From positions 1 to 64,000 of the forward strand of contig WYBC01000008.1 of assembly GCA_011526085.1 (NCBI GenBank): DNA of 64,000 nt, written 5' to 3'. The stretch's first letter is position 1, and each line of letters starts with the position of its first letter. Source of the DNA: Lysobacter sp. Lineage in GTDB: Bacteria > Pseudomonadota > Gammaproteobacteria > Xanthomonadales > Xanthomonadaceae. A program made the position numbers and the translations under genes. The notes under the pieces are model-generated. The model was not told where the DNA came from, made no database searches, and saw nothing but the letters and a program-made list of their open reading frames with translations. Shown here piece by piece: positions 1 to 64,000 of this stretch.

Positions 1-135
1 CGGGGCCGGGGGGGGGGGGGGGGGCGGCGTGGGGGGCGGGGGCGGCCCGGCGCCCCCCCCCCCCGGGGGCCGCCCGCCGGGGGCGGACCCCCACCCCCCC
101 CCGGCCCGGCCCGCCCCCCCCGCCCCCCCCGGGGC
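1..135. other. Low-complexity G/C homopolymer stretch
   Basis: Almost only runs of G and C, including single-base runs longer than ten. No codon structure or believable gene. This composition at the extreme end of a window most likely reflects a low-quality contig end rather than biology. Confidence 0.7.
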
Positions 136-144
136 CGGAATGCG

Positions 145-170
145 GATGCGGCGGCCGAGGCCGCCGCATC
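145..170 (-). terminator. Hairpin downstream of DUF4870 gene
   Basis: A perfect 12-bp inverted repeat (145-156 with 159-170, minimal loop) starts 22 bp beyond the stop of the leftward DUF4870 gene. No T-tract follows on the minus strand, so it may be a weak or factor-assisted terminator. Confidence 0.4.
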
Positions 171-192
171 CCGCGATTGCCCGACGTATCGA

Positions 193-648
193 TCAGAACA
201 GACGGATCGTCAGCGGGTAGCGATACGCCACGCCGTCGTAGGCCTTCACCGCGGCGACGATGGTGAACACCAGCCACGCGATCGCCAGCACGATCCACAC
301 CGGCACCGCGACCAGCAGGCCCAGGCCCAGCGTGAACACCACCAGCACGATGCTCGCGACCGCGTAGAGGAACATGCTGAAGTTGAAGTTCAGCGCTTCC
401 TTCGCGTGGGCGGCGGCGAAACTCGATCGGTCGCGGACGAGCAACCAGACCACGAAGGCTGCGACGGCGCCGGCGACGCCGGCGAACCATGACGTCGCCA
501 ATGCGGCGACGAGCGCGGCGATGTGCGCGCTCGCGGCCCAGCCGCGATTGTCCGCGATGCTGTCGGATGCGTTGCCGGACGGAGCGGCTTGGGCGACGTC
601 GTCACCGGTACCGTTCTGGAGCGTACCGTTGGGAAGCGTGTCGTTCAT
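193..648 (-). CDS. DUF4870 domain membrane protein
   Basis: A 151-residue membrane protein of the DUF4870 family, function unknown. A polar N-terminal tail of about 40 residues is followed by several hydrophobic segments and the family signature around the KEALNF motif, and it ends in a YRYPLTIRLF-type tail. The ATG at 648 has GAGGA eight bases upstream; the frame stays open further upstream but has no such site. It is a paralogue of the DUF4870 protein at 3512-3895, which shares the KEALNF and AYRYP motifs, so two copies bracket the DUF1800/DUF1501 pair. Confidence 0.85.
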   Translation of the reverse strand: MNDTLPNGTLQNGTGDDVAQAAPSGNASDSIADNRGWAASAHIAALVAALATSWFAGVAGAVAAFVVWLLVRDRSSFAAAHAKEALNFNFSMFLYAVASIVLVVFTLGLGLLVAVPVWIVLAIAWLVFTIVAAVKAYDGVAYRYPLTIRLF

Positions 649-772
649 GCGGATGTCCTCGCGGGGGCGGCCCCCGCCGTGCGCGTCCGGAAACGTCCGG
701 TGCAGGGACAAGATGCGGCATCCGCGCGGGGACTCAAGCCAACGAAAGACATACCTGCTCGACGCGACCGGT

Positions 773-1936
773 TCAGGCGCGCAGCAGGCCCGCCATCGGC
801 CGCAGCGTGCGGCTGTCCGGGAAGATCCGCGTGTCCAGCGCCGCTTCGGACACCGCGAGATGGCTGGCGAGCAGGCCCTTGAACACCGCGCGCAGATCGG
901 TGGTGGGGCGCAGGTCGCGGCCTTCGAACAGCGCGGCGGGCGCGAGACCCGGCCAGTCGCCGGCGATCCGGCCGCCGCGCACCGCGCCGCCGGCGAGCAG
1001 CGCCGCACCGCCGACGCCGTGATCGGTGCCGGCGCTGCCGTTCGCGGCGACGGTGCGACCGAACTCGGTCACCACAGCCACCACGGTGTTCGACCAGTCC
1101 GCACCCATGCCCTCGCGATACGCGCGCAGACCGGCGTCGAGCTCGGCGAACTTGCGGTCGAGCGCGAGCTGCTGACCGCGATGGGTGTCCCAGCCACTGT
1201 CCTCGACGAAACCGATCCGCGCCGCGTTCGCGCCTTGCATGCGCTTGGCCGCGGCGGCCATCGCTTCGGGCAAGCGGAACGCGCCGCGTGCGCCGCCCGT
1301 GCCGTTGCCCGACATGTCCATCGCGACTGCCGCCATCGCATCGTCGAACATGGGCGCCAGCCGCGGATCCGAGGCGTACAGCGGCTGCAACTGCTGCATC
1401 AGCGCGTCGGGAACCTCGCGCGGCAGCGGCGGCGACCAGATCTCCGCGCGCCCGGAGCCGCGCATGGCCAGCGGCATCACCTGCGCGATGGCCACGCCCG
1501 CGTCGCGCGCCATCGTGTCGATGCAGCGGCCGATCCAACCGTCGCGCGCGCCACCCGGCGTCGCGGTACCGTTCTCCAGACAGTCCTGGGCATCGAAGTG
1601 CGAACGCAGCCGATAAGGCGGCGCCACCGCCACCAGCGGCAGCAGTTCATGCTTCGCGTACAGACCGTGCGCGAACGGGAGCTTCGGATGCAGACCGAAA
1701 CTGCCGTCCAGCGACAGCGCGTCGCGCACCGCGAGCTGGCCGCGGGCGCGCAGGTAATCGGCATCGTCGCGCGGCGGGAGCAGGTGCAGACCATCCATCG
1801 CACCGCGCAACAGCACCACCAGCAGGCGGGTCTGCGCGCCGCCCGAGGCCGCCGGCGACAGGCCGGGCCACAGCGTGAGCATCGCGGAGCCGCCGAGCGC
1901 GGCGAGGAAACGGCGACGGGAGACATCGGCGGTCAT
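773..1936 (-). CDS. DUF1501 domain secreted protein (Tat signal)
   Basis: A 387-residue DUF1501 protein, a sulfatase-like fold family of unknown substrate that is commonly paired with DUF1800. The N-terminus has a twin-arginine signal (SRRRFL, then a hydrophobic Ala/Leu-rich segment), so export in folded form by Tat is expected. The start is fixed by the neighbour: the ATG at 1936 shares its A with the TGA stop of the DUF1800 gene (TGATG), which implies translational coupling. The body contains LRGAMDGL near the N-terminus and a VVVAVVTEFGR segment typical of the family. The biochemical role is unknown. Confidence 0.85.
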   Translation of the reverse strand: MTADVSRRRFLAALGGSAMLTLWPGLSPAASGGAQTRLLVVLLRGAMDGLHLLPPRDDADYLRARGQLAVRDALSLDGSFGLHPKLPFAHGLYAKHELLPLVAVAPPYRLRSHFDAQDCLENGTATPGGARDGWIGRCIDTMARDAGVAIAQVMPLAMRGSGRAEIWSPPLPREVPDALMQQLQPLYASDPRLAPMFDDAMAAVAMDMSGNGTGGARGAFRLPEAMAAAAKRMQGANAARIGFVEDSGWDTHRGQQLALDRKFAELDAGLRAYREGMGADWSNTVVAVVTEFGRTVAANGSAGTDHGVGGAALLAGGAVRGGRIAGDWPGLAPAALFEGRDLRPTTDLRAVFKGLLASHLAVSEAALDTRIFPDSRTLRPMAGLLRA

Positions 1937-3375
1937 CACACCCTCCACTGGAACGCGGGACTGGAAAACAGCAGGGCGAAGCCTTCCTGCGGCGAGCCGG
2001 CACGACGCAACGCATCGGCGAACGGCCCCTGCACCGCCTCCGCACCGAGCACGTCGGTGGCGAGATCGACCGGCTTGCCGCGACCCTGAACCTGACCGGC
2101 CAGCGCCGCGGCCGCCTGCAGGCGTTTGCGCAGCGCGTCGCCGCTGGCCCAGTCGGCCGCGGTGTCGGGGAAACCTGCCGGCGAGCGCGGCGTGAACGTC
2201 GGCTGGCCCAGACTGGTCAGCAATCGCAGCAGGACCCGCGGCTGGCGATCGAGCCGCAGCCCGCCCGCGCGCATCGTCGAGATCACGAAATCCTCGGGGG
2301 TCTTGAACTTGCGCGCATCGGCGGACCACGACGCCTCGTGATCGATCATCGCGCCGTACAGCGCGGTCAGCGCGCCGCCGCTGCGCAGATAGGCCGCGGC
2401 CATCGCATCGACCAGCGCCGGCGGCGGCGCATCGGCGACGAAATGCCGCGCGAGCTTGAAACCGAGGTGACGGGCGGTGGCCGGGTGCATGGCGAGATCG
2501 CGCAGCACCGCGCGGCCCTGCGCTTCGCCGCCTTCGGCGTAGCGCTTGCCCAGCACGGTGCGCGCGCCGGGCTCGTGCGCGCCGGCGCGGAACACGAATG
2601 CGCTGCGCGCCTGGCCCTGCTGCATCTCGCGCGGCAACGGCGTGCCCCAGCCGGTGATCGCGCGCGCCAGTTCGATCACGTCCTGCTGCGCGTACCCGCC
2701 ATCGACGCCGAGCGTATGCAGTTCGAGGATCTCGCGGGCCAGATTCTCGTTCAGTCCGAGCCGGCGCTTGCTGTCGCGGCGCTCCAGCCGCCGCACCAGC
2801 ATCGAGTCGTCGCCGACCGATGCGGCGTTGTCGAGATACAGCAGCATGCCCGGGTGGGTTTCCACCGCCGTCAGCAGGTCGGCGAAGTTGCCGAGGACAT
2901 GCGGGCGGATCGCTTCGCGCTCCATCGGCGCCGCGAGCAGGCGGTTCTGGTTCTTGTCGATCGAGATCGCGAAGTGGTTCGACCAGAACCGGACCAGCCG
3001 TTCGACGAAGGGCGTGTCGGTGGTCGCGGCGATGCGATAGCGCAGCGCCAGATCGTCGCCGGCGGCGCGACGGATCGCCTGTTGCATCGGGTTGCGCTCG
3101 ATGTCGTCTTCCGCCGCCCCTTCGCGGGCCGCGGCGCCTGCCGGGGAAGGGGTGGCAGGCTTGCGGTCGCGCATCTGCCGGCGCTGCAACCGGTATTCGT
3201 TCTGCTGTTCGAGGAGTTCGAGACTGTCGGGAAGCCCGGCGAACGGCGACAGGTCGGGCCTGCGCCGGAGCTGGGCATGCAGCGTGCCGCGCGGATCGCC
3301 CGCGGCGGCCAACTCGCCCGGCATCGCCCCGAGTCCGAAACGATTGACCGCGGCAGCGGCCCGTGAGGCGCTCAT
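1936..3375 (-). CDS. DUF1800 domain protein
   Basis: A DUF1800 family protein of about 479 residues, function unknown. The sequence starts AAAVNRFGLGAMPGE, the usual family opening, and contains the family motifs RLVRFWSNHFAIS and ENLAREILELHTLGVDGGY. An alternative ATG lies at 3387, four codons upstream. It is the first gene of a coupled pair with the DUF1501 gene (one-base stop/start overlap). DUF1800/DUF1501 pairs are widespread and presumed to act together at or outside the cell envelope; that role is inferred from conserved pairing only. Confidence 0.85.
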   Translation of the reverse strand: MSASRAAAAVNRFGLGAMPGELAAAGDPRGTLHAQLRRRPDLSPFAGLPDSLELLEQQNEYRLQRRQMRDRKPATPSPAGAAAREGAAEDDIERNPMQQAIRRAAGDDLALRYRIAATTDTPFVERLVRFWSNHFAISIDKNQNRLLAAPMEREAIRPHVLGNFADLLTAVETHPGMLLYLDNAASVGDDSMLVRRLERRDSKRRLGLNENLAREILELHTLGVDGGYAQQDVIELARAITGWGTPLPREMQQGQARSAFVFRAGAHEPGARTVLGKRYAEGGEAQGRAVLRDLAMHPATARHLGFKLARHFVADAPPPALVDAMAAAYLRSGGALTALYGAMIDHEASWSADARKFKTPEDFVISTMRAGGLRLDRQPRVLLRLLTSLGQPTFTPRSPAGFPDTAADWASGDALRKRLQAAAALAGQVQGRGKPVDLATDVLGAEAVQGPFADALRRAGSPQEGFALLFSSPAFQWRV

Positions 3376-3452
3376 GTCGTGCTCCATTGCCGGAAGACCC
3401 GGTATGGAACGCGCCGGCGCACGGCGGGTTGACATCGGCCCGGTCGAAAGCG

Positions 3453-3488
3453 CCAAAAAGAAACCCCGGCGCCGGAAGCGCCGGGGTT
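3453..3488 (-). terminator. Rho-independent terminator
   Basis: An 11-bp perfect stem (3462-3472 with 3478-3488, five-base loop) followed on the minus strand by a run of five T. It lies 23 bp after the stop of the DUF4870 gene at 3512 and separates it from the DUF1800/DUF1501 pair. Confidence 0.85.
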
Positions 3489-3511
3489 CGATCGTTCGTG
3501 AAACGCCAGGA

Positions 3512-3895
3512 TTACTTGATCAGGCGCAGCGCGAAGGGATAGCGGTAGGCCTCGCCGTTGTTGGCCTTGATGCCACCGATGATGCAGAAAACGAGGTTCG
3601 CGATGCCGACCAGGGTCGGCAGGAAGAAGAGCAGACCGAGCGAAACGATGGTCAGGATGAACGAGACCACGAAGGCGATGGTGATCGTGATCTGGAAATT
3701 CAGGGCTTCCTTGGACTGGTCGACCACGAAGGTCTTCCCGGCCTGATCCTTGTTGATCAGCCAGATGACCAGCGGGCCGATGAACCATGTGATGATGCCC
3801 AGGAGATGCGCGATGAGCGCCATGGTCTTGTCCTCGCTGGCGGGAGCGCCCGAAGGTGCGGGCGGCGGCGAGGTGTATTCGTTTCCATTGGTCAT
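3512..3895 (-). CDS. DUF4870 domain membrane protein (second copy)
   Basis: A 127-residue DUF4870 protein. The Pro-rich cytosolic-like N-terminus is followed by hydrophobic segments beginning TMALIAHLLGIITWFIGPLV, then the KEALNF motif and a C-terminal EAYRYPFALRLIK. The ATG at 3895 is chosen because GGGGAA sits just upstream; an in-frame ATG at 3910 lies within that stretch. The gene is monocistronic: a strong terminator follows and pmbA ends just upstream. Function unknown. Confidence 0.85.
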   Translation of the reverse strand: MTNGNEYTSPPPAPSGAPASEDKTMALIAHLLGIITWFIGPLVIWLINKDQAGKTFVVDQSKEALNFQITITIAFVVSFILTIVSLGLLFFLPTLVGIANLVFCIIGGIKANNGEAYRYPFALRLIK

Positions 3896-3993
3896 TTCGG
3901 GATTCCCCATTGCTACGGATGGATGCTGCGGATGAATGCGGTCGGATGCGGGGTGCGCCGCGGTCGCGGGCACCGCCCTAGCTTACACAAACG

Positions 3994-5364
3994 TCAAACG
4001 CCGCCGGCAACGGTCATCCTGCCGAGCAGGATCGAACCGCAGCGGACATTCGACCGGACATCGACATCGCTGCCGATGGCCTCGATGCCCTGCAGCATGG
4101 CGCGCAGGTTGCCGGCGATGGTGATGCCGTCCACCGGATAGGCGATCCGGCCGTTTTCGACGTAAAAGCCGGCCGCCCCGCGCGAATAGTCGCCGGTCAC
4201 GGCGTTCACGCCCTGCCCCATCAATCCGGTCACCAGCAGGCCGGTGCCCATGTCGCGCACCAGGTCGTCCAGTCCGCCCGCGTTGGCCGCGACATCGAGA
4301 TTGAAAATGCCGCCGGCATTGCCGGTGCTCTGCAGCCCGAGCTTGCGCGCGGAATAGCTGCCGAGCACGTAGCGCTGCAGCACGCCGTCGCGGACCAGGT
4401 CCGACTCGCGGGTGGCGACGCCCTCGGCATCGAAGGCGCAGGAGCGCAGGCCGCGCATCAGGAACGGACGCTCGCTCAGCCGGCACCAGTCGGGCAGCAC
4501 CCGGGTGCCGACGCTGTCGAGCAGGAAACTGGCGCCGCGGTAGAGCGCGCCGCCGGAGACCGCATTGACCAGATGCCCGATGAGCGAACGCGCGACCTCG
4601 GCCTGGAACAGCACCGGCATGGTGCCGGTCGCCAGCGAGCGCGGCGCGAGCCGGGCCAGCGCCCGCTCCGCGGCCCGGCGGCCGACCGCCTCGGGCGCTT
4701 CCAGGTCTTCGCGCGCCAGCGCGAAGGTGTACCAGTGTTCGCGCTGCATGGCCTCGCCCTGGCCGGCGATCAGGCCGCAGGCGATGCTGTGCTGGGTGTC
4801 GCGCTCGCGCCCGAGGAAGCCGTGGCTGTTGGCGTAGACGCCGATCGATTCGCCCGTGGACACCGACGCGCCATCGGAGTTGGCGATGCGCGCATCCACG
4901 TCGCGGCCGGCGGTCTCGCAGGCCAGGGCCAGGTCGATCGCGGCATCGGCATCCAGCGCCCACGGGTGCCAGCTGTCGAATTCGCGCAGATCGGTCGCCA
5001 TCCGGTCGGCGTCGGCGAGTCCTGCCGCGGGGTCGTCCTCGGTGTGCCGGGCGATCGCGCAGGCCTGCGCGACGGTGGCTTCGAGGCTCTCCCGGCGCAG
5101 GTCGGCGGTGCTGGCGCTGCCCTTGCGCCGGCCGAAGTAGACGGTGATGCCGATGCTGCGGTCGCGGGTGGATTCCACGCTCTCCACCGCGCCCATGCGC
5201 ACGTTGACGTTGAGGCCGCGATCCTCGTCGCAGCTCACTTCGGCCTGGCTGGCACCCTGCGCGCGGGCGCGGGCCAGCAGGTCGCGGGCCAGCTCGGACA
5301 GGTGGTCCAGCCGCGCCAGGCTGTCGTCGGCGGCGACGGGGGATGCGGAAGCGATGACGTTCAA
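3994..5364 (-). CDS. pmbA: Metalloprotease PmbA/TldE
   Basis: The TldE/PmbA subunit of the TldD-TldE heterodimer, which in E. coli degrades unfolded peptides such as CcdA and processes microcin B17. The 456-residue length fits. The C-terminal half holds the family signature around [20 protein letters not shown]. PmbA lacks the HExxH site, which its partner TldD supplies; tldD lies 2 kb away on the same strand with darP between. The best start is a TTG at 5364 with AGGAT upstream; no ATG precedes the conserved N-terminal region. That codon is back-to-back with the divergent darP region, so both promoters must be compact. Confidence 0.92.
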
Positions 5365-5384
5365 TGCTTTATCCTGTAGCGACT

Positions 5385-5966
5385 ATGCGTGGAAAAGACC
5401 CCGAAACCGGCGACTTCCTGTCCCCCAGCCGCAGCCAGCAGCGGCGGGAGGCACTGGAAGTGCTCGAACTGGCCCGACAACTGTCGGCGTTGACGCCCCA
5501 GCAGCTGTCGCGGCTGCCGATACCGGACCGGCTGATGCCGCACATCGACGAGACCCGCAGGATCACGTCGCACGTGGCGCACAAACGGCAGTTGCAGTAT
5601 CTGGCGAAACAGATGCGACGGGAAGACGACGAGACGCTGGAAGCGATCCGCGACGCGCTGGACGTCAACGGCCACGCCGCGCGCGTCGAAGCCGCGATGC
5701 TGCATCGCGCCGAGGCCTGGCGCGAGCGCCTGATGGCCGACGGCGATGTCGCGCTGGGCGAACTGCTCACCGATTACCCGCAGGCCGATCGCCAGCACCT
5801 GCGCCAGCTCGCGCGCAACGCGCACGAGGAAAAACTGAAGAACAGACCGCCGCATGCATATCGCGAGCTGTTCCGCGAACTGCGCGAGCTGTTCGCGGAA
5901 CACCACGATGCCGATGGCGATGCCGACGAAGGCATCGACGACGGCATGGATCGCGACGAAGACTGA
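5385..5966 (+). CDS. darP: Ribosome maturation protein DarP (YjgA, DUF615)
   Basis: A 193-residue DarP/YjgA protein, which in E. coli binds late pre-50S particles and promotes maturation near the peptidyl transferase centre. The signature [13 protein letters not shown] is near residue 16, followed by [20 protein letters not shown] and the C-terminal WRERL...FRELREL helices. The ATG at 5385 gives the usual MRGKDPETG opening; an in-frame ATG at 5364 is less likely. The C-terminus is an acidic tail rich in Asp. It is divergent from pmbA, a conserved association, and followed after four bases by a related half-length gene. Confidence 0.92.
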
Positions 5967-5970
5967 GCGC

Positions 5971-6267
5971 ATGGGGCGCGCCGGTCCCATCGATCCCGGA
6001 CTGCTCCGCGCGATGCGCTGGCGCGAACGGTTGATCGCCGAAGGCTTCGACGCGCTCGCCGAATTCCTCGCCGCATGCCTGGCCAAGCACGCGGCAGCCG
6101 ATGCGAAGACGCTCAAACCGATGATCCAGAAGGCTGGCGCCATGCGCCACAGGCACGGTACGCCGCGCTTCCTGCTGCGATACATCCGCGCATTGGACGA
6201 GAACAAACACCGCATCGCGGTCGAAGACGTCGCCGATCAGGCCTTCGTCCCGCCCACCGTCAGCTGA
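5971..6267 (+). CDS. DarP C-terminal-domain-like protein
   Basis: A 98-residue protein whose ATG lies four bases after the darP stop, suggesting coupled translation. It is not annotated in any family I can name, but it aligns by eye with the C-terminal half of DarP next door: WRERLIAEG, then AL-EFL, then AD---L, a Pro and finally LLRYIRAL match Dar[10 protein letters not shown]...FRELREL over about 57 positions with a short indel. I infer a tandem partial duplication of darP that kept only the second half. Its 3' end overlaps the convergent tldD by 31 bp. Whether it binds ribosomes is unknown. Confidence 0.65.
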
Positions 6268-7688
6268 TCGATCAGCAGCGACGGCTGGCCCACGCCCACC
6301 GGCACGCTCTGACCGTCCTTGCCGCAGGTGCCGACGCCCTCGTCGAGCGCGAGATCGTGGCCGATCATCCGCACCCGCTGCATCGTCTCGGGGCCGTTGC
6401 CGATCAGCGTCGCGCCCTTCACCGGCGCGGTGATCTTCCCGCCCTCGATCAGATAGGCTTCGGTCGCGGAAAACACGTATTTGCCGCTGGTGATGTCGAC
6501 CTGGCCACCGCCGAAATTGACCGCGTACAAACCGCGCTTCACCGAACGGATCATGTCCTCGGGGTCGTCCTGCCCGGCGAGCATGTAGGTGTTGGTCATC
6601 CGCGGCATCACCAGATGGGCGAAGGATTCGCGGCGGCCGTTGCCGGTGGCGGGCATGCCCATCAACCGCGCGTTGTGGGTGTCCTGCATGTAGCCGGTCA
6701 GCACGCCGTCCTCGATCAGCGGGGTGCAGCGCGTGGGCGTGCCCTCGTCGTCGACGGTGAGCGAACCGCGCCGGCCCGGCAGGGTGCCGTCGTCGACGAT
6801 GGTCACGCCCGGCGACGCCACCCGCTGGCCCATCCGGCCGGCGTAGGTCGAGGTGCCCTTGCGGTTGAAGTCGCCTTCCAGGCCGTGGCCGACCGCTTCG
6901 TGCAGCAGCACCGCGGGCCAACCGTTGCCCAGCACCACCGGCATCGTGCCCGCGGGCGCATCGACGGCCTCGAGATTCACCAGCGCCTGGCGCAGGGCCT
7001 CGCGCGCGCAGCGCTCCGGACGTTCGTCGCCGAACAGTTCGTCGTAGGCGTAGCGGCCGCCGTAGCCGGCGCTGGCGGATTCGCGACGACCGTTCTGTTC
7101 GACGATCACCTGCACGTTCATGCGCACCAGCGGGCGGACATCGCCGGCGACGACGCCGTCGCTGCGGGCGACGAAGATGGTGTCGAGCGCCGCGGAGAGC
7201 GAGACGGTGACCTGGCGCACGCGCGGATCGGCGGCGCGAACCAGGCGATCGACGCGGCGCATGGCGTCGAGCTTGTCGGCGTTGGCGCAGGCATCGATCG
7301 GATCGACCGCGGCGTAGAGCGGTTCCATGCCGGTCCCCCGACCGTGCGCGAGCGCGGGCGGCGTGCGGGTATCGCCATCGCGCGCGATGGCCTTCGCGGA
7401 ACGCGCCGCGGCCAGCAGCGCGTCGGGGTTGATTTCGTCGGAGTAGGCGAAGCCGGTCTTCTCGCCGGAGATCGCGCGCACGCCCACGCCCTGGTCGATG
7501 GCATGCGAACCGTCGGTGATGATGCCGTCTTCCATCGTCCAGCCCTCGCGGCGCGAATGCTGGAAATACAGATCGCCGAAATCGATGCCGGGACCGAGCA
7601 GCAGGCCGAAGGCGCGCTCCAGCCCGGCGTGGTCGAGTCCGGCCGGGACGAGCAGGCGCGATTCGGGGAGAGACTGCATCGGGAGCAT
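6237..7688 (-). CDS. tldD: Metalloprotease TldD
   Basis: The catalytic subunit of TldD/TldE, a zinc-dependent protease that unwinds and cleaves unfolded peptide. The active-site motif HEAVGH (HExxH) is present in [14 protein letters not shown], followed by the typical GLEGD and [19 protein letters not shown] segments. Start choice: the ATG at 7688 gives 483 residues, close to the E. coli 481; in-frame ATGs at 7679 and 7709 and a TTG at 7748 are alternatives. It sits downstream of yhdP, as in E. coli rng-yhdP-tldD, 75 bp beyond the yhdP stop. Confidence 0.93.
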
Positions 7689-7763
7689 GGCGGTTCCGGT
7701 GGACGACATCGTGAAGGACAGGGTGGAGGCGACGTGCGCCGGTTTCAAACAGGGCGGGCGTCT

Positions 7764-10700
7764 TCAGCCCGAGCCGGGCCTGTCGCGGGATGATGCGCCG
7801 GTGCGCTCCATCACTTCGACCTTGGGATCTTTCCACGGCCCGGTGACGCGATAGTTCTTGGCCGCGGCCTGTCCGAGCGGCTTCTGCAGCACCGCGTTGG
7901 CGACCGCGCCCACCGCCGCGCCGACCGGCCCGCCGGCGAGCGCACCGACCGCGGTCAGCAGATTGCCGGCCTTCGGCAGCACCTCGATGGTCTGGTCGAA
8001 GGTCTGGGCACGCAGATTGGCCGCGCCGCGGATGTTGATCCGCGCCGCCGGGCCGTCGATGGCGAGATCGTCGCTGCGCGCGCTGCCGGCGGCGAAGCGC
8101 ACGTTGCCGCCGAGCGTGTTGAACGCGAATCCCTTGGAGAAGAAGTCGCGGAAATCCAGGGTCAACCGGCGCGGCAACTGCGCGATGCTCAGCAGGCCGA
8201 GCACGCGGCCGGTGCCGCCGGGCTCCACTTCCACCAGCCGCCCGTCGCGCACGTCGATCTTCAGATTGCCTTCGAGCGCGCCGAGCTGGAACGCCATCGG
8301 GGCGCCGGGCCAGTTCGCATCGAAACGCACGTCGCCCTTGCCGCCGCCGACCCGGCCGCCCATGCCGAATTCGTCGAGCAGCGCGCCGAAATCGTCGCTG
8401 GCGAAGGTCGCCCCCACCCGCGTGCGCGCCGCGGCACCGCGACCGCTCCAATCGCCGGAGACATCGATCCGCCGCTTCGGTGCGCGCGTCTGCAACTGCA
8501 CGATTTCCATGCCGGTCGCGGTGGGGCGCGAGCGGAATTGCGCTTCGCCGAGCGCGGCGCGGGCGATGCGCAGATCGTCGACGCGCAGATTGATCGCGGG
8601 AATCTTCGCCGGATCGAAACCGTCGCCGCCCGCGGCGACGGCGGCGACGGCGGCATTCGCCGCGACCGGCGCGGGCGCGCTGCGCCAGTGCAGGCGCTGC
8701 AGGCGACCGGCGATGCTGCCGCCCTCGCCGTCCGGCACCAGCAGCGCACCGGCGAGCGCGGCGCCGTCGAGCTGCACGGCCAAACCGCCGCTCGCAGGCG
8801 CGATCTGCAGGCGAGTGTCGGGGAAGTGCGCGCCGAGCAGCGACAAACGATCGGCGACGACATCCGCGCGCCGCAGCGCGAGGCGGCCGTCGCCATCGCC
8901 GAGCGTCAGCGCGACCCAGCCGATGGCGTCGAGCGTCGATGCGCGGCCGCCGATGATCAGGCCTGATGCCGGCGGCGGTTCGGCGACGCGATCGGTGCCG
9001 AAGGCGGCGCGGATGCCGAGCTGGCCCTGGCTGTCGCGCGCGCGCAGCGCGAACCGCTGTCCGAACGCCAGCGCGATCTCGCCCTTGCCGAACGGCAGTT
9101 GCAGATCGAGCGTGGTCGGCAACGCCGTGCCGGCGGCCTTGTCCAGCGGCGCCGGCAGATCGAGCGTGGTGCCGACCAGATCCGAGCGCAACTGCAACCG
9201 GGTGACCTGCGCGCTGGGCTTGCCGGCGCCGACGGGAATGGCGATGCCCGCGGTCCAGCGCGAGCGGCCGCGCAGATGCGGCTTCAACCAGCCCAGGTCG
9301 GCGCTGCGGGCCAGCAGGTCGTCGGTGGTCATCGAGGCTTCGAGTTCGGCCTCGAAGCCCTGGCGTTTGTCGCGCACGTGGCCGGGACCGGCGCGCAGCG
9401 AGAGCTTGCCTTCCTGGCGATCGTACTGCGCGCGCAGGCCGTTCGCGCTGAAGCCGTTCTCGTCGTAGCGGGCCTTGCCGCTGACGCCGGAGAACGCGAG
9501 CTTCCATTCCGATTCGGCCAGGCGCGCGCCGCGCAGATCGATCGCGCCGTCGATGTTCGCGCGCCGCGATGCCGGGCCGTGCAACGGCAGATCCAGCGCG
9601 AAATCGACCGACGCCGGGCCACTGGCGGACAGCGTCGAGAGAATGCCCGCATGGTCCCTGCGCAGCGGACTTTGCCGCACCAGGCCCAGCAGTTTCGCTG
9701 CATCGGCATCCGCATGCGCTTCGATGCCGAGCGCGCCGGCGGAGAAATCGGGAATGCCGGCGCTGAAATCGCGGATGCCGACATCGGCCAGCGCCGCACG
9801 GCCCGCGACCGAAAAGCCGTTGCCGACGAAGGCGATGTCGGCGTCCATGTCTCCGGTCGCCGGCCAGTCGCCGTGGAATTTCACGCGCATGTCCTGCAGC
9901 GTGGCGCGCGCATCGAACACCCCGTCCGGCGGCACGCCCGCGATCGTCCGGAACGGCCAGTGTTCGAGCTCGCCGGCGATCACCGCGCGGCCGTCGCGGA
10001 CGCGGCCCGCGATCAGCGCGGTATCCAGCCAACGCACCAGCGCGGGCGACATCGCATGCTTCGGCCAGAACCGCTTGGCGGTCGGCGCCATCGCGTCGTC
10101 GAGATCCGCGGCCACATCGATGCGCGGCGCGGTGCCGTCGCCCTGGAACCACAGACCGCCGCGGATGTCGGCGCCGTAGCCGTCGCCATCGATGCGCAGC
10201 GCGGGCGACTCCACGCGCCAGCCGCCGCCTTCGCGCCAGGCGATGGCTTCGCCGCGCAGACCGACGACATGGGTCGGGCCGAAACCGCTCGGCCAGTCGA
10301 AACGCAGCTTCGATGTTTCGTCGAACGCGAAGACCAGGCCTTCGCCATCGCCGCGCAGGGTGCCGGCGAGATCGGAGATGCCGGGCGAGTGTCCGACCGG
10401 CGCGAAATGCAGGCCGCGCACCGATGCGGCCGCATGCATCGCACCGCCGCGCAGGCCGCCGACGCGCACGCGCTCCAGCACCGCGCCGGGTTTCGCCGCG
10501 GCCAGCCACGCCCGCAGTTTCGGGTCCAGGCGATCGCTGAGCGCGAACACCGCGAACAGCGGGCCGGCGTCGATGCGCTCGGCGCGCAGGCCGTAGTGCT
10601 GGCCGCCGGCGATCACCAGTCCATCCAGCACCTGCGGCCGGCTGTTCGCGGCGGCATGCACCCGCATGCTCGGCGCGTCGAGGCGCCAGCCGCCTTTCTC

Positions 10701-11624
10701 GGCGCGCCAGTGGGCGGTGGCCTGCAGCCGGGCGAAGGTCGCCATCGGCGCCGCCGCGACACCGGCATCCGCCGTCTTCGCCGCGGGAACCGGCGCACCG
10801 CGCAGGCGCAGCCCTTCCAGATCGCCATCCACGCTGATCGAAGCGACCTGCCGCTTGCGCACGCTCGCCCACAGCTCGGCGCGGCCGCGGCCGCCGACGA
10901 CCGTCGCGCCGGCCACGCGCAGCAGCGGCGACCATTCGGCGAGATCGACTTTCCTCGCCGCGGCATAAAGCCTGCCGTCGCCGCGCGCGCGATCGAAATC
11001 CAGCACCACGTCCACCGGCGCGGACTCGCGATGCATGCGCGCGCGCAGACCGCTGCGCACCCGTTCGCCGTCCACCTGCAGACGCAGATCGACATCGGGC
11101 ACCGTGGTCTCGATGCCCAGCGACGGCGCCGAAATGCCCAACCGCGCATCGATCACCTGCAATTCGCCCAGCCCTTCCAGCGCACCGAGCGGATCGCCGC
11201 CCTGCGCCTGACCGGGCAGGCCGCGCACCTGCCAGCGACCGTCGTCGCCGCGCTCCAGCGTCAACGCGAGATTGCGCACCCGCAGTTCGGTGAACGAACG
11301 CCCGGGCAGCAGTCCGGCGTACTGCGACACCAGGATCTCCGCCGCACCGATGGCGACCGCGCCATCGCCCTCTCCCACGCGCAGACCGTCCAGCCGCAGC
11401 AGCGGCCCGCGACGCGTCCATGCGGTATCGAGACGATCGAACGCCACCGGGCGGCCGGCGCGCGCGCTCAGCCATTCGGCGATGCGGTCCGGATGCCGTT
11501 CCGCCAGCGGCAGCAGTTGGCTCATCACCGCCGCGCCCAGCGCCAGCAGCACCAGCGAGATCGCGGTGACGTACCACAGCCCGCGGCGCGCCAGACGCAG
11601 ACGGCGTCGCAACGAGGTCGTCAT
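7764..11624 (-). CDS. yhdP: AsmA-like envelope protein YhdP
   Basis: A 1286-residue YhdP family protein (DUF3971/AsmA-like). In E. coli it forms a long hydrophobic groove bridging inner and outer membranes and carries phospholipids, redundantly with TamB and YdbH. One N-terminal transmembrane helix follows a basic cluster (RRRLRLARRG) at residues 5-35; the rest is predicted periplasmic beta-rich repeat with many alternating charged and hydrophobic segments. The C-terminal AsmA-like region includes LTLDFRDFFSKGFAFNTLGG. It sits between rng and tldD. A second member of the same superfamily, YdbH, is encoded at 36625-38667. Confidence 0.92.
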   Translation of the reverse strand: MTTSLRRRLRLARRGLWYVTAISLVLLALGAAVMSQLLPLAERHPDRIAEWLSARAGRPVAFDRLDTAWTRRGPLLRLDGLRVGEGDGAVAIGAAEILVSQYAGLLPGRSFTELRVRNLALTLERGDDGRWQVRGLPGQAQGGDPLGALEGLGELQVIDARLGISAPSLGIETTVPDVDLRLQVDGERVRSGLRARMHRESAPVDVVLDFDRARGDGRLYAAARKVDLAEWSPLLRVAGATVVGGRGRAELWASVRKRQVASISVDGDLEGLRLRGAPVPAAKTADAGVAAAPMATFARLQATAHWRAEKGGWRLDAPSMRVHAAANSRPQVLDGLVIAGGQHYGLRAERIDAGPLFAVFALSDRLDPKLRAWLAAAKPGAVLERVRVGGLRGGAMHAAASVRGLHFAPVGHSPGISDLAGTLRGDGEGLVFAFDETSKLRFDWPSGFGPTHVVGLRGEAIAWREGGGWRVESPALRIDGDGYGADIRGGLWFQGDGTAPRIDVAADLDDAMAPTAKRFWPKHAMSPALVRWLDTALIAGRVRDGRAVIAGELEHWPFRTIAGVPPDGVFDARATLQDMRVKFHGDWPATGDMDADIAFVGNGFSVAGRAALADVGIRDFSAGIPDFSAGALGIEAHADADAAKLLGLVRQSPLRRDHAGILSTLSASGPASVDFALDLPLHGPASRRANIDGAIDLRGARLAESEWKLAFSGVSGKARYDENGFSANGLRAQYDRQEGKLSLRAGPGHVRDKRQGFEAELEASMTTDDLLARSADLGWLKPHLRGRSRWTAGIAIPVGAGKPSAQVTRLQLRSDLVGTTLDLPAPLDKAAGTALPTTLDLQLPFGKGEIALAFGQRFALRARDSQGQLGIRAAFGTDRVAEPPPASGLIIGGRASTLDAIGWVALTLGDGDGRLALRRADVVADRLSLLGAHFPDTRLQIAPASGGLAVQLDGAALAGALLVPDGEGGSIAGRLQRLHWRSAPAPVAANAAVAAVAAGGDGFDPAKIPAINLRVDDLRIARAALGEAQFRSRPTATGMEIVQLQTRAPKRRIDVSGDWSGRGAAARTRVGATFASDDFGALLDEFGMGGRVGGGKGDVRFDANWPGAPMAFQLGALEGNLKIDVRDGRLVEVEPGGTGRVLGLLSIAQLPRRLTLDFRDFFSKGFAFNTLGGNVRFAAGSARSDDLAIDGPAARINIRGAANLRAQTFDQTIEVLPKAGNLLTAVGALAGGPVGAAVGAVANAVLQKPLGQAAAKNYRVTGPWKDPKVEVMERTGASSRDRPGSG

Positions 11625-11672
11625 CCGCGCGCGGCGCCGGTCGACGCCGGGGGCGTCCCGGGGCGGCAGGAC

Positions 11673-13244
11673 TCAGAGCAGCACGACATCGAACTGTTCC
11701 TGGGTGTACTGCTCGTCCGCCTGGAAGCGGATCGACTTGCCGAGGAATTCCTCCAGCTCGGCCACCGCCGGCGATTCCTCATCGGTGATCCGCGCGACCA
11801 CCTTCGGCGACGCGATCACCAGCAGTCGCGGCGCCTCGAACTGGCGCACCGCGCGGGTGATCTCGCGGAAGATCTCGTAGGTCACGGTTTCGGCGGTCTT
11901 CAGCGTGCCGCGGCCGCCGCATTCGTGGCAGGGCTCGCTCAGTTGTCGCTGCAGGCTTTCGATGGTGCGCTTGCGGGTCATTTCCACCAGGCCCAGCGGC
12001 GAGAAATCGTAGACCGTGGTCTTGGCGTGGTCTCGGGCCAGCGACTTTTCGAGCGTGCGCAGCACCTGGCGGCGGTGCTCGGGATCGACCATGTCGATGA
12101 AGTCGATGATGATGATGCCACCGAGGTTGCGCAGCCGCAGTTGCCGCGCCACCGCCTGCGCCGCTTCGAGATTGGTGCGATAGACGGTCTCTTCGAGATT
12201 GCGCTGGCCGAGGAACGAGCCGGTGTTCACGTCGACCGTGGTCATCGCCTCGGTCTGGTCGATCACCAGATAGCCGCCGGATTTCAGCGGCACTTCCTTG
12301 TCGAGCGCGCGCTGGATCTCGTCTTCGACGCCGTAGAGATCGAACACCGGGCGCGCACCGCCGTAATGCTCGATCTTCTCGGCGAGGCCCGGCATGTACT
12401 GCGCGGCGAACGCGCGCAGGCGGTCGCAGGTCTCGCGCGAATCGACCTTCACCTTCTCCACGTCGCGACGGATCAGATCGCGCACCGCGCGCATCGGCAG
12501 GCTGAGATCTTCGTAGATGCAGTGGCCGACGCCGGCAGTGCGCACGTTCTGCTCGATCAGCGCCCAGGCGCGGCCGAGATAGGCGATGTCTTCCGCCAAG
12601 GCTTCGGCCGGTTGGCCCTCGGCGTTGGTGCGCACGATGTAACCGTGCTGCGCCGCGCCGCTGCCGGACATGCCGCCGTTCTGGCCCGACACCAGCGCCT
12701 TCAGACGCTGGCGCTCGGCGTCGTCCTCGATGCGCGAGGACACGCCGATCACCTTCGACTGCGGCAACAGCACGAGATAACGCGACGGAATGCTGATCTG
12801 GGTGGTGAGGCGCGCGCCCTTGCTGCCGATCGGATCCTTGACCACCTGGACCACGATCTCCTGGCCCTCGCGCAGCAGTTCGGTGATCGACGGCACGACC
12901 TGCGGCTGCGCCGTCGGCGGTGCGACGGGCGGCGCGGCGATCACCGGCTCGCCCTCGCCGTCCACCGCGCTCTCGAGCACGGTCTCCAGCGCGCTGTCGC
13001 TGCTCGGTGCGGCGGTGGCGCGGAAAATGTCGTTGGCGTGCAGGAATGCGGCGCGATCGAGTCCGATCTCGACGAATGCGGCCTGCATGCCGGGCATCAC
13101 CCGCTGCACCCGGCCCTTGTAGATGTTGCCGACCACGCCGCGGCGCCAGCCGCGCTCGATGTGCAGTTCCTGCAGCATGCCGTTCTCGACGACGGCGACC
13201 CGGGTCTCGCGCGGGGTGACATTGACCAGGATCTCTTCGCTCAT
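11673..13244 (-). CDS. rng: Ribonuclease G
   Basis: RNase G, the single-strand endonuclease that matures the 16S rRNA 5' end and some mRNAs. It has 523 residues. It opens with [18 protein letters not shown], followed by an S1 RNA-binding domain. The catalytic core has the two Mg-binding aspartates in TVDVNTG and IIIIDFIDM, and a zinc-link CHECGGRG. The S1 region carries a Pro/Ala/Val-rich insertion of about 40 residues (around [13 protein letters not shown]) not present in the short E. coli protein. The ATG overlaps the maf stop (ATGA), showing coupling; yhdP follows 48 bp downstream. Confidence 0.93.
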
Positions 13245-13852
13245 CGCATCGGCTCCGGGCCGTCGTGGGACGCGGACGCTCGCGCGGGAAACAGACCGAA
13301 GCCGCGGAGCAGCGATGCGGTTTCGTGCAGCGGCAATCCCATCACGCCGGAATGGCTGCCGGACAGGTGCGAGATGAAACTCTGGGCAATGCCCTGGATG
13401 GCATAGGCACCGGCCTTGCCGTCCCACTCGCCGGTGGCGAGATAGACGGCGATGTCGTCCTCGCTCATCGTGGCGAACGTGACCTCCGACACCGATACCG
13501 CCTGCAGCTCGCGGCCGGCCGAGACCATCGAGAGCGCGGAGATCACCGCATGGGTGCGGCCCGACAGGCTGCGCAGCATGGCCGCGGCGTCAGCGGCGTC
13601 GACCGGTTTGCCGTAGATGCGGCCGTCCAGCACCACTTCGGTGTCGGCGCCCAGCACCACCGCGTCCGGCTGGCCGCTCATTCGCAGCAGCCCGGCGCCG
13701 GCCTTTTCGCGCGCGACCCGGCGCACGTACTCTTCCGGCGGCTCCGCGGGCGCGGGCAACTCCGGAATGTCGAGATCGAGCACGCCGAACTCGAGGCCGA
13801 GCATCCTCAGCAGTTCGCGGCGGCGGGGGGATTTCGAGGCAAGATGCAGCAT
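13241..13852 (-). CDS. maf: Maf-family nucleotide pyrophosphatase
   Basis: A 203-residue Maf/YhdE protein that hydrolyses dTTP, UTP and modified pyrimidine nucleotides and so keeps non-canonical nucleotides out of nucleic acids. The N-terminal [12 protein letters not shown] and the central [19 protein letters not shown] with the catalytic Asp are seen, followed by [11 protein letters not shown]. The start at 13852 gives the standard [11 protein letters not shown]; the open frame extends upstream but without similarity. First gene of the maf-rng-yhdP-tldD operon, overlapping rng by four bases. Confidence 0.93.
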
Positions 13853-13990
13853 CGGGCTAGGATACCCTGCGGACCGCCGCAGCCTGAACGCGATCCCGTC
13901 GCGAACCCCGACCGGGCTCACAGTGCGTTCACCCGCTGGCCCCGACCCTGACCGGAGGCATCAACCGGAAGCCTCAACATGGAGAGCCGC

Positions 13991-14755
13991 ATGACCCACG
14001 TCCGTACCAATCCGAGCCGCACGCAACGCCCCCATCCCGTTTCCCGCTTTTTCGTCGCCGCCGTCGCCACCCTCTTCGCATCGGGCCTCGCCATGACCGC
14101 ATCCGCACAGTCGCCCCAGACCGCCAACGACGGCACGCTGCTGTCGGTCACCGCCGATGCCACGGCCAGCCGCGCGCCCGACATCGCCACGCTGTCCAGC
14201 GGCGTGGTCACCCAGGCCGCCGACGCCAACGGCGCCATGCGCGCCAACGCCGAGCAGATGACGAAGGTGATGGCCGCGATCAAGGCCGCCGGCATCGCCG
14301 AGCGCGACGTGCAGACCGCCGGCATCAGCCTCTATCCGCAGTACCGCTATGTCGAGAACCAGCCGCCGGCGATCACCGGCTACCAGGCCAGCAACACCGT
14401 CAACGTCAAGGTCCGCGATCTGTCGAAGCTCGGCAAGGTGCTCGACGCGCTGGTCGCCAGCGGCGCCAATCAGATCAACGGTCCCAGCTTCGAGATCGAC
14501 GAGCCCGAATCCGCCTACGACGAAGCCCGCCGCAGCGCGCTGAAAAAGGCCCAGGCCCGCGCCGACATGTACGCCGCCGCGCTCGGCCTGCGCGTGCGCC
14601 GGATCGTCAGCATCGGCGAAGGCGGCGGCTTCAATCCGCCCGGCCCGATGCCGGTGATGAAGATGGCCGCCATGGACGCGCGCGAAACGCCGGTGTCCCC
14701 CGGCGAGACCTCGCTCACCGCCAGCCTCAACGTGGTGTTCGAACTGGGCAAGTGA
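13991..14755 (+). CDS. SIMPL (DUF541) domain periplasmic protein
   Basis: A 254-residue exported protein of the SIMPL/DUF541 family, relatives of which are linked to oxidative stress tolerance (E. coli YggE). A signal peptide with a hydrophobic core of about 20 residues ends near TASAQS. The SIMPL domain follows: LLSVTADATASRAPDIATLSSGV, then GYQASNTVNVKVRDLSKLG and ALKKAQARADMYAAALGL. The ATG at 13991 has GGAG eight bases upstream; an ATG at 13979 overlaps that site. A strong terminator follows, so the gene appears monocistronic. Confidence 0.88.
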   Translation: MTHVRTNPSRTQRPHPVSRFFVAAVATLFASGLAMTASAQSPQTANDGTLLSVTADATASRAPDIATLSSGVVTQAADANGAMRANAEQMTKVMAAIKAAGIAERDVQTAGISLYPQYRYVENQPPAITGYQASNTVNVKVRDLSKLGKVLDALVASGANQINGPSFEIDEPESAYDEARRSALKKAQARADMYAAALGLRVRRIVSIGEGGGFNPPGPMPVMKMAAMDARETPVSPGETSLTASLNVVFELGK

Positions 14756-14778
14756 CAGCCCCTGCCCCACGCTTCGCA

Positions 14779-14812
14779 CGACACCCGCCGCCCGGCGGGT
14801 GTCGCGTTTTCC
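14779..14812 (+). terminator. Rho-independent terminator
   Basis: An 11-bp perfect stem (14779-14789 with 14794-14804, four-base loop) followed by CGTTTTCC on the plus strand, 23 bp after the SIMPL gene stop. Confidence 0.85.
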
Positions 14813-14816
14813 GCAC

Positions 14817-14831
14817 CGGAAAATATTTCCG
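14817..14831. promoter_or_regulatory. A/T-core inverted repeat upstream of tonB-like gene
   Basis: A perfect CGGAAA-ATA-TTTCCG inverted repeat with an A/T core in a very GC-rich setting, 66 bp before the TonB-like ATG. Position and symmetry suit a dimeric repressor or promoter element. It does not match a full Fur box, so the regulator is unknown. Confidence 0.35.
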
Positions 14832-14897
14832 CGGCATTAACCCCCGCCGAACCGCTGCCGCGTTTGCACCGACGTCACCCACCGACGGAGATGCCCC

Positions 14898-15602
14898 ATG
14901 GTTCTGCTCGAACGCCATGCCCAACGCCATTCACGTCCCGATGCCGGCGGCCTGCCGCAGGCCATCGCGCAGATCCAGCCGGTGCGCATCCTCGGCATGG
15001 CCGGGGCGATCGCGCTCAACGCCGCCGCGCTGATGCTGTTGCTGGTGCCGGTATCGGCGCCGATGCGGACGGTCGACGCTGAAAGCCCGCCGGTGGTCTT
15101 CATCGAACCCAAGGCGCCGCCGCCCCCGCCGCCGCCGATCGAGGAGGTCCCGGTGATCCGCCCACGGACCGAAACCCCGACGCCGCAGGTGCAACCGCCG
15201 CCGCAGCCGCAACCGCCGGCGCAGCAGGAAGCGGTGGTCCCAGAGGGCAACACTTATGTACCGCCGATCGAAACCACCGACACCGTGTCGCTGCCGGTGC
15301 AGCCGGATCCCGGCCCGATGACGAGCACACGGCTGGAATACGCCTCGGCGCCGGCGCCGGCCTATCCGCGCGAGGCCATCCTCGACGGCATCGAAGGCAC
15401 CGTGCTGTTGAAGGTGCTGGTGGGCGTGGACGGCAAACCGCTGTCGGTGGAGATCGAACGCAGCAGCGGCCATCGCCGCCTCGACGACGCCGCACGCCGG
15501 CAGGTGCTGCGCCGCTGGATGTTCAAACCGGCGATCCGCGACGGCCAGGCGGTGCAGGTCTACGGCTTGGTGCCGGTGAATTTCAGTCTCACGCGCGGCT
15601 GA
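14898..15602 (+). CDS. TonB family energy-transducing protein
   Basis: A 234-residue TonB-type protein that couples inner-membrane proton motive force to outer-membrane receptors. An N-terminal cytosolic segment precedes one transmembrane helix (about residues 32-52). A Pro-rich periplasmic spacer follows (an eight-Pro run, then PQ-rich segments, residues 70-110). The C-terminal TonB domain begins YASAPAPAYPREAILDGIEGTVLLKV and ends with RRWMFKPAIRDGQAV. GGAG lies eight bases before the ATG. No exbB/exbD is adjacent, so the partner motor is encoded elsewhere. Confidence 0.88.
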   Translation: MVLLERHAQRHSRPDAGGLPQAIAQIQPVRILGMAGAIALNAAALMLLLVPVSAPMRTVDAESPPVVFIEPKAPPPPPPPIEEVPVIRPRTETPTPQVQPPPQPQPPAQQEAVVPEGNTYVPPIETTDTVSLPVQPDPGPMTSTRLEYASAPAPAYPREAILDGIEGTVLLKVLVGVDGKPLSVEIERSSGHRRLDDAARRQVLRRWMFKPAIRDGQAVQVYGLVPVNFSLTRG

Positions 15603-15670
15603 CGCCCGTGGCACGCCCTTCGCGGCCGGCCACGGGCACCCGCCCGGGGCCGATTCCCCGTCGCGAGGCG

Positions 15671-15707
15671 CCCTGCCGGGCATCCCCAGGTCCGGCAGGG
15701 TTTTTCT
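15671..15707 (+). terminator. Rho-independent terminator of tonB-like gene
   Basis: A 9-bp perfect stem (15671-15679 with 15692-15700, 12-base loop) followed by TTTTTCTTCC, 68 bp beyond the TonB-like stop. Confidence 0.85.
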
Positions 15708-15767
15708 TCCCGCCGCGTGTCGACGGCGACACGTGGCCGATGTCCCATTCCGCCCCTCGGAGATTCC

Positions 15768-15803
15768 GCCGCCGGCCGTCGACGCGCGACCGGCGGCTTT
15801 TTC
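15768..15803 (+). terminator. Second terminator-like hairpin, upstream of OYE gene
   Basis: An 8-bp GC stem (15768-15775 with 15790-15797) followed by five T. It lies 97 bp after the first terminator and 134 bp before the Old Yellow Enzyme start. It could be a back-up terminator or a leader attenuator. The rest of 15603-15936 contains no gene. Confidence 0.6.
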
Positions 15804-15936
15804 GCCCGCATCGTGCCGCATCGAGGCACACCGCGCGGGAATGCGCCGCATCGTTCCACCGGCGCGGGCAATCGCGCATGGCTGTCGACGCATGGGCCTG
15901 ACACACTCTGGCGCCCCCCACGCTGGACCGATCTCG

Positions 15937-17007
15937 ATGAAGCATCTGTTCGCACCGCTGCAGGCCGGCGATCTCGCCCTGCCGAACCGCATCCTGATGG
16001 CGCCGCTCACGCGCTGCCGCGCCGAAGACGATCACGTGCCCGGCGCGCTGATCGCCGAGTACTACGCCCAGCGCGCCAGCGCCGGCCTGATCATCGCGGA
16101 AGCGACGATGGCGATGGCCGGCAACTCCGCGTTCTGGCGCGAGCCCGGCATCCACAGCGAAGCTCAGGTCGCCGGCTGGAAGCGCGCGACCGACGCCGTG
16201 CATGCCGCCGGTGGCCGCATCGTGCTGCAGTTGTGGCACGGCGGCCGTGCCTGCCATCCCGACCTCAACGACGACGCGCAGCCGGTCGCGCCGAGCGCGA
16301 TCGCCATCACCAACGATCAGGTGTACACGCCGAAGGGCAAGGTCGATTACGTCGTGCCGCGCGCGCTGGCCGACGAGGAGCTGCCGGGCATCGTGGCCGG
16401 GTTCGCGCAGGCCGCGCGCAACGCCAAGGCCGCGGGCTTCGACGGCGTGGAAGTGCACGGCGCGAACGGCTATCTGCTCGACGAATTCCTGCGCGACGGC
16501 AGCAACCTGCGCAGCGGCCCGTACGGCGGCCCGATCGAACACCGCGCGCGACTGATGCTGGAAGTGCTCGACGCGGTGTGCGACGTCTGGGGCAGCGGCC
16601 GCGTCGGCCTGCGCGTCTCGCCGCTCAACAGCTACAACGCCATGCGCGACAGCGATCCGGTCGGCCTGGTGCGCTGGCTCGGCAAGCGCCTGAACGCCTA
16701 CGGCCTGGCCTACTGGCATGTGATGCGCGCGGATTTCCTCGGCCAGCAGCACGGCGACGTGATGACACCGGCGCGCGAAACCTACGAGGGCACGCTGATC
16801 GGCAACATGGGCTACAGCGCGGAAGAAGCCGAGGCGGCGATCGCCGACGGCAAACTCGACGCGGTGGCGTTCGGCGTGCCCTTCATCGCCAACCCGGATC
16901 TGCCGGAACGCCTGCGCATCGGTGCGCCGCTGGCCGAGGCCGACCGCAATACCTTCTACACCTGGGATGCGAAGGGATATACCGACTATCCGCGCTACGC
17001 GGGTTGA
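15937..17007 (+). CDS. Old Yellow Enzyme family alkene reductase
   Basis: A 356-residue FMN-dependent NADPH oxidoreductase of the Old Yellow Enzyme / NemA class, which reduces activated C=C bonds or nitro and nitrate ester compounds. N-terminal LPNRILMAPLTRCRA, the Gln- and Trp-containing VLQLWHGGRACHPD, the substrate-binding His/Asn pair in EVHGANGYLLDEFLRD and the C-terminal FMN phosphate site DAVAFGVPFIANPDLPERL are all present. The ATG at 15937 gives the usual short N-terminus. It appears monocistronic, with terminator-like hairpins on both sides. The native substrate cannot be inferred. Confidence 0.9.
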   Translation: MKHLFAPLQAGDLALPNRILMAPLTRCRAEDDHVPGALIAEYYAQRASAGLIIAEATMAMAGNSAFWREPGIHSEAQVAGWKRATDAVHAAGGRIVLQLWHGGRACHPDLNDDAQPVAPSAIAITNDQVYTPKGKVDYVVPRALADEELPGIVAGFAQAARNAKAAGFDGVEVHGANGYLLDEFLRDGSNLRSGPYGGPIEHRARLMLEVLDAVCDVWGSGRVGLRVSPLNSYNAMRDSDPVGLVRWLGKRLNAYGLAYWHVMRADFLGQQHGDVMTPARETYEGTLIGNMGYSAEEAEAAIADGKLDAVAFGVPFIANPDLPERLRIGAPLAEADRNTFYTWDAKGYTDYPRYAG

Positions 17008-17016
17008 TTCGCCACC

Positions 17017-17043
17017 CGACGGCCCGCACGCCGCGGGCCGTCG
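17017..17043. terminator. Hairpin between convergent genes
   Basis: An 11-bp perfect stem (17017-17027 with 17033-17043, five-base loop) between the convergent OYE and lipoprotein genes. The following sequence has only GCGTTC, so termination is plausible but weak; it could serve both directions. Confidence 0.5.
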
Positions 17044-17079
17044 GCGTTCACGGCATGGCGAAGCCGCCTGCGCGCAGCT

Positions 17080-19134
17080 TCAGCGCATCCAGCGCACGTC
17101 CGACAGGCACCACGACAGGCTGCCGCTGGTCTTGTAGTTCCAGTTGTAACGGCGCGGCGGATTGTTGCGATAAGCGGTGAGACCGCTGGCCGGCGCGGTC
17201 GGTCGCGTCCATTCGTTGTTCTCGTAGTCGTAGGTGCGATACAGCTCGTTCGCGGCTTGTTTCAGCGTGTCGTCCGGCTGTCCGGTCAGCTTGCCGAAGT
17301 AATAGGCCCAAGCCACCGCGCCGGCAACGGAAAGCGTGTGCTCCGGGCCGGCACCGTCGGCGGCGTAGGTGGACCCGTCGATCAGGGTCACGTAATCGAC
17401 CAGGCGCAGGGTCTCCGGCACGTCGGTGCGATAGGTCCGCTGCGCCGGCGTGTACGCCTTGCCGCCGGATTTCAGCGCATTGCCGGTGCGGCGGATGAAG
17501 TGCGCGATCTCGACGTTGTCGGTGAGCACATAGGCGCGCACCATCGGATCGACCACGAACGGTGTCTGCCAGAAACTCACCAGCAGGCTGCCGCTGGGGC
17601 CGTTGCCCTCCTGGCTGCCGTATTTCCACAGGCCACCGTCGACGCGGTTCGCGGGCAGCGCGCCGCCTGCGCCGTTCTGGTGCCAGATCAGATTGGCCGT
17701 GAGCGTCAGCAGCCGTTCGCGATAAGTCAGGGTCGCGCCGGTCTTGTACGGCACGTCGCCGAACAGTTCGTAACCCACGATCAGCCCGGTGAGCTTGATG
17801 CCCATGTGGCGCTCGGTGTAGCTGCTGGTCGGCGACCAGCGGTCCGGTTCGTCGTTGGCGTCCTGCTGGGCTTTCGCCGCGAGTTTGGCGCCGTCCTTCG
17901 ACAGATCGTCGCCGGTGGTCCAGTGGGTGTAGGCAAGCCCTTCGGGATAGCTGTACATCGCGCCGTTGGCGCCGATGTAGGCCGCGGGGTTGGGATTCTT
18001 CAGCCGGAAGGTGCCGACGGCCAGATCCGGCGTGGTGCCCTGCGGATACAGGTTGACGCGGTAGTACTCCGACGCGCGCACCGATTCGCGCAGCGCCTTG
18101 AAGAAACCGCTGCGGAAATACAGGCCGTAGAACGCGGACACGCGATCATAGAGCCACGGTTCGCCTTCGGCGGCCTTGTACGGGATCTGGTTGGGTGCGG
18201 TGACCCGCGGATCGTCCTCGTTGATGTGGGCGTAGAAGAAATTCTTCGCGCCGTACATCTGTTCGTTGTATTCGGGGTAATGCTCGGTCGCGTCCATCGT
18301 CGCCGGGTCGTCGCGGGTGGCGGCGATGTTCGACGCGAACGGCCGCATCGGCCCGAGCTTGAGCAGGCCCTTGCTCAGCGTGGACGACGGCAGCACCGCG
18401 TAGACCTTCGGCTCGGACACGCCGTCGCCGGCGACGAAACTGCCGCTGGTGACCGGCTGCCAGCCATTGCGCGGGTTCTCCAGCGACGTCAGCGACTGCG
18501 TGCGGTTGGTGTAACCCCATTCGACGCGGATGCCTTCGGAACTCGGATAGGTCGCGGCGAAGGTGTAGCGGATCTGCACCCGCGCGACCCGCACCGAGGT
18601 GTTGTCGAGCGCGGCGTTGGTGGCGTGGCGCCACGGCGTGAGCGGTTCGACGAAGGCCGGGATCTCGGTGCCGCGGGCGTCGAGCACGCGCAGCGTCGAC
18701 AGCCCGGCGGCGGTGATCGAACCGCGCGGGAACGGCACGCCGAAGGTCACCAGTTGCGCGACGCCGGCCGGCACGCCTTCCACCGGATGCAGGCGCACGT
18801 CGACGATGCCGAAGCGTTCGGCGTCCGCCATCAGCGGCTTGAACAGGCGCGGGCTGACGGTGCCGCCGACCGCGGTCGCGGTGATCGGCGGACGCGGCGC
18901 CGCAGCGGTCTGGCCGGACAGCCGGGGCAGCGCGTCGCGCGGCTCGGCGCGACTGGACTCGGCCTGGGCGCGACGTTTGACGGCATCGCCGGAGACGCGG
19001 ACCTGGGCATGGCCGGCATCGCAGGCGTTGAGCGCGAACACCAGCGCGACGAGCGAGAACAGACGGAATGGCCGACGCGGCGCGGACAGGGAGACGGCGC
19101 GACGAACCGGAGCGGACAGCGAGGCACTGGGCAT
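17080..19134 (-). CDS. Large predicted lipoprotein with RIFT-barrel-like N-terminal region
   Basis: A 684-residue exported protein of uncertain function. The first 40 residues are a basic stretch, a hydrophobic segment LFSLVALVFALNAC and a possible lipobox Cys at 38. The region near residues 105-170 (VTFGVPFPRGSI ... LRVLDARGTEIPAFVEPLTPW) resembles the N-terminal RIFT-barrel domain of exo-rhamnogalacturonan-lyase (PcRGLX/YetA)-like proteins; this is a by-eye impression. The remainder is rich in Tyr and Trp and could be a helical toroid like those of polysaccharide-active enzymes. The ATG at 19134 gives the signal peptide directly. It is convergent with the OYE gene. Confidence 0.7.
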   Translation of the reverse strand: MPSASLSAPVRRAVSLSAPRRPFRLFSLVALVFALNACDAGHAQVRVSGDAVKRRAQAESSRAEPRDALPRLSGQTAAAPRPPITATAVGGTVSPRLFKPLMADAERFGIVDVRLHPVEGVPAGVAQLVTFGVPFPRGSITAAGLSTLRVLDARGTEIPAFVEPLTPWRHATNAALDNTSVRVARVQIRYTFAATYPSSEGIRVEWGYTNRTQSLTSLENPRNGWQPVTSGSFVAGDGVSEPKVYAVLPSSTLSKGLLKLGPMRPFASNIAATRDDPATMDATEHYPEYNEQMYGAKNFFYAHINEDDPRVTAPNQIPYKAAEGEPWLYDRVSAFYGLYFRSGFFKALRESVRASEYYRVNLYPQGTTPDLAVGTFRLKNPNPAAYIGANGAMYSYPEGLAYTHWTTGDDLSKDGAKLAAKAQQDANDEPDRWSPTSSYTERHMGIKLTGLIVGYELFGDVPYKTGATLTYRERLLTLTANLIWHQNGAGGALPANRVDGGLWKYGSQEGNGPSGSLLVSFWQTPFVVDPMVRAYVLTDNVEIAHFIRRTGNALKSGGKAYTPAQRTYRTDVPETLRLVDYVTLIDGSTYAADGAGPEHTLSVAGAVAWAYYFGKLTGQPDDTLKQAANELYRTYDYENNEWTRPTAPASGLTAYRNNPPRRYNWNYKTSGSLSWCLSDVRWMR

Positions 19135-19502
19135 GTGGATCACCTGCAACGCGATGCGCGGGGGAGACGCATCGACGGAAACGCCGACGGGGGAATGTCC
19201 CGGCGCCGTCGGCGGCGACGCCCGGGGCCTGCGCGACCCGTGCCGGCGTCGCAGGAGGCGATGCACCGTATTCGCAGCATCCGCGAGCGAACCGTGACCG
19301 CGATCATCATTACCAGCTCGGCCGCCGATTTGCATGCCTTTTCGTGCAACGGTCACGGTCCTGGCGCGCTCGCAGCCGACGCCGATGTGCGGCCGCGCAC
19401 ATCGGGAAGGGGAAACACGGCGGGTTTCGCGCGAACCTCGCGTGGCGCGATGCAGGCCGATGGGCCGGAATGTGCGCGAACGCCGCCCGCGGTCAGGCGC
19501 GG
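19135..19502. other. Intergenic region with palindrome at 19383-19404
   Basis: A 368-bp spacer between rlmH and the lipoprotein gene with no convincing ORF. It contains a 9-bp perfect palindromic stem with a four-base loop at 19383-19404 and slightly A/T-richer DNA at 19295-19350, where the lipoprotein promoter probably lies. No known riboswitch or RNA was recognised. Confidence 0.5.
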
Positions 19503-19973
19503 TCAGGCGCGATGGTAGGGATGATTCGCCAGCAGCGCCGCGGCGCGGTACAGCTGCTCGGCCAGCACCAGCCGCACCAGCATGTGCGGCAAGGTCAGCG
19601 GCCCCAGCGACCAGCGCTCGTCGGCGCGGGCCAGGACTTCGGGCGCATGCCCTTCGGGGCCGCCGATCAGGAAGGCGAGATCGCGGCCACCGCCGCGCCA
19701 GTGCTCCAGCCGCTGCGCGAGTTCCTCGGAGCCGTGCATTTTCCCGCGGCCGTCGAGGGCGACGATGTGGGCCGATTTCGGCAGCGCGGCGAGCACGCGC
19801 GCGCCTTCGTCGGCGGTCGCGCGCGCGGCATCGCGTCCCTTGCCGCGCAGGCCGGGTTCGATTTCGATCAGATCCAGCGGCAGCCAGAACGACAGCCGCT
19901 TGCGGTATTCGGCGAAGCCTTCCGCGACCCATGCGGGTGCGCGTTCGCCGACGGCGATGAGACGCGCCTTCAC
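19503..19973 (-). CDS. rlmH: 23S rRNA pseudouridine-1915 methyltransferase RlmH
   Basis: A 156-residue SPOUT methyltransferase that makes m3-pseudouridine 1915 in helix 69 of 23S rRNA on assembled 70S ribosomes. The size is exact for the family. The SPOUT knot sequence FLIGGPEGHAPEVL and the C-terminal LTLPHMLVRLVLAEQLYRA are present, with the conserved end NHPYHRA. The start is a GTG at 19973 giving (M)KARLIAVG, the family consensus. Last gene of the leuS-lptE-holA-nadD-rsfS-rlmH operon, 34 bp after rsfS. Confidence 0.96.
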   Translation of the reverse strand: MKARLIAVGERAPAWVAEGFAEYRKRLSFWLPLDLIEIEPGLRGKGRDAARATADEGARVLAALPKSAHIVALDGRGKMHGSEELAQRLEHWRGGGRDLAFLIGGPEGHAPEVLARADERWSLGPLTLPHMLVRLVLAEQLYRAAALLANHPYHRA

Positions 19974-20007
19974 GGGCTCGGCTTCGCCTGCATCGCCGTT
20001 TCGGCGA

Positions 20008-20409
20008 TCAGGCCTCGTCGCCCGGCGGCTGGTCGCCCACCGTCCACAGCCGCTCCAGCGCGTAGAACTCGCGCACGCGGGGCAGCATGACGTGGACGAC
20101 GACATCGCCGAGGTCGGCGAGCACCCATTCGGCCTCGCGCTCGCCCTCGACGCCCAGCGGCATCACGTCCAGTTCCTTCACCATCCGCACCACTTCGTCG
20201 GCGATCGACTTCACGTGGCGGGTGGAGGTGCCGGACGCGATCACGAGGTAATCGCAGACGCTGGTCTTGCCGCGGACATCGATCTCGACCACGTCCTTGG
20301 CCTTGAGGTTCTCCACCGCGGCGTGGACCTGCTTCAGCAGGGCCTGGGCGGACGGCGGCGGTTTGGGCAGCACGGTCTTGATCACGTGCGCATTGTTGGA
20401 ACTGGACAA
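20008..20409 (-). CDS. rsfS: Ribosome silencing factor RsfS
   Basis: A 133-residue RsfS/Iojap protein, which binds L14 and blocks 30S-50S joining when nutrients run low. The core runs from VVEIDVRGKTSVCDYLVIASGTSTRHVKSIADEV to GEREAEWVLADLGDVVVHVM. The start is a TTG at 20409 supported by AGGA seven bases upstream. A Pro-rich tail precedes the domain. It lies between nadD and rlmH, the widely conserved order. Confidence 0.95.
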   Translation of the reverse strand: MSSSNNAHVIKTVLPKPPPSAQALLKQVHAAVENLKAKDVVEIDVRGKTSVCDYLVIASGTSTRHVKSIADEVVRMVKELDVMPLGVEGEREAEWVLADLGDVVVHVMLPRVREFYALERLWTVGDQPPGDEA

Positions 20410-20436
20410 GAGCGGTCCTCGCGTGGAATGGCGGAA

Positions 20437-21135
20437 TTATACGCCCGGGGAGCCGGGCAGCCGGACCACGGCCCCCGACGAAGCGCTGCCGTAGAGCCCG
20501 TGGGCGGCGATGTACTTCGCCACCGGCAGCGGCAGCAGGTGATGCCAGGTCTCGCCTGCCGCGATCCGGCGCCGGATCTGGGTGGCCGATTCGCCGTGCA
20601 GCGGCTGGCGCAGGCGCAGCAGCTTGCCGCCGGGCGCCCCGCGCAGGGCCGCGGCGTCGAGGGTCCAGCGCCCGCCCACGAGCCGCGCCACCGGCGGCGG
20701 CAGGTGTTCGTCCAGTGCGCTGCCGGGACGTTCGGCGACGACCCAGTGCGCGCCGGCCAGCAGCGCCTCGGGTTCCTTCCAGGTCGCGAAGCCATGCAGG
20801 CTGTCGGCGCCGATCAGGAACGCGATCGGCGCCTGCTCGCCGTGCTTCGCCCGCAGCTCGCGCAGGGTGTCGATGGTGTAGCTCGGGGCGTCGGTGGTGG
20901 CGGCACGTTCCAGTTCGCGCCGGTCCACGCGCAGCCCGGCCTGGCCTTCGATGGCGAGATCGAGCATCGCCGCGCGGTGCTCGGCGCTGGCGCCGGGGGC
21001 CTCGCGATGCGGCGGATCGGCGGCCGGCATCAGCCAGATCGTGGTGCCCAGAGCCTCGCGCGCGGCGCGGGCGATGGCCAGGTGCCCGTTGTGCACGGGG
21101 TCGAAGGTGCCGCCGTAGAAGGCGCGGAGCAACAT
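20437..21135 (-). CDS. nadD: Nicotinate-nucleotide adenylyltransferase
   Basis: A 232-residue NadD, which converts nicotinate mononucleotide and ATP to deamido-NAD in NAD biosynthesis. The nucleotidyltransferase signature GGTFDPVHNGHL is at residue 8 and the second motif SATQIRRRI near residue 190; LIGADSLHGFATW lies between. The ATG at 21135 begins five bases after the holA stop. Its C-terminus, KYIAAHGLYG, is standard and followed by a short extra tail. Confidence 0.95.
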   Translation of the reverse strand: MLLRAFYGGTFDPVHNGHLAIARAAREALGTTIWLMPAADPPHREAPGASAEHRAAMLDLAIEGQAGLRVDRRELERAATTDAPSYTIDTLRELRAKHGEQAPIAFLIGADSLHGFATWKEPEALLAGAHWVVAERPGSALDEHLPPPVARLVGGRWTLDAAALRGAPGGKLLRLRQPLHGESATQIRRRIAAGETWHHLLPLPVAKYIAAHGLYGSASSGAVVRLPGSPGV

Positions 21136-21140
21136 GCGCG

Positions 21141-22199
21141 TCAGCTCCCGGCGCGCCGGGTCAGCAGCTGCGCGCCGCGCGCTTCGGCCATCGCCAGCAG
21201 CAGGCGTTCCAGCGCCAGCCAGGCGTCGGCCGGCTCCTCGCCGATGCGCGGGCGTCCCTTGGCGATGCGGTCGACGCGACCGGCTTCGACCACCAGCCGT
21301 TCCCAGCGCGCGGCGTCGTGGCGCTGCAGCGCGCGGCGATAGACGGCCTGCTTCGAATCCCAGACCCGCTGCGCCTTGAACTCGGCGGCCAGATTGCCGC
21401 CCTTGGCGTTGACCCGCGCGAGGGCGGCGACCCGCTGCAGTTCCATCACCAGCATGCCCATCAGCGCCGGCACCGCCTCGCCTTCCGCGCGCAGGCCATG
21501 CAGCATGCGCAGCGCCTGCGCGGCCTGGCCGTTGAGCGCGGCATCGAGCAGCCGGAACACGTCGAAACGCGCGGCGTCGGCGACGTACGATTCCATCCGC
21601 GCCAGATCGATCGGCTGACCGTCGCTGAGCAGCACCAGTTTGTCGATTTCCTGAGCCGCGGCGAGCAAATTGCCTTCGACCCGTTCCACCAGCCGCTCCA
21701 CTGCATCGCGATCGGCGCGCAGGCCGCGCGCGCGCAGGCGGCGTTCGACCCAATCGGTGAGTTCGTGAGGTTTGAGCGCCCAGGCGATGGCGTGATGGCC
21801 GACGCGGGCGACGGCTTCGCTCCACTTGCCGCCATGCTGGCGGCTCCAGTCGTCGCCGGTGATCAGCAGGACCACGTCCTGCGGCGCCTGCGCGCAGAAA
21901 TCGGAGATGACCTCGGCGCCGTCCTTGCCGGGCTTGGCCGACGGCAGGCGCACTTCGACCAGCCGGCGCGAGGCGAACAGGCTCATCGCGCCGAAGCTGC
22001 GGGTCAGTTGGTGCCAGTCGAAATCGCGGCCGTCGGCGTCGAACACCTCGCGCTCGGCGATGCCCTCGGTGCGGGCGCGGGCGCGCACGGCGTCCGCCGC
22101 TTCCAGCACCCGCAGCGGTTCGGGGCCGGAGATCAGGTAAACCGGGCGCAGGGGCTCGTTGTCGAGCTGCGCGATCAGGCGTTCCGGGGTGAGTTCCAT
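21141..22199 (-). CDS. holA: DNA polymerase III subunit delta
   Basis: A 352-residue HolA, the clamp-loader delta subunit that opens the beta sliding clamp. The N-terminus PERLIAQLDNEPLRPVYLISGPEPLRVLEAADAVR matches the family; the ATPase-like region lacks a Walker A motif, as expected for delta. The C-terminal collar domain contains RVWDSKQAVYRRALQRHD. The ATG at 22199 follows lptE after 24 bp. Confidence 0.94.
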   Translation of the reverse strand: MELTPERLIAQLDNEPLRPVYLISGPEPLRVLEAADAVRARARTEGIAEREVFDADGRDFDWHQLTRSFGAMSLFASRRLVEVRLPSAKPGKDGAEVISDFCAQAPQDVVLLITGDDWSRQHGGKWSEAVARVGHHAIAWALKPHELTDWVERRLRARGLRADRDAVERLVERVEGNLLAAAQEIDKLVLLSDGQPIDLARMESYVADAARFDVFRLLDAALNGQAAQALRMLHGLRAEGEAVPALMGMLVMELQRVAALARVNAKGGNLAAEFKAQRVWDSKQAVYRRALQRHDAARWERLVVEAGRVDRIAKGRPRIGEEPADAWLALERLLLAMAEARGAQLLTRRAGS

Positions 22200-22223
22200 C
22201 GCGAAGCGGCGGACGCGCCGCGC

Positions 22224-22742
22224 TCAGGGCGCCTTCGCGGCCCCGGACGCGCGCAGCGCGGCGTCGATCCGGCGCAGAATCGCGGCGTTCATGTCGCGAC
22301 GCATTTCGGTCACCAGCAACTCGCGTTCGCTGTTGCGACCGATGGTGTCGGACGGCGGCGCGATGTAGTCGCGCGACAGTTCAACCGCCTGCTGCGGCAC
22401 GATCATGCTGTCGTCGGCCTTGCGCAGCCGGAACACCACGGCATAGCGCAGGCTGTATTCCTGGGCCCGGCCCTGGGTGTCGACCGAGATCGGCAGGTCC
22501 GCCCATTTCTCCGAGAGGATTTCCAGTGTCGTCGCCCCCTCGGCATTGGCCTCGGCCGGGGTGGCGCCGGCGTTCTCCAGCGCGCGCGCCAGCGAATCGG
22601 CCAGCGGGCTGTAGGGGTCGCGGGCGGTCACCGCCACCGCGCCGAGGTCGGCCGGCAGCACCAGCGCGTTGCGCAGGTGGAATCCGCAGCCGGAAAGCGC
22701 GGCGACGAGCAGGAAAGCGAGGGCGAAGCGGATCGTTTTCAT
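22224..22742 (-). CDS. lptE: LPS-assembly lipoprotein LptE
   Basis: A 172-residue outer-membrane lipoprotein that plugs LptD and helps place lipopolysaccharide on the cell surface. The lipoprotein signal ends LSGCGFHLRNALVLP, with Cys near residue 19 and the family's GFHLR motif directly after it. The C-terminal half contains ELLVTEMRRDMNAAILRRIDAAL. It is located between leuS and holA, as in most gammaproteobacteria. Confidence 0.94.
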   Translation of the reverse strand: MKTIRFALAFLLVAALSGCGFHLRNALVLPADLGAVAVTARDPYSPLADSLARALENAGATPAEANAEGATTLEILSEKWADLPISVDTQGRAQEYSLRYAVVFRLRKADDSMIVPQQAVELSRDYIAPPSDTIGRNSERELLVTEMRRDMNAAILRRIDAALRASGAAKAP

Positions 22743-22789
22743 GGGCGCAGTCTGGCGGAGGCGGGGACGGGCGGCAAGCGGCGGCAACC

Positions 22790-25477
<2,688 letters not shown>

Positions 25478-25536
25478 CTACCGTACCGGGCCCTCGGTCG
25501 CCACGGCGGGCGGCCCAGGGCAGCGTCCGCCGCCGC

Positions 25537-26103
25537 TCAGTCCATCCCGTAGCCGACCGGAGACCTTCGCAGGATCTCGAAATGGCAGCGTTCGGCGCCG
25601 TAGTGCATGCACTGCGTCTCGCGGATCTCGATGTCCTCGCCGTACTTCTTCGACAGCCCCTTGACGATGCCCTTGGCCACGAAACAGAGGCGGCGTTCCG
25701 AGTGATAGGTCAGCAGCATCCGGTGCTCGCCCTGGCGGGTGGCGCGCAACTCCGGCGGATTGCGCCGGGGATTGTGGCGATGGATGGCGTCGTGGATCTT
25801 GTTGCTGGCGTTTTCCAGCACCTCGAACGTCCGCCATTCTGGACGCACGAACATCTCGTAGTAGGTGACCAGCGACGGGCCGACGAAATCGCCGAAGTCC
25901 TCCAGCACCGCCGGCAGCGGCACCTTGAGCATCCGCGCCGCCGTGGACGCGAGATTCACGATCTCCTCGTCGGGATACTGGGCGACCGGGAAATAGACCT
26001 TGTAGCCGATGCCTGCTTCCGCGAGCAGCGCGTCCCAGGTGTCGCGGCCGCCATGACGTTCGATGACATAGCTGCGCAGGAAATCGAAAATAACGCCGTA
26101 CAT
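25537..26103 (-). CDS. Stand-alone H-NOX (haem NO-binding) protein
   Basis: A 188-residue H-NOX/HNOB domain protein, related to the haem domain of soluble guanylate cyclase, which senses NO or O2. Key residues are present: the YPDEEIVNL helix at 43-51, a proximal His at 104 (NKIH) and the haem-propionate-binding YxSxR motif at Y133-S135-R137. A Cys pair lies in the C-terminal segment CMHYGAERCHFEI (165-177). AGGGGG precedes the ATG. H-NOX genes usually sit beside a histidine kinase, a cyclic-di-GMP enzyme or a chemotaxis gene; none is adjacent, so its output partner is unknown. Confidence 0.88.
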   Translation of the reverse strand: MYGVIFDFLRSYVIERHGGRDTWDALLAEAGIGYKVYFPVAQYPDEEIVNLASTAARMLKVPLPAVLEDFGDFVGPSLVTYYEMFVRPEWRTFEVLENASNKIHDAIHRHNPRRNPPELRATRQGEHRMLLTYHSERRLCFVAKGIVKGLSKKYGEDIEIRETQCMHYGAERCHFEILRRSPVGYGMD

Positions 26104-26190
26104 GAGCCCCCTTGTACCTCTCCCTGTACCGGCGCACCGGGACCGCCATGCGGCGGGCCGGTCGGCCGGGGCCGAGGTCGTCCTTGAGTG

Positions 26191-26205
26191 ATTGATGACC
26201 TCAAT
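26191..26205. promoter_or_regulatory. Inverted repeat upstream of H-NOX gene
   Basis: An ATTGA-N5-TCAAT inverted repeat, extendable to TGATTGA/TCAATTA with one mismatch, in an A/T-rich patch about 90 bp upstream of the H-NOX start. It resembles but does not match an FNR/Dnr box (spacing one base short). It may be an operator or part of the promoter. The remainder of 26104-26443 holds no gene that I can support. Confidence 0.35.
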
Positions 26206-26443
26206 TAATCACACAACGATGATCCGCCGCAAGCCGCGCGCGCAGGCGACGACACCGCCCATTTCCACGAACGAACGCAACGTGCTTCTTCCGCATCGCG
26301 ATCCCGCGGGCCTGCGAAGGGCCCGGACAGGTACGCGCGTTCCCCCATGACGGCAGTCGAATCACCATCGACCGGCGCTCCGCCCTGCGCCGTCCGGGGA
26401 TTCCGCGCGCTCCGGCGGCCATCCTGCCTGCGCGGACACGCGA

Positions 26444-26962
26444 TCAGGGCTCGATCGAAATCGGCGTATCCACCGCCACCAGCCGCCAGACCTCCTCGAT
26501 CTCGCGATCGGTCAGCGCGATGCAACCGTCGGTCCAGTCGCGGCCGTAACCGGGCGGCGTTCCGCCGTGGATCATGATGTCGCCGCCGGGATCGACGCCG
26601 CGTGCGCGCGCCTGTGCGCGATCCGCTTCGTTCGGATACGAGACCCGCAGCGACAGATGGAAACGGCTCTTGTCGTTGCGGAATGTGATGCGGTAGAGGC
26701 CTTCGGGCGTGCGTTCGTCGCCCTGCTGCCGCTTGTGCCCGACCGGCGCGTCGCCGAGCAGGATGCGATAGGTCCGGATCATCTTGCCATCGCGCAGCAA
26801 CTGCATGCGCCGCTCGGATTTGTCGACGCGGATTTCGTCCGCGCGTTCCCCTGCCGGCGCCAGCGCAGGCGGCCAGACGACCGGCTTGCGCGCATGCAGC
26901 GACGATGCCGCGAGCGCGCAGAGGCCGAGAACCAGCCACGGGCGCAACCACTGTCGTTTCAT
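26444..26962 (-). CDS. L,D-transpeptidase (YkuD) family protein
   Basis: A 172-residue exported YkuD-domain protein. Such enzymes make 3-3 peptidoglycan cross-links or attach proteins to peptidoglycan. A signal peptide covers residues 1-24. The domain starts IRVDKSERRMQLLRDGKMIRTY. The catalytic motif is spread over MIHGGTPPGYGRDWTDGCIAL, with His132 and nucleophile Cys147 (TDGC in place of the common SxGC). It starts four bases after the AidB-like gene stop, so the two are probably co-transcribed. Confidence 0.9.
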   Translation of the reverse strand: MKRQWLRPWLVLGLCALAASSLHARKPVVWPPALAPAGERADEIRVDKSERRMQLLRDGKMIRTYRILLGDAPVGHKRQQGDERTPEGLYRITFRNDKSRFHLSLRVSYPNEADRAQARARGVDPGGDIMIHGGTPPGYGRDWTDGCIALTDREIEEVWRLVAVDTPISIEP

Positions 26963-26966
26963 CGCT

Positions 26967-28664
26967 TCAGGACTCCATGCGCGCGAGCGCGCCGTCGATA
27001 TCGTCGTGCGCGGTCAGCGTACCGAACACCATGCCGCGAGCGCCACCCAGCCGGCTGCGGCAGAAGGCCTCGGCCAGCGGGCTGTCGGCGCGCAGCAGTG
27101 TCGCCGCCTGCAGCGCCAGCGCGAGACGTTCGACCAGCGCGCGTGCGCCAGCCTGCGCCGCGTCGGAATCCATCGTGAGCATCGCCGCCGTGTCGGCCGC
27201 GACCGCCATCGCCCAGGCGTCGTAGGCGGGATGCCGCCCGGTCGCCGAGAGCAGCGCCGCACGCAGCGCATTCACCGCCAAGGGCTCGCGCTGCAGCGCG
27301 CGCAGCACGTCGAGGCACTGGATGTTGCCGCTGCCTTCCCAGATCGAATTCAGCGGCGCCTGCCGGTACAGCCGCGGCAGCATCGATTCTTCGACGTAAC
27401 CCGCACCGCCGAGGCATTCCTGCGCTTCATTGACGAAGGCCGGCGCGCGCTTGCAGATCCAGAATTTGCCGATCGCGGTGGCCACGCGCGCGAACCCGGC
27501 TTCGAGCCTGTCGTGCGGCGCACGATCGACCGCGCCGGCGAGACGCAGCGCGAACGCGGTGGCGGCTTCGGATTCGATCGCGAGATCGGCCAGCACGTTG
27601 CGCATCAGCGGCTGCTCGATCAACCGCTTGCCGAAGGCGACGCGATGCCGGCAATGATGCAGCGCCTGGATCAGGGCCATGCGCATTTCCGCGGCGGAGC
27701 CGAGCATGCAGTCCAGTCGCGTCAGCATGACCATGTCGAGGATGACCGCGACACCGCGCCCTTCCTCTCCGATGCGCAGCGCGCGGGCACCGGCGAATTC
27801 GACTTCCGACGATGCGTTCGACCAGTCGCCGAGCTTGTCCTTGAGACGCATGACCCGGAACGCGTTCTTCGCACCGTCGGGCAGGCGTCTGGGCATCAGG
27901 AAACAGCTCAGGCCGCCAGGCGCCTGCGCCAGCACCAGGAACGCATCGGACATCGGCGCGGAGAAGAACCATTTGTGCCCGGTCAGCGCGTACGCGTCGC
28001 CGCCGGGCAGCGGCATCGCCGCGGTCTCGTTGCTGCGCACATCGCTGCCGCCCTGCTTCTCGGTCATGCCCATGCCGAGGGTGACGCCGGCCTTGTCCGC
28101 CATCGGCACGTCGCGGCGGTCGTACCCCGCGGACGCCGCCTTCGCGGCCCACGCGTGCAGCGCGGGTTCGCGGCGCAGCGCGGGCACCGCGGCATGGGTC
28201 ATGGTCAAGGGACAACTGCTGCCCGGTTCGACCTGATGATGCAGGAAACTCAGCGCCGCGCGGGCAACGTGCGCACCCTCCACCGGCAGCGACCACTGCG
28301 CGGGCGCCCACGACAGTCCGGCGACGCCCTGCGCGATCGCCGTGCCCATGATCTCGTGGTAGGCGGGATGGAATTCGACCGTGTCGATGCGATGGCCGAA
28401 ACGATCATGGCTGCGCAGCCGCGGACGATCGCGATGCGCATCCCAGCCCAGGCGATACAGCGCATCGCCCGCGATGCGGCCGTAACCGGCGAGATGCGCG
28501 GAGAACGCGTCGCCGCCTTCGCGCGCCACCGCCTCGCGCAGCGCCGGATCGGTCGCCCAGAGGTCGCAGGGACCGAACTCGGGCGGCTGGTTGCGCACCG
28601 CGTGGGTGTCGCCATGGGCTTCGGTGGAAGAACCGGCGATGGACGGGCCGTCGATGGACATCAT
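26967..28664 (-). CDS. AidB-like acyl-CoA dehydrogenase
   Basis: A 565-residue acyl-CoA dehydrogenase of the AidB subgroup (isovaleryl-CoA dehydrogenase/alkylation response). E. coli AidB binds DNA and FAD and limits alkylation damage. Motifs: GMGMTEKQGGSDVRSNE (FAD region), LTGHKWFFSAPMSDAFLVLAQ and GGAGYVEESMLPRLYRQAPLNSIWEGSGNIQCLDVLR at the AidB-type C-terminal helices. ATG codons at 28664 and 28661 share one GGAG. It is preceded by an FAD monooxygenase gene after 29 bp and followed by the L,D-transpeptidase gene. The real acyl substrate is unknown. Confidence 0.85.
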   Translation of the reverse strand: MMSIDGPSIAGSSTEAHGDTHAVRNQPPEFGPCDLWATDPALREAVAREGGDAFSAHLAGYGRIAGDALYRLGWDAHRDRPRLRSHDRFGHRIDTVEFHPAYHEIMGTAIAQGVAGLSWAPAQWSLPVEGAHVARAALSFLHHQVEPGSSCPLTMTHAAVPALRREPALHAWAAKAASAGYDRRDVPMADKAGVTLGMGMTEKQGGSDVRSNETAAMPLPGGDAYALTGHKWFFSAPMSDAFLVLAQAPGGLSCFLMPRRLPDGAKNAFRVMRLKDKLGDWSNASSEVEFAGARALRIGEEGRGVAVILDMVMLTRLDCMLGSAAEMRMALIQALHHCRHRVAFGKRLIEQPLMRNVLADLAIESEAATAFALRLAGAVDRAPHDRLEAGFARVATAIGKFWICKRAPAFVNEAQECLGGAGYVEESMLPRLYRQAPLNSIWEGSGNIQCLDVLRALQREPLAVNALRAALLSATGRHPAYDAWAMAVAADTAAMLTMDSDAAQAGARALVERLALALQAATLLRADSPLAEAFCRSRLGGARGMVFGTLTAHDDIDGALARMES

Positions 28665-28693
28665 GCGCTCCGCGCGGAAGACGATGACAGACT

Positions 28694-29917
28694 TTAGCGC
28701 TCCGCGAGCGCGCGCAGGAACCCGTCGGGCAAGGGCCATGTGCCGAACCAGCCGCGTCGGGTGCCGGTGAGCACGCGCAGCGACTGCCCGCGCCCGCCCG
28801 GGATGCGCGACATCGGATGGAACAGCAGATCGCGCAGCGCGGCGACGCGGTCGTGCCCCGACTGGAACAGCGGCGTCAGCCAGCGGCTCCAGAGGTGATA
28901 CATGCCCAGGTGCGTCCGTCGATCCCGCTGATAGGCCGACAGCGCGGCGGGGATGTCGGCGGACGCGCGCAGCGCATCGCGCAGCGCCAGCGCGTCGACC
29001 AGCGCCATGTTCGCGCCCTGCCCCAACTGCGGGCTCATCGCATGCGCGGCGTCGCCGACCAGCACCGCGCGGCCGCGATGCCAGCGCTTGAGTACGCTGT
29101 CGCGATAACGGGCCTGCGCCAGGCCCGCGGGAATCTCGGTGTCGCGCAGGTGCGGCAGCACTTCCGGCCAGACCTCGCCCACGTCGTCGCGCCAGCGCGC
29201 GGCGTCGCGACCCGACTCCGCGAGTTCGGCCGCCGGCAGGCTCCAGAAGAAACTCAGCCGCGGCACCGGATCGTCCGGACGCGTCCCGACCGGCAACATT
29301 CCCACCATCCGCCGCGCCCGCCGATAGCGTTGCCGCAGTTCTTCCGGCCAGGCCCAATCGCCGGCCGGCACCAGGCACCACTGCGCGCCCCAGGGATACG
29401 GCCGATCGAAGGCGATCTCGCCGATGCCGGCACGCAGTTTCGACGCCGCACCGTCGGCGACCGCGATCAGATCGAAGGCGCCGTGCTCATCGCCGCGATC
29501 GTCGCGCAGCACGCCGCGTTCGGCATCGATCGAGACGATTTCGCGACCGCAGTGCAGCGATCGCTGTTCGTTCCACGCCGCATCGAGCAGTTGGAAGATC
29601 GCGCCGCGCTGCATCCCGAGGCCGAACAGCGCTGGATGCAGTTCCCGGTAGCGCATGTCCATCACCGGACGCGCGTCCACGGTCTCGCCATACAGCCTGC
29701 GCACCGGCGCGCCGTGCGCAAGCGCCGCCGGCAGCAGGCCCAGCGACCACAGCGCGCACAAGCCGGTGGGCTGCAGCAGGAAACCGGCGCCGACCGGGCC
29801 GGGTTCGGCGACGCGTTCGAAGACTTCGACGCGATGACCGTCGCGTCCGAGCGCGAGTGCGAGCGCCTGTCCGGCGGTGCCGTAACCGACGACGGCGATG
29901 CGAAGCGTGGTCTTCAT
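28694..29917 (-). CDS. FAD-dependent monooxygenase (PHBH fold)
   Basis: A 407-residue flavoprotein of the class A aromatic hydroxylase group (UbiH/PHBH-like). The N-terminal Rossmann site is IAVVGYGTAGQALALALG, and the second FAD motif GDAAHAMSPQLGQGANMALVDA lies near residue 290. A DG-type motif lies around LIAVADGAASKLR. No membrane segment is present. It heads a probable operon with the AidB-like dehydrogenase. The substrate is not identifiable from sequence; involvement in ubiquinone synthesis is not supported by neighbours. Confidence 0.85.
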   Translation of the reverse strand: MKTTLRIAVVGYGTAGQALALALGRDGHRVEVFERVAEPGPVGAGFLLQPTGLCALWSLGLLPAALAHGAPVRRLYGETVDARPVMDMRYRELHPALFGLGMQRGAIFQLLDAAWNEQRSLHCGREIVSIDAERGVLRDDRGDEHGAFDLIAVADGAASKLRAGIGEIAFDRPYPWGAQWCLVPAGDWAWPEELRQRYRRARRMVGMLPVGTRPDDPVPRLSFFWSLPAAELAESGRDAARWRDDVGEVWPEVLPHLRDTEIPAGLAQARYRDSVLKRWHRGRAVLVGDAAHAMSPQLGQGANMALVDALALRDALRASADIPAALSAYQRDRRTHLGMYHLWSRWLTPLFQSGHDRVAALRDLLFHPMSRIPGGRGQSLRVLTGTRRGWFGTWPLPDGFLRALAER

Positions 29918-29996
29918 GCGATGGGCTTCACGAGGCGGGCGATCCTTGCGCAGGAGATCATCCGGGGAGGATCGTGCGCGACTTGATCCGGAGATA

Positions 29997-30023
29997 CGAA
30001 AAGGCCCCGCCGAAGCGGGGCCT
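29997..30023 (-). terminator. Rho-independent terminator of csp gene
   Basis: A 9-bp perfect stem (30002-30010 with 30015-30023, four-base loop) followed on the minus strand by TTTTCG. It lies 31 bp after the cold shock gene stop. Confidence 0.85.
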
Positions 30024-30053
30024 GCGATGGGCTTGCGATGCGGGCCGCCGGCT

Positions 30054-30260
30054 TCAGGCGACCGGCGTCACGCCTGCGGCCTGGGCGCCTTTCGGACCCG
30101 TGGTGACTTCGTACTGCACGCGCTGACCTTCCTGCAGGCTGCGAAAGCCTTTGGAGTTGATCGCCGAAAAGTGGACGAACACATCGGCACTGCCATCCTC
30201 GGGAGCGATAAAGCCAAATCCCTTGGCATCGTTGAACCATTTGACTGTTCCGTACGGCAT
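30054..30260 (-). CDS. Cold shock protein (CspA family)
   Basis: A 68-residue single cold-shock domain that binds single-stranded RNA/DNA and melts mRNA structure. RNP1 KGFGFI and RNP2 VFVHF are intact, and the family opening [15 protein letters not shown] is present. AGGAAT lies just before the ATG at 30260. A leader of about 150 bp separates it from the next gene upstream, room for the structured 5' UTR common to cold-inducible csp genes. It ends with a strong terminator. Confidence 0.93.
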
Positions 30261-30409
30261 ATTCCTAATGACCTCGAGTGGGATGCGGTGTCGTGCGTCG
30301 CCTGGGCGGCTTCCGCACAGGCGCGAGTATGCCTGAGCCGAACCCGTACGCAAGAGGACCATCGCCTCAATCCCGGCATGCGGCCGACGAGCGATTGATG
30401 CCGCCGATC

Positions 30410-31180
30410 TCAAGTTTCCGCGAGCAATGCGTGCAGCAGCGGACCGAGTCCCGCACCGGCCGCTTCGACGTTCGCCAGCACCTCCTGCAGGGTGATCTGT
30501 TCGTCGGGATCGGGACCGGCACCTGCGGCCCAATTGGCGACGATGGCGAGGCACGCGTAATCGAGACTCAATTCGCGCGCCAGGCCGGCTTCGGGCATGC
30601 CGGTCATGCCGACCAGATCGCAGCCGTCGCGTCGCATGCGCGCGATTTCGGCCTTCGTTTCCAGGCGCGGCCCCTGGGTGGCGCCGTAGCAGCCGCCATC
30701 GACCACCGCGACGCCGGCGCGGGACGCCGCCGCAAGAATGTCGGCGCGCAATGCGGGCGTGTACGGATCGCCGAAGTCCACGTGCAGGACGTCGGTGCCC
30801 TCTTCTTCGCACAGGGTCGAGATCCGGCCCCAGGTGTAATCGATGAGCTGGTCCGGACAGCCGAGCGTGCGCGGACCGTAGTGCGCGGCGATGCCGCCGA
30901 CGGTGTTCAGCGCGAGTACGCGGCGCGCACCCACCGCTTCCAGCGCAGCGAGATTGGCGCGGTAGTTGATCTTGTGCGGCGGCACCGAATGGCCTTCGCC
31001 ATGGCGCGCGAGGAAGGCCACCCGGCGGCCCGCCAGCGTGCCGATGCGGATCGGTCCGGACGGCGCGCCGTAGCGGGTGACCGGCTGGCGGGTTTCGACA
31101 TCGTGCAGCTCCGCCAGTGTGTACAGGCCGGTGCCGCCGATGATGGCGAGCGCGATCGCATCGTGCGCGATTGGATTCAT
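30410..31180 (-). CDS. S-methyl-5'-thioinosine phosphorylase
   Basis: A 256-residue purine nucleoside phosphorylase of the MTAP/MTIP group. Pseudomonas-type enzymes cleave methylthioinosine to hypoxanthine and methylthioribose-1-phosphate in methylthioadenosine salvage. Seen: phosphate site [33 protein letters not shown] and the purine-pocket region [14 protein letters not shown] with [29 protein letters not shown]. The adjacent hypoxanthine phosphoribosyltransferase gene fits a hypoxanthine-producing activity. Distinction from plain MTAP or PNP is by context and should be treated as probable. Confidence 0.85.
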
Positions 31181-31238
31181 GGGGTCACGGTCTCCGTCCG
31201 GCGCGCATCGCGCGCAGTCAACATGCGGCCCACGCGGC

Positions 31239-31799
31239 TCAGTCCTTCAAGGCATAGATCGCGGGCAGATTGCGGCCCTGCTCGCGATAATCCATGCCGT
31301 AACCGAAGACGTAGCGGTCGGGCACGTCGAGACCGACGAAATCCGCTTCGATGCCGTCGACTCGACGATCGTGGCGCTTCACCGCGAGCACCGCGACGCG
31401 CACGTCGGCGGCGCCCTGATCCTCGCACCAGCGTTTCACCGCCAGCAGCGTATGGCCTTCGTCGAGAATGTCGTCGGCCAGCAGCACCCGACGACCGCGC
31501 ATCGGCGTGGCCGGGCGATGCAGCCACGCCAGGCCGGAACCCGAGGTATTGCCGCGATAGCGGGTGGCGTGCAGATAGTCGAATTCGAGATCCTGCCCGC
31601 GCTCGCCGAGCGCGAACGCGAGCTGCGTCGCGAACGGCATGCCGCCGTGCATGATGGTGACGAACAGCGGCGGCGACGGATCCTGCGCGTACTCGGCGCG
31701 GATGTCGTCGGCCATGCGCTGGATCGCGGCTTCGAGCGTCGCGCGATCGTGGATCACGTCGGCGGCGGGCAGGACTTCGGCGAGGGTCGGCGCGGTCAT
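31239..31799 (-). CDS. hpt: Hypoxanthine-guanine phosphoribosyltransferase
   Basis: A 186-residue PRTase that converts hypoxanthine or guanine with PRPP to IMP or GMP. The PRPP motif VLLADDILDEGHTL is near residue 105, with the N-terminal FVTIMHGGMPFATQLAF loop and the C-terminal DYREQGRNLPAIYALKD. The ATG at 31799 overlaps the nagZ stop (ATGA), showing coupling. Upstream open sequence is not homologous. It recycles the hypoxanthine that the neighbouring MTIP would release. Confidence 0.9.
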   Translation of the reverse strand: MTAPTLAEVLPAADVIHDRATLEAAIQRMADDIRAEYAQDPSPPLFVTIMHGGMPFATQLAFALGERGQDLEFDYLHATRYRGNTSGSGLAWLHRPATPMRGRRVLLADDILDEGHTLLAVKRWCEDQGAADVRVAVLAVKRHDRRVDGIEADFVGLDVPDRYVFGYGMDYREQGRNLPAIYALKD

Positions 31800-32803
31800 G
31801 CGGACACTCCCAGCGCATCGGCCAATCGGGTCTGCGCCTCCGCATGGCGTTGTTCGGCGCGCAGAGCGTCCCAATCGGTCGCACCGCGCCCCATCAGCAC
31901 CGACATCACCGTGGCGTCGAATCTGCGGCCGTCGACCGCGGCCAGCGATTCCTCGACCAGTTCCGGATGGCAGACCAGCACCACGTCGCAGCCGGCATCG
32001 AAGTGCGCGTCGATGCGCTGCTTCACGCCGCCGGCGGAGAACGCCGCCGCCATCCCGATGTCGTCGGAGAACACCACGCCGCGGAATCCCATCTCGCGGC
32101 GCAGCACGGTCTGGATCCAGAACGGCGAGTAGCCGGCGGGTTCCGGCGCGACCTGCGGATAGGTCACGTGCGCCAGCATCACCGCATCGGCGTTCGCTTC
32201 GACACCGGCGACGAACGGCACCAGATCGAGCGCGCGGATCGCATCGAGCGGGCGATCATCGACCGCGACGTCGAAATGGGTGTCTTCGACCACCGAACCG
32301 TGGCCGGGGAAATGCTTCAGCGTCGCGGCCATGCCGGCGCTGTGCATGCCGCGGACGTAGGCGCGGGTGAACTCGGCGACGACGTCGGGATCCGCGGAGA
32401 ACGCGCGATCGCTGATGGCGAGGTTGCCGCGTCCCAGATCGACCACCGGCGCGAAGCTCAGATCGACGCCGGTGGCGCGGATCTCGCTGGCCATCAACCA
32501 GGCGTGCTCTTCGGCCAGCGCCAGCGCGCGCACCTTGTCGGCGGCGTAGAGCCGATCGAACCCTTCCAGCGGGGGCAACGCGCTGTAGCCCTCCTGGAAG
32601 CGCTGCACGCGGCCGCCTTCCTGGTCGACGGAGATCAGCTGCGGCCGCGGCGCGGCTTCGCGGATCGCCGCGGACAACTCCGCCACCTGCGCTTTCGAAG
32701 CGAAATTGCGCTTGAACAGGATCACGCCGCCGCAGGCATCGTGCTGCAGCCAGGCGCGCTCCTGCGCGGTGAGTTCGGTACCGGCGACGCCGATTACGAG
32801 CAT
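31796..32803 (-). CDS. nagZ: Beta-N-acetylhexosaminidase NagZ
   Basis: A 335-residue cytosolic GH3 enzyme that removes N-acetylglucosamine from GlcNAc-anhydromuropeptides during peptidoglycan recycling; in many species it thereby feeds AmpC regulation. Motifs: LISVDQEGGRVQRF, the GH3 signature ATLKHFPGHGSVVEDTH, which holds the catalytic His/Asp loop, and VVFSDDIGMAA with the nucleophile Asp. The ATG at 32803 lies inside the end of the CYTH gene (10-bp overlap), and the stop overlaps hpt. Confidence 0.95.
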   Translation of the reverse strand: MLVIGVAGTELTAQERAWLQHDACGGVILFKRNFASKAQVAELSAAIREAAPRPQLISVDQEGGRVQRFQEGYSALPPLEGFDRLYAADKVRALALAEEHAWLMASEIRATGVDLSFAPVVDLGRGNLAISDRAFSADPDVVAEFTRAYVRGMHSAGMAATLKHFPGHGSVVEDTHFDVAVDDRPLDAIRALDLVPFVAGVEANADAVMLAHVTYPQVAPEPAGYSPFWIQTVLRREMGFRGVVFSDDIGMAAAFSAGGVKQRIDAHFDAGCDVVLVCHPELVEESLAAVDGRRFDATVMSVLMGRGATDWDALRAEQRHAEAQTRLADALGVSA

Positions 32804-33327
32804 GTGTCGGACTCCAGATCGGAAGCGGCCCGCTCCGCTTCGCTCCATTGCGAATACGGACGGGACGCCAGTGCGAGATTGTAGTAGCGGATCGCATCGG
32901 TCACTTCGATGCCGAGCCAGGACGGGCGTTCGAACCATTCGTCACCGCTGTCGAGCTCGACCTCGGCGACCACCAGCCCGGCGTTCTCGCCGAGGAACTC
33001 GTCGATTTCCCAGAGATGCCCGGCGTGCTCGACCAGATGCCGGCGCTTGTCGATCCGCCCGCCGACGCACAGCGCGAGCAGCGCGCGCGCGTCGTCGACG
33101 GGAATCGGATAGTCGAATTCCTGGCGGGTGTGGCCGACATCGCGGGACTTGAGGTTCAGGCGGGCATCCCCGTCCTCCAGCCGCACCCGCACCGAGGCGT
33201 TCTGCGCGCCGCGGTCGATCGCCGCCGCATCGGTGAGATAGCCCTGCGCCATCGGGATCGTGCGGTGCGCGAGCGCGCGCCAGGCGTCGTCGCGGACGAG
33301 GAATTTGCGTTCGATTTCGAGGGCCAC
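32794..33327 (-). CDS. CYTH domain protein (triphosphate tunnel metalloenzyme)
   Basis: A 177-residue CYTH protein of the triphosphate tunnel family. Members hydrolyse inorganic triphosphate or ThTP, or act as class IV adenylate cyclases. The signature EIERKFLV is at residues 4-11; charged tunnel residues follow in RVRLEDGDARLNLKSR and VAEVELDSGDEW. The length and single domain fit bacterial inorganic triphosphatases better than cyclases, but activity is not certain. The start is a GTG at 33327. It heads the nagZ-hpt cluster. Confidence 0.88.
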   Translation of the reverse strand: MALEIERKFLVRDDAWRALAHRTIPMAQGYLTDAAAIDRGAQNASVRVRLEDGDARLNLKSRDVGHTRQEFDYPIPVDDARALLALCVGGRIDKRRHLVEHAGHLWEIDEFLGENAGLVVAEVELDSGDEWFERPSWLGIEVTDAIRYYNLALASRPYSQWSEAERAASDLESDTCS

Positions 33328-33424
33328 GTTCGACTCGGGTCCTGGTTCGGGGGCTGCCCGAAGGCGGGGCCGGTATTGTAGGCGCAGGCCGCACTGCGGA
33401 CGCGGTCCGGCCCGTGGCGGCGAC

Positions 33425-33508
33425 TTGCATTCTGCACGGCGCCCCGTGGTAGGATGATTGCGGTTGCCCGACGATAACGAATCTTTAACGATTCTCGGCT
33501 AGTCGGGC
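33425..33508 (+). promoter_or_regulatory. Putative promoter and nested inverted repeats upstream of XVIPCD gene
   Basis: TTGCAT (33425-33430) and TAGGAT (33450-33455) with a 19-bp spacer form a possible sigma-70 promoter. Just downstream, GCCCGAC (33466-33472) pairs with GTCGGGC (33502-33508), enclosing GAATC (33479-33483) and GATTC (33490-33494). The structure would sit in the early leader, so it could be an operator or an RNA hairpin. The linear 33328-33555 spacer has no ORF. Confidence 0.4.
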
Positions 33509-33555
33509 GAAACTGACGAACGCCGATCGTCCACCACACAAGCAGGAATATCGCC

Positions 33556-34395
33556 ATGAACAGCGAAACTCCCAAGGACAGCGTGCCGGGTCCGAACGAC
33601 GACTCCGCCCGCACCTCAGGCGCCCAGGACCGGGAAACCCCGGGCTCCATCGGGCTCGAACTCCTCGAACAGCACGACGATTTCGATATCGACAACGGCC
33701 AGGACGGCTTCGGGGACAACAACGACGGCCTCAATACGCTGATGTCGCACGAGCGCAGACTGAGCGCGAGCGAGCAGCGGCAGATTCTCGCCATGCGCCG
33801 GCGCGTGGCCGAGGACGATCCCGAAGAACAGATGGAATTGCAGAGCGGCCGCAGGCATCGCCTGTGGGAGCTGTACAACGGCAAGCACGCCAACGGCATG
33901 TCGCCCGCGAGTACGGCGAGCCCCGGAGAACAGCCGGGCGAGCCGGCGACCGCCACCCGACCCGCCGCCGCGGTGCTGTTGAACGATGCCGCCAGCCCCG
34001 ACAAGCCGATGTACGACGCCGTGCTCAAGGGCGTGAGCGGACTCGACCCCGCGCGTGTCGCGCTGACCCCGGAAGAACAGGTCAAGGTCGCGGGCGCGCT
34101 GACCGCCAGCATGGCGCAGACGCCCGGCTTCAACCGCGCCACGGCGGATCTGTCCTCGATCACCATCGCGCTCAGCGAGAACGGGGACCGCCTGTTCGTG
34201 ATCAATCACCAGAACCCCGGGGCGCCCGACGCGATGCGCGCCAGCGTCGCGCTGGACACCGCGCGGGGACAATCGCTGGAAGCCAGCAGCGAGCAGATGC
34301 TGGTGGCGCAGACCGTGGCGCCACAGCAGAAACAGGTGCAGGAGCAGATGCTGCAGGGCGAGAATCCGGCGATCGCGCCGCGCAGTCTGGCCTGA
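33556..34395 (+). CDS. XVIPCD-containing candidate type IV secretion effector
   Basis: A 279-residue protein with no signal peptide. Residues ~140-265 match the Xanthomonadales VirD4-interacting domain (XVIPCD) that sends antibacterial toxins into the X-T4SS: a DAASPDKPMYDAVLKGV-type opening, ITIALSENGDRLFVINHQNP centre, SVALDTARG and a Gln-rich tail QQKQVQEQMLQ. The N-terminal half is acidic and low-complexity to residue ~65, then predicted helical (SHERRLSASEQRQILAMRRR); no known toxin domain is seen. An immunity lipoprotein usually lies next to such effectors, but none was found here; the nearest genes are CYTH and rlmD. Domain assignment is by eye. Confidence 0.7.
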   Translation: MNSETPKDSVPGPNDDSARTSGAQDRETPGSIGLELLEQHDDFDIDNGQDGFGDNNDGLNTLMSHERRLSASEQRQILAMRRRVAEDDPEEQMELQSGRRHRLWELYNGKHANGMSPASTASPGEQPGEPATATRPAAAVLLNDAASPDKPMYDAVLKGVSGLDPARVALTPEEQVKVAGALTASMAQTPGFNRATADLSSITIALSENGDRLFVINHQNPGAPDAMRASVALDTARGQSLEASSEQMLVAQTVAPQQKQVQEQMLQGENPAIAPRSLA

Positions 34396-34421
34396 TACCG
34401 CTCCGCCCGAGGCAAGCCCGC

Positions 34422-34453
34422 ACGCCCGCGTCCATGACGCGGGCGTTGCGTTT
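34422..34453 (+). terminator. Hairpin terminator of XVIPCD gene
   Basis: An 11-bp perfect stem (34422-34432 with 34436-34446, three-base loop) followed by TGCGTTTGC, a weak T-rich tail, 27 bp after the stop and just before the convergent rlmD end. Confidence 0.6.
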
Positions 34454-34461
34454 GCGGCCCG

Positions 34462-35841
34462 CTATTTCGGCTCGAACACCGCGATCGATTCGACGTGGGC
34501 GGTATGCGGGAACATGTCCATCACGCCCGCGGACTTCAGCACCCAGCCGCGTTCGTTGACCAGATAGCCGGCGTCACGCGCCAGCGAGGCCGGATGGCAG
34601 CTGACGTAGACGATCCGCTTCAGGCCCTTCAGCGGCAACTGCTTCAACACCGCGTCGGCGCCGGAACGCGGCGGATCGAGCAGCAACCGGTCGAAGCCCG
34701 CGCGCATCCAGGCGTGCCCGGACAGATCCTGCGCCAGATCGGCCGCGTGGAACTGGACGTTCTCGAGCCGGTTGCGCGCGGCGTTTTCCCGCGCGCGCGC
34801 CACCAGCCCGGCCTCGCCTTCGACCCCGACGACCTCGCGCGCGACCCGCGCCAGCGGCAGGGTGAAATTGCCGAGACCGCAGAACAGATCGAGCACCCGG
34901 TCTTCCGGCTGCACCTCCAGCAGTTCCAGCGCGCGCGCGATCATCCGGTCGTTGAGCCCGGCATTGACCTGGATGAAATCCAGCGGCTTGAACTGCAGAT
35001 CGACATCCCACTGCGCCAGTCGGAACGAGAGCGGCGCCGCGTCCTCCGCGCCTTCCGCGGCGATCTCTGCAGGCCACAGCCGCCGGACCGAATCGATCCC
35101 GCCCGGCTGCAGGAAGATCGCGAACTCTTCCGCCTGCGCGAACGCGATCAGCGCCGCGCGATCGCGTTCGCCCAGCGGCTGCAGGTGCCGGAATACCAGC
35201 GCGACGCCGCTGAATCCGGGCGTGGCGTCGCCGGCGATGAATTCGATCTGCGGAATGTCGCGGCGCGCGTCCATGCCGTCGACCAGCGCCGAGATCGCGC
35301 CGATTTTCGTACCGATCTGCGGGATGACGGTGTGGCACTCGGACAGGTCGGCGACGAAGCGCGGATCGGCCTCGCGGAAACCGACCAGCGTCTTCTCCTT
35401 TTTCTCGACCCGGCGCACCGACAGGCGCCCCTTGCGGCGATAGCCCCACGCGCTGTCGGTCAGCGGCGGCAGCAGCGCGCCGGCCTCGACATGCCCGATG
35501 CGCTGCAGGTTGTCGAGCAGCACCTGCTGTTTGCCGAGGATCTGCCTGTCTTCGGCGAGATGCTGCAGCACGCAGCCGCCGCAGGTGCCGAAATGCGGGC
35601 AGCGCGGCGCGACGCGGTCCGGCGATGCGGTCAACACCTCGACCGCCGACGCTTCGTCGAAATGCCGCGACTTCGAGGTCTGTTTCGCCATCACCCGCTC
35701 GCCCGGCAGCGCACCGGCCACGAACACGGTCTTGCCGGCATTCGGATCGCCCTCGGGGCGGCGCGCGACGCCGCGGCCGTCGTGGGTCATGGCGGTGATG
35801 TCGAGAGCGAACGGAGTCTGGTCGATGCGGTTGCGGGCCAC
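34462..35841 (-). CDS. rlmD: 23S rRNA (uracil-1939-C5)-methyltransferase RlmD
   Basis: A 459-residue RlmD (RumA). An N-terminal TRAM domain (about 5-70) precedes an iron-sulfur cluster region with the Cys set CPHFGTCGGC plus LSECH. The SAM site is DLFCGLGNFTLPLA. The catalytic Cys is in IVYVSCHPASLARD, and the Asp/Pro motif is LLLDPPRSG. The start is a GTG at 35841. The gene ends convergent with the XVIPCD gene and is shielded upstream by a terminator. Confidence 0.94.
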   Translation of the reverse strand: MARNRIDQTPFALDITAMTHDGRGVARRPEGDPNAGKTVFVAGALPGERVMAKQTSKSRHFDEASAVEVLTASPDRVAPRCPHFGTCGGCVLQHLAEDRQILGKQQVLLDNLQRIGHVEAGALLPPLTDSAWGYRRKGRLSVRRVEKKEKTLVGFREADPRFVADLSECHTVIPQIGTKIGAISALVDGMDARRDIPQIEFIAGDATPGFSGVALVFRHLQPLGERDRAALIAFAQAEEFAIFLQPGGIDSVRRLWPAEIAAEGAEDAAPLSFRLAQWDVDLQFKPLDFIQVNAGLNDRMIARALELLEVQPEDRVLDLFCGLGNFTLPLARVAREVVGVEGEAGLVARARENAARNRLENVQFHAADLAQDLSGHAWMRAGFDRLLLDPPRSGADAVLKQLPLKGLKRIVYVSCHPASLARDAGYLVNERGWVLKSAGVMDMFPHTAHVESIAVFEPK

Positions 35842-35882
35842 GGGCGGGTCTGGACGAAAACGGGCGGCGATTGTCGCATGCC

Positions 35883-35919
35883 CGGAAAACGGCGACGCCC
35901 GCGGGTGGGCGGGCGTCGC
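35883..35919 (-). terminator. Rho-independent terminator of ydbL-like gene
   Basis: An 11-bp perfect stem (35892-35902 with 35909-35919, six-base loop) followed on the minus strand by CGTTTTCC. It ends the ydbH-ydbL transcript before rlmD. Confidence 0.8.
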
Positions 35920-35990
35920 TGGGGTCGAACATTTTGGACGGCCCTCGCGCAGGCCCTCGATGGCCTGTCCGGGGCGAGCGCATCCTCAGC

Positions 35991-36593
35991 TCATTTCTGC
36001 TTCCAGGCCCCGCCGCGCTGGTACCACCAGCCGGAGCGGGCGCTGTCGACCCACTGCTTCGCGAACACGCTGCGGATCTGGGCTTCCCATTCCGGGTGAC
36101 CGTTGGCGACGGCGATCTCGCGGTAGACCGCCTTGCGGTCGCGGTTCTCGTCGGCGACGGCGGTGTTCACCGGCACGCGATCCTTCAGCGCCAGCGCGGC
36201 GGCATCGCGCACCACCACCAGGCCGTCCTCGGTGAAACCGAGCGCACCGGAATCGAAGTGCGGGCGGAGCTGGCTGTCGAAACGCTGCTCCATGCGCCCC
36301 TGGATCGCGGCGATCGCCGGGGTCTGGATGTTGAAATCGGGGCTCTGGGCGTAGGCCGGGGAGATGCCCAGCAGCATCAGCGGATCGAATGCCGCGAGCT
36401 GGAACCCCTGGCGCGGGGTCTCGTAGGCCATGCCGCCGCCATCGCTCTTCGGGGCTTCGGCGTCGTTGATGACCTTCTCGACGAAGACCTTGGCCGCTTC
36501 CTTGGCTTCGGCGGCCGGGAAGTACACGTTGATGGTGACGCAGGCGCTGAGCAGCAGCGCGGCGACCATGGAAGCTCCCAACAGACGGCGCAT
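35991..36593 (-). CDS. YdbL-like DUF1318 lipoprotein
   Basis: A 200-residue DUF1318 protein related to E. coli YdbL, a periplasmic partner of the YdbH-YnbE intermembrane bridge. The N-terminus is a lipoprotein signal LLLSAC (Cys 18), directly followed by VTINVYFPAAEAKEAAKVFVEKV. The C-terminal half (DRVPVNTAVADENRDRKAVYREIA ... FAKQWVDSARSGWWYQRGG) is the DUF1318 core. The gene follows ydbH after 31 bp. E. coli has a separate small lipoprotein YnbE between these genes; no room for it exists here, and the lipidated VTINVYF strand may stand in for it (inference). Confidence 0.82.
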   Translation of the reverse strand: MRRLLGASMVAALLLSACVTINVYFPAAEAKEAAKVFVEKVINDAEAPKSDGGGMAYETPRQGFQLAAFDPLMLLGISPAYAQSPDFNIQTPAIAAIQGRMEQRFDSQLRPHFDSGALGFTEDGLVVVRDAAALALKDRVPVNTAVADENRDRKAVYREIAVANGHPEWEAQIRSVFAKQWVDSARSGWWYQRGGAWKQK

Positions 36594-36624
36594 GTTCGAT
36601 ACTCCAGGAAGAATGGGGTGAAGC

Positions 36625-38667
36625 TTACTCGACCACCGGGGAGAGTTCGCCGCTGCCGACCGCCGCCAGGCGTTCGACCAGGGTCGGCCAGTCGACCTGC
36701 CGATTGAACCCCACCACGTTGAGGCGCGGGATCCCGGCGCCTTCGACGATAGTAAATCCACCGGCGCCTGAACCCGACCCCGCCGCACCGTCCAGGCCGG
36801 CCATCTCGCAGACGCCGTTGTGCAGGCGGCAGGCGATGCCGATCCGGCGATAGCCGAAATCGTCGAACAGGCCGATCAGCTGGCCCTGCAGGGTGGTCAC
36901 GAACGAGGCGTCGCCGACGCTCGAAATGTTCTGCACCGCGCGCTGGCTGATGCGCTGGCGCACGCCGCGCTTCTTTTCGGTATGCAGTTCGGCGTCGAAG
37001 GCGGTGGCGGTCCAGTCGACCAGGCGCAATTCGCGGATGCCGCCGTGCAGCCGGCCGCTGATGCTGCCGAAGTCGAACACTTCGGTGACCGACAGCAGAT
37101 CGAGATCCTGCAGCGCGAGGTCCGCCGACAGCGTCGGCGCGACGCCGAAGGGCCGCTCCATCGCCAGCGACGACACCGTCACCCGGCCATCGAACACCCG
37201 CATCTCCAGGCCGCCTTCGAACACCAGACGGTCGGCCGCGAAACGGGCATCGGGAATCGTGCCGCTGAGCGTGCCGCGGAACGCCGGCCAGCCGAGATTC
37301 TTCGCGAGCGTGCCGATGTCGATCGCATCGAGGGTCAGGCCGAAATTCGCCTCCACGCCGCGGTCGCCCGACGGCGGGCGCAGCTGGAATCGGTCGAAAC
37401 GCAGGCTGCCGCCGACCGCGGGCACGGTGGCCGGCGCGCGCAGGCCGATGCCGCCGTCGGCGCTGCGCAACGCCAGCGTCGATGCGCCGAAATCGAGACC
37501 GTAAAGCTGTCCGCTGCGCCAGCGCAGCGCACTGTCGGCGGGGCCGTCGCCGGAGAAGCGTACATCGCCGTCGAGACCGTCGAAGCGGAACATGCCGCCG
37601 CCTTCGCGCACATCGACCGCTTCGAAGCGCGCATCGAAACCGCGCAGTCCGGTGGCATCCAGTTGCACGCGGCTGCGCAGTCTTCCGGCAAGGCCGAGAT
37701 CGCTCAGGCCGAAACTGCCGAGCCAGCCGGACAGATAGCGACCGGTCACCGGCGCCAGGTCGTCACTGGAGACTTCGACATCAAGCGCGCGCAGCGCGCC
37801 GTCCGGCGCGAACGCCGCCTCGCCGCGCGCCGCGAGCGTGCCGCCGTCGCGCCAGTCGATGGTCGGCAGGCGCCAGCCGGCATCGTCGCCGACGGCCTCG
37901 ATGCGCAGCGCCACCGGCGTCTTCGGCAGCGCGACATAGGCGCTGCCGAACAGGAATTCGCCGCCGCGCAGTTCGCCGTCGAGATCGATGCGCTGTTCGT
38001 TCGCGGCGATGCGGTAATCGAGCGCGAACCGCGCGCCGAGACCTTCGGCGGCGATGGTGGCGTCGGGCGTTTCCAGCGCAACGCCCTGGAAAGTCAGCGG
38101 CCCGGCGATGCGCAGCGGACGGTCGGCCGGTGCGCTGACGACGAGCCGGCCGTCCATCAGGCCGTTCTTGAAACGGCCGTCGGCCCACGCACGATCGAGC
38201 AGCGCCTGCGACCAGCGCATCGGCACCTGCAGCAGATCGATGCGGGTGTCGTCGGGCGCCGCGGCCTGGCGATGGACTTCAAGCCGCGCCGCCCCCTGGC
38301 GCAACGCCACGTCGGTGTAGGCGGTGCCGAGATCGACACCGAGCCGCATCGGGGCGCCGCGGCCGGCGCGCAGATCGCCATCGCAGCGCCAGCCGCCCGC
38401 GCCGTCGCGCTGCAGCGGGCACTGCCAGACGAGATCGTGGAAGCGATAACCGAGGTCGGGCGCGTCGAGCGTGCCGACCCGCAATCGCAGGGTGCCGCGG
38501 TCGGCCTGCGCTGGCCAGTCGAGCCGCACGTCGACGCGTTCGAGCGTGGCCAGTCCGGTCGCGATCCGCGCGATGCTGGCGGTCGCGGTGCGCGCCTGCG
38601 TCGTCTGCGGCCAGAAGGCCGCGCAGAGCGCGAGCGACAGCAGGATCGGTAAGATGCGCGACGACAT
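36625..38667 (-). CDS. ydbH: YdbH-like AsmA-family intermembrane protein
   Basis: A 680-residue protein with a signal anchor at residues 1-25 and a long periplasmic beta-repeat region. The C-terminal DUF748/YdbH-like domain includes TLSADLALQDLDLLSVTEVFDFGSISGRLHG and a final GFNRQVDWPTLVERLAAV. YdbH is one of three redundant E. coli proteins (with TamB and YhdP) that carry phospholipids to the outer membrane. Pairing with the DUF1318 gene downstream supports the assignment. The start at 38667 is 24 bp from a divergent response-regulator gene. Confidence 0.8.
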   Translation of the reverse strand: MSSRILPILLSLALCAAFWPQTTQARTATASIARIATGLATLERVDVRLDWPAQADRGTLRLRVGTLDAPDLGYRFHDLVWQCPLQRDGAGGWRCDGDLRAGRGAPMRLGVDLGTAYTDVALRQGAARLEVHRQAAAPDDTRIDLLQVPMRWSQALLDRAWADGRFKNGLMDGRLVVSAPADRPLRIAGPLTFQGVALETPDATIAAEGLGARFALDYRIAANEQRIDLDGELRGGEFLFGSAYVALPKTPVALRIEAVGDDAGWRLPTIDWRDGGTLAARGEAAFAPDGALRALDVEVSSDDLAPVTGRYLSGWLGSFGLSDLGLAGRLRSRVQLDATGLRGFDARFEAVDVREGGGMFRFDGLDGDVRFSGDGPADSALRWRSGQLYGLDFGASTLALRSADGGIGLRAPATVPAVGGSLRFDRFQLRPPSGDRGVEANFGLTLDAIDIGTLAKNLGWPAFRGTLSGTIPDARFAADRLVFEGGLEMRVFDGRVTVSSLAMERPFGVAPTLSADLALQDLDLLSVTEVFDFGSISGRLHGGIRELRLVDWTATAFDAELHTEKKRGVRQRISQRAVQNISSVGDASFVTTLQGQLIGLFDDFGYRRIGIACRLHNGVCEMAGLDGAAGSGSGAGGFTIVEGAGIPRLNVVGFNRQVDWPTLVERLAAVGSGELSPVVE

Positions 38668-38691
38668 GGCCGTCAGAGTAAACGACCCGCG

Positions 38692-39462
38692 ATGAATGCA
38701 TCCGTCCCGCTGCCGTCGGGTCCTTCGCAACCCGCCGCCCTGCCCCGCGTCCTGCTGCTCGAAGACGACCCGGTGAGCGCGGCCTTCCTCGCCGAAGGGA
38801 TCGCAGGACTGCCGGCCACGGTGGACATCGCCGGCACCGTCGCCGAAGCGCGGACGCTGGCCGGAGACCGCCATGCGCTGTGGCTGTTCGATGCGAGCCT
38901 GCCGGACGGCCGCGGCGACGCATTGCTGGCGGAACTGCGGGCCCGGGGACTGGCGGTGCCCGCGCTGGCGCATACCGCCGACGCCCGGCGCGAAGAACGC
39001 GACGCGCTGATCGCCGCGGGGTTCGTCGATGTCCTGCCGAAGCCGCTCGCGATCGCACATCTGCATGCGGCGCTGCGACGCGCGCTGGGAACGCAGGCGA
39101 CGTGGTCCATAGAGGACATCGCGGCACCGTGCTCATCCATCGATGGCGAGACGCCGCCGATCTGGGACGATGCCGTCGCCCTGCGCGCGCTCAACGGCCA
39201 GCGCGCGCATGTCGACACGATGCGCGGCCTGTTCCGCGGCGAGTTGATCCAGACCGTGGCGCGCGTCGCCGGTGCGTTCGACCGCGGTGATATTGACGCA
39301 CTGCACGCAGAACTGCACCGGCTGCAGGCGGCCTGCGGCTTCACCGGCGCCGCGCGACTGGCCATGGCGGTCGATGCGCTGCGGGCGACGCCGGATTCGA
39401 GCGTCGTGCATGCGCAGTTCGAACGCGCGGCTCAGGACACGCTGTCGTCGCCTTCCGGCTGA
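38692..39462 (+). CDS. Receiver-Hpt two-domain phosphorelay protein
   Basis: A 256-residue signalling protein. The receiver domain covers about residues 18-133, with the acidic pocket E24-D25-D26, phosphoacceptor Asp67 ([10 protein letters not shown]), Thr95 and Lys117 in LPKPL. An Hpt-like helical domain follows (155-250), with the likely phosphorylatable His209 in [10 protein letters not shown]; the usual HxLKGxxxxxG is altered to HRLQAAxGF. No output domain or kinase is present, and none is adjacent. It is divergent from ydbH and its 3' end overlaps recO by 31 bp. Confidence 0.83.
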
Positions 39463-40217
39463 GTGGCGGAGGGTGGCACCGACGCATCGCCGCGCGGCAA
39501 GGCCGCGATCAGCTCCCACGATTTCAATCCGCGCCCGCCGAGATGGTGCAGCAGCAGCGCGCGCATCGCGCGGCGCAAGCCAGGCATGTCCTCGGCGCAG
39601 GGTTCGCGGTCGGCGGCGAGATCGAGCAGCGCGCGGCCGGTCGCGGCTTCGTTGCGGCCGGTGCGGCCGGTATTCGCCGCCTCGCCGAGCACGCGACGCG
39701 GGCCGTGCTCGGCATCGAGGTGATAGCGCGCGGCGGGGTCGATCGCGGTGCCGTCGCCGTCGCAGTCCCAGGCGAAACCGACGCCCAGCGCCTCGAGCAG
39801 ATCGCGCTCGAAGCGTCGCAGCGTCCACGCCAGCGGCAGATCGTCGAGACCCAGCCGCGCGCGGGTTTCGCCGTAGATCGCATACAGCATGCCGACGCCG
39901 TCGTGGCGCGGCGCGAGACGCAGCATCAGTTCGTTGAGATAGAAGCCCGCCAGCATCGCGTCGCCGTGCAGCCGCGGCGCTTCGTCGATGGCCTCGGCGG
40001 CGTTGAGATGCGCCAGCTCGCCGCGCTGCACGGCATCGAAGCGGATGTGCTGCAGCGGCTGCAGCGCCGCGCGGAATGGCTGTTTCTTCGGCCCGTGCAC
40101 GCCGCGCGCGACCAGGCCGACGCGACCATGCTCACGGCTCAGCACTTCGACCAGCAGACTGGTTTCGCGCCAGGCGCGGGCATGGAGGACGAACGCGGGT
40201 TCGGCGGTGTAGCGCAT
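39432..40217 (-). CDS. recO: DNA repair protein RecO
   Basis: A 261-residue RecO that works with RecR to load RecA on SSB-coated single-stranded DNA. N-terminal OB-fold: [35 protein letters not shown]. The helical C-terminal domain has [15 protein letters not shown] and a zinc-free region. The start ATG at 40217 fits the family; an in-frame ATG at 40250 is possible. The usual era-recO link is kept but with a small secreted-protein gene in between. Confidence 0.93.
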
Positions 40218-40268
40218 CGCGTCAGCCGGCGGGGACGAACCGCAGACCATCGGATGTCGCGGGGTGCA

Positions 40269-40703
40269 TCATGGCGACGCGCGCTCGACCAGACGCACAC
40301 CGACGATCTCTCGCTCCCACTCGCCCTGCATGCTCGACGCGGTCGCCTTCTCGATACGCAGGCAACCCGCGTCGCCGCGACCGACCACGATCGCACCATC
40401 GAATGCGGAGAGATCGTCCAGAGCGCCGGCACCATGACCGGCGCTTGCGTCGAAGCCGGCACGCCCCGAAATCGGACGGGAAACACCGACATTCCAATCC
40501 GCCGGTATCCGCTCGATGGCGACGAATTCGCCGCACGCGATCACGATCCGGACGTGGTCGATGGCGAGGCCCGCGGGCGGCTTCACGAACTGTGGCGGGA
40601 AACGGATTTCATGGCGATGCGTCGGATCGCCCGCCATCGCGACGCCGGGCGACGCCACAAGCCAGAACGCGAGCGCGAGCGCGACGCGCACGGTGCGGAT
40701 CAC
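40269..40703 (-). CDS. Small exported hypothetical protein
   Basis: A 144-residue protein beginning with a GTG whose first bases overlap the era stop (GTGA), so its translation is probably coupled to era. It has a clear signal peptide ([21 protein letters not shown], cleavage after AMA near residue 25) and a mature domain with a Cys pair (VIACGEF and DAGCLRI). I do not recognise a family. Its position between era and recO is unusual. It could be a periplasmic protein of the envelope-stress operon, but no function can be given. Confidence 0.75.
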
Positions 40704-41635
40704 TCCGTGTATCCGAAGGCCTTCAGCGCCGCTTCGTCGTCCGACCAGCCTTCGCGCACGCGGACCCAGGTTTCGAGGAACACGCGACAGCCGAACATGC
40801 GTTCCATCTGCTGCCGCGCCTTGGTGCCGATCTCGCGCAGGCGGGCGCCGCCCTTGCCGATGACGATGGCCTTCTGGCTCTCGCGCTCGACGAAGATCAC
40901 CGCGCCGATGCGGTACATCGACTCCGGCGGCGCGCCCTTGCGCAGCGACGGCTCTTCCTCGAAACGTTCGATCTCGACGGTGGTCGCATAGGGCAGCTCG
41001 GCGCCGAGCTGACGCATCAGCTGTTCGCGCACCAGTTCGCCGGCGAGGAACCGCTGGCTCTTGTCGGTGATCTCGTCTTCGCCGTACAGCGCATCCTGTT
41101 CCGGCAGCAGACCGAGCACGGTCTTCACCAGAGGCTGCAGGCCGCTGCGCTTCAGCGCCGACACCGGATGCACGCTGGCGAATTCGCGGCCTTCGCTGGC
41201 CGACTGCAGGAACGGCAGCAGCACGGCCTTGTCGGGATAGCGGTCGACCTGGTTCACGACCAGCACGGTGGGAATGCCGGCGCCCTTCAGGGCGTCGTAG
41301 GCCAACGTGTCTTCGTCGCTCCACTGCCCGGCGCGGATCACCAGCATCGCCGCGTCCACGCCTTCCAGCGCGCCGCGCGCCGCGCGGTTCATCATCCGGT
41401 GCATGGCCGACGCGGTGGCCTTGCCCTTGTCGGCGTGGATGCCGGGGGTGTCGACCAGCACCAGTTGGCCTTCGGGGAAGGTGGCGATGCCCAGCATGCG
41501 GTGACGGGTGGTCTGCGGCCGCGGCGAGACGATGCTGACCTTGGTGCCGACGAGGGCGTTGATGAGCGTGGATTTGCCGACGTTCGGCCGGCCGAGGACG
41601 GCGACATGGCCCGCGCGATGGGTGGTTTCGGTCAT
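40700..41635 (-). CDS. era: GTPase Era
   Basis: A 311-residue GTPase that binds the 3' end of 16S rRNA and aids 30S maturation. G1 [10 protein letters not shown]2 region [12 protein letters not shown]3 DTPGI, G4 NQVD and G5 VSALK are all present. The C-terminal KH domain has [37 protein letters not shown]. The ATG at 41635 lies 142 bp after the rnc stop; that spacer (41636-41777) contains no gene. Confidence 0.96.
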
Positions 41636-41777
41636 GCCGCGATTGTACGGCCCGGCCGGGGGCGGCGATACCCGGACCCGCGGAATGCACGGGATTTTCC
41701 GCCCATCACCGCAGCGGACGATGCGGAGCGATCGACGCGGAACGATCGAAGCCGGGACGGCGTCGGGCCGGACGCGC

Positions 41778-42449
41778 TCAGGCGTCCGGCGCGACCGCCT
41801 GCAACACCGCTTCGGCCGCGAGCTGTTCGGCGGCGCGCCGCGAGCCGGCCTCGCCTTCGCGACGCAGCGGCGGATCGCTCAATGCGCATTCGGTGCGGAA
41901 CAGCTTGGCGTGGTCTTCGCCGGATTCCGACAGCAGGGTGTAGGCCGGCAGCGGCAATTGCCGGGCCTGCAGCCATTCCTGGAGACGGGTCTTGGCGTCC
42001 TTGCCGAGCTTGTGCGGCGGCGGCAGCGCTTCGATGGCCGCGGCGAACCACGGCAGCACGACCGCGCGGCAGGTATCGAAGCCGGCGTCGAGATAGATCG
42101 CACCAACCACCGCCTCGAAGGCGTCTGCGAGGATCGAGTCGCGGCGGTGGCCACCGGATTTCATCTCGCCGGGGCCGAGCAGGATCCGCGTTCCCAGTTC
42201 GAGTCCGCGGGCGAGCGCCGCGAGCGAGGATTCGCGCACCAGTTCGGCGCGGGCGCGGGTCAGTTCGCCTTCGGCCGCCTTCGGCCAGCGGGCGTACAGC
42301 GCCTCCGCGACGATGGCGCCGACCAGGGCGTCGCCGAGGAATTCCAGCCGTTCGTTGTGGACGGCGGCGGCGCTGCGGTGGGTCAGTGCCCGTTCCAGCA
42401 GCGCCGGGTCGCGGAAGACATGGCCCCCGCAGGCGATCGCGGCGCTCAC
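41778..42449 (-). CDS. rnc: Ribonuclease III
   Basis: A 223-residue RNase III that cleaves double-stranded RNA in rRNA processing and mRNA decay. Signature [20 protein letters not shown], second metal-binding region [20 protein letters not shown], and a C-terminal double-stranded RNA-binding domain from [18 protein letters not shown]. The start is a GTG at 42449, 27 bp after the DUF4845 gene stop. Member of the lepB-rnc-era-recO operon. Confidence 0.95.
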
Positions 42450-42476
42450 CTCAGGCCCGGCCTCACTGCTCCGGGC

Positions 42477-42860
42477 TCAATACGTGGCCGTTCCCGAGAG
42501 CGCCTGCTCGGCGCTGAACTTGCCGACCGCATCGAGGTTGTACATCAGCGGCACGCGCACTTCGTAATTGACGTACATCACCTGGCCCTGACCGCTGCCC
42601 TTGTTCTCGATCTTCACGTGCTGGGGCTTCACGTTTTCCGAGTAGCTGATGTAGAGGCGCTTGAAGAATTTTTCCTTGATCTGCGCCGGCTGCTCGTTGG
42701 CGATGCCGGCTTCGGCGGCAAGGCCCTTCATCGCGGATTTCACCGCGAAGAACTCCTGGTACATCGGGAACAGCTTCATGACGATGAACAGGAAGAAGCC
42801 GACCACCGATGCAACGATGACGAAGCTGATCAAGGTCATGCCGCTCTGATTGCGTCGCAT
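42477..42860 (-). CDS. DUF4845 domain membrane protein
   Basis: A 127-residue DUF4845 protein found between lepB and rnc in many gammaproteobacteria. A short basic N-terminus MRRNQSGMT precedes one transmembrane helix (about 8-30, LISFVIVASVVGFFLFIVMKL), with a small extracytoplasmic domain after it. The start resembles a type IV pilin-like leader (SGMTLI), but the +5 Glu of pilins is missing, so pilin function is not supported. GGGGGAA lies just before the ATG at 42860. Function unknown. Confidence 0.88.
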   Translation of the reverse strand: MRRNQSGMTLISFVIVASVVGFFLFIVMKLFPMYQEFFAVKSAMKGLAAEAGIANEQPAQIKEKFFKRLYISYSENVKPQHVKIENKGSGQGQVMYVNYEVRVPLMYNLDAVGKFSAEQALSGTATY

Positions 42861-42965
42861 ATCCGATTCCCCCAAAACGATGACGTGTGAACGATGGTGT
42901 GTGGACGATGGCACGCGGGCGATCGCTTCCGGGCGATCGCTGGACGCGCTGCCGGCGGCGACGCC

Positions 42966-43784
42966 TTACGGAATGTCGTTGCCGATGCGGGACGGCTCGA
43001 AACTGTCGGTGCAGAACCAGCCACTGCAGTTCAACCACACCAGGAACGCCTTGCCGCGGAGCCTCTCTTCCGGCAGATACCCCCAGAATCTACCATCATC
43101 GCTGCGGTCGCGGTTGTCGCCCATCACAAGATAATGACCGGGCGGCACGGTCCAGCGGCTCTCGCCACGGGGGTCGACGAACTGATCCGGCAGCTCCAGG
43201 ACTTCGTGCTCGTGGCCGGGCATTTTCTCGAGCAGGCGGGTCGCGCCGTTCATTTCGGCGTTGCGGCCGTTGCCCTTGAATTCGCCCTTCGGCGCGTACT
43301 GCATGACCTGGCCGTTGATCGACAGCGTGGTGCCGGCGTATTCAATGGTGTCCCCCGGCAGGCCGATCACGCGCTTGATGTAGTCGGCGCCGGTGTTCGG
43401 GTCGCCGGGCCCCTTGCCCGGATAACGGAACACGACCACGTCGCCGCGCCCGGGTTCGCCGACCTCGATCACCTTCCTGTTGGTGATCGGCAGGCGCAGG
43501 CCGTAGGCGAACTTGTTGACCAGGATGAAGTCGCCGATCAGCAGCGTCGGCATCATCGAACTGGAAGGAATGCGGAAGGGCTCGGCGACGAAGCTGCGCA
43601 GCATCAGCACCAGCGCCAGCACCGGGAAGAACGCGCGGGCGTAGTCCACGACCACCGGCTCGGCACGTTCGTCCAGCAGGCCGTCGGCCGTGGCCCGCCG
43701 CTTGGCGAAGAACAGCTTGTCGAGCAGCCAGATCACGCCGGTGATCAGGGTCAACGCGACGAGGATGATTTCGAACCAGACCAT
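42966..43784 (-). CDS. lepB: Signal peptidase I
   Basis: A 272-residue LepB that cleaves signal peptides of exported proteins at the outer face of the inner membrane. An N-terminal helix (3-22) and a second one near 55-70 precede box B SSSMMPTL with the catalytic Ser, then YIKRVIGLPGD with the catalytic Lys, and box E GDNRDRSDDGRFWG. The ATG at 43784 is standard. A short Cys-containing loop (NCSGWFC) sits near the C-terminus. It lies downstream of lepA with a hairpin between. Confidence 0.95.
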   Translation of the reverse strand: MVWFEIILVALTLITGVIWLLDKLFFAKRRATADGLLDERAEPVVVDYARAFFPVLALVLMLRSFVAEPFRIPSSSMMPTLLIGDFILVNKFAYGLRLPITNRKVIEVGEPGRGDVVVFRYPGKGPGDPNTGADYIKRVIGLPGDTIEYAGTTLSINGQVMQYAPKGEFKGNGRNAEMNGATRLLEKMPGHEHEVLELPDQFVDPRGESRWTVPPGHYLVMGDNRDRSDDGRFWGYLPEERLRGKAFLVWLNCSGWFCTDSFEPSRIGNDIP

Positions 43785-43798
43785 ACAGTCTCCAAATG

Positions 43799-43825
43799 AA
43801 AGCCCCTCTCCGACCGGAAGAGGGG
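43799..43825 (-). terminator. Hairpin between lepA and lepB
   Basis: CCCCTCT (43804-43810) pairs with AGAGGGG (43819-43825); on the minus strand a short CTTTCATTT follows. It could be a partial terminator or attenuator lowering lepB relative to lepA, but the stem has only seven pairs before a mismatch. Confidence 0.35.
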
Positions 43826-43952
43826 TCGCGATGAGGGTACGGCAACGCGGCGAAAGTTCAACGACCGGCGTTTCCTGCCCCCCATCCGCCTCCGGACCGG
43901 GTCCGGTGCATGCCGTTCGGGCACCGCCTCCCGGCGGGAGACGGCATCGGGA

Positions 43953-45758
43953 TCACTTGCTGTCCACCTGCAGCACGGCGAGGAAGGCCTCCTGCGGGAT
44001 TTCCACCCGACCGACCTGCTTCATCCGCTTCTTGCCTTCCTTCTGTTTCTCCAGCAGCTTCTTCTTGCGGCTGATGTCGCCGCCGTAGCACTTCGCCAGC
44101 ACGTTCTTGCGCAGCGCCTTGACCGTGCTGCGCGAGATGATCTGCGAACCGATCGCGGCCTGGATGGCCACGTCGAACATCTGCCGCGGGATCAGATCCT
44201 TCATCTTTTCGCACAGCTCGCGGCCGCGCCGGTCGGCGTGGCTGCGATGGACGATGATCGACAGCGCGTCGACGCGGTCGCCGTTGATCAGCGTATCCAC
44301 GCGCACGAACGGACCGGCGTCGAAACGCAGGAAGTGGTAGTCCAGCGAAGCGTAGCCGCGCGAGACCGACTTGAGCTTGTCGAAGAAATCGAGAACCACC
44401 TCGGCCATCGGCAGTTCGTAGCTGATCTGCACCTGTCCGCCCAGATACTGGATGCCGATCTGCGAACCGCGCTTCTCTTCGCACAGCGTGATGCAGTTGC
44501 CGACGTAGTCCGGCGGGGTGAGGATGTTCGCGCGGATGATCGGCTCGCGGACTTCCTCGATGTGATTGGTCGGCGGCAGCTTCGCGGGATTGTCCAGCGA
44601 CACCACCGTGCCGTCGGTCTTCAGCACTTCGTACACCACGGTCGGCGCCGTGGTGATGAGGTTGAGGTTGTACTCGCGCTCCAGACGCTCCTGCACGATC
44701 TCCATGTGCAGCATGCCGAGGAAGCCGCAGCGGAAGCCGAACCCCATCGCTTCGGAGCTTTCGGGCTCGAAACGCAGGGCGGCGTCGTTGAGCTGCAGTT
44801 TTTCCAGCGCTTCGCGCAGGTCCGGATAGTCTTCGGCATCGACCGGAAACAGGCCGGCGAACACGCGCGGCTGCATTTCCTGGAAGCCCGGCAGCGGCTT
44901 GTCGGCCGGATCGCTGGCCAGCGTGAGGGTGTCGCCGACCGGTGCGCCGTGGACATCCTTGATGCTGGCGTTGATCCAGCCCACTTCGCCCGCGCCGAGC
45001 TTCTTCAGTTCCTTGCGCTTGGGCGTGAACACGCCGACCTTGTCGACCAGATGCGTGCGGCCGGTCGACATCACCAGGATCTTGGTGCCGGGCACGATTT
45101 CGCCCTGCATCACCCGCACCAGCGAGACCACGCCGAGATAGTTGTCGAACCACGAGTCGATGATCAGCGCCTGCAGCTTGTCGGTGTCGCGCGGCTTGGG
45201 CGGCGGGATGCGGTGGACGATGGCTTCGAGCACGTCGCCGACGTTCAGGCCGGTCTTGGCGCTGATCGCGACCGCGTCGGTGGCGTCGATGCCGATGACC
45301 GCCTCGATCTCGGCCTTGGCGCGATCGATGTCGGCGGTCGGCAGATCGATCTTGTTGAGGATCGGCACCACTTCCAGGCCCTGCTCCACCGCGGTGTAGC
45401 AATTGGCGACCGACTGCGCCTCCACGCCCTGGGCGGCATCCACCACCAGTAGCGCGCCCTCGCAGGCGGCCAGCGAGCGGCTGACTTCGTAGCTGAAGTC
45501 GACATGGCCGGGCGTGTCGATGAAATTGAGCTGGTAGACCTGCCCGTCCTTCGCCTTGTACGGCAGTGACACGGACTGGGCCTTGATGGTGATGCCGCGC
45601 TCGCGCTCGATCGGATTCGAATCGAGCACCTGCGCCTCCATCTCGCGCGCCTCCAGACCGCCGCACAATTGAATGATGCGATCGGCCAGCGTGGACTTGC
45701 CGTGATCGACGTGGGCGATGATGGAGAAGTTGCGGATGTTCCGCATGGAATCGGACAT
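43953..45758 (-). CDS. lepA: Elongation factor 4 (LepA)
   Basis: A 601-residue translational GTPase that back-translocates or aids initiation on stressed ribosomes. G1 [11 protein letters not shown]3 DTPGHVDF, G4 NKIDLP, with domains in the EF-G-like order and the unique C-terminal domain ([25 protein letters not shown]). The ATG at 45758 gives [19 protein letters not shown]. It follows mucD and precedes lepB on the minus strand, a conserved order. Confidence 0.97.
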
Positions 45759-45871
45759 AGGGAAGCGCGGCGCGGGGCCGTCGTGGCCTTGTGTGGTCGA
45801 ACCCGGGATTATCGCACAGGCGGAAAGCCCGCCGGCCGCAGCCGCGACCGGCCGACCGCCCTCCGGACGCG

Positions 45872-45898
45872 CCGAAGGCGGCCAACGGCCGCCTTCGG
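45872..45898 (-). terminator. Hairpin downstream of mucD
   Basis: A 12-bp perfect stem (45872-45883 with 45887-45898, three-base loop) 28 bp after the mucD stop. No T-tract follows on either strand, so it may stabilise the mRNA 3' end or act with Rho. It separates mucD from lepA. Confidence 0.5.
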
Positions 45899-45926
45899 AT
45901 GGGCCGGACGCCCGTGACGACCGCGA

Positions 45927-47528
45927 TCAGCCCGTCTTGTCGGGCGAGACCGCCAGGAACTGGGTCGCACCGCCGCGACGGACCAGCAGCATGACGGTCT
46001 GGTCGTCGCGGACCTTGGCCAGTTCGCGGTCGAACGCGGCCACGTTGCCCACCGGGGTGGTACCGACCCGCAGGACGATGTCGCCCTGACGCAGGCCGGC
46101 GCTGCGCGCCGACTTGCCCTCGACCCGGGCGATGACCACGCCTTCGCCCGGACGCAGGCCCAGTTCGCGACGCGTGTCGGCGGCGATGTCCTCGCCGATC
46201 AGCCCCAGCGCATTGCGCTTGCCGCTGGCCGCGGGCTCGCGCGGCGCCTGCCGCTGCGGGCCCTCGGCGACCGCGGTCTCGTCGAGACGGGTCAGCGTGA
46301 CCGTGCGTTCGAGGGTCTTGCCGCCGCGCAGGATCGAGAGCTTCGCGGTGGCGCCCGGCGCCATCGATCCGATCACCGGCGGCAGATCGCTGGAATCGTC
46401 GATCGGGGTGCCGTCGACCGCGCGGATCACGTCACCGGGTTCGATGCCCGCCTTCTCGGCCGGGCTGCCGGCGCGCACGTCGCTGACCAGCGCGCCGCGC
46501 GTGTCGGGCAGGCCGAAGCCCTTCACCGCTTCCGAAGTGACGGCGCCGACCACGACGCCGATCTGGCCGCGGCTGACCTTGCCGGTGGTGCGGATCTGCT
46601 GCGCCACGTTCATCGCCACGTCCATCGGAATGGCGAAGCTCACGCCCATGTAACCGCCGGAGTTGCTGAAGATCTGCGAGTTGATGCCGACCACTTCGCC
46701 GTGGGTGTTCAACAGCGGGCCGCCGGAATTGCCGCGGTTGATCGCCACGTCGGTCTGGATGAAAGGCACGTAGCGCTGCTGCGCGTTCGCGGCGCGACCG
46801 ACCGCGCTGACGATGCCGGCGGTGACCGAGTGATCGAGACCGAACGGCGAGCCGATCGCGACCACCCACTGCCCGGGCTTGAGCGATTTGGAATTTCCGG
46901 TGCGCAGGTATGGCAGGTCGTCCGCGGCGATCTTCAACACCGCGACATCGGACTGCGGGTCGCTGCCGACCACCTTCGCCTTGAATTCGCGACGATCCGA
47001 CAGCGTGACCTTGACCTCGTCGGCGCCATCGACCACGTGATGGTTGGTCAGCAGATAGCCGTCGCCGGAAATCAGGAAGCCGGTGCCGATCGACATGCCC
47101 TGGGGGCCACCATCACCACCGCCGCCGTCCCCATCGTCGCCCGGCGCACCGGGGCCACCCGGGCCACCGGGCATGCCCGGCATCGGCATGTCGGGGCCGA
47201 AGAACCGGCGGAAGAACTCGGGCAGTTCATCGTCGTCGGGGACGCCACCGCCGCGCGCCATCGGGTTGCGGGCGCTGCCGGTGGCTTCGATGCTGACGAC
47301 CGCGGGTCCGACCCGCTCGACCAGCAGGGTGAAATCCGGAAGGCCGGTCACCAGCGGCGCGTTCGGCGCGTTGATGGCTTCGGCCGCGGCGGCCGTGACG
47401 ACGGACGACGATGCCGCGGGCTGTGCGGCGGCAGGCTGTCCCGCGCCGATCGGCAACACGGTGGTGGCCGCCGCGGTCGCGGCAGCCGTGGCGGTGACGA
47501 GCACCAGGGTACGGAAGGTCGGTTTCAT
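45927..47528 (-). CDS. mucD: Periplasmic serine protease DegP/MucD
   Basis: A 533-residue Do-family protease/chaperone. Signal peptide 1-35. The trypsin-like domain has catalytic H164 (TNHHVV), D194 (SDVAVLKI) and S268 (GNSGGPL). Two PDZ domains follow (from about 320 and 440). The loop before the His (residues 113-145) is a Gly/Pro/Asp-rich low-complexity insertion. In Pseudomonas MucD degrades misfolded envelope proteins and restrains the sigma-E-like AlgU; here it likewise follows rpoE-rseA, supporting that role. It starts 99 bp after rseA; no promoter motif was identified in the gap. Confidence 0.94.
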   Translation of the reverse strand: MKPTFRTLVLVTATAAATAAATTVLPIGAGQPAAAQPAASSSVVTAAAAEAINAPNAPLVTGLPDFTLLVERVGPAVVSIEATGSARNPMARGGGVPDDDELPEFFRRFFGPDMPMPGMPGGPGGPGAPGDDGDGGGGDGGPQGMSIGTGFLISGDGYLLTNHHVVDGADEVKVTLSDRREFKAKVVGSDPQSDVAVLKIAADDLPYLRTGNSKSLKPGQWVVAIGSPFGLDHSVTAGIVSAVGRAANAQQRYVPFIQTDVAINRGNSGGPLLNTHGEVVGINSQIFSNSGGYMGVSFAIPMDVAMNVAQQIRTTGKVSRGQIGVVVGAVTSEAVKGFGLPDTRGALVSDVRAGSPAEKAGIEPGDVIRAVDGTPIDDSSDLPPVIGSMAPGATAKLSILRGGKTLERTVTLTRLDETAVAEGPQRQAPREPAASGKRNALGLIGEDIAADTRRELGLRPGEGVVIARVEGKSARSAGLRQGDIVLRVGTTPVGNVAAFDRELAKVRDDQTVMLLVRRGGATQFLAVSPDKTG

Positions 47529-47627
47529 CGGGGAGGCGTCCTCGATAAAGGGTGGGGATGCTGGATCCTGGAAGACGGGCTTCGGAAGAACGGAATTGCG
47601 CAGGGATGCCGGAGACGCCGGGCGCCG

Positions 47628-48536
47628 TTATGGCGCCTCCGCGGCGGCGGGCGGCGGCGGCAACTCGATGAATCGCGGCTGCGACTGGGACCGCGGCTGG
47701 AATGCGGGATGGACGGCATGACTGCCGTCGCCGAAACCGGCGGTGACCGCGCCGTTGTCGGACGCGCCAGGGACCAGCGCGCGCGGCCACGGCTTGGACA
47801 CGATCTGCGCGTTCGGCGCCAGATCGCCGCCCTGAGTCGACTGCGCGACGACGATGGCTTCGGATTCGCGGGCCCGCGCAGCGGCTGCGGCGCGGTCGCG
47901 TTCGAGACTGGTGGCCCGGCTGCCGGCCTTGATCCGGGGATGGGTCCCGCGGCTTTCCGCAGCGGCGGCGGCCGCGGCCGCGGAGGCCACCAGCACCGCG
48001 GCGGCGGCCTGATCGCCGACCGGCGCTTCCGGGCGCGGTTCGGGCAGAGGTACCGGCACCGGCGCACCGGATGCCGCGCCCGGCGGATGGATGACGGCCA
48101 CGGCCGGCGGAATCGCGCCGGCGGCAGGCGCCTCGGGTTCGCGGCCGCCGAGGAATGCGGCCAGGGCGACCGATGCCGCGAGGGCGGCACCGCCGCCCCA
48201 GCGCAGCAGCGGACGTTGCGACAGCAGGCGGCGGGCATCGACGGATGCCGCCACCGGCACCACTTCGGCCGCGGCGATGTCGTCGGCGATGGCGCGGCCG
48301 ACGCGCTGCGAAAAATCGGCGGGCAAGGCGCGGCCGGCATAGCCGCGCAGGGCATCGCCGTAGAACTGCCAGCGGCCCCAGCAATCGGCGAGTTCGTCGT
48401 CGTGCTGCATGCGCCGCAGCAGGAACCGGGTCTCGTCCGCGGAGAGCGCGCCGTCCAGCATCGCGGACAGCTGTTCTCGATGGAATTCGCGGGCGTTGGC
48501 GTCGCGATCGGAAGAAATGTCGTGCAATCCGGTCAT
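47628..48536 (-). CDS. rseA: Sigma-E anti-sigma factor RseA/MucA
   Basis: A 302-residue anti-sigma factor. The cytosolic domain (15-100: REQLSAMLDGALSADETRFLLRRM ... DCWGRWQFYGDALRG) binds RpoE; a single transmembrane helix (about 114-132, GGGAALAASVALAAFLGG) is followed by a long Pro/Ala-rich periplasmic region to residue 302 that is poorly conserved. Regulated cleavage by DegS/RseP-type proteases is expected. It is located 45 bp after rpoE, in the classic rpoE-rseA-mucD order; no rseB is present between. Confidence 0.9.
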   Translation of the reverse strand: MTGLHDISSDRDANAREFHREQLSAMLDGALSADETRFLLRRMQHDDELADCWGRWQFYGDALRGYAGRALPADFSQRVGRAIADDIAAAEVVPVAASVDARRLLSQRPLLRWGGGAALAASVALAAFLGGREPEAPAAGAIPPAVAVIHPPGAASGAPVPVPLPEPRPEAPVGDQAAAAVLVASAAAAAAAAESRGTHPRIKAGSRATSLERDRAAAAARARESEAIVVAQSTQGGDLAPNAQIVSKPWPRALVPGASDNGAVTAGFGDGSHAVHPAFQPRSQSQPRFIELPPPPAAAEAP

Positions 48537-48581
48537 GGGCTCTTTATCGGAGTGGAGACGGCGTCGGGGGAAGGGAGTCGA

Positions 48582-49196
48582 TCAGCGGATCGCGCGTTCG
48601 CGCGGATCCGGCGCGTCCATCAACGGTCGCAGCTGCGCGTCGATCGCGTCGCGGGCCCGGAAGATGCGCGAGCGGACCGTGCCGATGGGGCACTGCATCT
48701 GCTGCGCGATCTCCTCGTAACTCAGACCCTCGACCTCGCGGAGCGTGATCGCCACCCGAAGCTCCTCGGGCAATGCTTCGACCGCGCGCATCACCGTTTG
48801 TTCCATCTCCTGTCGCATCAACTCGCGCTCCGGGGTGTCGTTGTCGCGCATCCGCACGGCGGATTCGAACTGTTCGGCATCGTCGATGTCGATGTCCTCG
48901 CCCGGCGGCCGGCGCTTGTGCGCCACCAGATGATTCTTCGCGGTGTTCACCGCGATCCGGTGCAGCCAGGTCGAGAACTGGGCGTCGCCGCGGAAATTCC
49001 CCAGCGCGCGATATGCGCGCAGGAAGGTTTCCTGGGCCACGTCCTGGGATTCGCTCCAGTCGTGGACGTAGCGCCCGATCAGCGCCACGACCCGGTGCTG
49101 GTACTTGCGCACCAGCAGGTCGAAAGCCGCGCTGTCGCCGCGCTGCACCCGCCGGACCAGTTCGAGGTCCACGTTTTCGGTCATCGTCTCGGCCAT
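48582..49196 (-). CDS. rpoE: RNA polymerase sigma-E factor (extracytoplasmic stress)
   Basis: A 204-residue ECF sigma factor. Region 2 includes DLLVRKYQHRVVALIGRYV and ESQDVAQETFLRAYRALGNFRGDAQFSTWLHRIAVN; region 4 has LPEELRVAITLREVEGLSYEEIAQQMQCPIGTVRSRIFRAR. It belongs to the RpoE/AlgU group for envelope stress. The ATG at 49196 has AGGAG ten bases upstream; an in-frame ATG at 49184 is the alternative. A sigma-E-type promoter upstream indicates self-activation. Its activity is held by RseA encoded directly downstream. Confidence 0.95.
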   Translation of the reverse strand: MAETMTENVDLELVRRVQRGDSAAFDLLVRKYQHRVVALIGRYVHDWSESQDVAQETFLRAYRALGNFRGDAQFSTWLHRIAVNTAKNHLVAHKRRPPGEDIDIDDAEQFESAVRMRDNDTPERELMRQEMEQTVMRAVEALPEELRVAITLREVEGLSYEEIAQQMQCPIGTVRSRIFRARDAIDAQLRPLMDAPDPRERAIR

Positions 49197-49243
49197 CCGG
49201 CCGGCACTCCTGCAGGGAATCGTCCGGCTCGATGGCCGGCTGT

Positions 49244-49272
49244 TCCGACAATACACGCCCGGGAAAAGTTCC
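49244..49272 (-). promoter_or_regulatory. Sigma-E-type autoregulatory promoter of rpoE
   Basis: On the minus strand GGAACTT (49266-49272) and GTCGGA (49244-49249) are separated by 16 bp, matching the -35 GGAACTT consensus perfectly and resembling the -10 GTCTAA. It lies about 50 bp before the rpoE ATG. This is the standard autoregulation of the rpoE operon. Confidence 0.8.
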
Positions 49273-49424
49273 CGGTCCCCACGGCCGCCCACCGGCCGTC
49301 CTGTGCAACATCGGTTCATCTGGGGGCCCGACGCCACTGCCACAAGCCATGCCGGGCCCGGCGGCGACGCGGCATTTGACGACCCGCAGGCCTCGTCGGG
49401 ATCATAGGCCCCATTCTCCAGCGT

Positions 49425-51506
49425 ATGGATTCCCCCATGACCACGCCCCAGCCCGGCCTCGACGGCCTGCGTCTCCGCCACTGGAAGACCGAACTCCGCC
49501 CCGACCGCGTGCTCGTCCTGTCCTTCGACCGCGAAGGCGAATCGGTGAACACGTTCGGCCAGGACGTGCTGATCGAACTGGGCGCCCTGCTCGAACGCAT
49601 CGTGCTGGAACCGCCGAAAGCCCTGGTGCTGCGCTCGGCGAAGGAGAAAGGCTTCATCGCCGGCGCCGACATCCGCGAATTCCAGGAATTCGACCGCAAG
49701 GGCACCATCGGCGATTCCATCCGCCGCGGCCAGCAGATCTTCCAGCGCATCGCCGAGCTGCCCTTCCCCACCCTCGCCGCGATCCACGGCTTCTGCATGG
49801 GCGGCGGCACCGAAATCTCGCTGGCCTGCCGCTATCGCATCGCCTCCAGCGACCCGTCGACGAAGATCGGCCTGCCGGAAGTGATGCTGGGCATCTTCCC
49901 GGGCTGGGGCGGCAGCGCCCGCCTGCCGCAACTGGTCGGCGCCCCCGCGGCGATGGACATGATGCTCACCGGACGCAGCCTCTCGGCCTCCGCCGCGCGC
50001 GCGATCGGTCTGGTCGACAAGGTCGTGGATGCCGACCAGCTGGTCGAAGCCGCCGCCACCCTCGCGCTGCGCGGCATCGAGCGCCCGTTCAAGCAGCGCT
50101 TCCTCGGCTGGGCCACCAACACCTGGGCGGCGCGCCAGCTGATCGCGCCGAAGATGGTGAAGATGACCGCGCGCAAGGCGCGCCGGGAACACTACCCGGC
50201 GCCGTACGCCCTGATCGACACCTGGCGCCGCAGCGCCGGCGCCGGCATCAAGGCGCGCCTCGACGCCGAGCGCAGGGCGGTGGTGAAACTCGCCGCCACG
50301 CCGACGGCGCGCAACCTCACCCGCGTGTTCTTCCTGCAGGAACGGCTGAAGGGCCTGGGCGGCAAGGATCACGGCATCCGCCACGTGCACGTCGTCGGCG
50401 CCGGCGTGATGGGCGGCGACATCGCCGCATGGGCCGCGTACAAGGGCTTCGACGTCACCCTGCAGGATCGCGAACAGCGCTTCATCGACACCGCCATGGG
50501 CCGCGCGCAGGAATTGTTCGCCAAGCGCGTCAAGGACGAGCGCAAGCGCCCCGAAGTCGCGGCGCGTCTGGTCTCGGACCTCGCCGGCGACGGCGTCGCC
50601 AAGGCCGACCTGCTGATCGAAGCGATCATCGAGAAGCCCGAGGCCAAGCGCGACCTTTACACGAGCGTCGAGCCCAAGATGAAGGCCGATGCGCTGCTCA
50701 CCACCAACACCTCGTCGATCCCGCTGACCGAACTGCGCGAACACATCGCACGTCCGGCGCAGTTCGCCGGCCTGCACTACTTCAACCCGGTGGCGATGAT
50801 GCCGCTGGTGGAAATCATCCACCACGACGGCATGGACCCGGCCACCGAGAAACGCCTCGCCGCGTTCTGCAAGGCCATCGACAAACTGCCGGTGCCGGTC
50901 GCGGGCACGCCGGGCTTCCTCGTGAACCGCCTGCTGTTTCCGTACATGCTCGAAGCCGCGACCGCCTATTCCGAAGGCATTCCCGGCCCGGCCATCGACA
51001 AGGCCGCGACGAAGTTCGGCATGCCGATGGGCCCGATCGAACTGATCGACACCGTCGGCCTGGACGTGGCCGCGGGCGTCGGTGCGGAACTCGCACCCTT
51101 CCTCGGCCTGCCGATTCCCGCCGCGCTGGCCGCCCCGCCCGAAGCCGGCAAGCGCGGCAAGAAGGATGGCCAGGGCCTCTACACATGGGAGAACGGCAAG
51201 GCGCGGAAGCCTGAAATTCCCGCCGATTACAAGGCGCCCGATGACCTCGAAGACCGCTTGATCCTGCCCTTCCTCAACGAAGCCGTCGCCGCCCTGCACG
51301 AAGGCGTGGTCGCGGACGCGGAACTGCTGGACGCCGGCGTGATCTTCGGCACCGGCTTCGCGCCCTTCCGCGGCGGCCCGATCCAGTACATCCGCGACAC
51401 CGGCACCGACGCGCTGCTCGCGAAACTGGCCGCGCTGCAGGCGAAATACGGCGACCGCTTCGCCGCCCGCCCGGGCTGGGACAATCCGGCGTTGAAGAAC
51501 GGCTGA
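49425..51506 (+). CDS. Fused enoyl-CoA hydratase / 3-hydroxyacyl-CoA dehydrogenase
   Basis: A 693-residue fatty acid beta-oxidation enzyme of the FadB/FadJ type. The N-terminal crotonase domain (about 15-210) contains FIAGADIREF and IHGFCMGGGTEISLACRYRIA with the oxyanion Gly and catalytic Glu region. The dehydrogenase domain begins with HVHVVGAGVMGGDIAAW (NAD-binding GxGxxG). The NTSSIPLTEL, GLHYFNPVAMMPLVEII and PGFLVNRLLFPYM motifs follow. The ATG at 49425 is followed by a second in-frame ATG at 49437. It is divergent from rpoE. No thiolase gene is adjacent. Confidence 0.93.
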   Translation: MDSPMTTPQPGLDGLRLRHWKTELRPDRVLVLSFDREGESVNTFGQDVLIELGALLERIVLEPPKALVLRSAKEKGFIAGADIREFQEFDRKGTIGDSIRRGQQIFQRIAELPFPTLAAIHGFCMGGGTEISLACRYRIASSDPSTKIGLPEVMLGIFPGWGGSARLPQLVGAPAAMDMMLTGRSLSASAARAIGLVDKVVDADQLVEAAATLALRGIERPFKQRFLGWATNTWAARQLIAPKMVKMTARKARREHYPAPYALIDTWRRSAGAGIKARLDAERRAVVKLAATPTARNLTRVFFLQERLKGLGGKDHGIRHVHVVGAGVMGGDIAAWAAYKGFDVTLQDREQRFIDTAMGRAQELFAKRVKDERKRPEVAARLVSDLAGDGVAKADLLIEAIIEKPEAKRDLYTSVEPKMKADALLTTNTSSIPLTELREHIARPAQFAGLHYFNPVAMMPLVEIIHHDGMDPATEKRLAAFCKAIDKLPVPVAGTPGFLVNRLLFPYMLEAATAYSEGIPGPAIDKAATKFGMPMGPIELIDTVGLDVAAGVGAELAPFLGLPIPAALAAPPEAGKRGKKDGQGLYTWENGKARKPEIPADYKAPDDLEDRLILPFLNEAVAALHEGVVADAELLDAGVIFGTGFAPFRGGPIQYIRDTGTDALLAKLAALQAKYGDRFAARPGWDNPALKNG

Positions 51507-51529
51507 GGCCCACCGCACATGCGCCACCT

Positions 51530-51557
51530 GCAGAACCCCGCCCCGGCGGGGTTCTGC
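51530..51557 (+). terminator. Hairpin terminator of beta-oxidation gene
   Basis: An 11-bp perfect stem (51530-51540 with 51547-51557, six-base loop), 23 bp after the stop. Only CGTTG follows, so the T-tract is weak. It directly abuts the truncated Doc relic. Confidence 0.6.
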
Positions 51558-51567
51558 CGTTGCGGGC

Positions 51568-51891
51568 TTGCGAAGCCGGCCGCAGCAGTTGTTCGCCCAT
51601 GGCGACCCGCCGCCCGATCTCGCCGCGCTGGCGGCGAGTCTGGCGTTCGGCCTCGCCCGCAATCACCCGTTCGTCGACGGCATCAAACGCACCGCGCACG
51701 TGTGCTATCGCGCGTTTCTCGCGCTCAACGATGCCGAACTCGTCGCGGCCGAAGAAGAAAAATACATCGTCATGCTGAGCCTCGCCGAAGGCAGCCTCGA
51801 CGAAGCCGGATTCGCCGACTGGCTGCGCAAGCATCTGATGCTCGCTAACGTGGATCAGGTCAACGAACCACAGACCGCGTATTCGGGCTGA
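51568..51891 (+). pseudogene. Truncated death-on-curing (Doc/Fic) toxin relic
   Basis: A 107-codon frame that looks like the C-terminal two thirds of a Doc toxin (Fic fold kinase of EF-Tu in phage P1). Residues 8-42 carry LFAHGDPPPDLAALAASLAFGLARNHPFVDG, normal for the family, but the core HxFxxGNKR is HPFVDGIKR: the Asn is Ile at residue 39. The N-terminal part is missing; the frame begins with a TTG right after the terminator of the upstream gene. No antitoxin lies beside it. I therefore call it a decayed gene. Confidence 0.75.
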
Positions 51892-51983
51892 TCGCGACGT
51901 GCCCGTCCGGCGCTCGACACCGACGGCCGCGGATCCAATCCGGCAGAAACTGTGTCGATGACGGCATGCGGCTGCTCATCGGC

Positions 51984-52439
51984 TCACGCGGCGCGCACCT
52001 CGCAAGACAAGACAGGCACCACGTCATCGCCGACCGCCTCCAGCAGCGCATGCGCCTGCAGCGCCGCCACCATCACATCGGCGCCCAGCGCCAGTTCCGA
52101 ATCCTCGGCGCGATCGGCCAGCCGCCGCAACCGCAACAGACGCGGATGCAGCGCATCCGCCGCGGCCAGATCGGCCTGCGCCCGCGACAGATCGAACGTC
52201 ACCGACGATACAGGTGACCGCTCGGCCATCGCCGCCAGCGTCTGCCGGCAGAACCGTTCCGACACTTCGCCCATCCGCGCCCAGCCCTGCCGCACCTCCG
52301 GCCGCAGCGACACCAGCGCCGCCAACCGCGCTTCCAGCGTCGTCAGCGCCGCGTCCACCGCGTCCAGATCCTCGGCTGCGAACGTCAGCGGCAACCGCTC
52401 TTCCAGCGACCGCTTCGCCGACGCATCTCTCTCGTCCAT
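51984..52439 (-). CDS. Small helical hypothetical protein
   Basis: A 151-residue protein of no family I recognise, rich in Ala, Leu, Glu and Arg, and predicted mostly helical. It has no signal peptide or membrane segment. AGGAG lies six bases before the ATG at 52439, a strong site that argues for a real gene. Sequence includes FAAEDLDAVDAALTTLEARLAAL and RLLRLRRLADRAEDSELALGADVM, suggesting a coiled-coil or four-helix bundle. It lies between the Doc relic and a divergent antiporter gene; the context gives no function. Confidence 0.7.
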   Translation of the reverse strand: MDERDASAKRSLEERLPLTFAAEDLDAVDAALTTLEARLAALVSLRPEVRQGWARMGEVSERFCRQTLAAMAERSPVSSVTFDLSRAQADLAAADALHPRLLRLRRLADRAEDSELALGADVMVAALQAHALLEAVGDDVVPVLSCEVRAA

Positions 52440-52853
52440 CCCGCATCTCCTTTTCCGCACGGGAGGGTTCCCGTGATGCGCACAGCATCGCGAAACGCGC
52501 GATCGCGCACCGTCGGCGAACGGCACGACTTCGTGTCGGAGTTTTCCGAAACGCTGTCATTTCAAACACGCGCAGACGAACCACGGCAGCCCCCTGCCAC
52601 AGCCCCTGCACAGGAACGACGCAAGTCGCGACGAACGAAGCCGTACACGCATCCTCGCCGCCGCACACGCGACACGCGCTCGACGACACGGTTCCGGCAG
52701 TCACGTCTCGCGATATTCGATCGCACGCGGCTGGCATGCCTCTGGCGCAGGACCGAAACGATGCCGGCAATGGCGGCATGCGCAGGGGGCGCGGCGGCCT
52801 CGGCTAGAATCCCATCCTCGCAGGCGCCCGCTGATCGGGCCGGGGGATTCGCA
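52440..52853. other. Intergenic region upstream of antiporter
   Basis: A 414-bp spacer between two divergent genes. In-frame open sequence upstream of the antiporter has no membrane or family similarity. I see no convincing ORF, RNA or repeat; promoters of both genes should lie here. Confidence 0.5.
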
Positions 52854-54113
52854 ATGACGCTGGGAATGTTCGATGTCGCAGTGGTGTGCCTGGTGATCAC
52901 GGCTGTGTTGGCCTACCTGAATTACCGCTTCGTGGGCTTGCCGACCACCATCGGGGTGATGGCGATCGCGCTGTTGATGTCATTGGGGCTGATCGCGCTG
53001 GACCGTCTGGGCTTCGGCGCACTGCGCGACTACGAGGCGACATTGCTGTCGTCGATCGATTTTTCCGAACTGTTGATGCAGGGGATGTTGTCGCTGCTGC
53101 TGTTCGCCGGCGCGCTGCACATCGACATGAGCGAGTTGCGCAGTCATCGCTGGCCCGTGGGCCTGCTGGCGGTGCTGGGAACGGCCTTGTCCACGGTGAT
53201 CGTGGGTGTGGCGGTGTGGTGGCTGCTGCCGCTGCTGGGCCTGACGCTGCCGCTGGCGTACTGCCTGGTGTTCGGGGCGCTGATCTCGCCCACCGACCCG
53301 ATCGCGGTGATAGGCATCCTCAAATCCGCCGGCGCGCCGCAGAGCGTGAAGCTCGTGGTGTCCGGCGAGTCGCTGTTCAACGATGGCGTGGGCGTGGTGC
53401 TGTTCTCGCTGCTGCTGGCGGTGGCGGTGAAGGGGGAGATGCCGGGTTTCGGCGAAAGCGTGTGGCTGCTCCTGCACGAGGCGGGTGGAGGGTTGTTGCT
53501 GGGCGCGGCGCTGGGCGCGGTGCTGTACTTCATGCTGCGGAGCATCGACAACTACCAGGTGGAAGTGTTGCTGACGCTGGCCGGCGTGCTGGGCGGCTAC
53601 GAACTGGCGAGCCATCTGCACGTCTCCGGCCCGCTGGCGATGGTGGTGGCCGGCCTGATCGTGGGCAATCAGGGGCGCGCCTATGCGATGTCGGACACCA
53701 CGCGCCATCATGTCGATCTGTTCTGGGAGTTGATCGACGAGATCCTCAACGCCGTGCTGTTCGTCCTGCTGGGCCTGGAGATCGTGCTGATCGCCTTCAC
53801 CGGGCAGGTGATGCTGGCGTCGCTGGGGGTGATCGTGATCGCGCTGCTTGCGCGCCTGTTGGCTGTGGGGTTGCCCGTCGCGGTGCTGAAGCCGGTGTTC
53901 AAGCTGCCCGACGGCGCGTGGAAGGTGTTGACCTGGGGCGGCCTGCGGGGCGGCATTTCAGTGGCGCTGGTGTTGTCGCTGCCGCATGGTCCGCAGCGAG
54001 AGTTGCTGCTGGCGCTGACCTACGCTGTGGTGGTGTTCTCGATCCTGGTGCAGGGGCTGACGATCAAGGGCGTGATCGTGCGCAGCCTGAAGGACGCGCC
54101 CGCCCCGGCCTAG
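52854..54113 (+). CDS. Sodium:proton antiporter (NhaP/CPA1 type)
   Basis: A 419-residue CPA1 cation:proton antiporter with about twelve transmembrane segments. The family motifs LISPTDPIAVIGILKSAG and SGESLFNDGVGVVLFSLLLA (with the ion-binding Asp) lie near residues 145 and 175. WGGLRGGISVALVLSLP near residue 360 is the C-terminal motif. GGGGGA lies eight bases before the ATG at 52854. It exports Na+ (or K+) in exchange for protons to support pH and salt homeostasis. Exact ion selectivity cannot be deduced. It is probably monocistronic. Confidence 0.92.
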   Translation: MTLGMFDVAVVCLVITAVLAYLNYRFVGLPTTIGVMAIALLMSLGLIALDRLGFGALRDYEATLLSSIDFSELLMQGMLSLLLFAGALHIDMSELRSHRWPVGLLAVLGTALSTVIVGVAVWWLLPLLGLTLPLAYCLVFGALISPTDPIAVIGILKSAGAPQSVKLVVSGESLFNDGVGVVLFSLLLAVAVKGEMPGFGESVWLLLHEAGGGLLLGAALGAVLYFMLRSIDNYQVEVLLTLAGVLGGYELASHLHVSGPLAMVVAGLIVGNQGRAYAMSDTTRHHVDLFWELIDEILNAVLFVLLGLEIVLIAFTGQVMLASLGVIVIALLARLLAVGLPVAVLKPVFKLPDGAWKVLTWGGLRGGISVALVLSLPHGPQRELLLALTYAVVVFSILVQGLTIKGVIVRSLKDAPAPA

Positions 54114-54209
54114 ACGGGGCTCTGCCGCGGGAGCGCTGCGCTCGGGAGTCCCTGGCGCCGGGCTTCGTTGCGCCCAACGCTAGCCCGCGGGAGAGGCGAT
54201 GGGCGCCAT

Positions 54210-54275
54210 CGACGCCAACATCGTCCTGCGCGAGCGGATCGCGCAGGACGATGTTGGCGTCGCGATCCGGACCGG
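54210..54275. repeat. Partial duplication of the purA 3' end forming a 24-bp hairpin
   Basis: 54229-54275 repeats the last 47 bases of purA (54361-54407) with three mismatches in direct orientation. An inverted part copy (54210-54233) pairs perfectly with 54239-54262, giving a 24-bp stem with a five-base loop. A second small palindrome (54286-54293 with 54302-54309) lies beyond. The region has no gene. It might act as a shared terminator between the convergent antiporter and purA, but lacks T-tracts. Confidence 0.8.
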
Positions 54276-54357
54276 CCCAGGCAGACCTCATCGCACGACG
54301 ACGATGAGGCCGTGCTCACACGGGTGGTGAAAATGAAGCGGCCGCGTTTCGCGCGAC

Positions 54358-55761
<1,404 letters not shown>

Positions 55762-55781
55762 TCAGGGGACGTGTCACCGAC

Positions 55782-55821
55782 ACGGAAAAAGCCGGAGGGG
55801 CAGATGCCCCGTCCGGCTTTT
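55782..55821 (-). terminator. Rho-independent terminator of secreted repeat protein
   Basis: A stem pairs 55787-55796 with 55812-55821, extended by GGGG/CCCC with one bulge. The minus strand continues with a T-run (TTTTTCCGTG), 142 bp after the stop; the plus strand also ends in TTTT. The remaining 55651-55963 sequence has only the REP element. Confidence 0.8.
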
Positions 55822-55963
55822 GTGCATTATCCGGGTTTTGGGCCCCGGGACCACCCTTGGGGCGGATTATTTTGCGGTGCCGCATCCGCACCCGGCCGCC
55901 CACCGGTCAAGCGGCCTTCCCTCTCCACCGCTAGGCGGTGAGAGGGAATGCGGGGACCGGGCC

Positions 55964-58510
55964 TCAGAAGCCCCGCGAGATGAACGCGCTGAAGTCCAGC
56001 GGCAGGCATTCGGCCTCGGTGGTGCAGTTGAAGCCCGGCCACTGCATGACGTGGCGGATCGGCTGCGACGGCGTGTTGAGGATGAAGCTGCGGATGGCGT
56101 TGGCCGAAGCGGTGGAGCGGTTGTCGGTCTCGCCGATGATCCACGGCCGACGACCGAAATTGCCGGTGACCTGGTAGGCGCGGTTCAGGCCGCCGGTGAT
56201 GTCGCCGGAGGCGGTGTAGCTGTGCAGCGAGTAGACCGGCGGCAGCGGCGAGAGGAACTGCGGCATGCGCGCGAGACGGTTGTCGGCGTCCCAGCTGTTG
56301 CCGACGATCACCGAGAACCCGACCGTGTCCTGGTTGCCGTAGGCGGCGACGTAGCGGCCCCACAGGAAGCTGAGATAGCCCTGATGCTGCGGCGTGCCTT
56401 CGATGATGTCCTTCACGCACTGGCCGAAGTCGGCGATGTTGGACGGCGGGATGTATTCGTTGCCCAGATCCATCAGGTACGGCAGGCCGGAGGCGACCGC
56501 GATCGCGCGCAGTTCCTTCGCCACGCCCCAGGCTTCTTCGAACAGTTCGTTGACCAGCGGCGAGCCGGCGTAGAGCTGCTGGCGCAACGACAGCGGCACT
56601 TCGTTGCTGTTGCAGGAATAGAAGTCGTTGATCCACTGCGGGCCCATCGCGATCATCACCCGCTCGAACCCGGCGGTGCGGATGTCGGCGAGATAGTCGC
56701 GCAGGTTCTGCTGGTATTGCAGCGGCAGGAAGTATTCGCTGCCCGGCGGGCAGGTCTTCGCCGAAATCAGGCATTTCTTCGACGATTCGGCCGGCGTGCT
56801 GGTGATCACGCCGCCCGGCGCATGCAGGTAGTGCACGAGCACGCGCAGCGAACGCTGACCGTTGGCGTGCATCTGCTGCAACTGGCCGCGCACGGTGTCG
56901 CGCACGCCCTTCTCGTGGTAGTGGAGCATGATCCCGTAGTTGTAGGCCTGATCGCCCGAACCCGGCGCCGGATGGCGATAGAACAGGTGGTTCGAGCCGC
57001 CGCGCTGCGTGGTGATGAGCGTCTGCGTCTGCTGGCCGGTGACCGTGACCGAGCCGAGCAGCGTGCCGCCCGCGCTGTCGGCGCGGAGTTGGAAGGTGCA
57101 CGACGCGCCGACCGGAATGAAGTTCGCGATCTGGCTGAAGCTGCCGGCGCCGGTGACGGCGAAACCGGTCTGCGCGGCGCCCGCGCAGGACGAACGCACG
57201 TGCGCCTGGGTGACGCCACTGGCGTTCCAGCTGATGGTGCTGCTGCCGGTGCTCTGCCCGGACGGAATATTCACCGTGGTCGGAGACGCGGAGATGCTGC
57301 CCGTCGGGGCCTGCCCGGCGACGCCGGTGACGTTGGCGCTGGCGAGGATCGGGCCGCTGGTGGTGTTCGCGCGCAGGCGGAAGGCGCAATTGGCGCCGAC
57401 GGTGATCCACGACGCGCTCTGGCTGTAGCTGCCGGCGCCGCTGGAGGCGAACAGCGATTCCGCACCACCGCCGCAGCTGACGGTGACGTGGAAGGCGCTG
57501 GCGCCCTGGGCGGTCCAGTTCAGCGTGGTGGTGCCGGTGGACTGGCCGGACGGAATGGTCACGGTGGACGGCGTGGCGGTCAGGGTGCCGGTGGCGGTCT
57601 GCGTGGCCACGCCGGTGACGGCGACGCTGCCGAGCACGGTGCCTGCGGCGCTGTCCGCGCGCAGGCGGAACGCACAGTTGGCGCCGGCGGTGATGCCGGA
57701 GGCGACCTGGCTGTAGCTGCCCGCGCCGCTGGAGGTGACGACGCTTTCGCCGCTGCCGCAGTCGCGGGTGACGACGAAACTGCCGGCGTTCTGGCCGACC
57801 CAGCTGAGGGTCGTGCTGCCGCTGGACTGCCCGGCCGGAATGTTGACCGTGGTCGGCGACGCGGAAATGCTGCCGCTCGGTGCCTGCCCGGCCACGCCGT
57901 TCACGGCGACGCTGTCCAGCACCGGGCCGGACGCGCTGTCCGCGTGCAGGCTGAAGACGCATTGGCTGCCGACGCCGATCCACGGCGCGCCCTGGCTGTT
58001 GCTGCCGGGACCGCTGGAGGCGAACAGGCCGTCGCCGCCGCCGCAGTTCACGGTGACGTGGAAGCTGTCCGCGTATTCGCCGACCCAGCCGATGTTGGTG
58101 TTGCCGTGGGTCTGCCCGGCAGGAATCACGACGGTTTCCGGAGACGCGGAAATCGCGCCGTTCGGGGTGACGCCGTTGACGGTCACGCTGCCGAGCACCG
58201 GGCCGCCGGGGGCGTTCGCGCGCAGGCTGAAGACGCAGCTGGCGCCGACCGTGATCCACGGCGCGCCCTGGCTGTAGCTGCCGGCGCCGCTGGACGCGAA
58301 CAGGCCGTCGCCGCCGCCGCAGTTCACGGTGATGTAGAAGGCTTCGCCGCCGGAGACGGTCCAGAAGACATCGGTGGTTCCGGTCGTGCTGCCGGTGGGG
58401 ATGACCACGGTGGAGGGCGAGGCGTCGATGCCGCCGCTCTGCGCATGCGCGACAGGCGTCAGGCCGAGGCCGAACGCCGCGGCCAGCAGGGTGTGGATGA
58501 GCATTCTCAT
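55964..58510 (-). CDS. Secreted five-repeat protein with glycosidase-like C-terminal domain
   Basis: An 848-residue exported protein. Signal peptide 1-24 (AHA/QS). Five tandem ~88-residue repeats (about 28-113, 118-205, 214-301, 308-397, 404-491) share ISASPTTVNIP, SGAGSYSQ, two cysteines and an LGSVTVTG end; they look like beta-sandwich modules. A C-terminal domain of ~350 residues carries LMDLGNEY (Glu685) and IIGETDN (Glu794), the paired acids expected at strands 4 and 7 of a clan GH-A TIM barrel. I infer a polysaccharide hydrolase; no family is certain. ATG 58510 (AAGGA upstream) is preferred over 58537. It interrupts the hflC-DUF2065-purA order. Confidence 0.8.
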   Translation of the reverse strand: MRMLIHTLLAAAFGLGLTPVAHAQSGGIDASPSTVVIPTGSTTGTTDVFWTVSGGEAFYITVNCGGGDGLFASSGAGSYSQGAPWITVGASCVFSLRANAPGGPVLGSVTVNGVTPNGAISASPETVVIPAGQTHGNTNIGWVGEYADSFHVTVNCGGGDGLFASSGPGSNSQGAPWIGVGSQCVFSLHADSASGPVLDSVAVNGVAGQAPSGSISASPTTVNIPAGQSSGSTTLSWVGQNAGSFVVTRDCGSGESVVTSSGAGSYSQVASGITAGANCAFRLRADSAAGTVLGSVAVTGVATQTATGTLTATPSTVTIPSGQSTGTTTLNWTAQGASAFHVTVSCGGGAESLFASSGAGSYSQSASWITVGANCAFRLRANTTSGPILASANVTGVAGQAPTGSISASPTTVNIPSGQSTGSSTISWNASGVTQAHVRSSCAGAAQTGFAVTGAGSFSQIANFIPVGASCTFQLRADSAGGTLLGSVTVTGQQTQTLITTQRGGSNHLFYRHPAPGSGDQAYNYGIMLHYHEKGVRDTVRGQLQQMHANGQRSLRVLVHYLHAPGGVITSTPAESSKKCLISAKTCPPGSEYFLPLQYQQNLRDYLADIRTAGFERVMIAMGPQWINDFYSCNSNEVPLSLRQQLYAGSPLVNELFEEAWGVAKELRAIAVASGLPYLMDLGNEYIPPSNIADFGQCVKDIIEGTPQHQGYLSFLWGRYVAAYGNQDTVGFSVIVGNSWDADNRLARMPQFLSPLPPVYSLHSYTASGDITGGLNRAYQVTGNFGRRPWIIGETDNRSTASANAIRSFILNTPSQPIRHVMQWPGFNCTTEAECLPLDFSAFISRGF

Positions 58511-58689
58511 CGGAAGGGCTGTCCTTGGAAGAGTCATGGGCGCGGGCCCGGCCGCAATGGCCGGCCCGCGTAGCGCGAGGCGCGCTATCTCCTGCAGCGC
58601 GAAAGACGCCGCGGCAGGATCATGAACCCTTCGGCGATGGGCCCGGAATCTCCCGGATCATCGCGGAAATCATCGCGGAAACGATCGCG

Positions 58690-58875
58690 TCAACCGCGCA
58701 CCAGATACAGCGCGATCAGCCCTGCCGCCATCACCACGCCACCCACCACGCGCAACTGGCGGAGAGGCATCGACAGCATCTGTTCGGCCGCGCGACGCCA
58801 TACGCCCGGGAAGGCGAACAGCATCAATCCTTCGATCACGGCGACGAGGGCCAGAGCGGCCCAGAGGTCGGTCAT
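58690..58875 (-). CDS. DUF2065 small membrane protein (YjeT)
   Basis: A 61-residue protein of two transmembrane helices (about 5-24 and 42-58) separated by a loop FPGVWRRAAEQMLSMPLRQLR. YjeT family, unknown role, found after hflC in gammaproteobacteria. It starts 13 bp after the hflC stop, consistent with the hfl operon. Confidence 0.92.
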   Translation of the reverse strand: MTDLWAALALVAVIEGLMLFAFPGVWRRAAEQMLSMPLRQLRVVGGVVMAAGLIALYLVRG

Positions 58876-58888
58876 CGCGACGCCGACC

Positions 58889-59752
58889 TCAACGATCGCT
58901 GCGCATGTACTGCAGGAACGGATCGTCCTTGTCGAGCACGATCACCGCGTCGCCGTCGGCGAACGAGGCGCGATAGGCTTCGAGACTGCGCTGGAAGGCA
59001 TAGAAACCGGGGTCGGCGTTGGCGGCGCCGCCGTAGATGCGCGCGGCCTCGGCATCGCCTTCGCCGCGCATCTTCTGGGCGTCGCGTTCGGCTTCGGCCA
59101 GGATCACCGCGCGGTCGCGGTCGGCCTGGGCGCGGATCTGGTTGGCCTGCTCCTCGCCTTCGGCGCGCAGTTTGCTGGCGACCTGCTGGCGCTGCGCGCT
59201 CATGCGGCGGTAGACGTCGCGGATGACCTGGCTGTCGGTGGGCAGATCGATCTGCTTGATGCGCAGGTCGACGATCTTCACGCCGAGCGTGGCCGCGCCC
59301 TTGTTGATCGCGGCGAGCTGGGCGTCGACGATCTTGCTGCGATCGCCGGACACCACCTGCGACAGCGTGCGCGCGTTCACTTCGTTGCGCAGCGCGTCCT
59401 TGATGATCGGCGCGAGGCGATCGATCGCGGCCAGCTCGTCGCCGGCGGTGGCGCGATAGAACGCGCGACCATCCTGGATCTGGCCGACGGCGAAGAAGTC
59501 CACGCTCACGTCCTTGCGTTCGGAGGTGAGGTAGCGCTCGGGTTCGGCCGGCAGCACCAGCAGACGGGCGTCGAAGATGCGCGCGCTTTCGACCAGCGGC
59601 CATTTGAAATGCAGACCGGGGCCGATGTCGCTGCGCACGACCTTGCCGAGGTTGAGGACGATGGCGGTGTGGCCTTCGCGCACGACGTAGACCGATCCGA
59701 ACAGCATGAACAGCGCGGTCAGCGCGATCGGGATCCAGAGCGAGAGTCTCAT
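58889..59752 (-). CDS. hflC: HflC, FtsH protease modulator
   Basis: A 287-residue SPFH-domain membrane protein. HflC and HflK assemble into a large cage around FtsH in the inner membrane and tune its protease activity. An N-terminal helix (4-22) precedes the band-7 domain (YVVREGHTAIVLNLGKVVRSDIGPGLHFKWPLVE), with a coiled-coil near the end (AEGEEQANQIRAQADRDRAVILAEAERDAQ). The ATG at 59752 overlaps the hflK stop (ATGA). Confidence 0.95.
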   Translation of the reverse strand: MRLSLWIPIALTALFMLFGSVYVVREGHTAIVLNLGKVVRSDIGPGLHFKWPLVESARIFDARLLVLPAEPERYLTSERKDVSVDFFAVGQIQDGRAFYRATAGDELAAIDRLAPIIKDALRNEVNARTLSQVVSGDRSKIVDAQLAAINKGAATLGVKIVDLRIKQIDLPTDSQVIRDVYRRMSAQRQQVASKLRAEGEEQANQIRAQADRDRAVILAEAERDAQKMRGEGDAEAARIYGGAANADPGFYAFQRSLEAYRASFADGDAVIVLDKDDPFLQYMRSDR

Positions 59753-60891
59753 CGGCCGTCTCCATCGCGGCCGCTGCTGCGACCCTTGCGCGTGGTGTCT
59801 TCGTCGGGGGTCGCGGTCACGGTGGGCGCGATCAGTTCGGGCGGCGGCGCCGCGGCGGCCGCGGGCGCCTGGTTGCGCGCCGGCGGCACCGGCAGATACA
59901 GGATCTGGCGACTGTCGCCACCGACGACCTTGCGGTTGTCGGCCAGCACCTGCTGCACGGTCTCCAGCCACAGGCGCTTGCGGGTCACTTCCGGCGCGCC
60001 GCGGTACTGCTGCAGCAGCGAGGTGAAGCGCGACGCGTCACCGGTGGCGCGGGCGATCGACGCGGTCTTGTAGCCTTCGGCGACGGTGCGGGTGCGCGAG
60101 GCCTCGCCGCGCGCTTCGGGCACGACCTTCGCGGCGTAGGCGCGGGATTCGCTGATCAGGCGGTCCTTGTCCTGCTGCGCGGAGTTCACGTCGTCGAACG
60201 CGGGCTTCACTTCTTCCGGCGGACGCGCGTTGGGCAGGTTGAGCTCGGTGACGACCAGGCCGGTGTTGTAGGCCTGCAGCGATTTCTGCAGGCGGACGCG
60301 CGCGGCCACGGCCAGCGCGTCGCGCGCGCCGAGCACGGTGTCGAGGGTGGAACGGCCGACCTGCTCGCGCACCGAGCTGAGCACGGCCTGCTTCAGCACT
60401 TCGTCGCCGTCGCGGGTGCCGAACAGGTAGAGCCTGGCGTTGTTGATGCGGTACTGCACGTTGATCTCGACCTGGACGATGTTCTCGTCGCTGGTGAGCA
60501 CCGGCACGCTGTCGCTGTAGTTCTTGATCTGGGTCGCGTTGACCTTGTAGACGCTCTCGATCGGCCACGGCAGCTTGAAGCTGGGGCCCGGATCCATGGT
60601 CCGCGAAAACTCGCCGAAGCGCAGCACGACGCCGCGCTGCTGTTCGGTGATCAGCACGAAGCTGCTGAAGACCAGCCACAGGCCGATCGCGATCGCGACC
60701 CAGCGCAACGGACCGCTGTTGCCGCCGCCGAACAGGCCGCGCAGACGGTCGAGGATGTCGTCGAAACCGCCGCCGCCACCGCCGCGACCGCCCTGACGGG
60801 GCTTCCACGGGTTGCGGTTGCCGGAACCACCCGACGAATCGTTGTTGTTGCCCTTGTCGGGCGAGCCCTTGCCGGGCGTGTTCCAGGCCAT
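59749..60891 (-). CDS. hflK: HflK, FtsH protease modulator
   Basis: A 380-residue partner of HflC. The Gly-rich cytosolic N-terminus (GGSGNRNPWKPRQGGRGGGG) precedes one transmembrane helix (about 60-80) and the SPFH domain with ITEQQRGVVLRFGEFSRTMDPGPSFKLPWPIESVYKV. A Pro/Ala-rich tail ends the protein. The hflK-hflC pair overlaps by four bases. Located between hflX and hflC, the standard order. Confidence 0.95.
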   Translation of the reverse strand: MAWNTPGKGSPDKGNNNDSSGGSGNRNPWKPRQGGRGGGGGGFDDILDRLRGLFGGGNSGPLRWVAIAIGLWLVFSSFVLITEQQRGVVLRFGEFSRTMDPGPSFKLPWPIESVYKVNATQIKNYSDSVPVLTSDENIVQVEINVQYRINNARLYLFGTRDGDEVLKQAVLSSVREQVGRSTLDTVLGARDALAVAARVRLQKSLQAYNTGLVVTELNLPNARPPEEVKPAFDDVNSAQQDKDRLISESRAYAAKVVPEARGEASRTRTVAEGYKTASIARATGDASRFTSLLQQYRGAPEVTRKRLWLETVQQVLADNRKVVGGDSRQILYLPVPPARNQAPAAAAAPPPELIAPTVTATPDEDTTRKGRSSGRDGDGR

Positions 60892-60942
60892 GCCTGCTCC
60901 GAAGCCGTTGCGCTCCGCAGGAATGCGGGCGAGAGGTGAAGT

Positions 60943-62454
60943 TTACAAGGTGCCGTCGTCCGGGCCGCGGTCCCGGTCGGGATCCCGATCCTGATCGAGC
61001 TGGAGTTTGGGCTGGGGTTCGGGTTCGAGATCGGCAGGGCGCGCGGGCCGGCGGTCTGGCCGCCAATGGTCGTCCGCATCGTCCCGCGGCAACAGGGCGT
61101 CGAGCGCGTCGCCGCCCGGGCCGGCGGCCAGCTTTTCGGCATCGGCCTGGGCCAGATCGACTTCGAGCGTCCAGCCGCCGTCTTCGTCGTGGGTCTCGGC
61201 GCGGACCGCCTCCAGCGCGTAGAGGCGCGCGCGCAGGCGCCCGGCACGGGCGGGCAGATGCACCGTGCCGGCGACCCGCCGCAGTCCCAGCCGCGCCACC
61301 AGCGCCGCACGCAGCAGATCCAGGCCGCTGCCGTCGCGGGCCGACAGCCACACGCGTTCGCGCGCGATCTCCTCCAAGCCGTGATGCTCGACCGGCGCCG
61401 CCAGCGGATCGTGTTCCGTGGACGCATCGTCGCCCTCGCCCGCGATCGCCGAACGCAGCGCCGGATCGTGACGCGGCACCGCGCCCTCGATGCGATCGAT
61501 CTTGTTGAAGACCAGCAATTGCGGCAGATCGCCGGCGCCGACCTCGGCCAGGACCGCGTCGACCTGGCGGATGCGCTCATCGCGCAACGGATCCGCGGCA
61601 TCGATCACGTGCAGCAACAGATCGGCCTCGCGCGCTTCCGACAGGGTGGAGCGGAACGCCGCGACCAGTTCGTGCGGCAGATCGCGGACGAAGCCGACGG
61701 TATCGGCCAGGACCACGCCGCCACCGGGCAGCGCGATCCGGCGCACGGTGGGATCGAGCGTCGCGAAGAGGCGGTCGTCGGCGTAGGCCTCGGCGCCGGT
61801 CAGCGCGTTGAACAGCGTCGATTTGCCGGCGTTGGTGTAACCGACCAGCGCGACCCGCGGCAGTTCGCTGCGCACGCGGGCGCGACGCATCTGCGTATGC
61901 TGCACTTCGACCTTCTCCAGCCGGCGCTGCAGCTGTTCCACCCGCTTCTGCAGCAGGCGACGGTCGGTTTCGAGCTGGGTTTCGCCGGGACCACGCAGAC
62001 CGATGGCGCCGCCGCGCTGGCGTTCGAGATGGGTCCAGCCGCGAACCAGGCGCGTGGCCATGTGCCGCAGCTGCGCGAGCTCCACCTGCAGCTTGCCTTC
62101 ATGGCTGCGCGCGCGCTGGGCGAAGATGTCGAGGATCAGTCCGGTGCGGTCGACGACACGACGGCCGAGCGCCTTTTCGAGGTTGCGCTCCTGCACCGGG
62201 CTGAGGGTGTGATTGACCAGCACCAGATCGGCGCCGGTGGCGTCGGCGGCGGCCTTCACTTCTTCCAGCTTGCCGCTGCCGATCAGCAGCGCGGCCTTCG
62301 GCTTGTCGATCCGCGCATGCAGCACGGCCGCGACCGTGGCGCCGGCGGAACGGGCGAGATCGGCGAATTCTTCCAGCACGTCCGCTTCCGGCGGGCCGCC
62401 GGCATGGGTCTGGATCAGCAGTGCGGTTTCGCCCTTGCGGGAACGTTCGAACAA
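60943..62454 (-). CDS. hflX: Ribosome-associated GTPase HflX
   Basis: A 503-residue HflX that splits stalled or heat-damaged ribosomes. The HflX N-terminal domain precedes the ATRLVRGWTHLERQRGGAIGLRGPGETQLE signature; G1 GYTNAGKST, G3 DTVGFVRDLP and G4 NKID follow. A C-terminal extension of about 70 residues rich in Asp, Arg and Pro (DRDPDRDRGPDDGTL) is longer than E. coli HflX. The start is a TTG at 62454 with GGAAG seven bases upstream; no in-frame ATG is near. Confidence 0.93.
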   Translation of the reverse strand: MFERSRKGETALLIQTHAGGPPEADVLEEFADLARSAGATVAAVLHARIDKPKAALLIGSGKLEEVKAAADATGADLVLVNHTLSPVQERNLEKALGRRVVDRTGLILDIFAQRARSHEGKLQVELAQLRHMATRLVRGWTHLERQRGGAIGLRGPGETQLETDRRLLQKRVEQLQRRLEKVEVQHTQMRRARVRSELPRVALVGYTNAGKSTLFNALTGAEAYADDRLFATLDPTVRRIALPGGGVVLADTVGFVRDLPHELVAAFRSTLSEAREADLLLHVIDAADPLRDERIRQVDAVLAEVGAGDLPQLLVFNKIDRIEGAVPRHDPALRSAIAGEGDDASTEHDPLAAPVEHHGLEEIARERVWLSARDGSGLDLLRAALVARLGLRRVAGTVHLPARAGRLRARLYALEAVRAETHDEDGGWTLEVDLAQADAEKLAAGPGGDALDALLPRDDADDHWRPDRRPARPADLEPEPQPKLQLDQDRDPDRDRGPDDGTL

Positions 62455-62565
62455 ACCGGGACTTCCATGGGGACGGGACGCGCAGTATGCGGCCTGCGGC
62501 GCTTCCGCGCCGCATCCGCTGCGATCCGCATCGACGCGCGGCGGCCGGTCGGCCGCCGCAGGACG

Positions 62566-62856
62566 TCAGTCGTCGCCGACGAGCGCGCCCACCGGGGCGC
62601 CTTCGTCGTGATCGGAGGCCGAATGCACGTAGCCGCCGCCCGGGCCCACGCGCACGTTGCGCGCCGGCACGACGGTGGAGATCGCGTGCTTGTAGACCAT
62701 CTGGCTGACGGTATTGCGCAGCAGCACCACGAACTGGTCGAAGGATTCGATCGTGCCCTGCAATTTGATGCCGTTGACGAGATAGATCGAAACCGGAACG
62801 CGCTCGCGGCGCAAAGCGTTCAGGAAAGGATCCTGCAAAGACTGCCCCTTCGACAT
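62566..62856 (-). CDS. hfq: RNA chaperone Hfq
   Basis: A 96-residue Sm-like protein that pairs small RNAs with mRNAs. Sm1 [25 protein letters not shown] and Sm2 [10 protein letters not shown] are intact, with the N-terminal [21 protein letters not shown] Gly/Asp-rich C-terminal tail differs from that of E. coli. The ATG at 62856 has GGGGAA five bases upstream; the open frame continues upstream through a tandem repeat but without a site. Confidence 0.95.
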
Positions 62857-62895
62857 GGTGTTCCCCGTTTTGGGTCTTGTTATTGGCTGAAACAT

Positions 62896-62927
62896 GAGTT
62901 CTTCGAGAATTGAGTTCTTCGAGAATT
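62896..62927. repeat. 16-bp perfect tandem duplication in hfq leader
   Basis: Two identical copies of GAGTTCTTCGAGAATT, 62896-62911 and 62912-62927, lie in the spacer between miaA and hfq, about 40 bp before the hfq start. Each unit is a near-palindrome (TTCTTCGAGAA). It could be a slippage duplication or a pair of protein or RNA sites. Confidence 0.85.
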
Positions 62928-63000
62928 GACGATTGATCATCACGAGCCGGCCCCGCCCGTCGCCATGCGACGCGGCTCACCCCTGCCGGACAGCCGATGT

Positions 63001-64000
63001 TTACATAACTGGGAGCTGACCGGAAGCCGCCCGAAGGTCGAATCGCCCCGTCCCGCCGTCGACGAGGAATGCGCGGATCGCCATTTCGAGACGTGCGTTG
63101 TCGTTTGCGGGGTCGAAGACGCGCAGATCGTGTTCGCCGCGCAGCCAGGTGCCCTGCCGTTTCGCGAGCTGGCGGGTGGCGAAGATCGCGCGGTCGCGGA
63201 ATCCGGTCGCGGACAGCGCGCCGTCGAGATGTTCCCAGGCCTGGCGATAACCGACCGCGCGCAGCGCGGGCAGATCCAGCGGCGCCGGATGGTCGCGCAG
63301 CGGCGGCAACGCGCGCAGCGCGCGGACCTCGTCCAGGAAGCCGGCCGCGAGCATCGCGTCGAAACGGCGCTCGATGCGCGCGTGCAGCACGGCGCGGTCG
63401 TGCGGCGCGATCGCGAGTTTCAGCACCCGGCACGGAAACCGCGGCGATGCGCTGGCTTCGCGCTGCCATGCGCTGATCGGGCGGCCGCTGAGGCGATACA
63501 CCTCGAGCGCGCGCTGGATGCGCTGCGGATCGGTGGCGTGGATGCGCGCGGCGGCGGATGGATCGACCGTCGCCAGTTCGGCGTGCATCGCGGGCCAGCC
63601 GCGTTCGGCGGCTTCGGCTTCGATCTGCGCGCGCATCGCGGGATCGGCCTGCGGCATCGGCGACAGGCCCTGCAGCAGCGCGCGGAAATACAGGCCGGTG
63701 CCGCCGGCGAGGATCGGCAGGCGCCCGCGATCGACGATGTCCTGCACCGCGGCGCGCGCATCGGTGGCGAAGTCGGCGGCGGAATACGGCTGCCAGGGCT
63801 CGCGCAGGTCGATCAGATGATGCGGCACCGCCGCCAGTTCTTCGCGGCTGGGCTTGGCGGCGCCGATGTCGAGCCCGCGATAGACCAGCGCCGAATCGAC
63901 GCTGACGATCTCGCCGCCGAAGCGCTGCGCCCAGTCGAGCGCGAGCGCGGTCTTGCCCGATGCGGTCGGGCCCATCAGGGCGATGGCGAGAGGGCGGCTG
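63001..64000 (-). CDS. miaA: tRNA dimethylallyltransferase MiaA (5' end outside window)
   Basis: MiaA adds a dimethylallyl group to A37 of tRNAs reading UNN codons. The P-loop GPTASGKT, the [19 protein letters not shown] motif and [18 protein letters not shown] are present; the C-terminal [21 protein letters not shown] is typical. In-frame residues SRPLAIAL precede the apparent ATG at 63975, so the true start lies beyond base 64000 and the gene is partial. It leads the miaA-hfq-hflX-hflK-hflC operon. Confidence 0.94.

Follow-up and report, generated by a model that had tools for sequence, protein, structure and literature searches.

The closest described relatives of the gene studied here are the DarP proteins, known in Escherichia coli as YjgA. 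As described in the passages of Du et al. 2024 (PMC11260487) drawn on here, the parts of E. coli YjgA are a loop at the N-terminus, a DUF615 domain in contact with H88, a long helix and a CTLH-like domain. That source assigns the two ends of the protein different roles on the pre-50S particle. A construct holding residues 111-183 fails to rescue a yjgA deletion, according to the same source.

A stand-alone paralogue of the C-terminal part of DarP was not described in the literature searched, among the matches listed. The same matches included one paper that uses the term DUF615 and no paper that names YjgA together with Lysobacter. In the portion covered of a survey on factors of ribosome biogenesis (PMC12641178), YjgA appears a single time and the term paralog is absent.

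The window, which is the whole stretch of 64,000 nucleotides analysed here, holds a complete darP, followed by a much shorter gene that we call half-DarP. Table 1 lists the features of the locus.

Table 1. Features around half-DarP, in window coordinates
Feature	Position	Strand	Remarks
pmbA (tldE), divergent from darP, context only	3994..5364	-	NCBIfam metalloprotease PmbA, E 1.7e-155, above cut-off
darP (yjgA), 193 aa, complete	5385..5966	+	Pfam PF04751, E 9.5e-49; NCBIfam NF003593, E 2.7e-49, above cut-off; stop TGA 5964-5966
spacer from darP stop to half-DarP start, 4 nt	5967..5970	+	read directly
half-DarP, 98 aa, C-terminal DarP part with CTLH-like domain	5971..6267	+	ATG 5971, TGA 6267, 98 codons; DarP-like core at about residues 7-78
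tldD, convergent	6237..7748	-	NCBIfam metalloprotease TldD, E 4.2e-200, above cut-off

The first-pass annotation, made from the letters of the window, had a 98-residue reading frame starting four bases after the darP stop, and the coordinates agree with this. Such a spacing is compatible with coupled translation of the two genes. At its 3’ end, half-DarP overlaps tldD on the opposite strand by 31 bp (6237-6267). A consensus scan, which covers one type of promoter, found no sigma-70-like promoter in 5300-6400, and the promoter and terminator scan returned a single terminator-like site on the minus strand, which is within chance. The GC content of half-DarP is 0.670, that of darP 0.665 and that of the window 0.691, so composition does not mark the gene as foreign.

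Two further things can be seen at this locus. The C-terminal run of the window’s DarP (5907-5963) is rich in acidic residues, and many of the Lysobacter DarPs examined have similar tails. There is also an antisense open frame of 284 codons (5361-6215, minus strand) that spans darP and most of half-DarP. It is probably a by-product of GC-rich coding DNA.

The annotation had also read the short protein as a relative of the C-terminal half of DarP, and had suggested comparing it with profiles of the family. That comparison does find DarP. Against the window’s own DarP, half-DarP is 33% identical over 78 columns (BLASTP, E 9e-7 for a single comparison), matching DarP residues 96-169. A profile built from 24 DarP C-termini, the window’s own included, gives it 37.7 bits in the unfiltered run, where the best of 2000 shuffles reaches 11.2. 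When the same profile is run over the 492 stop-to-stop frames of at least 60 amino acids in the window, two are reported: half-DarP (E 9.4e-11) and darP. A search of the window’s own genome gives just these two matches at E <= 10.

Public profiles score the single protein lower. Pfam PF04751 (DarP) matches with its positions 94-153 of 153 at E 1.7e-4 and 21.9 bits, below the gathering score of 26.3. All seven half proteins of alignment A2 match this Pfam family, with a best E of 5.3e-10. Membership of half-DarP in PF04751 thus rests on the half proteins as a family, given that the window’s protein by itself stays below the gathering score. The NCBIfam YjgA model (NF003593) gives 18.5 bits (E 0.0016), far from its curated cut-off of 70. 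Since that model describes a functional equivalog, half-DarP should not be named DarP. Searches of the PDB behave similarly: the single sequence yields weak matches (2p0t E 0.024, 7bl5 E 0.5), and the profile of seven half proteins yields strong ones (2p0t 8.9e-13, 7bl5 5.8e-8).

The half-protein profile matches residues 117-181 of E. coli YjgA, which means that by sequence the CTLH-like C-terminal helical domain of DarP is there. The N-terminal loop and the N-terminal, H88-binding domain are absent, and the reading frame is too short to hold them. Judged by sequence, half-DarP is a member of the DarP family, yet not a DarP.

A window with 492 such frames invites the question whether this one is spurious, an accident of GC-rich DNA with a Pfam score under the gathering cut-off. 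We regard this as extremely improbable, given a profile score far above the shuffles, relatives at the same locus in other genomes, and a coding-like substitution pattern.

Structure prediction was done on two alignments. From a 30-row alignment, AlphaFold2 builds helices at 9-24, 26-36, 41-62 and 66-90, with a mean pLDDT of 78.8. From the seven half proteins alone the model is poor (mean pLDDT 56.6). The top two fold matches of the 30-row model are 9h3q_C 103-183, which is YjgA on the pre-50S (Z 7.2), and 2p0t, the YjgA of Pseudomonas syringae (Z 6.6). These scores are middling for helical bundles, and the next row after the YjgA structures has Z 4.2. Because 24 of the 30 rows are DarP C-termini, the fold match is partly built in. 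Foldseek found no match to this model at E <= 0.001.

The half gene is not common. Nine of the 20 genomes of a genus labelled g15 have it, in the darP-tldD gap. Three of the nine loci are 100% identical to those of named organisms, Lysobacter enzymogenes (G296), L. antibioticus (G146) and Lysobacter sp. cf310 (G024), and for this reason g15 is taken to be Lysobacter. In the other 11 of the 20 it is absent from the darP-tldD gap. By profile it is found in 1 of 11 genomes of the window’s own genus and is absent from 10. Strongly decayed copies could escape such profile searches, and the gap itself was read in some of the non-carriers.

Across the family sample, 10 of 395 genomes carry the half gene, all with the same placement between darP and tldD. 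The carriers score E <= 3.1e-19 and the next match 9.5e-12. One further genome (G032) also has two matches, likely placed in frames of 253 and 218 codons. In an order sample of 250 genomes (E <= 1e-6), the window’s is the only half-type match. Every other listed genome has one match, at E 3.2e-13 or weaker, nearly all in open frames at least as long as DarP; G448 has a frame of 107 codons near the start of a contig. The listed genomes include none of g15, and 127 genomes without a match are not among them. In a class sample of 369 genomes, the threshold of E <= 1e-13 was passed only by the window and by one frame of 178 codons (G925). These last two samples partly overlap the others.

Mobile elements were considered as a source. 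Plasmids gave no half-DarP match, and none of the 32 pattern matches in viral_contigs is a relative. With no relatives in either collection, a mobile-element, plasmid or viral origin was rejected. A scan of genome_contigs with the single half protein found nothing, and one that used A2 plus one peptide pattern picked up three Lysobacter. This is fewer than the genome searches gave, so the reach of that scan is limited.

Judged by eye, several g15 genomes that lack the half gene (loci L070, L072, L073, L075, L077 and L080) have repeat-like DNA in the darP-tldD gap, around CCCTCTCCCGC and the reverse complement of this sequence. Given such DNA, this convergent spot seems to accept insertions.

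Where did the half gene come from? A tree was made of seven halves and 67 DarP C-termini. The halves form one group (support 100/99; 100% of 200 bootstrap trees), and the window’s half lies inside that group on a long branch. The tree program cautions about the small number of columns and about long branches that meet, and one DarP row (L030) has an absurd branch length of 10; G264, G306 and G242 are left out of the tree. The same three are missing from A2, and A3 omits G146 as well and takes its 24 DarP C-termini from a non-redundant set of 47. The half proteins also share a gap of three residues before the last helix and an end resembling HRHGTPRRLLRYLRALD, and these common features support a single origin. 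It is well supported that half-DarP is a real gene, an old paralogue that goes back to the 3’ part of darP.

The annotation had called the gene a tandem copy. A recent copy of the genome’s own darP does not fit, because half-DarP groups with the other halves and not with its own DarP. For the same reason a fresh duplication in the window’s lineage was rejected. The nearest neighbour of the window’s genome in the DarP+TldD tree (G004) has a darP-tldD gap of 17 nt and no half gene.

In seven of the ten copies (Lysobacter loci L034-L040), the half gene is in darP’s own frame, with only the darP stop and a short spacer in between. It looks as if darP had once been lengthened in frame, or partly duplicated, to give the half gene. 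Reading through the stop to make a longer DarP was considered too, as three of these seven (G286, G146 and G242) have no in-frame ATG. This is disfavoured: the darP stop varies between TGA and TAA, and the copies in G000, G024 and G264 are out of frame.

Not all copies are intact. Five of the ten are open and have an in-frame ATG (G000, G024, G296, G201 and G324), although the only ATG of G024 lies inside darP. The copy in G286 is open and lacks an in-frame ATG; a TTG occurs further inside it. That of G264 is interrupted by an in-frame TAA. In G306 the last helix is gone, and the frame runs on with no nearby stop. G146 and G242 are near-identical and also lack an in-frame ATG, with a TTG further in. 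Four of the ten copies look decayed, probably through three events. This means that the half gene is optional or dispensable, and is being lost in places.

Substitution in the half-DarP family is coding-like. The codon models behind this come from a home-made script and cover 66 codons with deep branches, without G306 and G242. Over eight half copies, omega is 0.198, with lnL -1116.03 against -1159.86 at omega=1, which is 43.8 units worse. The darP genes of the same eight carriers, used as a yardstick, have an omega of 0.163, and their C-terminal part 0.134. For the branch leading to the window, the models put omega at 0.09-0.12 and reject omega=1 on each of four topologies: on the best one with omega 0.12 and p 4e-4, on the other three with p 6e-5 to 4e-7. 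As this branch is very long and undivided, constraint may have relaxed in recent times. Pairwise dN/dS between the window’s copy and the eight other half copies is 0.29 to 0.58, which is less clear than the codon model. The L. antibioticus branch (G146) behaves differently from the rest (omega 1.1-2.7, p 0.003 to 1e-4) and is indistinguishable from 1. The annotation had proposed looking at conservation and dN/dS, and relatives with coding-like substitution are what that look returned.

These numbers bear on a reading that the annotation had also raised: that half-DarP is a decaying or function-free partial duplicate of darP on its way out, the window’s copy included. The damage in G264, G306 and G146/G242 fits this, as do the omega of the G146 branch and the many genomes without the gene. 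For some Lysobacter copies, with their nonsense codon, missing ATG or lost last helix, decay is a fair description. For the window’s copy it is disfavoured. That copy is open and has an ATG, its branch rejects omega=1, and the family omega of about 0.2 is close to that of darP. Overall, we consider loss without function somewhat unlikely.

Could the half instead stand in for a degenerate C-terminus of DarP itself? This is not supported, as the DarP C-termini of the eight carriers are constrained (omega 0.134). The half therefore most likely adds to DarP’s own domain and is not a replacement.

The half genes fall into at least two types, G201/G324 and G024/G264/G286/G296/G146, with the window’s copy outside or between them. 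These types do not follow the species. A species-like topology is far worse than the gene topology (lnL -1193.12 vs -1116.03). For example, G324 and G306 are sisters whose flanks are 91.7-98.9% identical in six stretches, but whose half genes are 66.5% identical. The G324 half gene is closer to that of G201 (84.4%), and the G306 half gene is nearer to G296 (77.9%) than to its sister, where it should be noted that decay lowers the figures for G306. The open copies of G324 and G296 show the same pattern, with flanks at 88.2-95.8% and the half gene at 71.7%.

One explanation is that recombination in the conserved flanks exchanged alleles; the other is that an earlier array of half genes has since lost different members in different lineages. 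The same two alternatives apply to how the window’s lineage gained its copy. In the DarP+TldD tree, the genus of the window lies far away from Lysobacter.

A patchy gene with diverged types at one locus, in conflict with the species tree, could point to a role in defence. Half-DarP would then be an accessory ribosome protection factor, its exchanged alleles shielding the maturing large subunit from antibiotics or other ribosome-directed attack in soil Lysobacter. According to the literature covered, Lysobacter do make antibiotics. The neighbours pmbA, tldD and yhdP, on the other hand, suggest no link to resistance or biosynthesis, and we find this reading quite improbable.

As to function, the construct that fails to rescue a yjgA deletion covers nearly the same residues. 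If the passages covered are a guide, the domain alone does not do DarP’s job, so half-DarP is not a small DarP. Tentatively, and at somewhat less than even odds, we favour a free CTLH-like domain that would act in trans where DarP’s own domain binds, at the base of the L1 stalk of the pre-50S. It would probably be transcribed together with darP and translated by re-initiation directly after it. The product would be an all-helical domain that has neither the loop nor the N-terminal domain that Du et al. call DUF615. Bound at the site of DarP’s own domain, it could hold H68 undocked, or compete with the C-terminal domain of DarP. The result would be an adjustment of the timing or dose of DarP action.

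Expression, coupling to darP, the site on the 50S and a role as modulator are all inferred. That half-DarP binds the same 50S site as DarP, as the annotation had also suggested, is plausible from the identity of the domain. Most likely it adds to or competes with DarP’s own domain. The net charge of the half core is +7 for the window’s protein and lies between +4 and +6 for three other half proteins (69-75 residues counted), and that of the DarP C-terminus is -1 and +1 in two genomes (69 residues). In the rows counted, this more basic core would suit RNA binding without an N-terminal anchor.

Half-DarP may also act on DarP and not on the ribosome, by associating with it through the CTLH-like domain and so buffering its inhibition of growth. 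The tight linkage to darP would make sense for such a partner. In the passages of PMC11260487 covered, CTLH sequences in LisH proteins are linked to dimerization, and the C-terminal domain is suggested to lessen the inhibitory effect of the N-terminal part. The literature covered yielded no data on dimerization of DarP, however, and we think a DarP partner unlikely.

A broader version of the favoured reading joins the trans-acting domain to the allele types. In it, half-DarP would be a separate trans-acting modulator of 50S maturation, of which several diverged alleles have been exchanged between lineages at one spot. We give this combination a low probability. If it is true, these bacteria have an accessory gene, not needed by all of them, that tunes large-subunit assembly or shields it from attacks on the ribosome. 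Half-DarP illustrates that a ribosome-assembly factor can have a paralogue that is optional. A CTLH-like domain that stands alone beside an intact DarP, in some species but not in their close relatives, is also a natural experiment on the role of that domain.

Compared with DarP/YjgA (PF04751, UPF0307; structures 7bl5 and 9h3q from E. coli, 2p0t from P. syringae), half-DarP is homologous over the last 65 or so residues. In the 30-row alignment of both, the columns of R18, G25 and R66 are invariant, and those conserved at 90% or more include W17, R20, A43, D44, L48, P65, R70 and R73. Unlike DarP, half-DarP has no N-terminal loop or N-terminal domain, and it is a separate gene beside an intact darP. 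It also lacks three residues ahead of the last helix, and its end, described above, replaces a 16-letter stretch of DarP. The KPPxAxREL stretch of DarP C-termini is missing from the half proteins; together with the three residues, this loss may have changed the binding surface. The nearest thing to half-DarP made in a laboratory is the construct YjgA-deltaN (residues 111-183), which, as presented in the passages of PMC11260487 covered, is about the same part of the protein as a separate polypeptide. YjgA-deltaN is a truncation of the E. coli protein, whereas half-DarP is a natural paralogue that exists alongside a full DarP.
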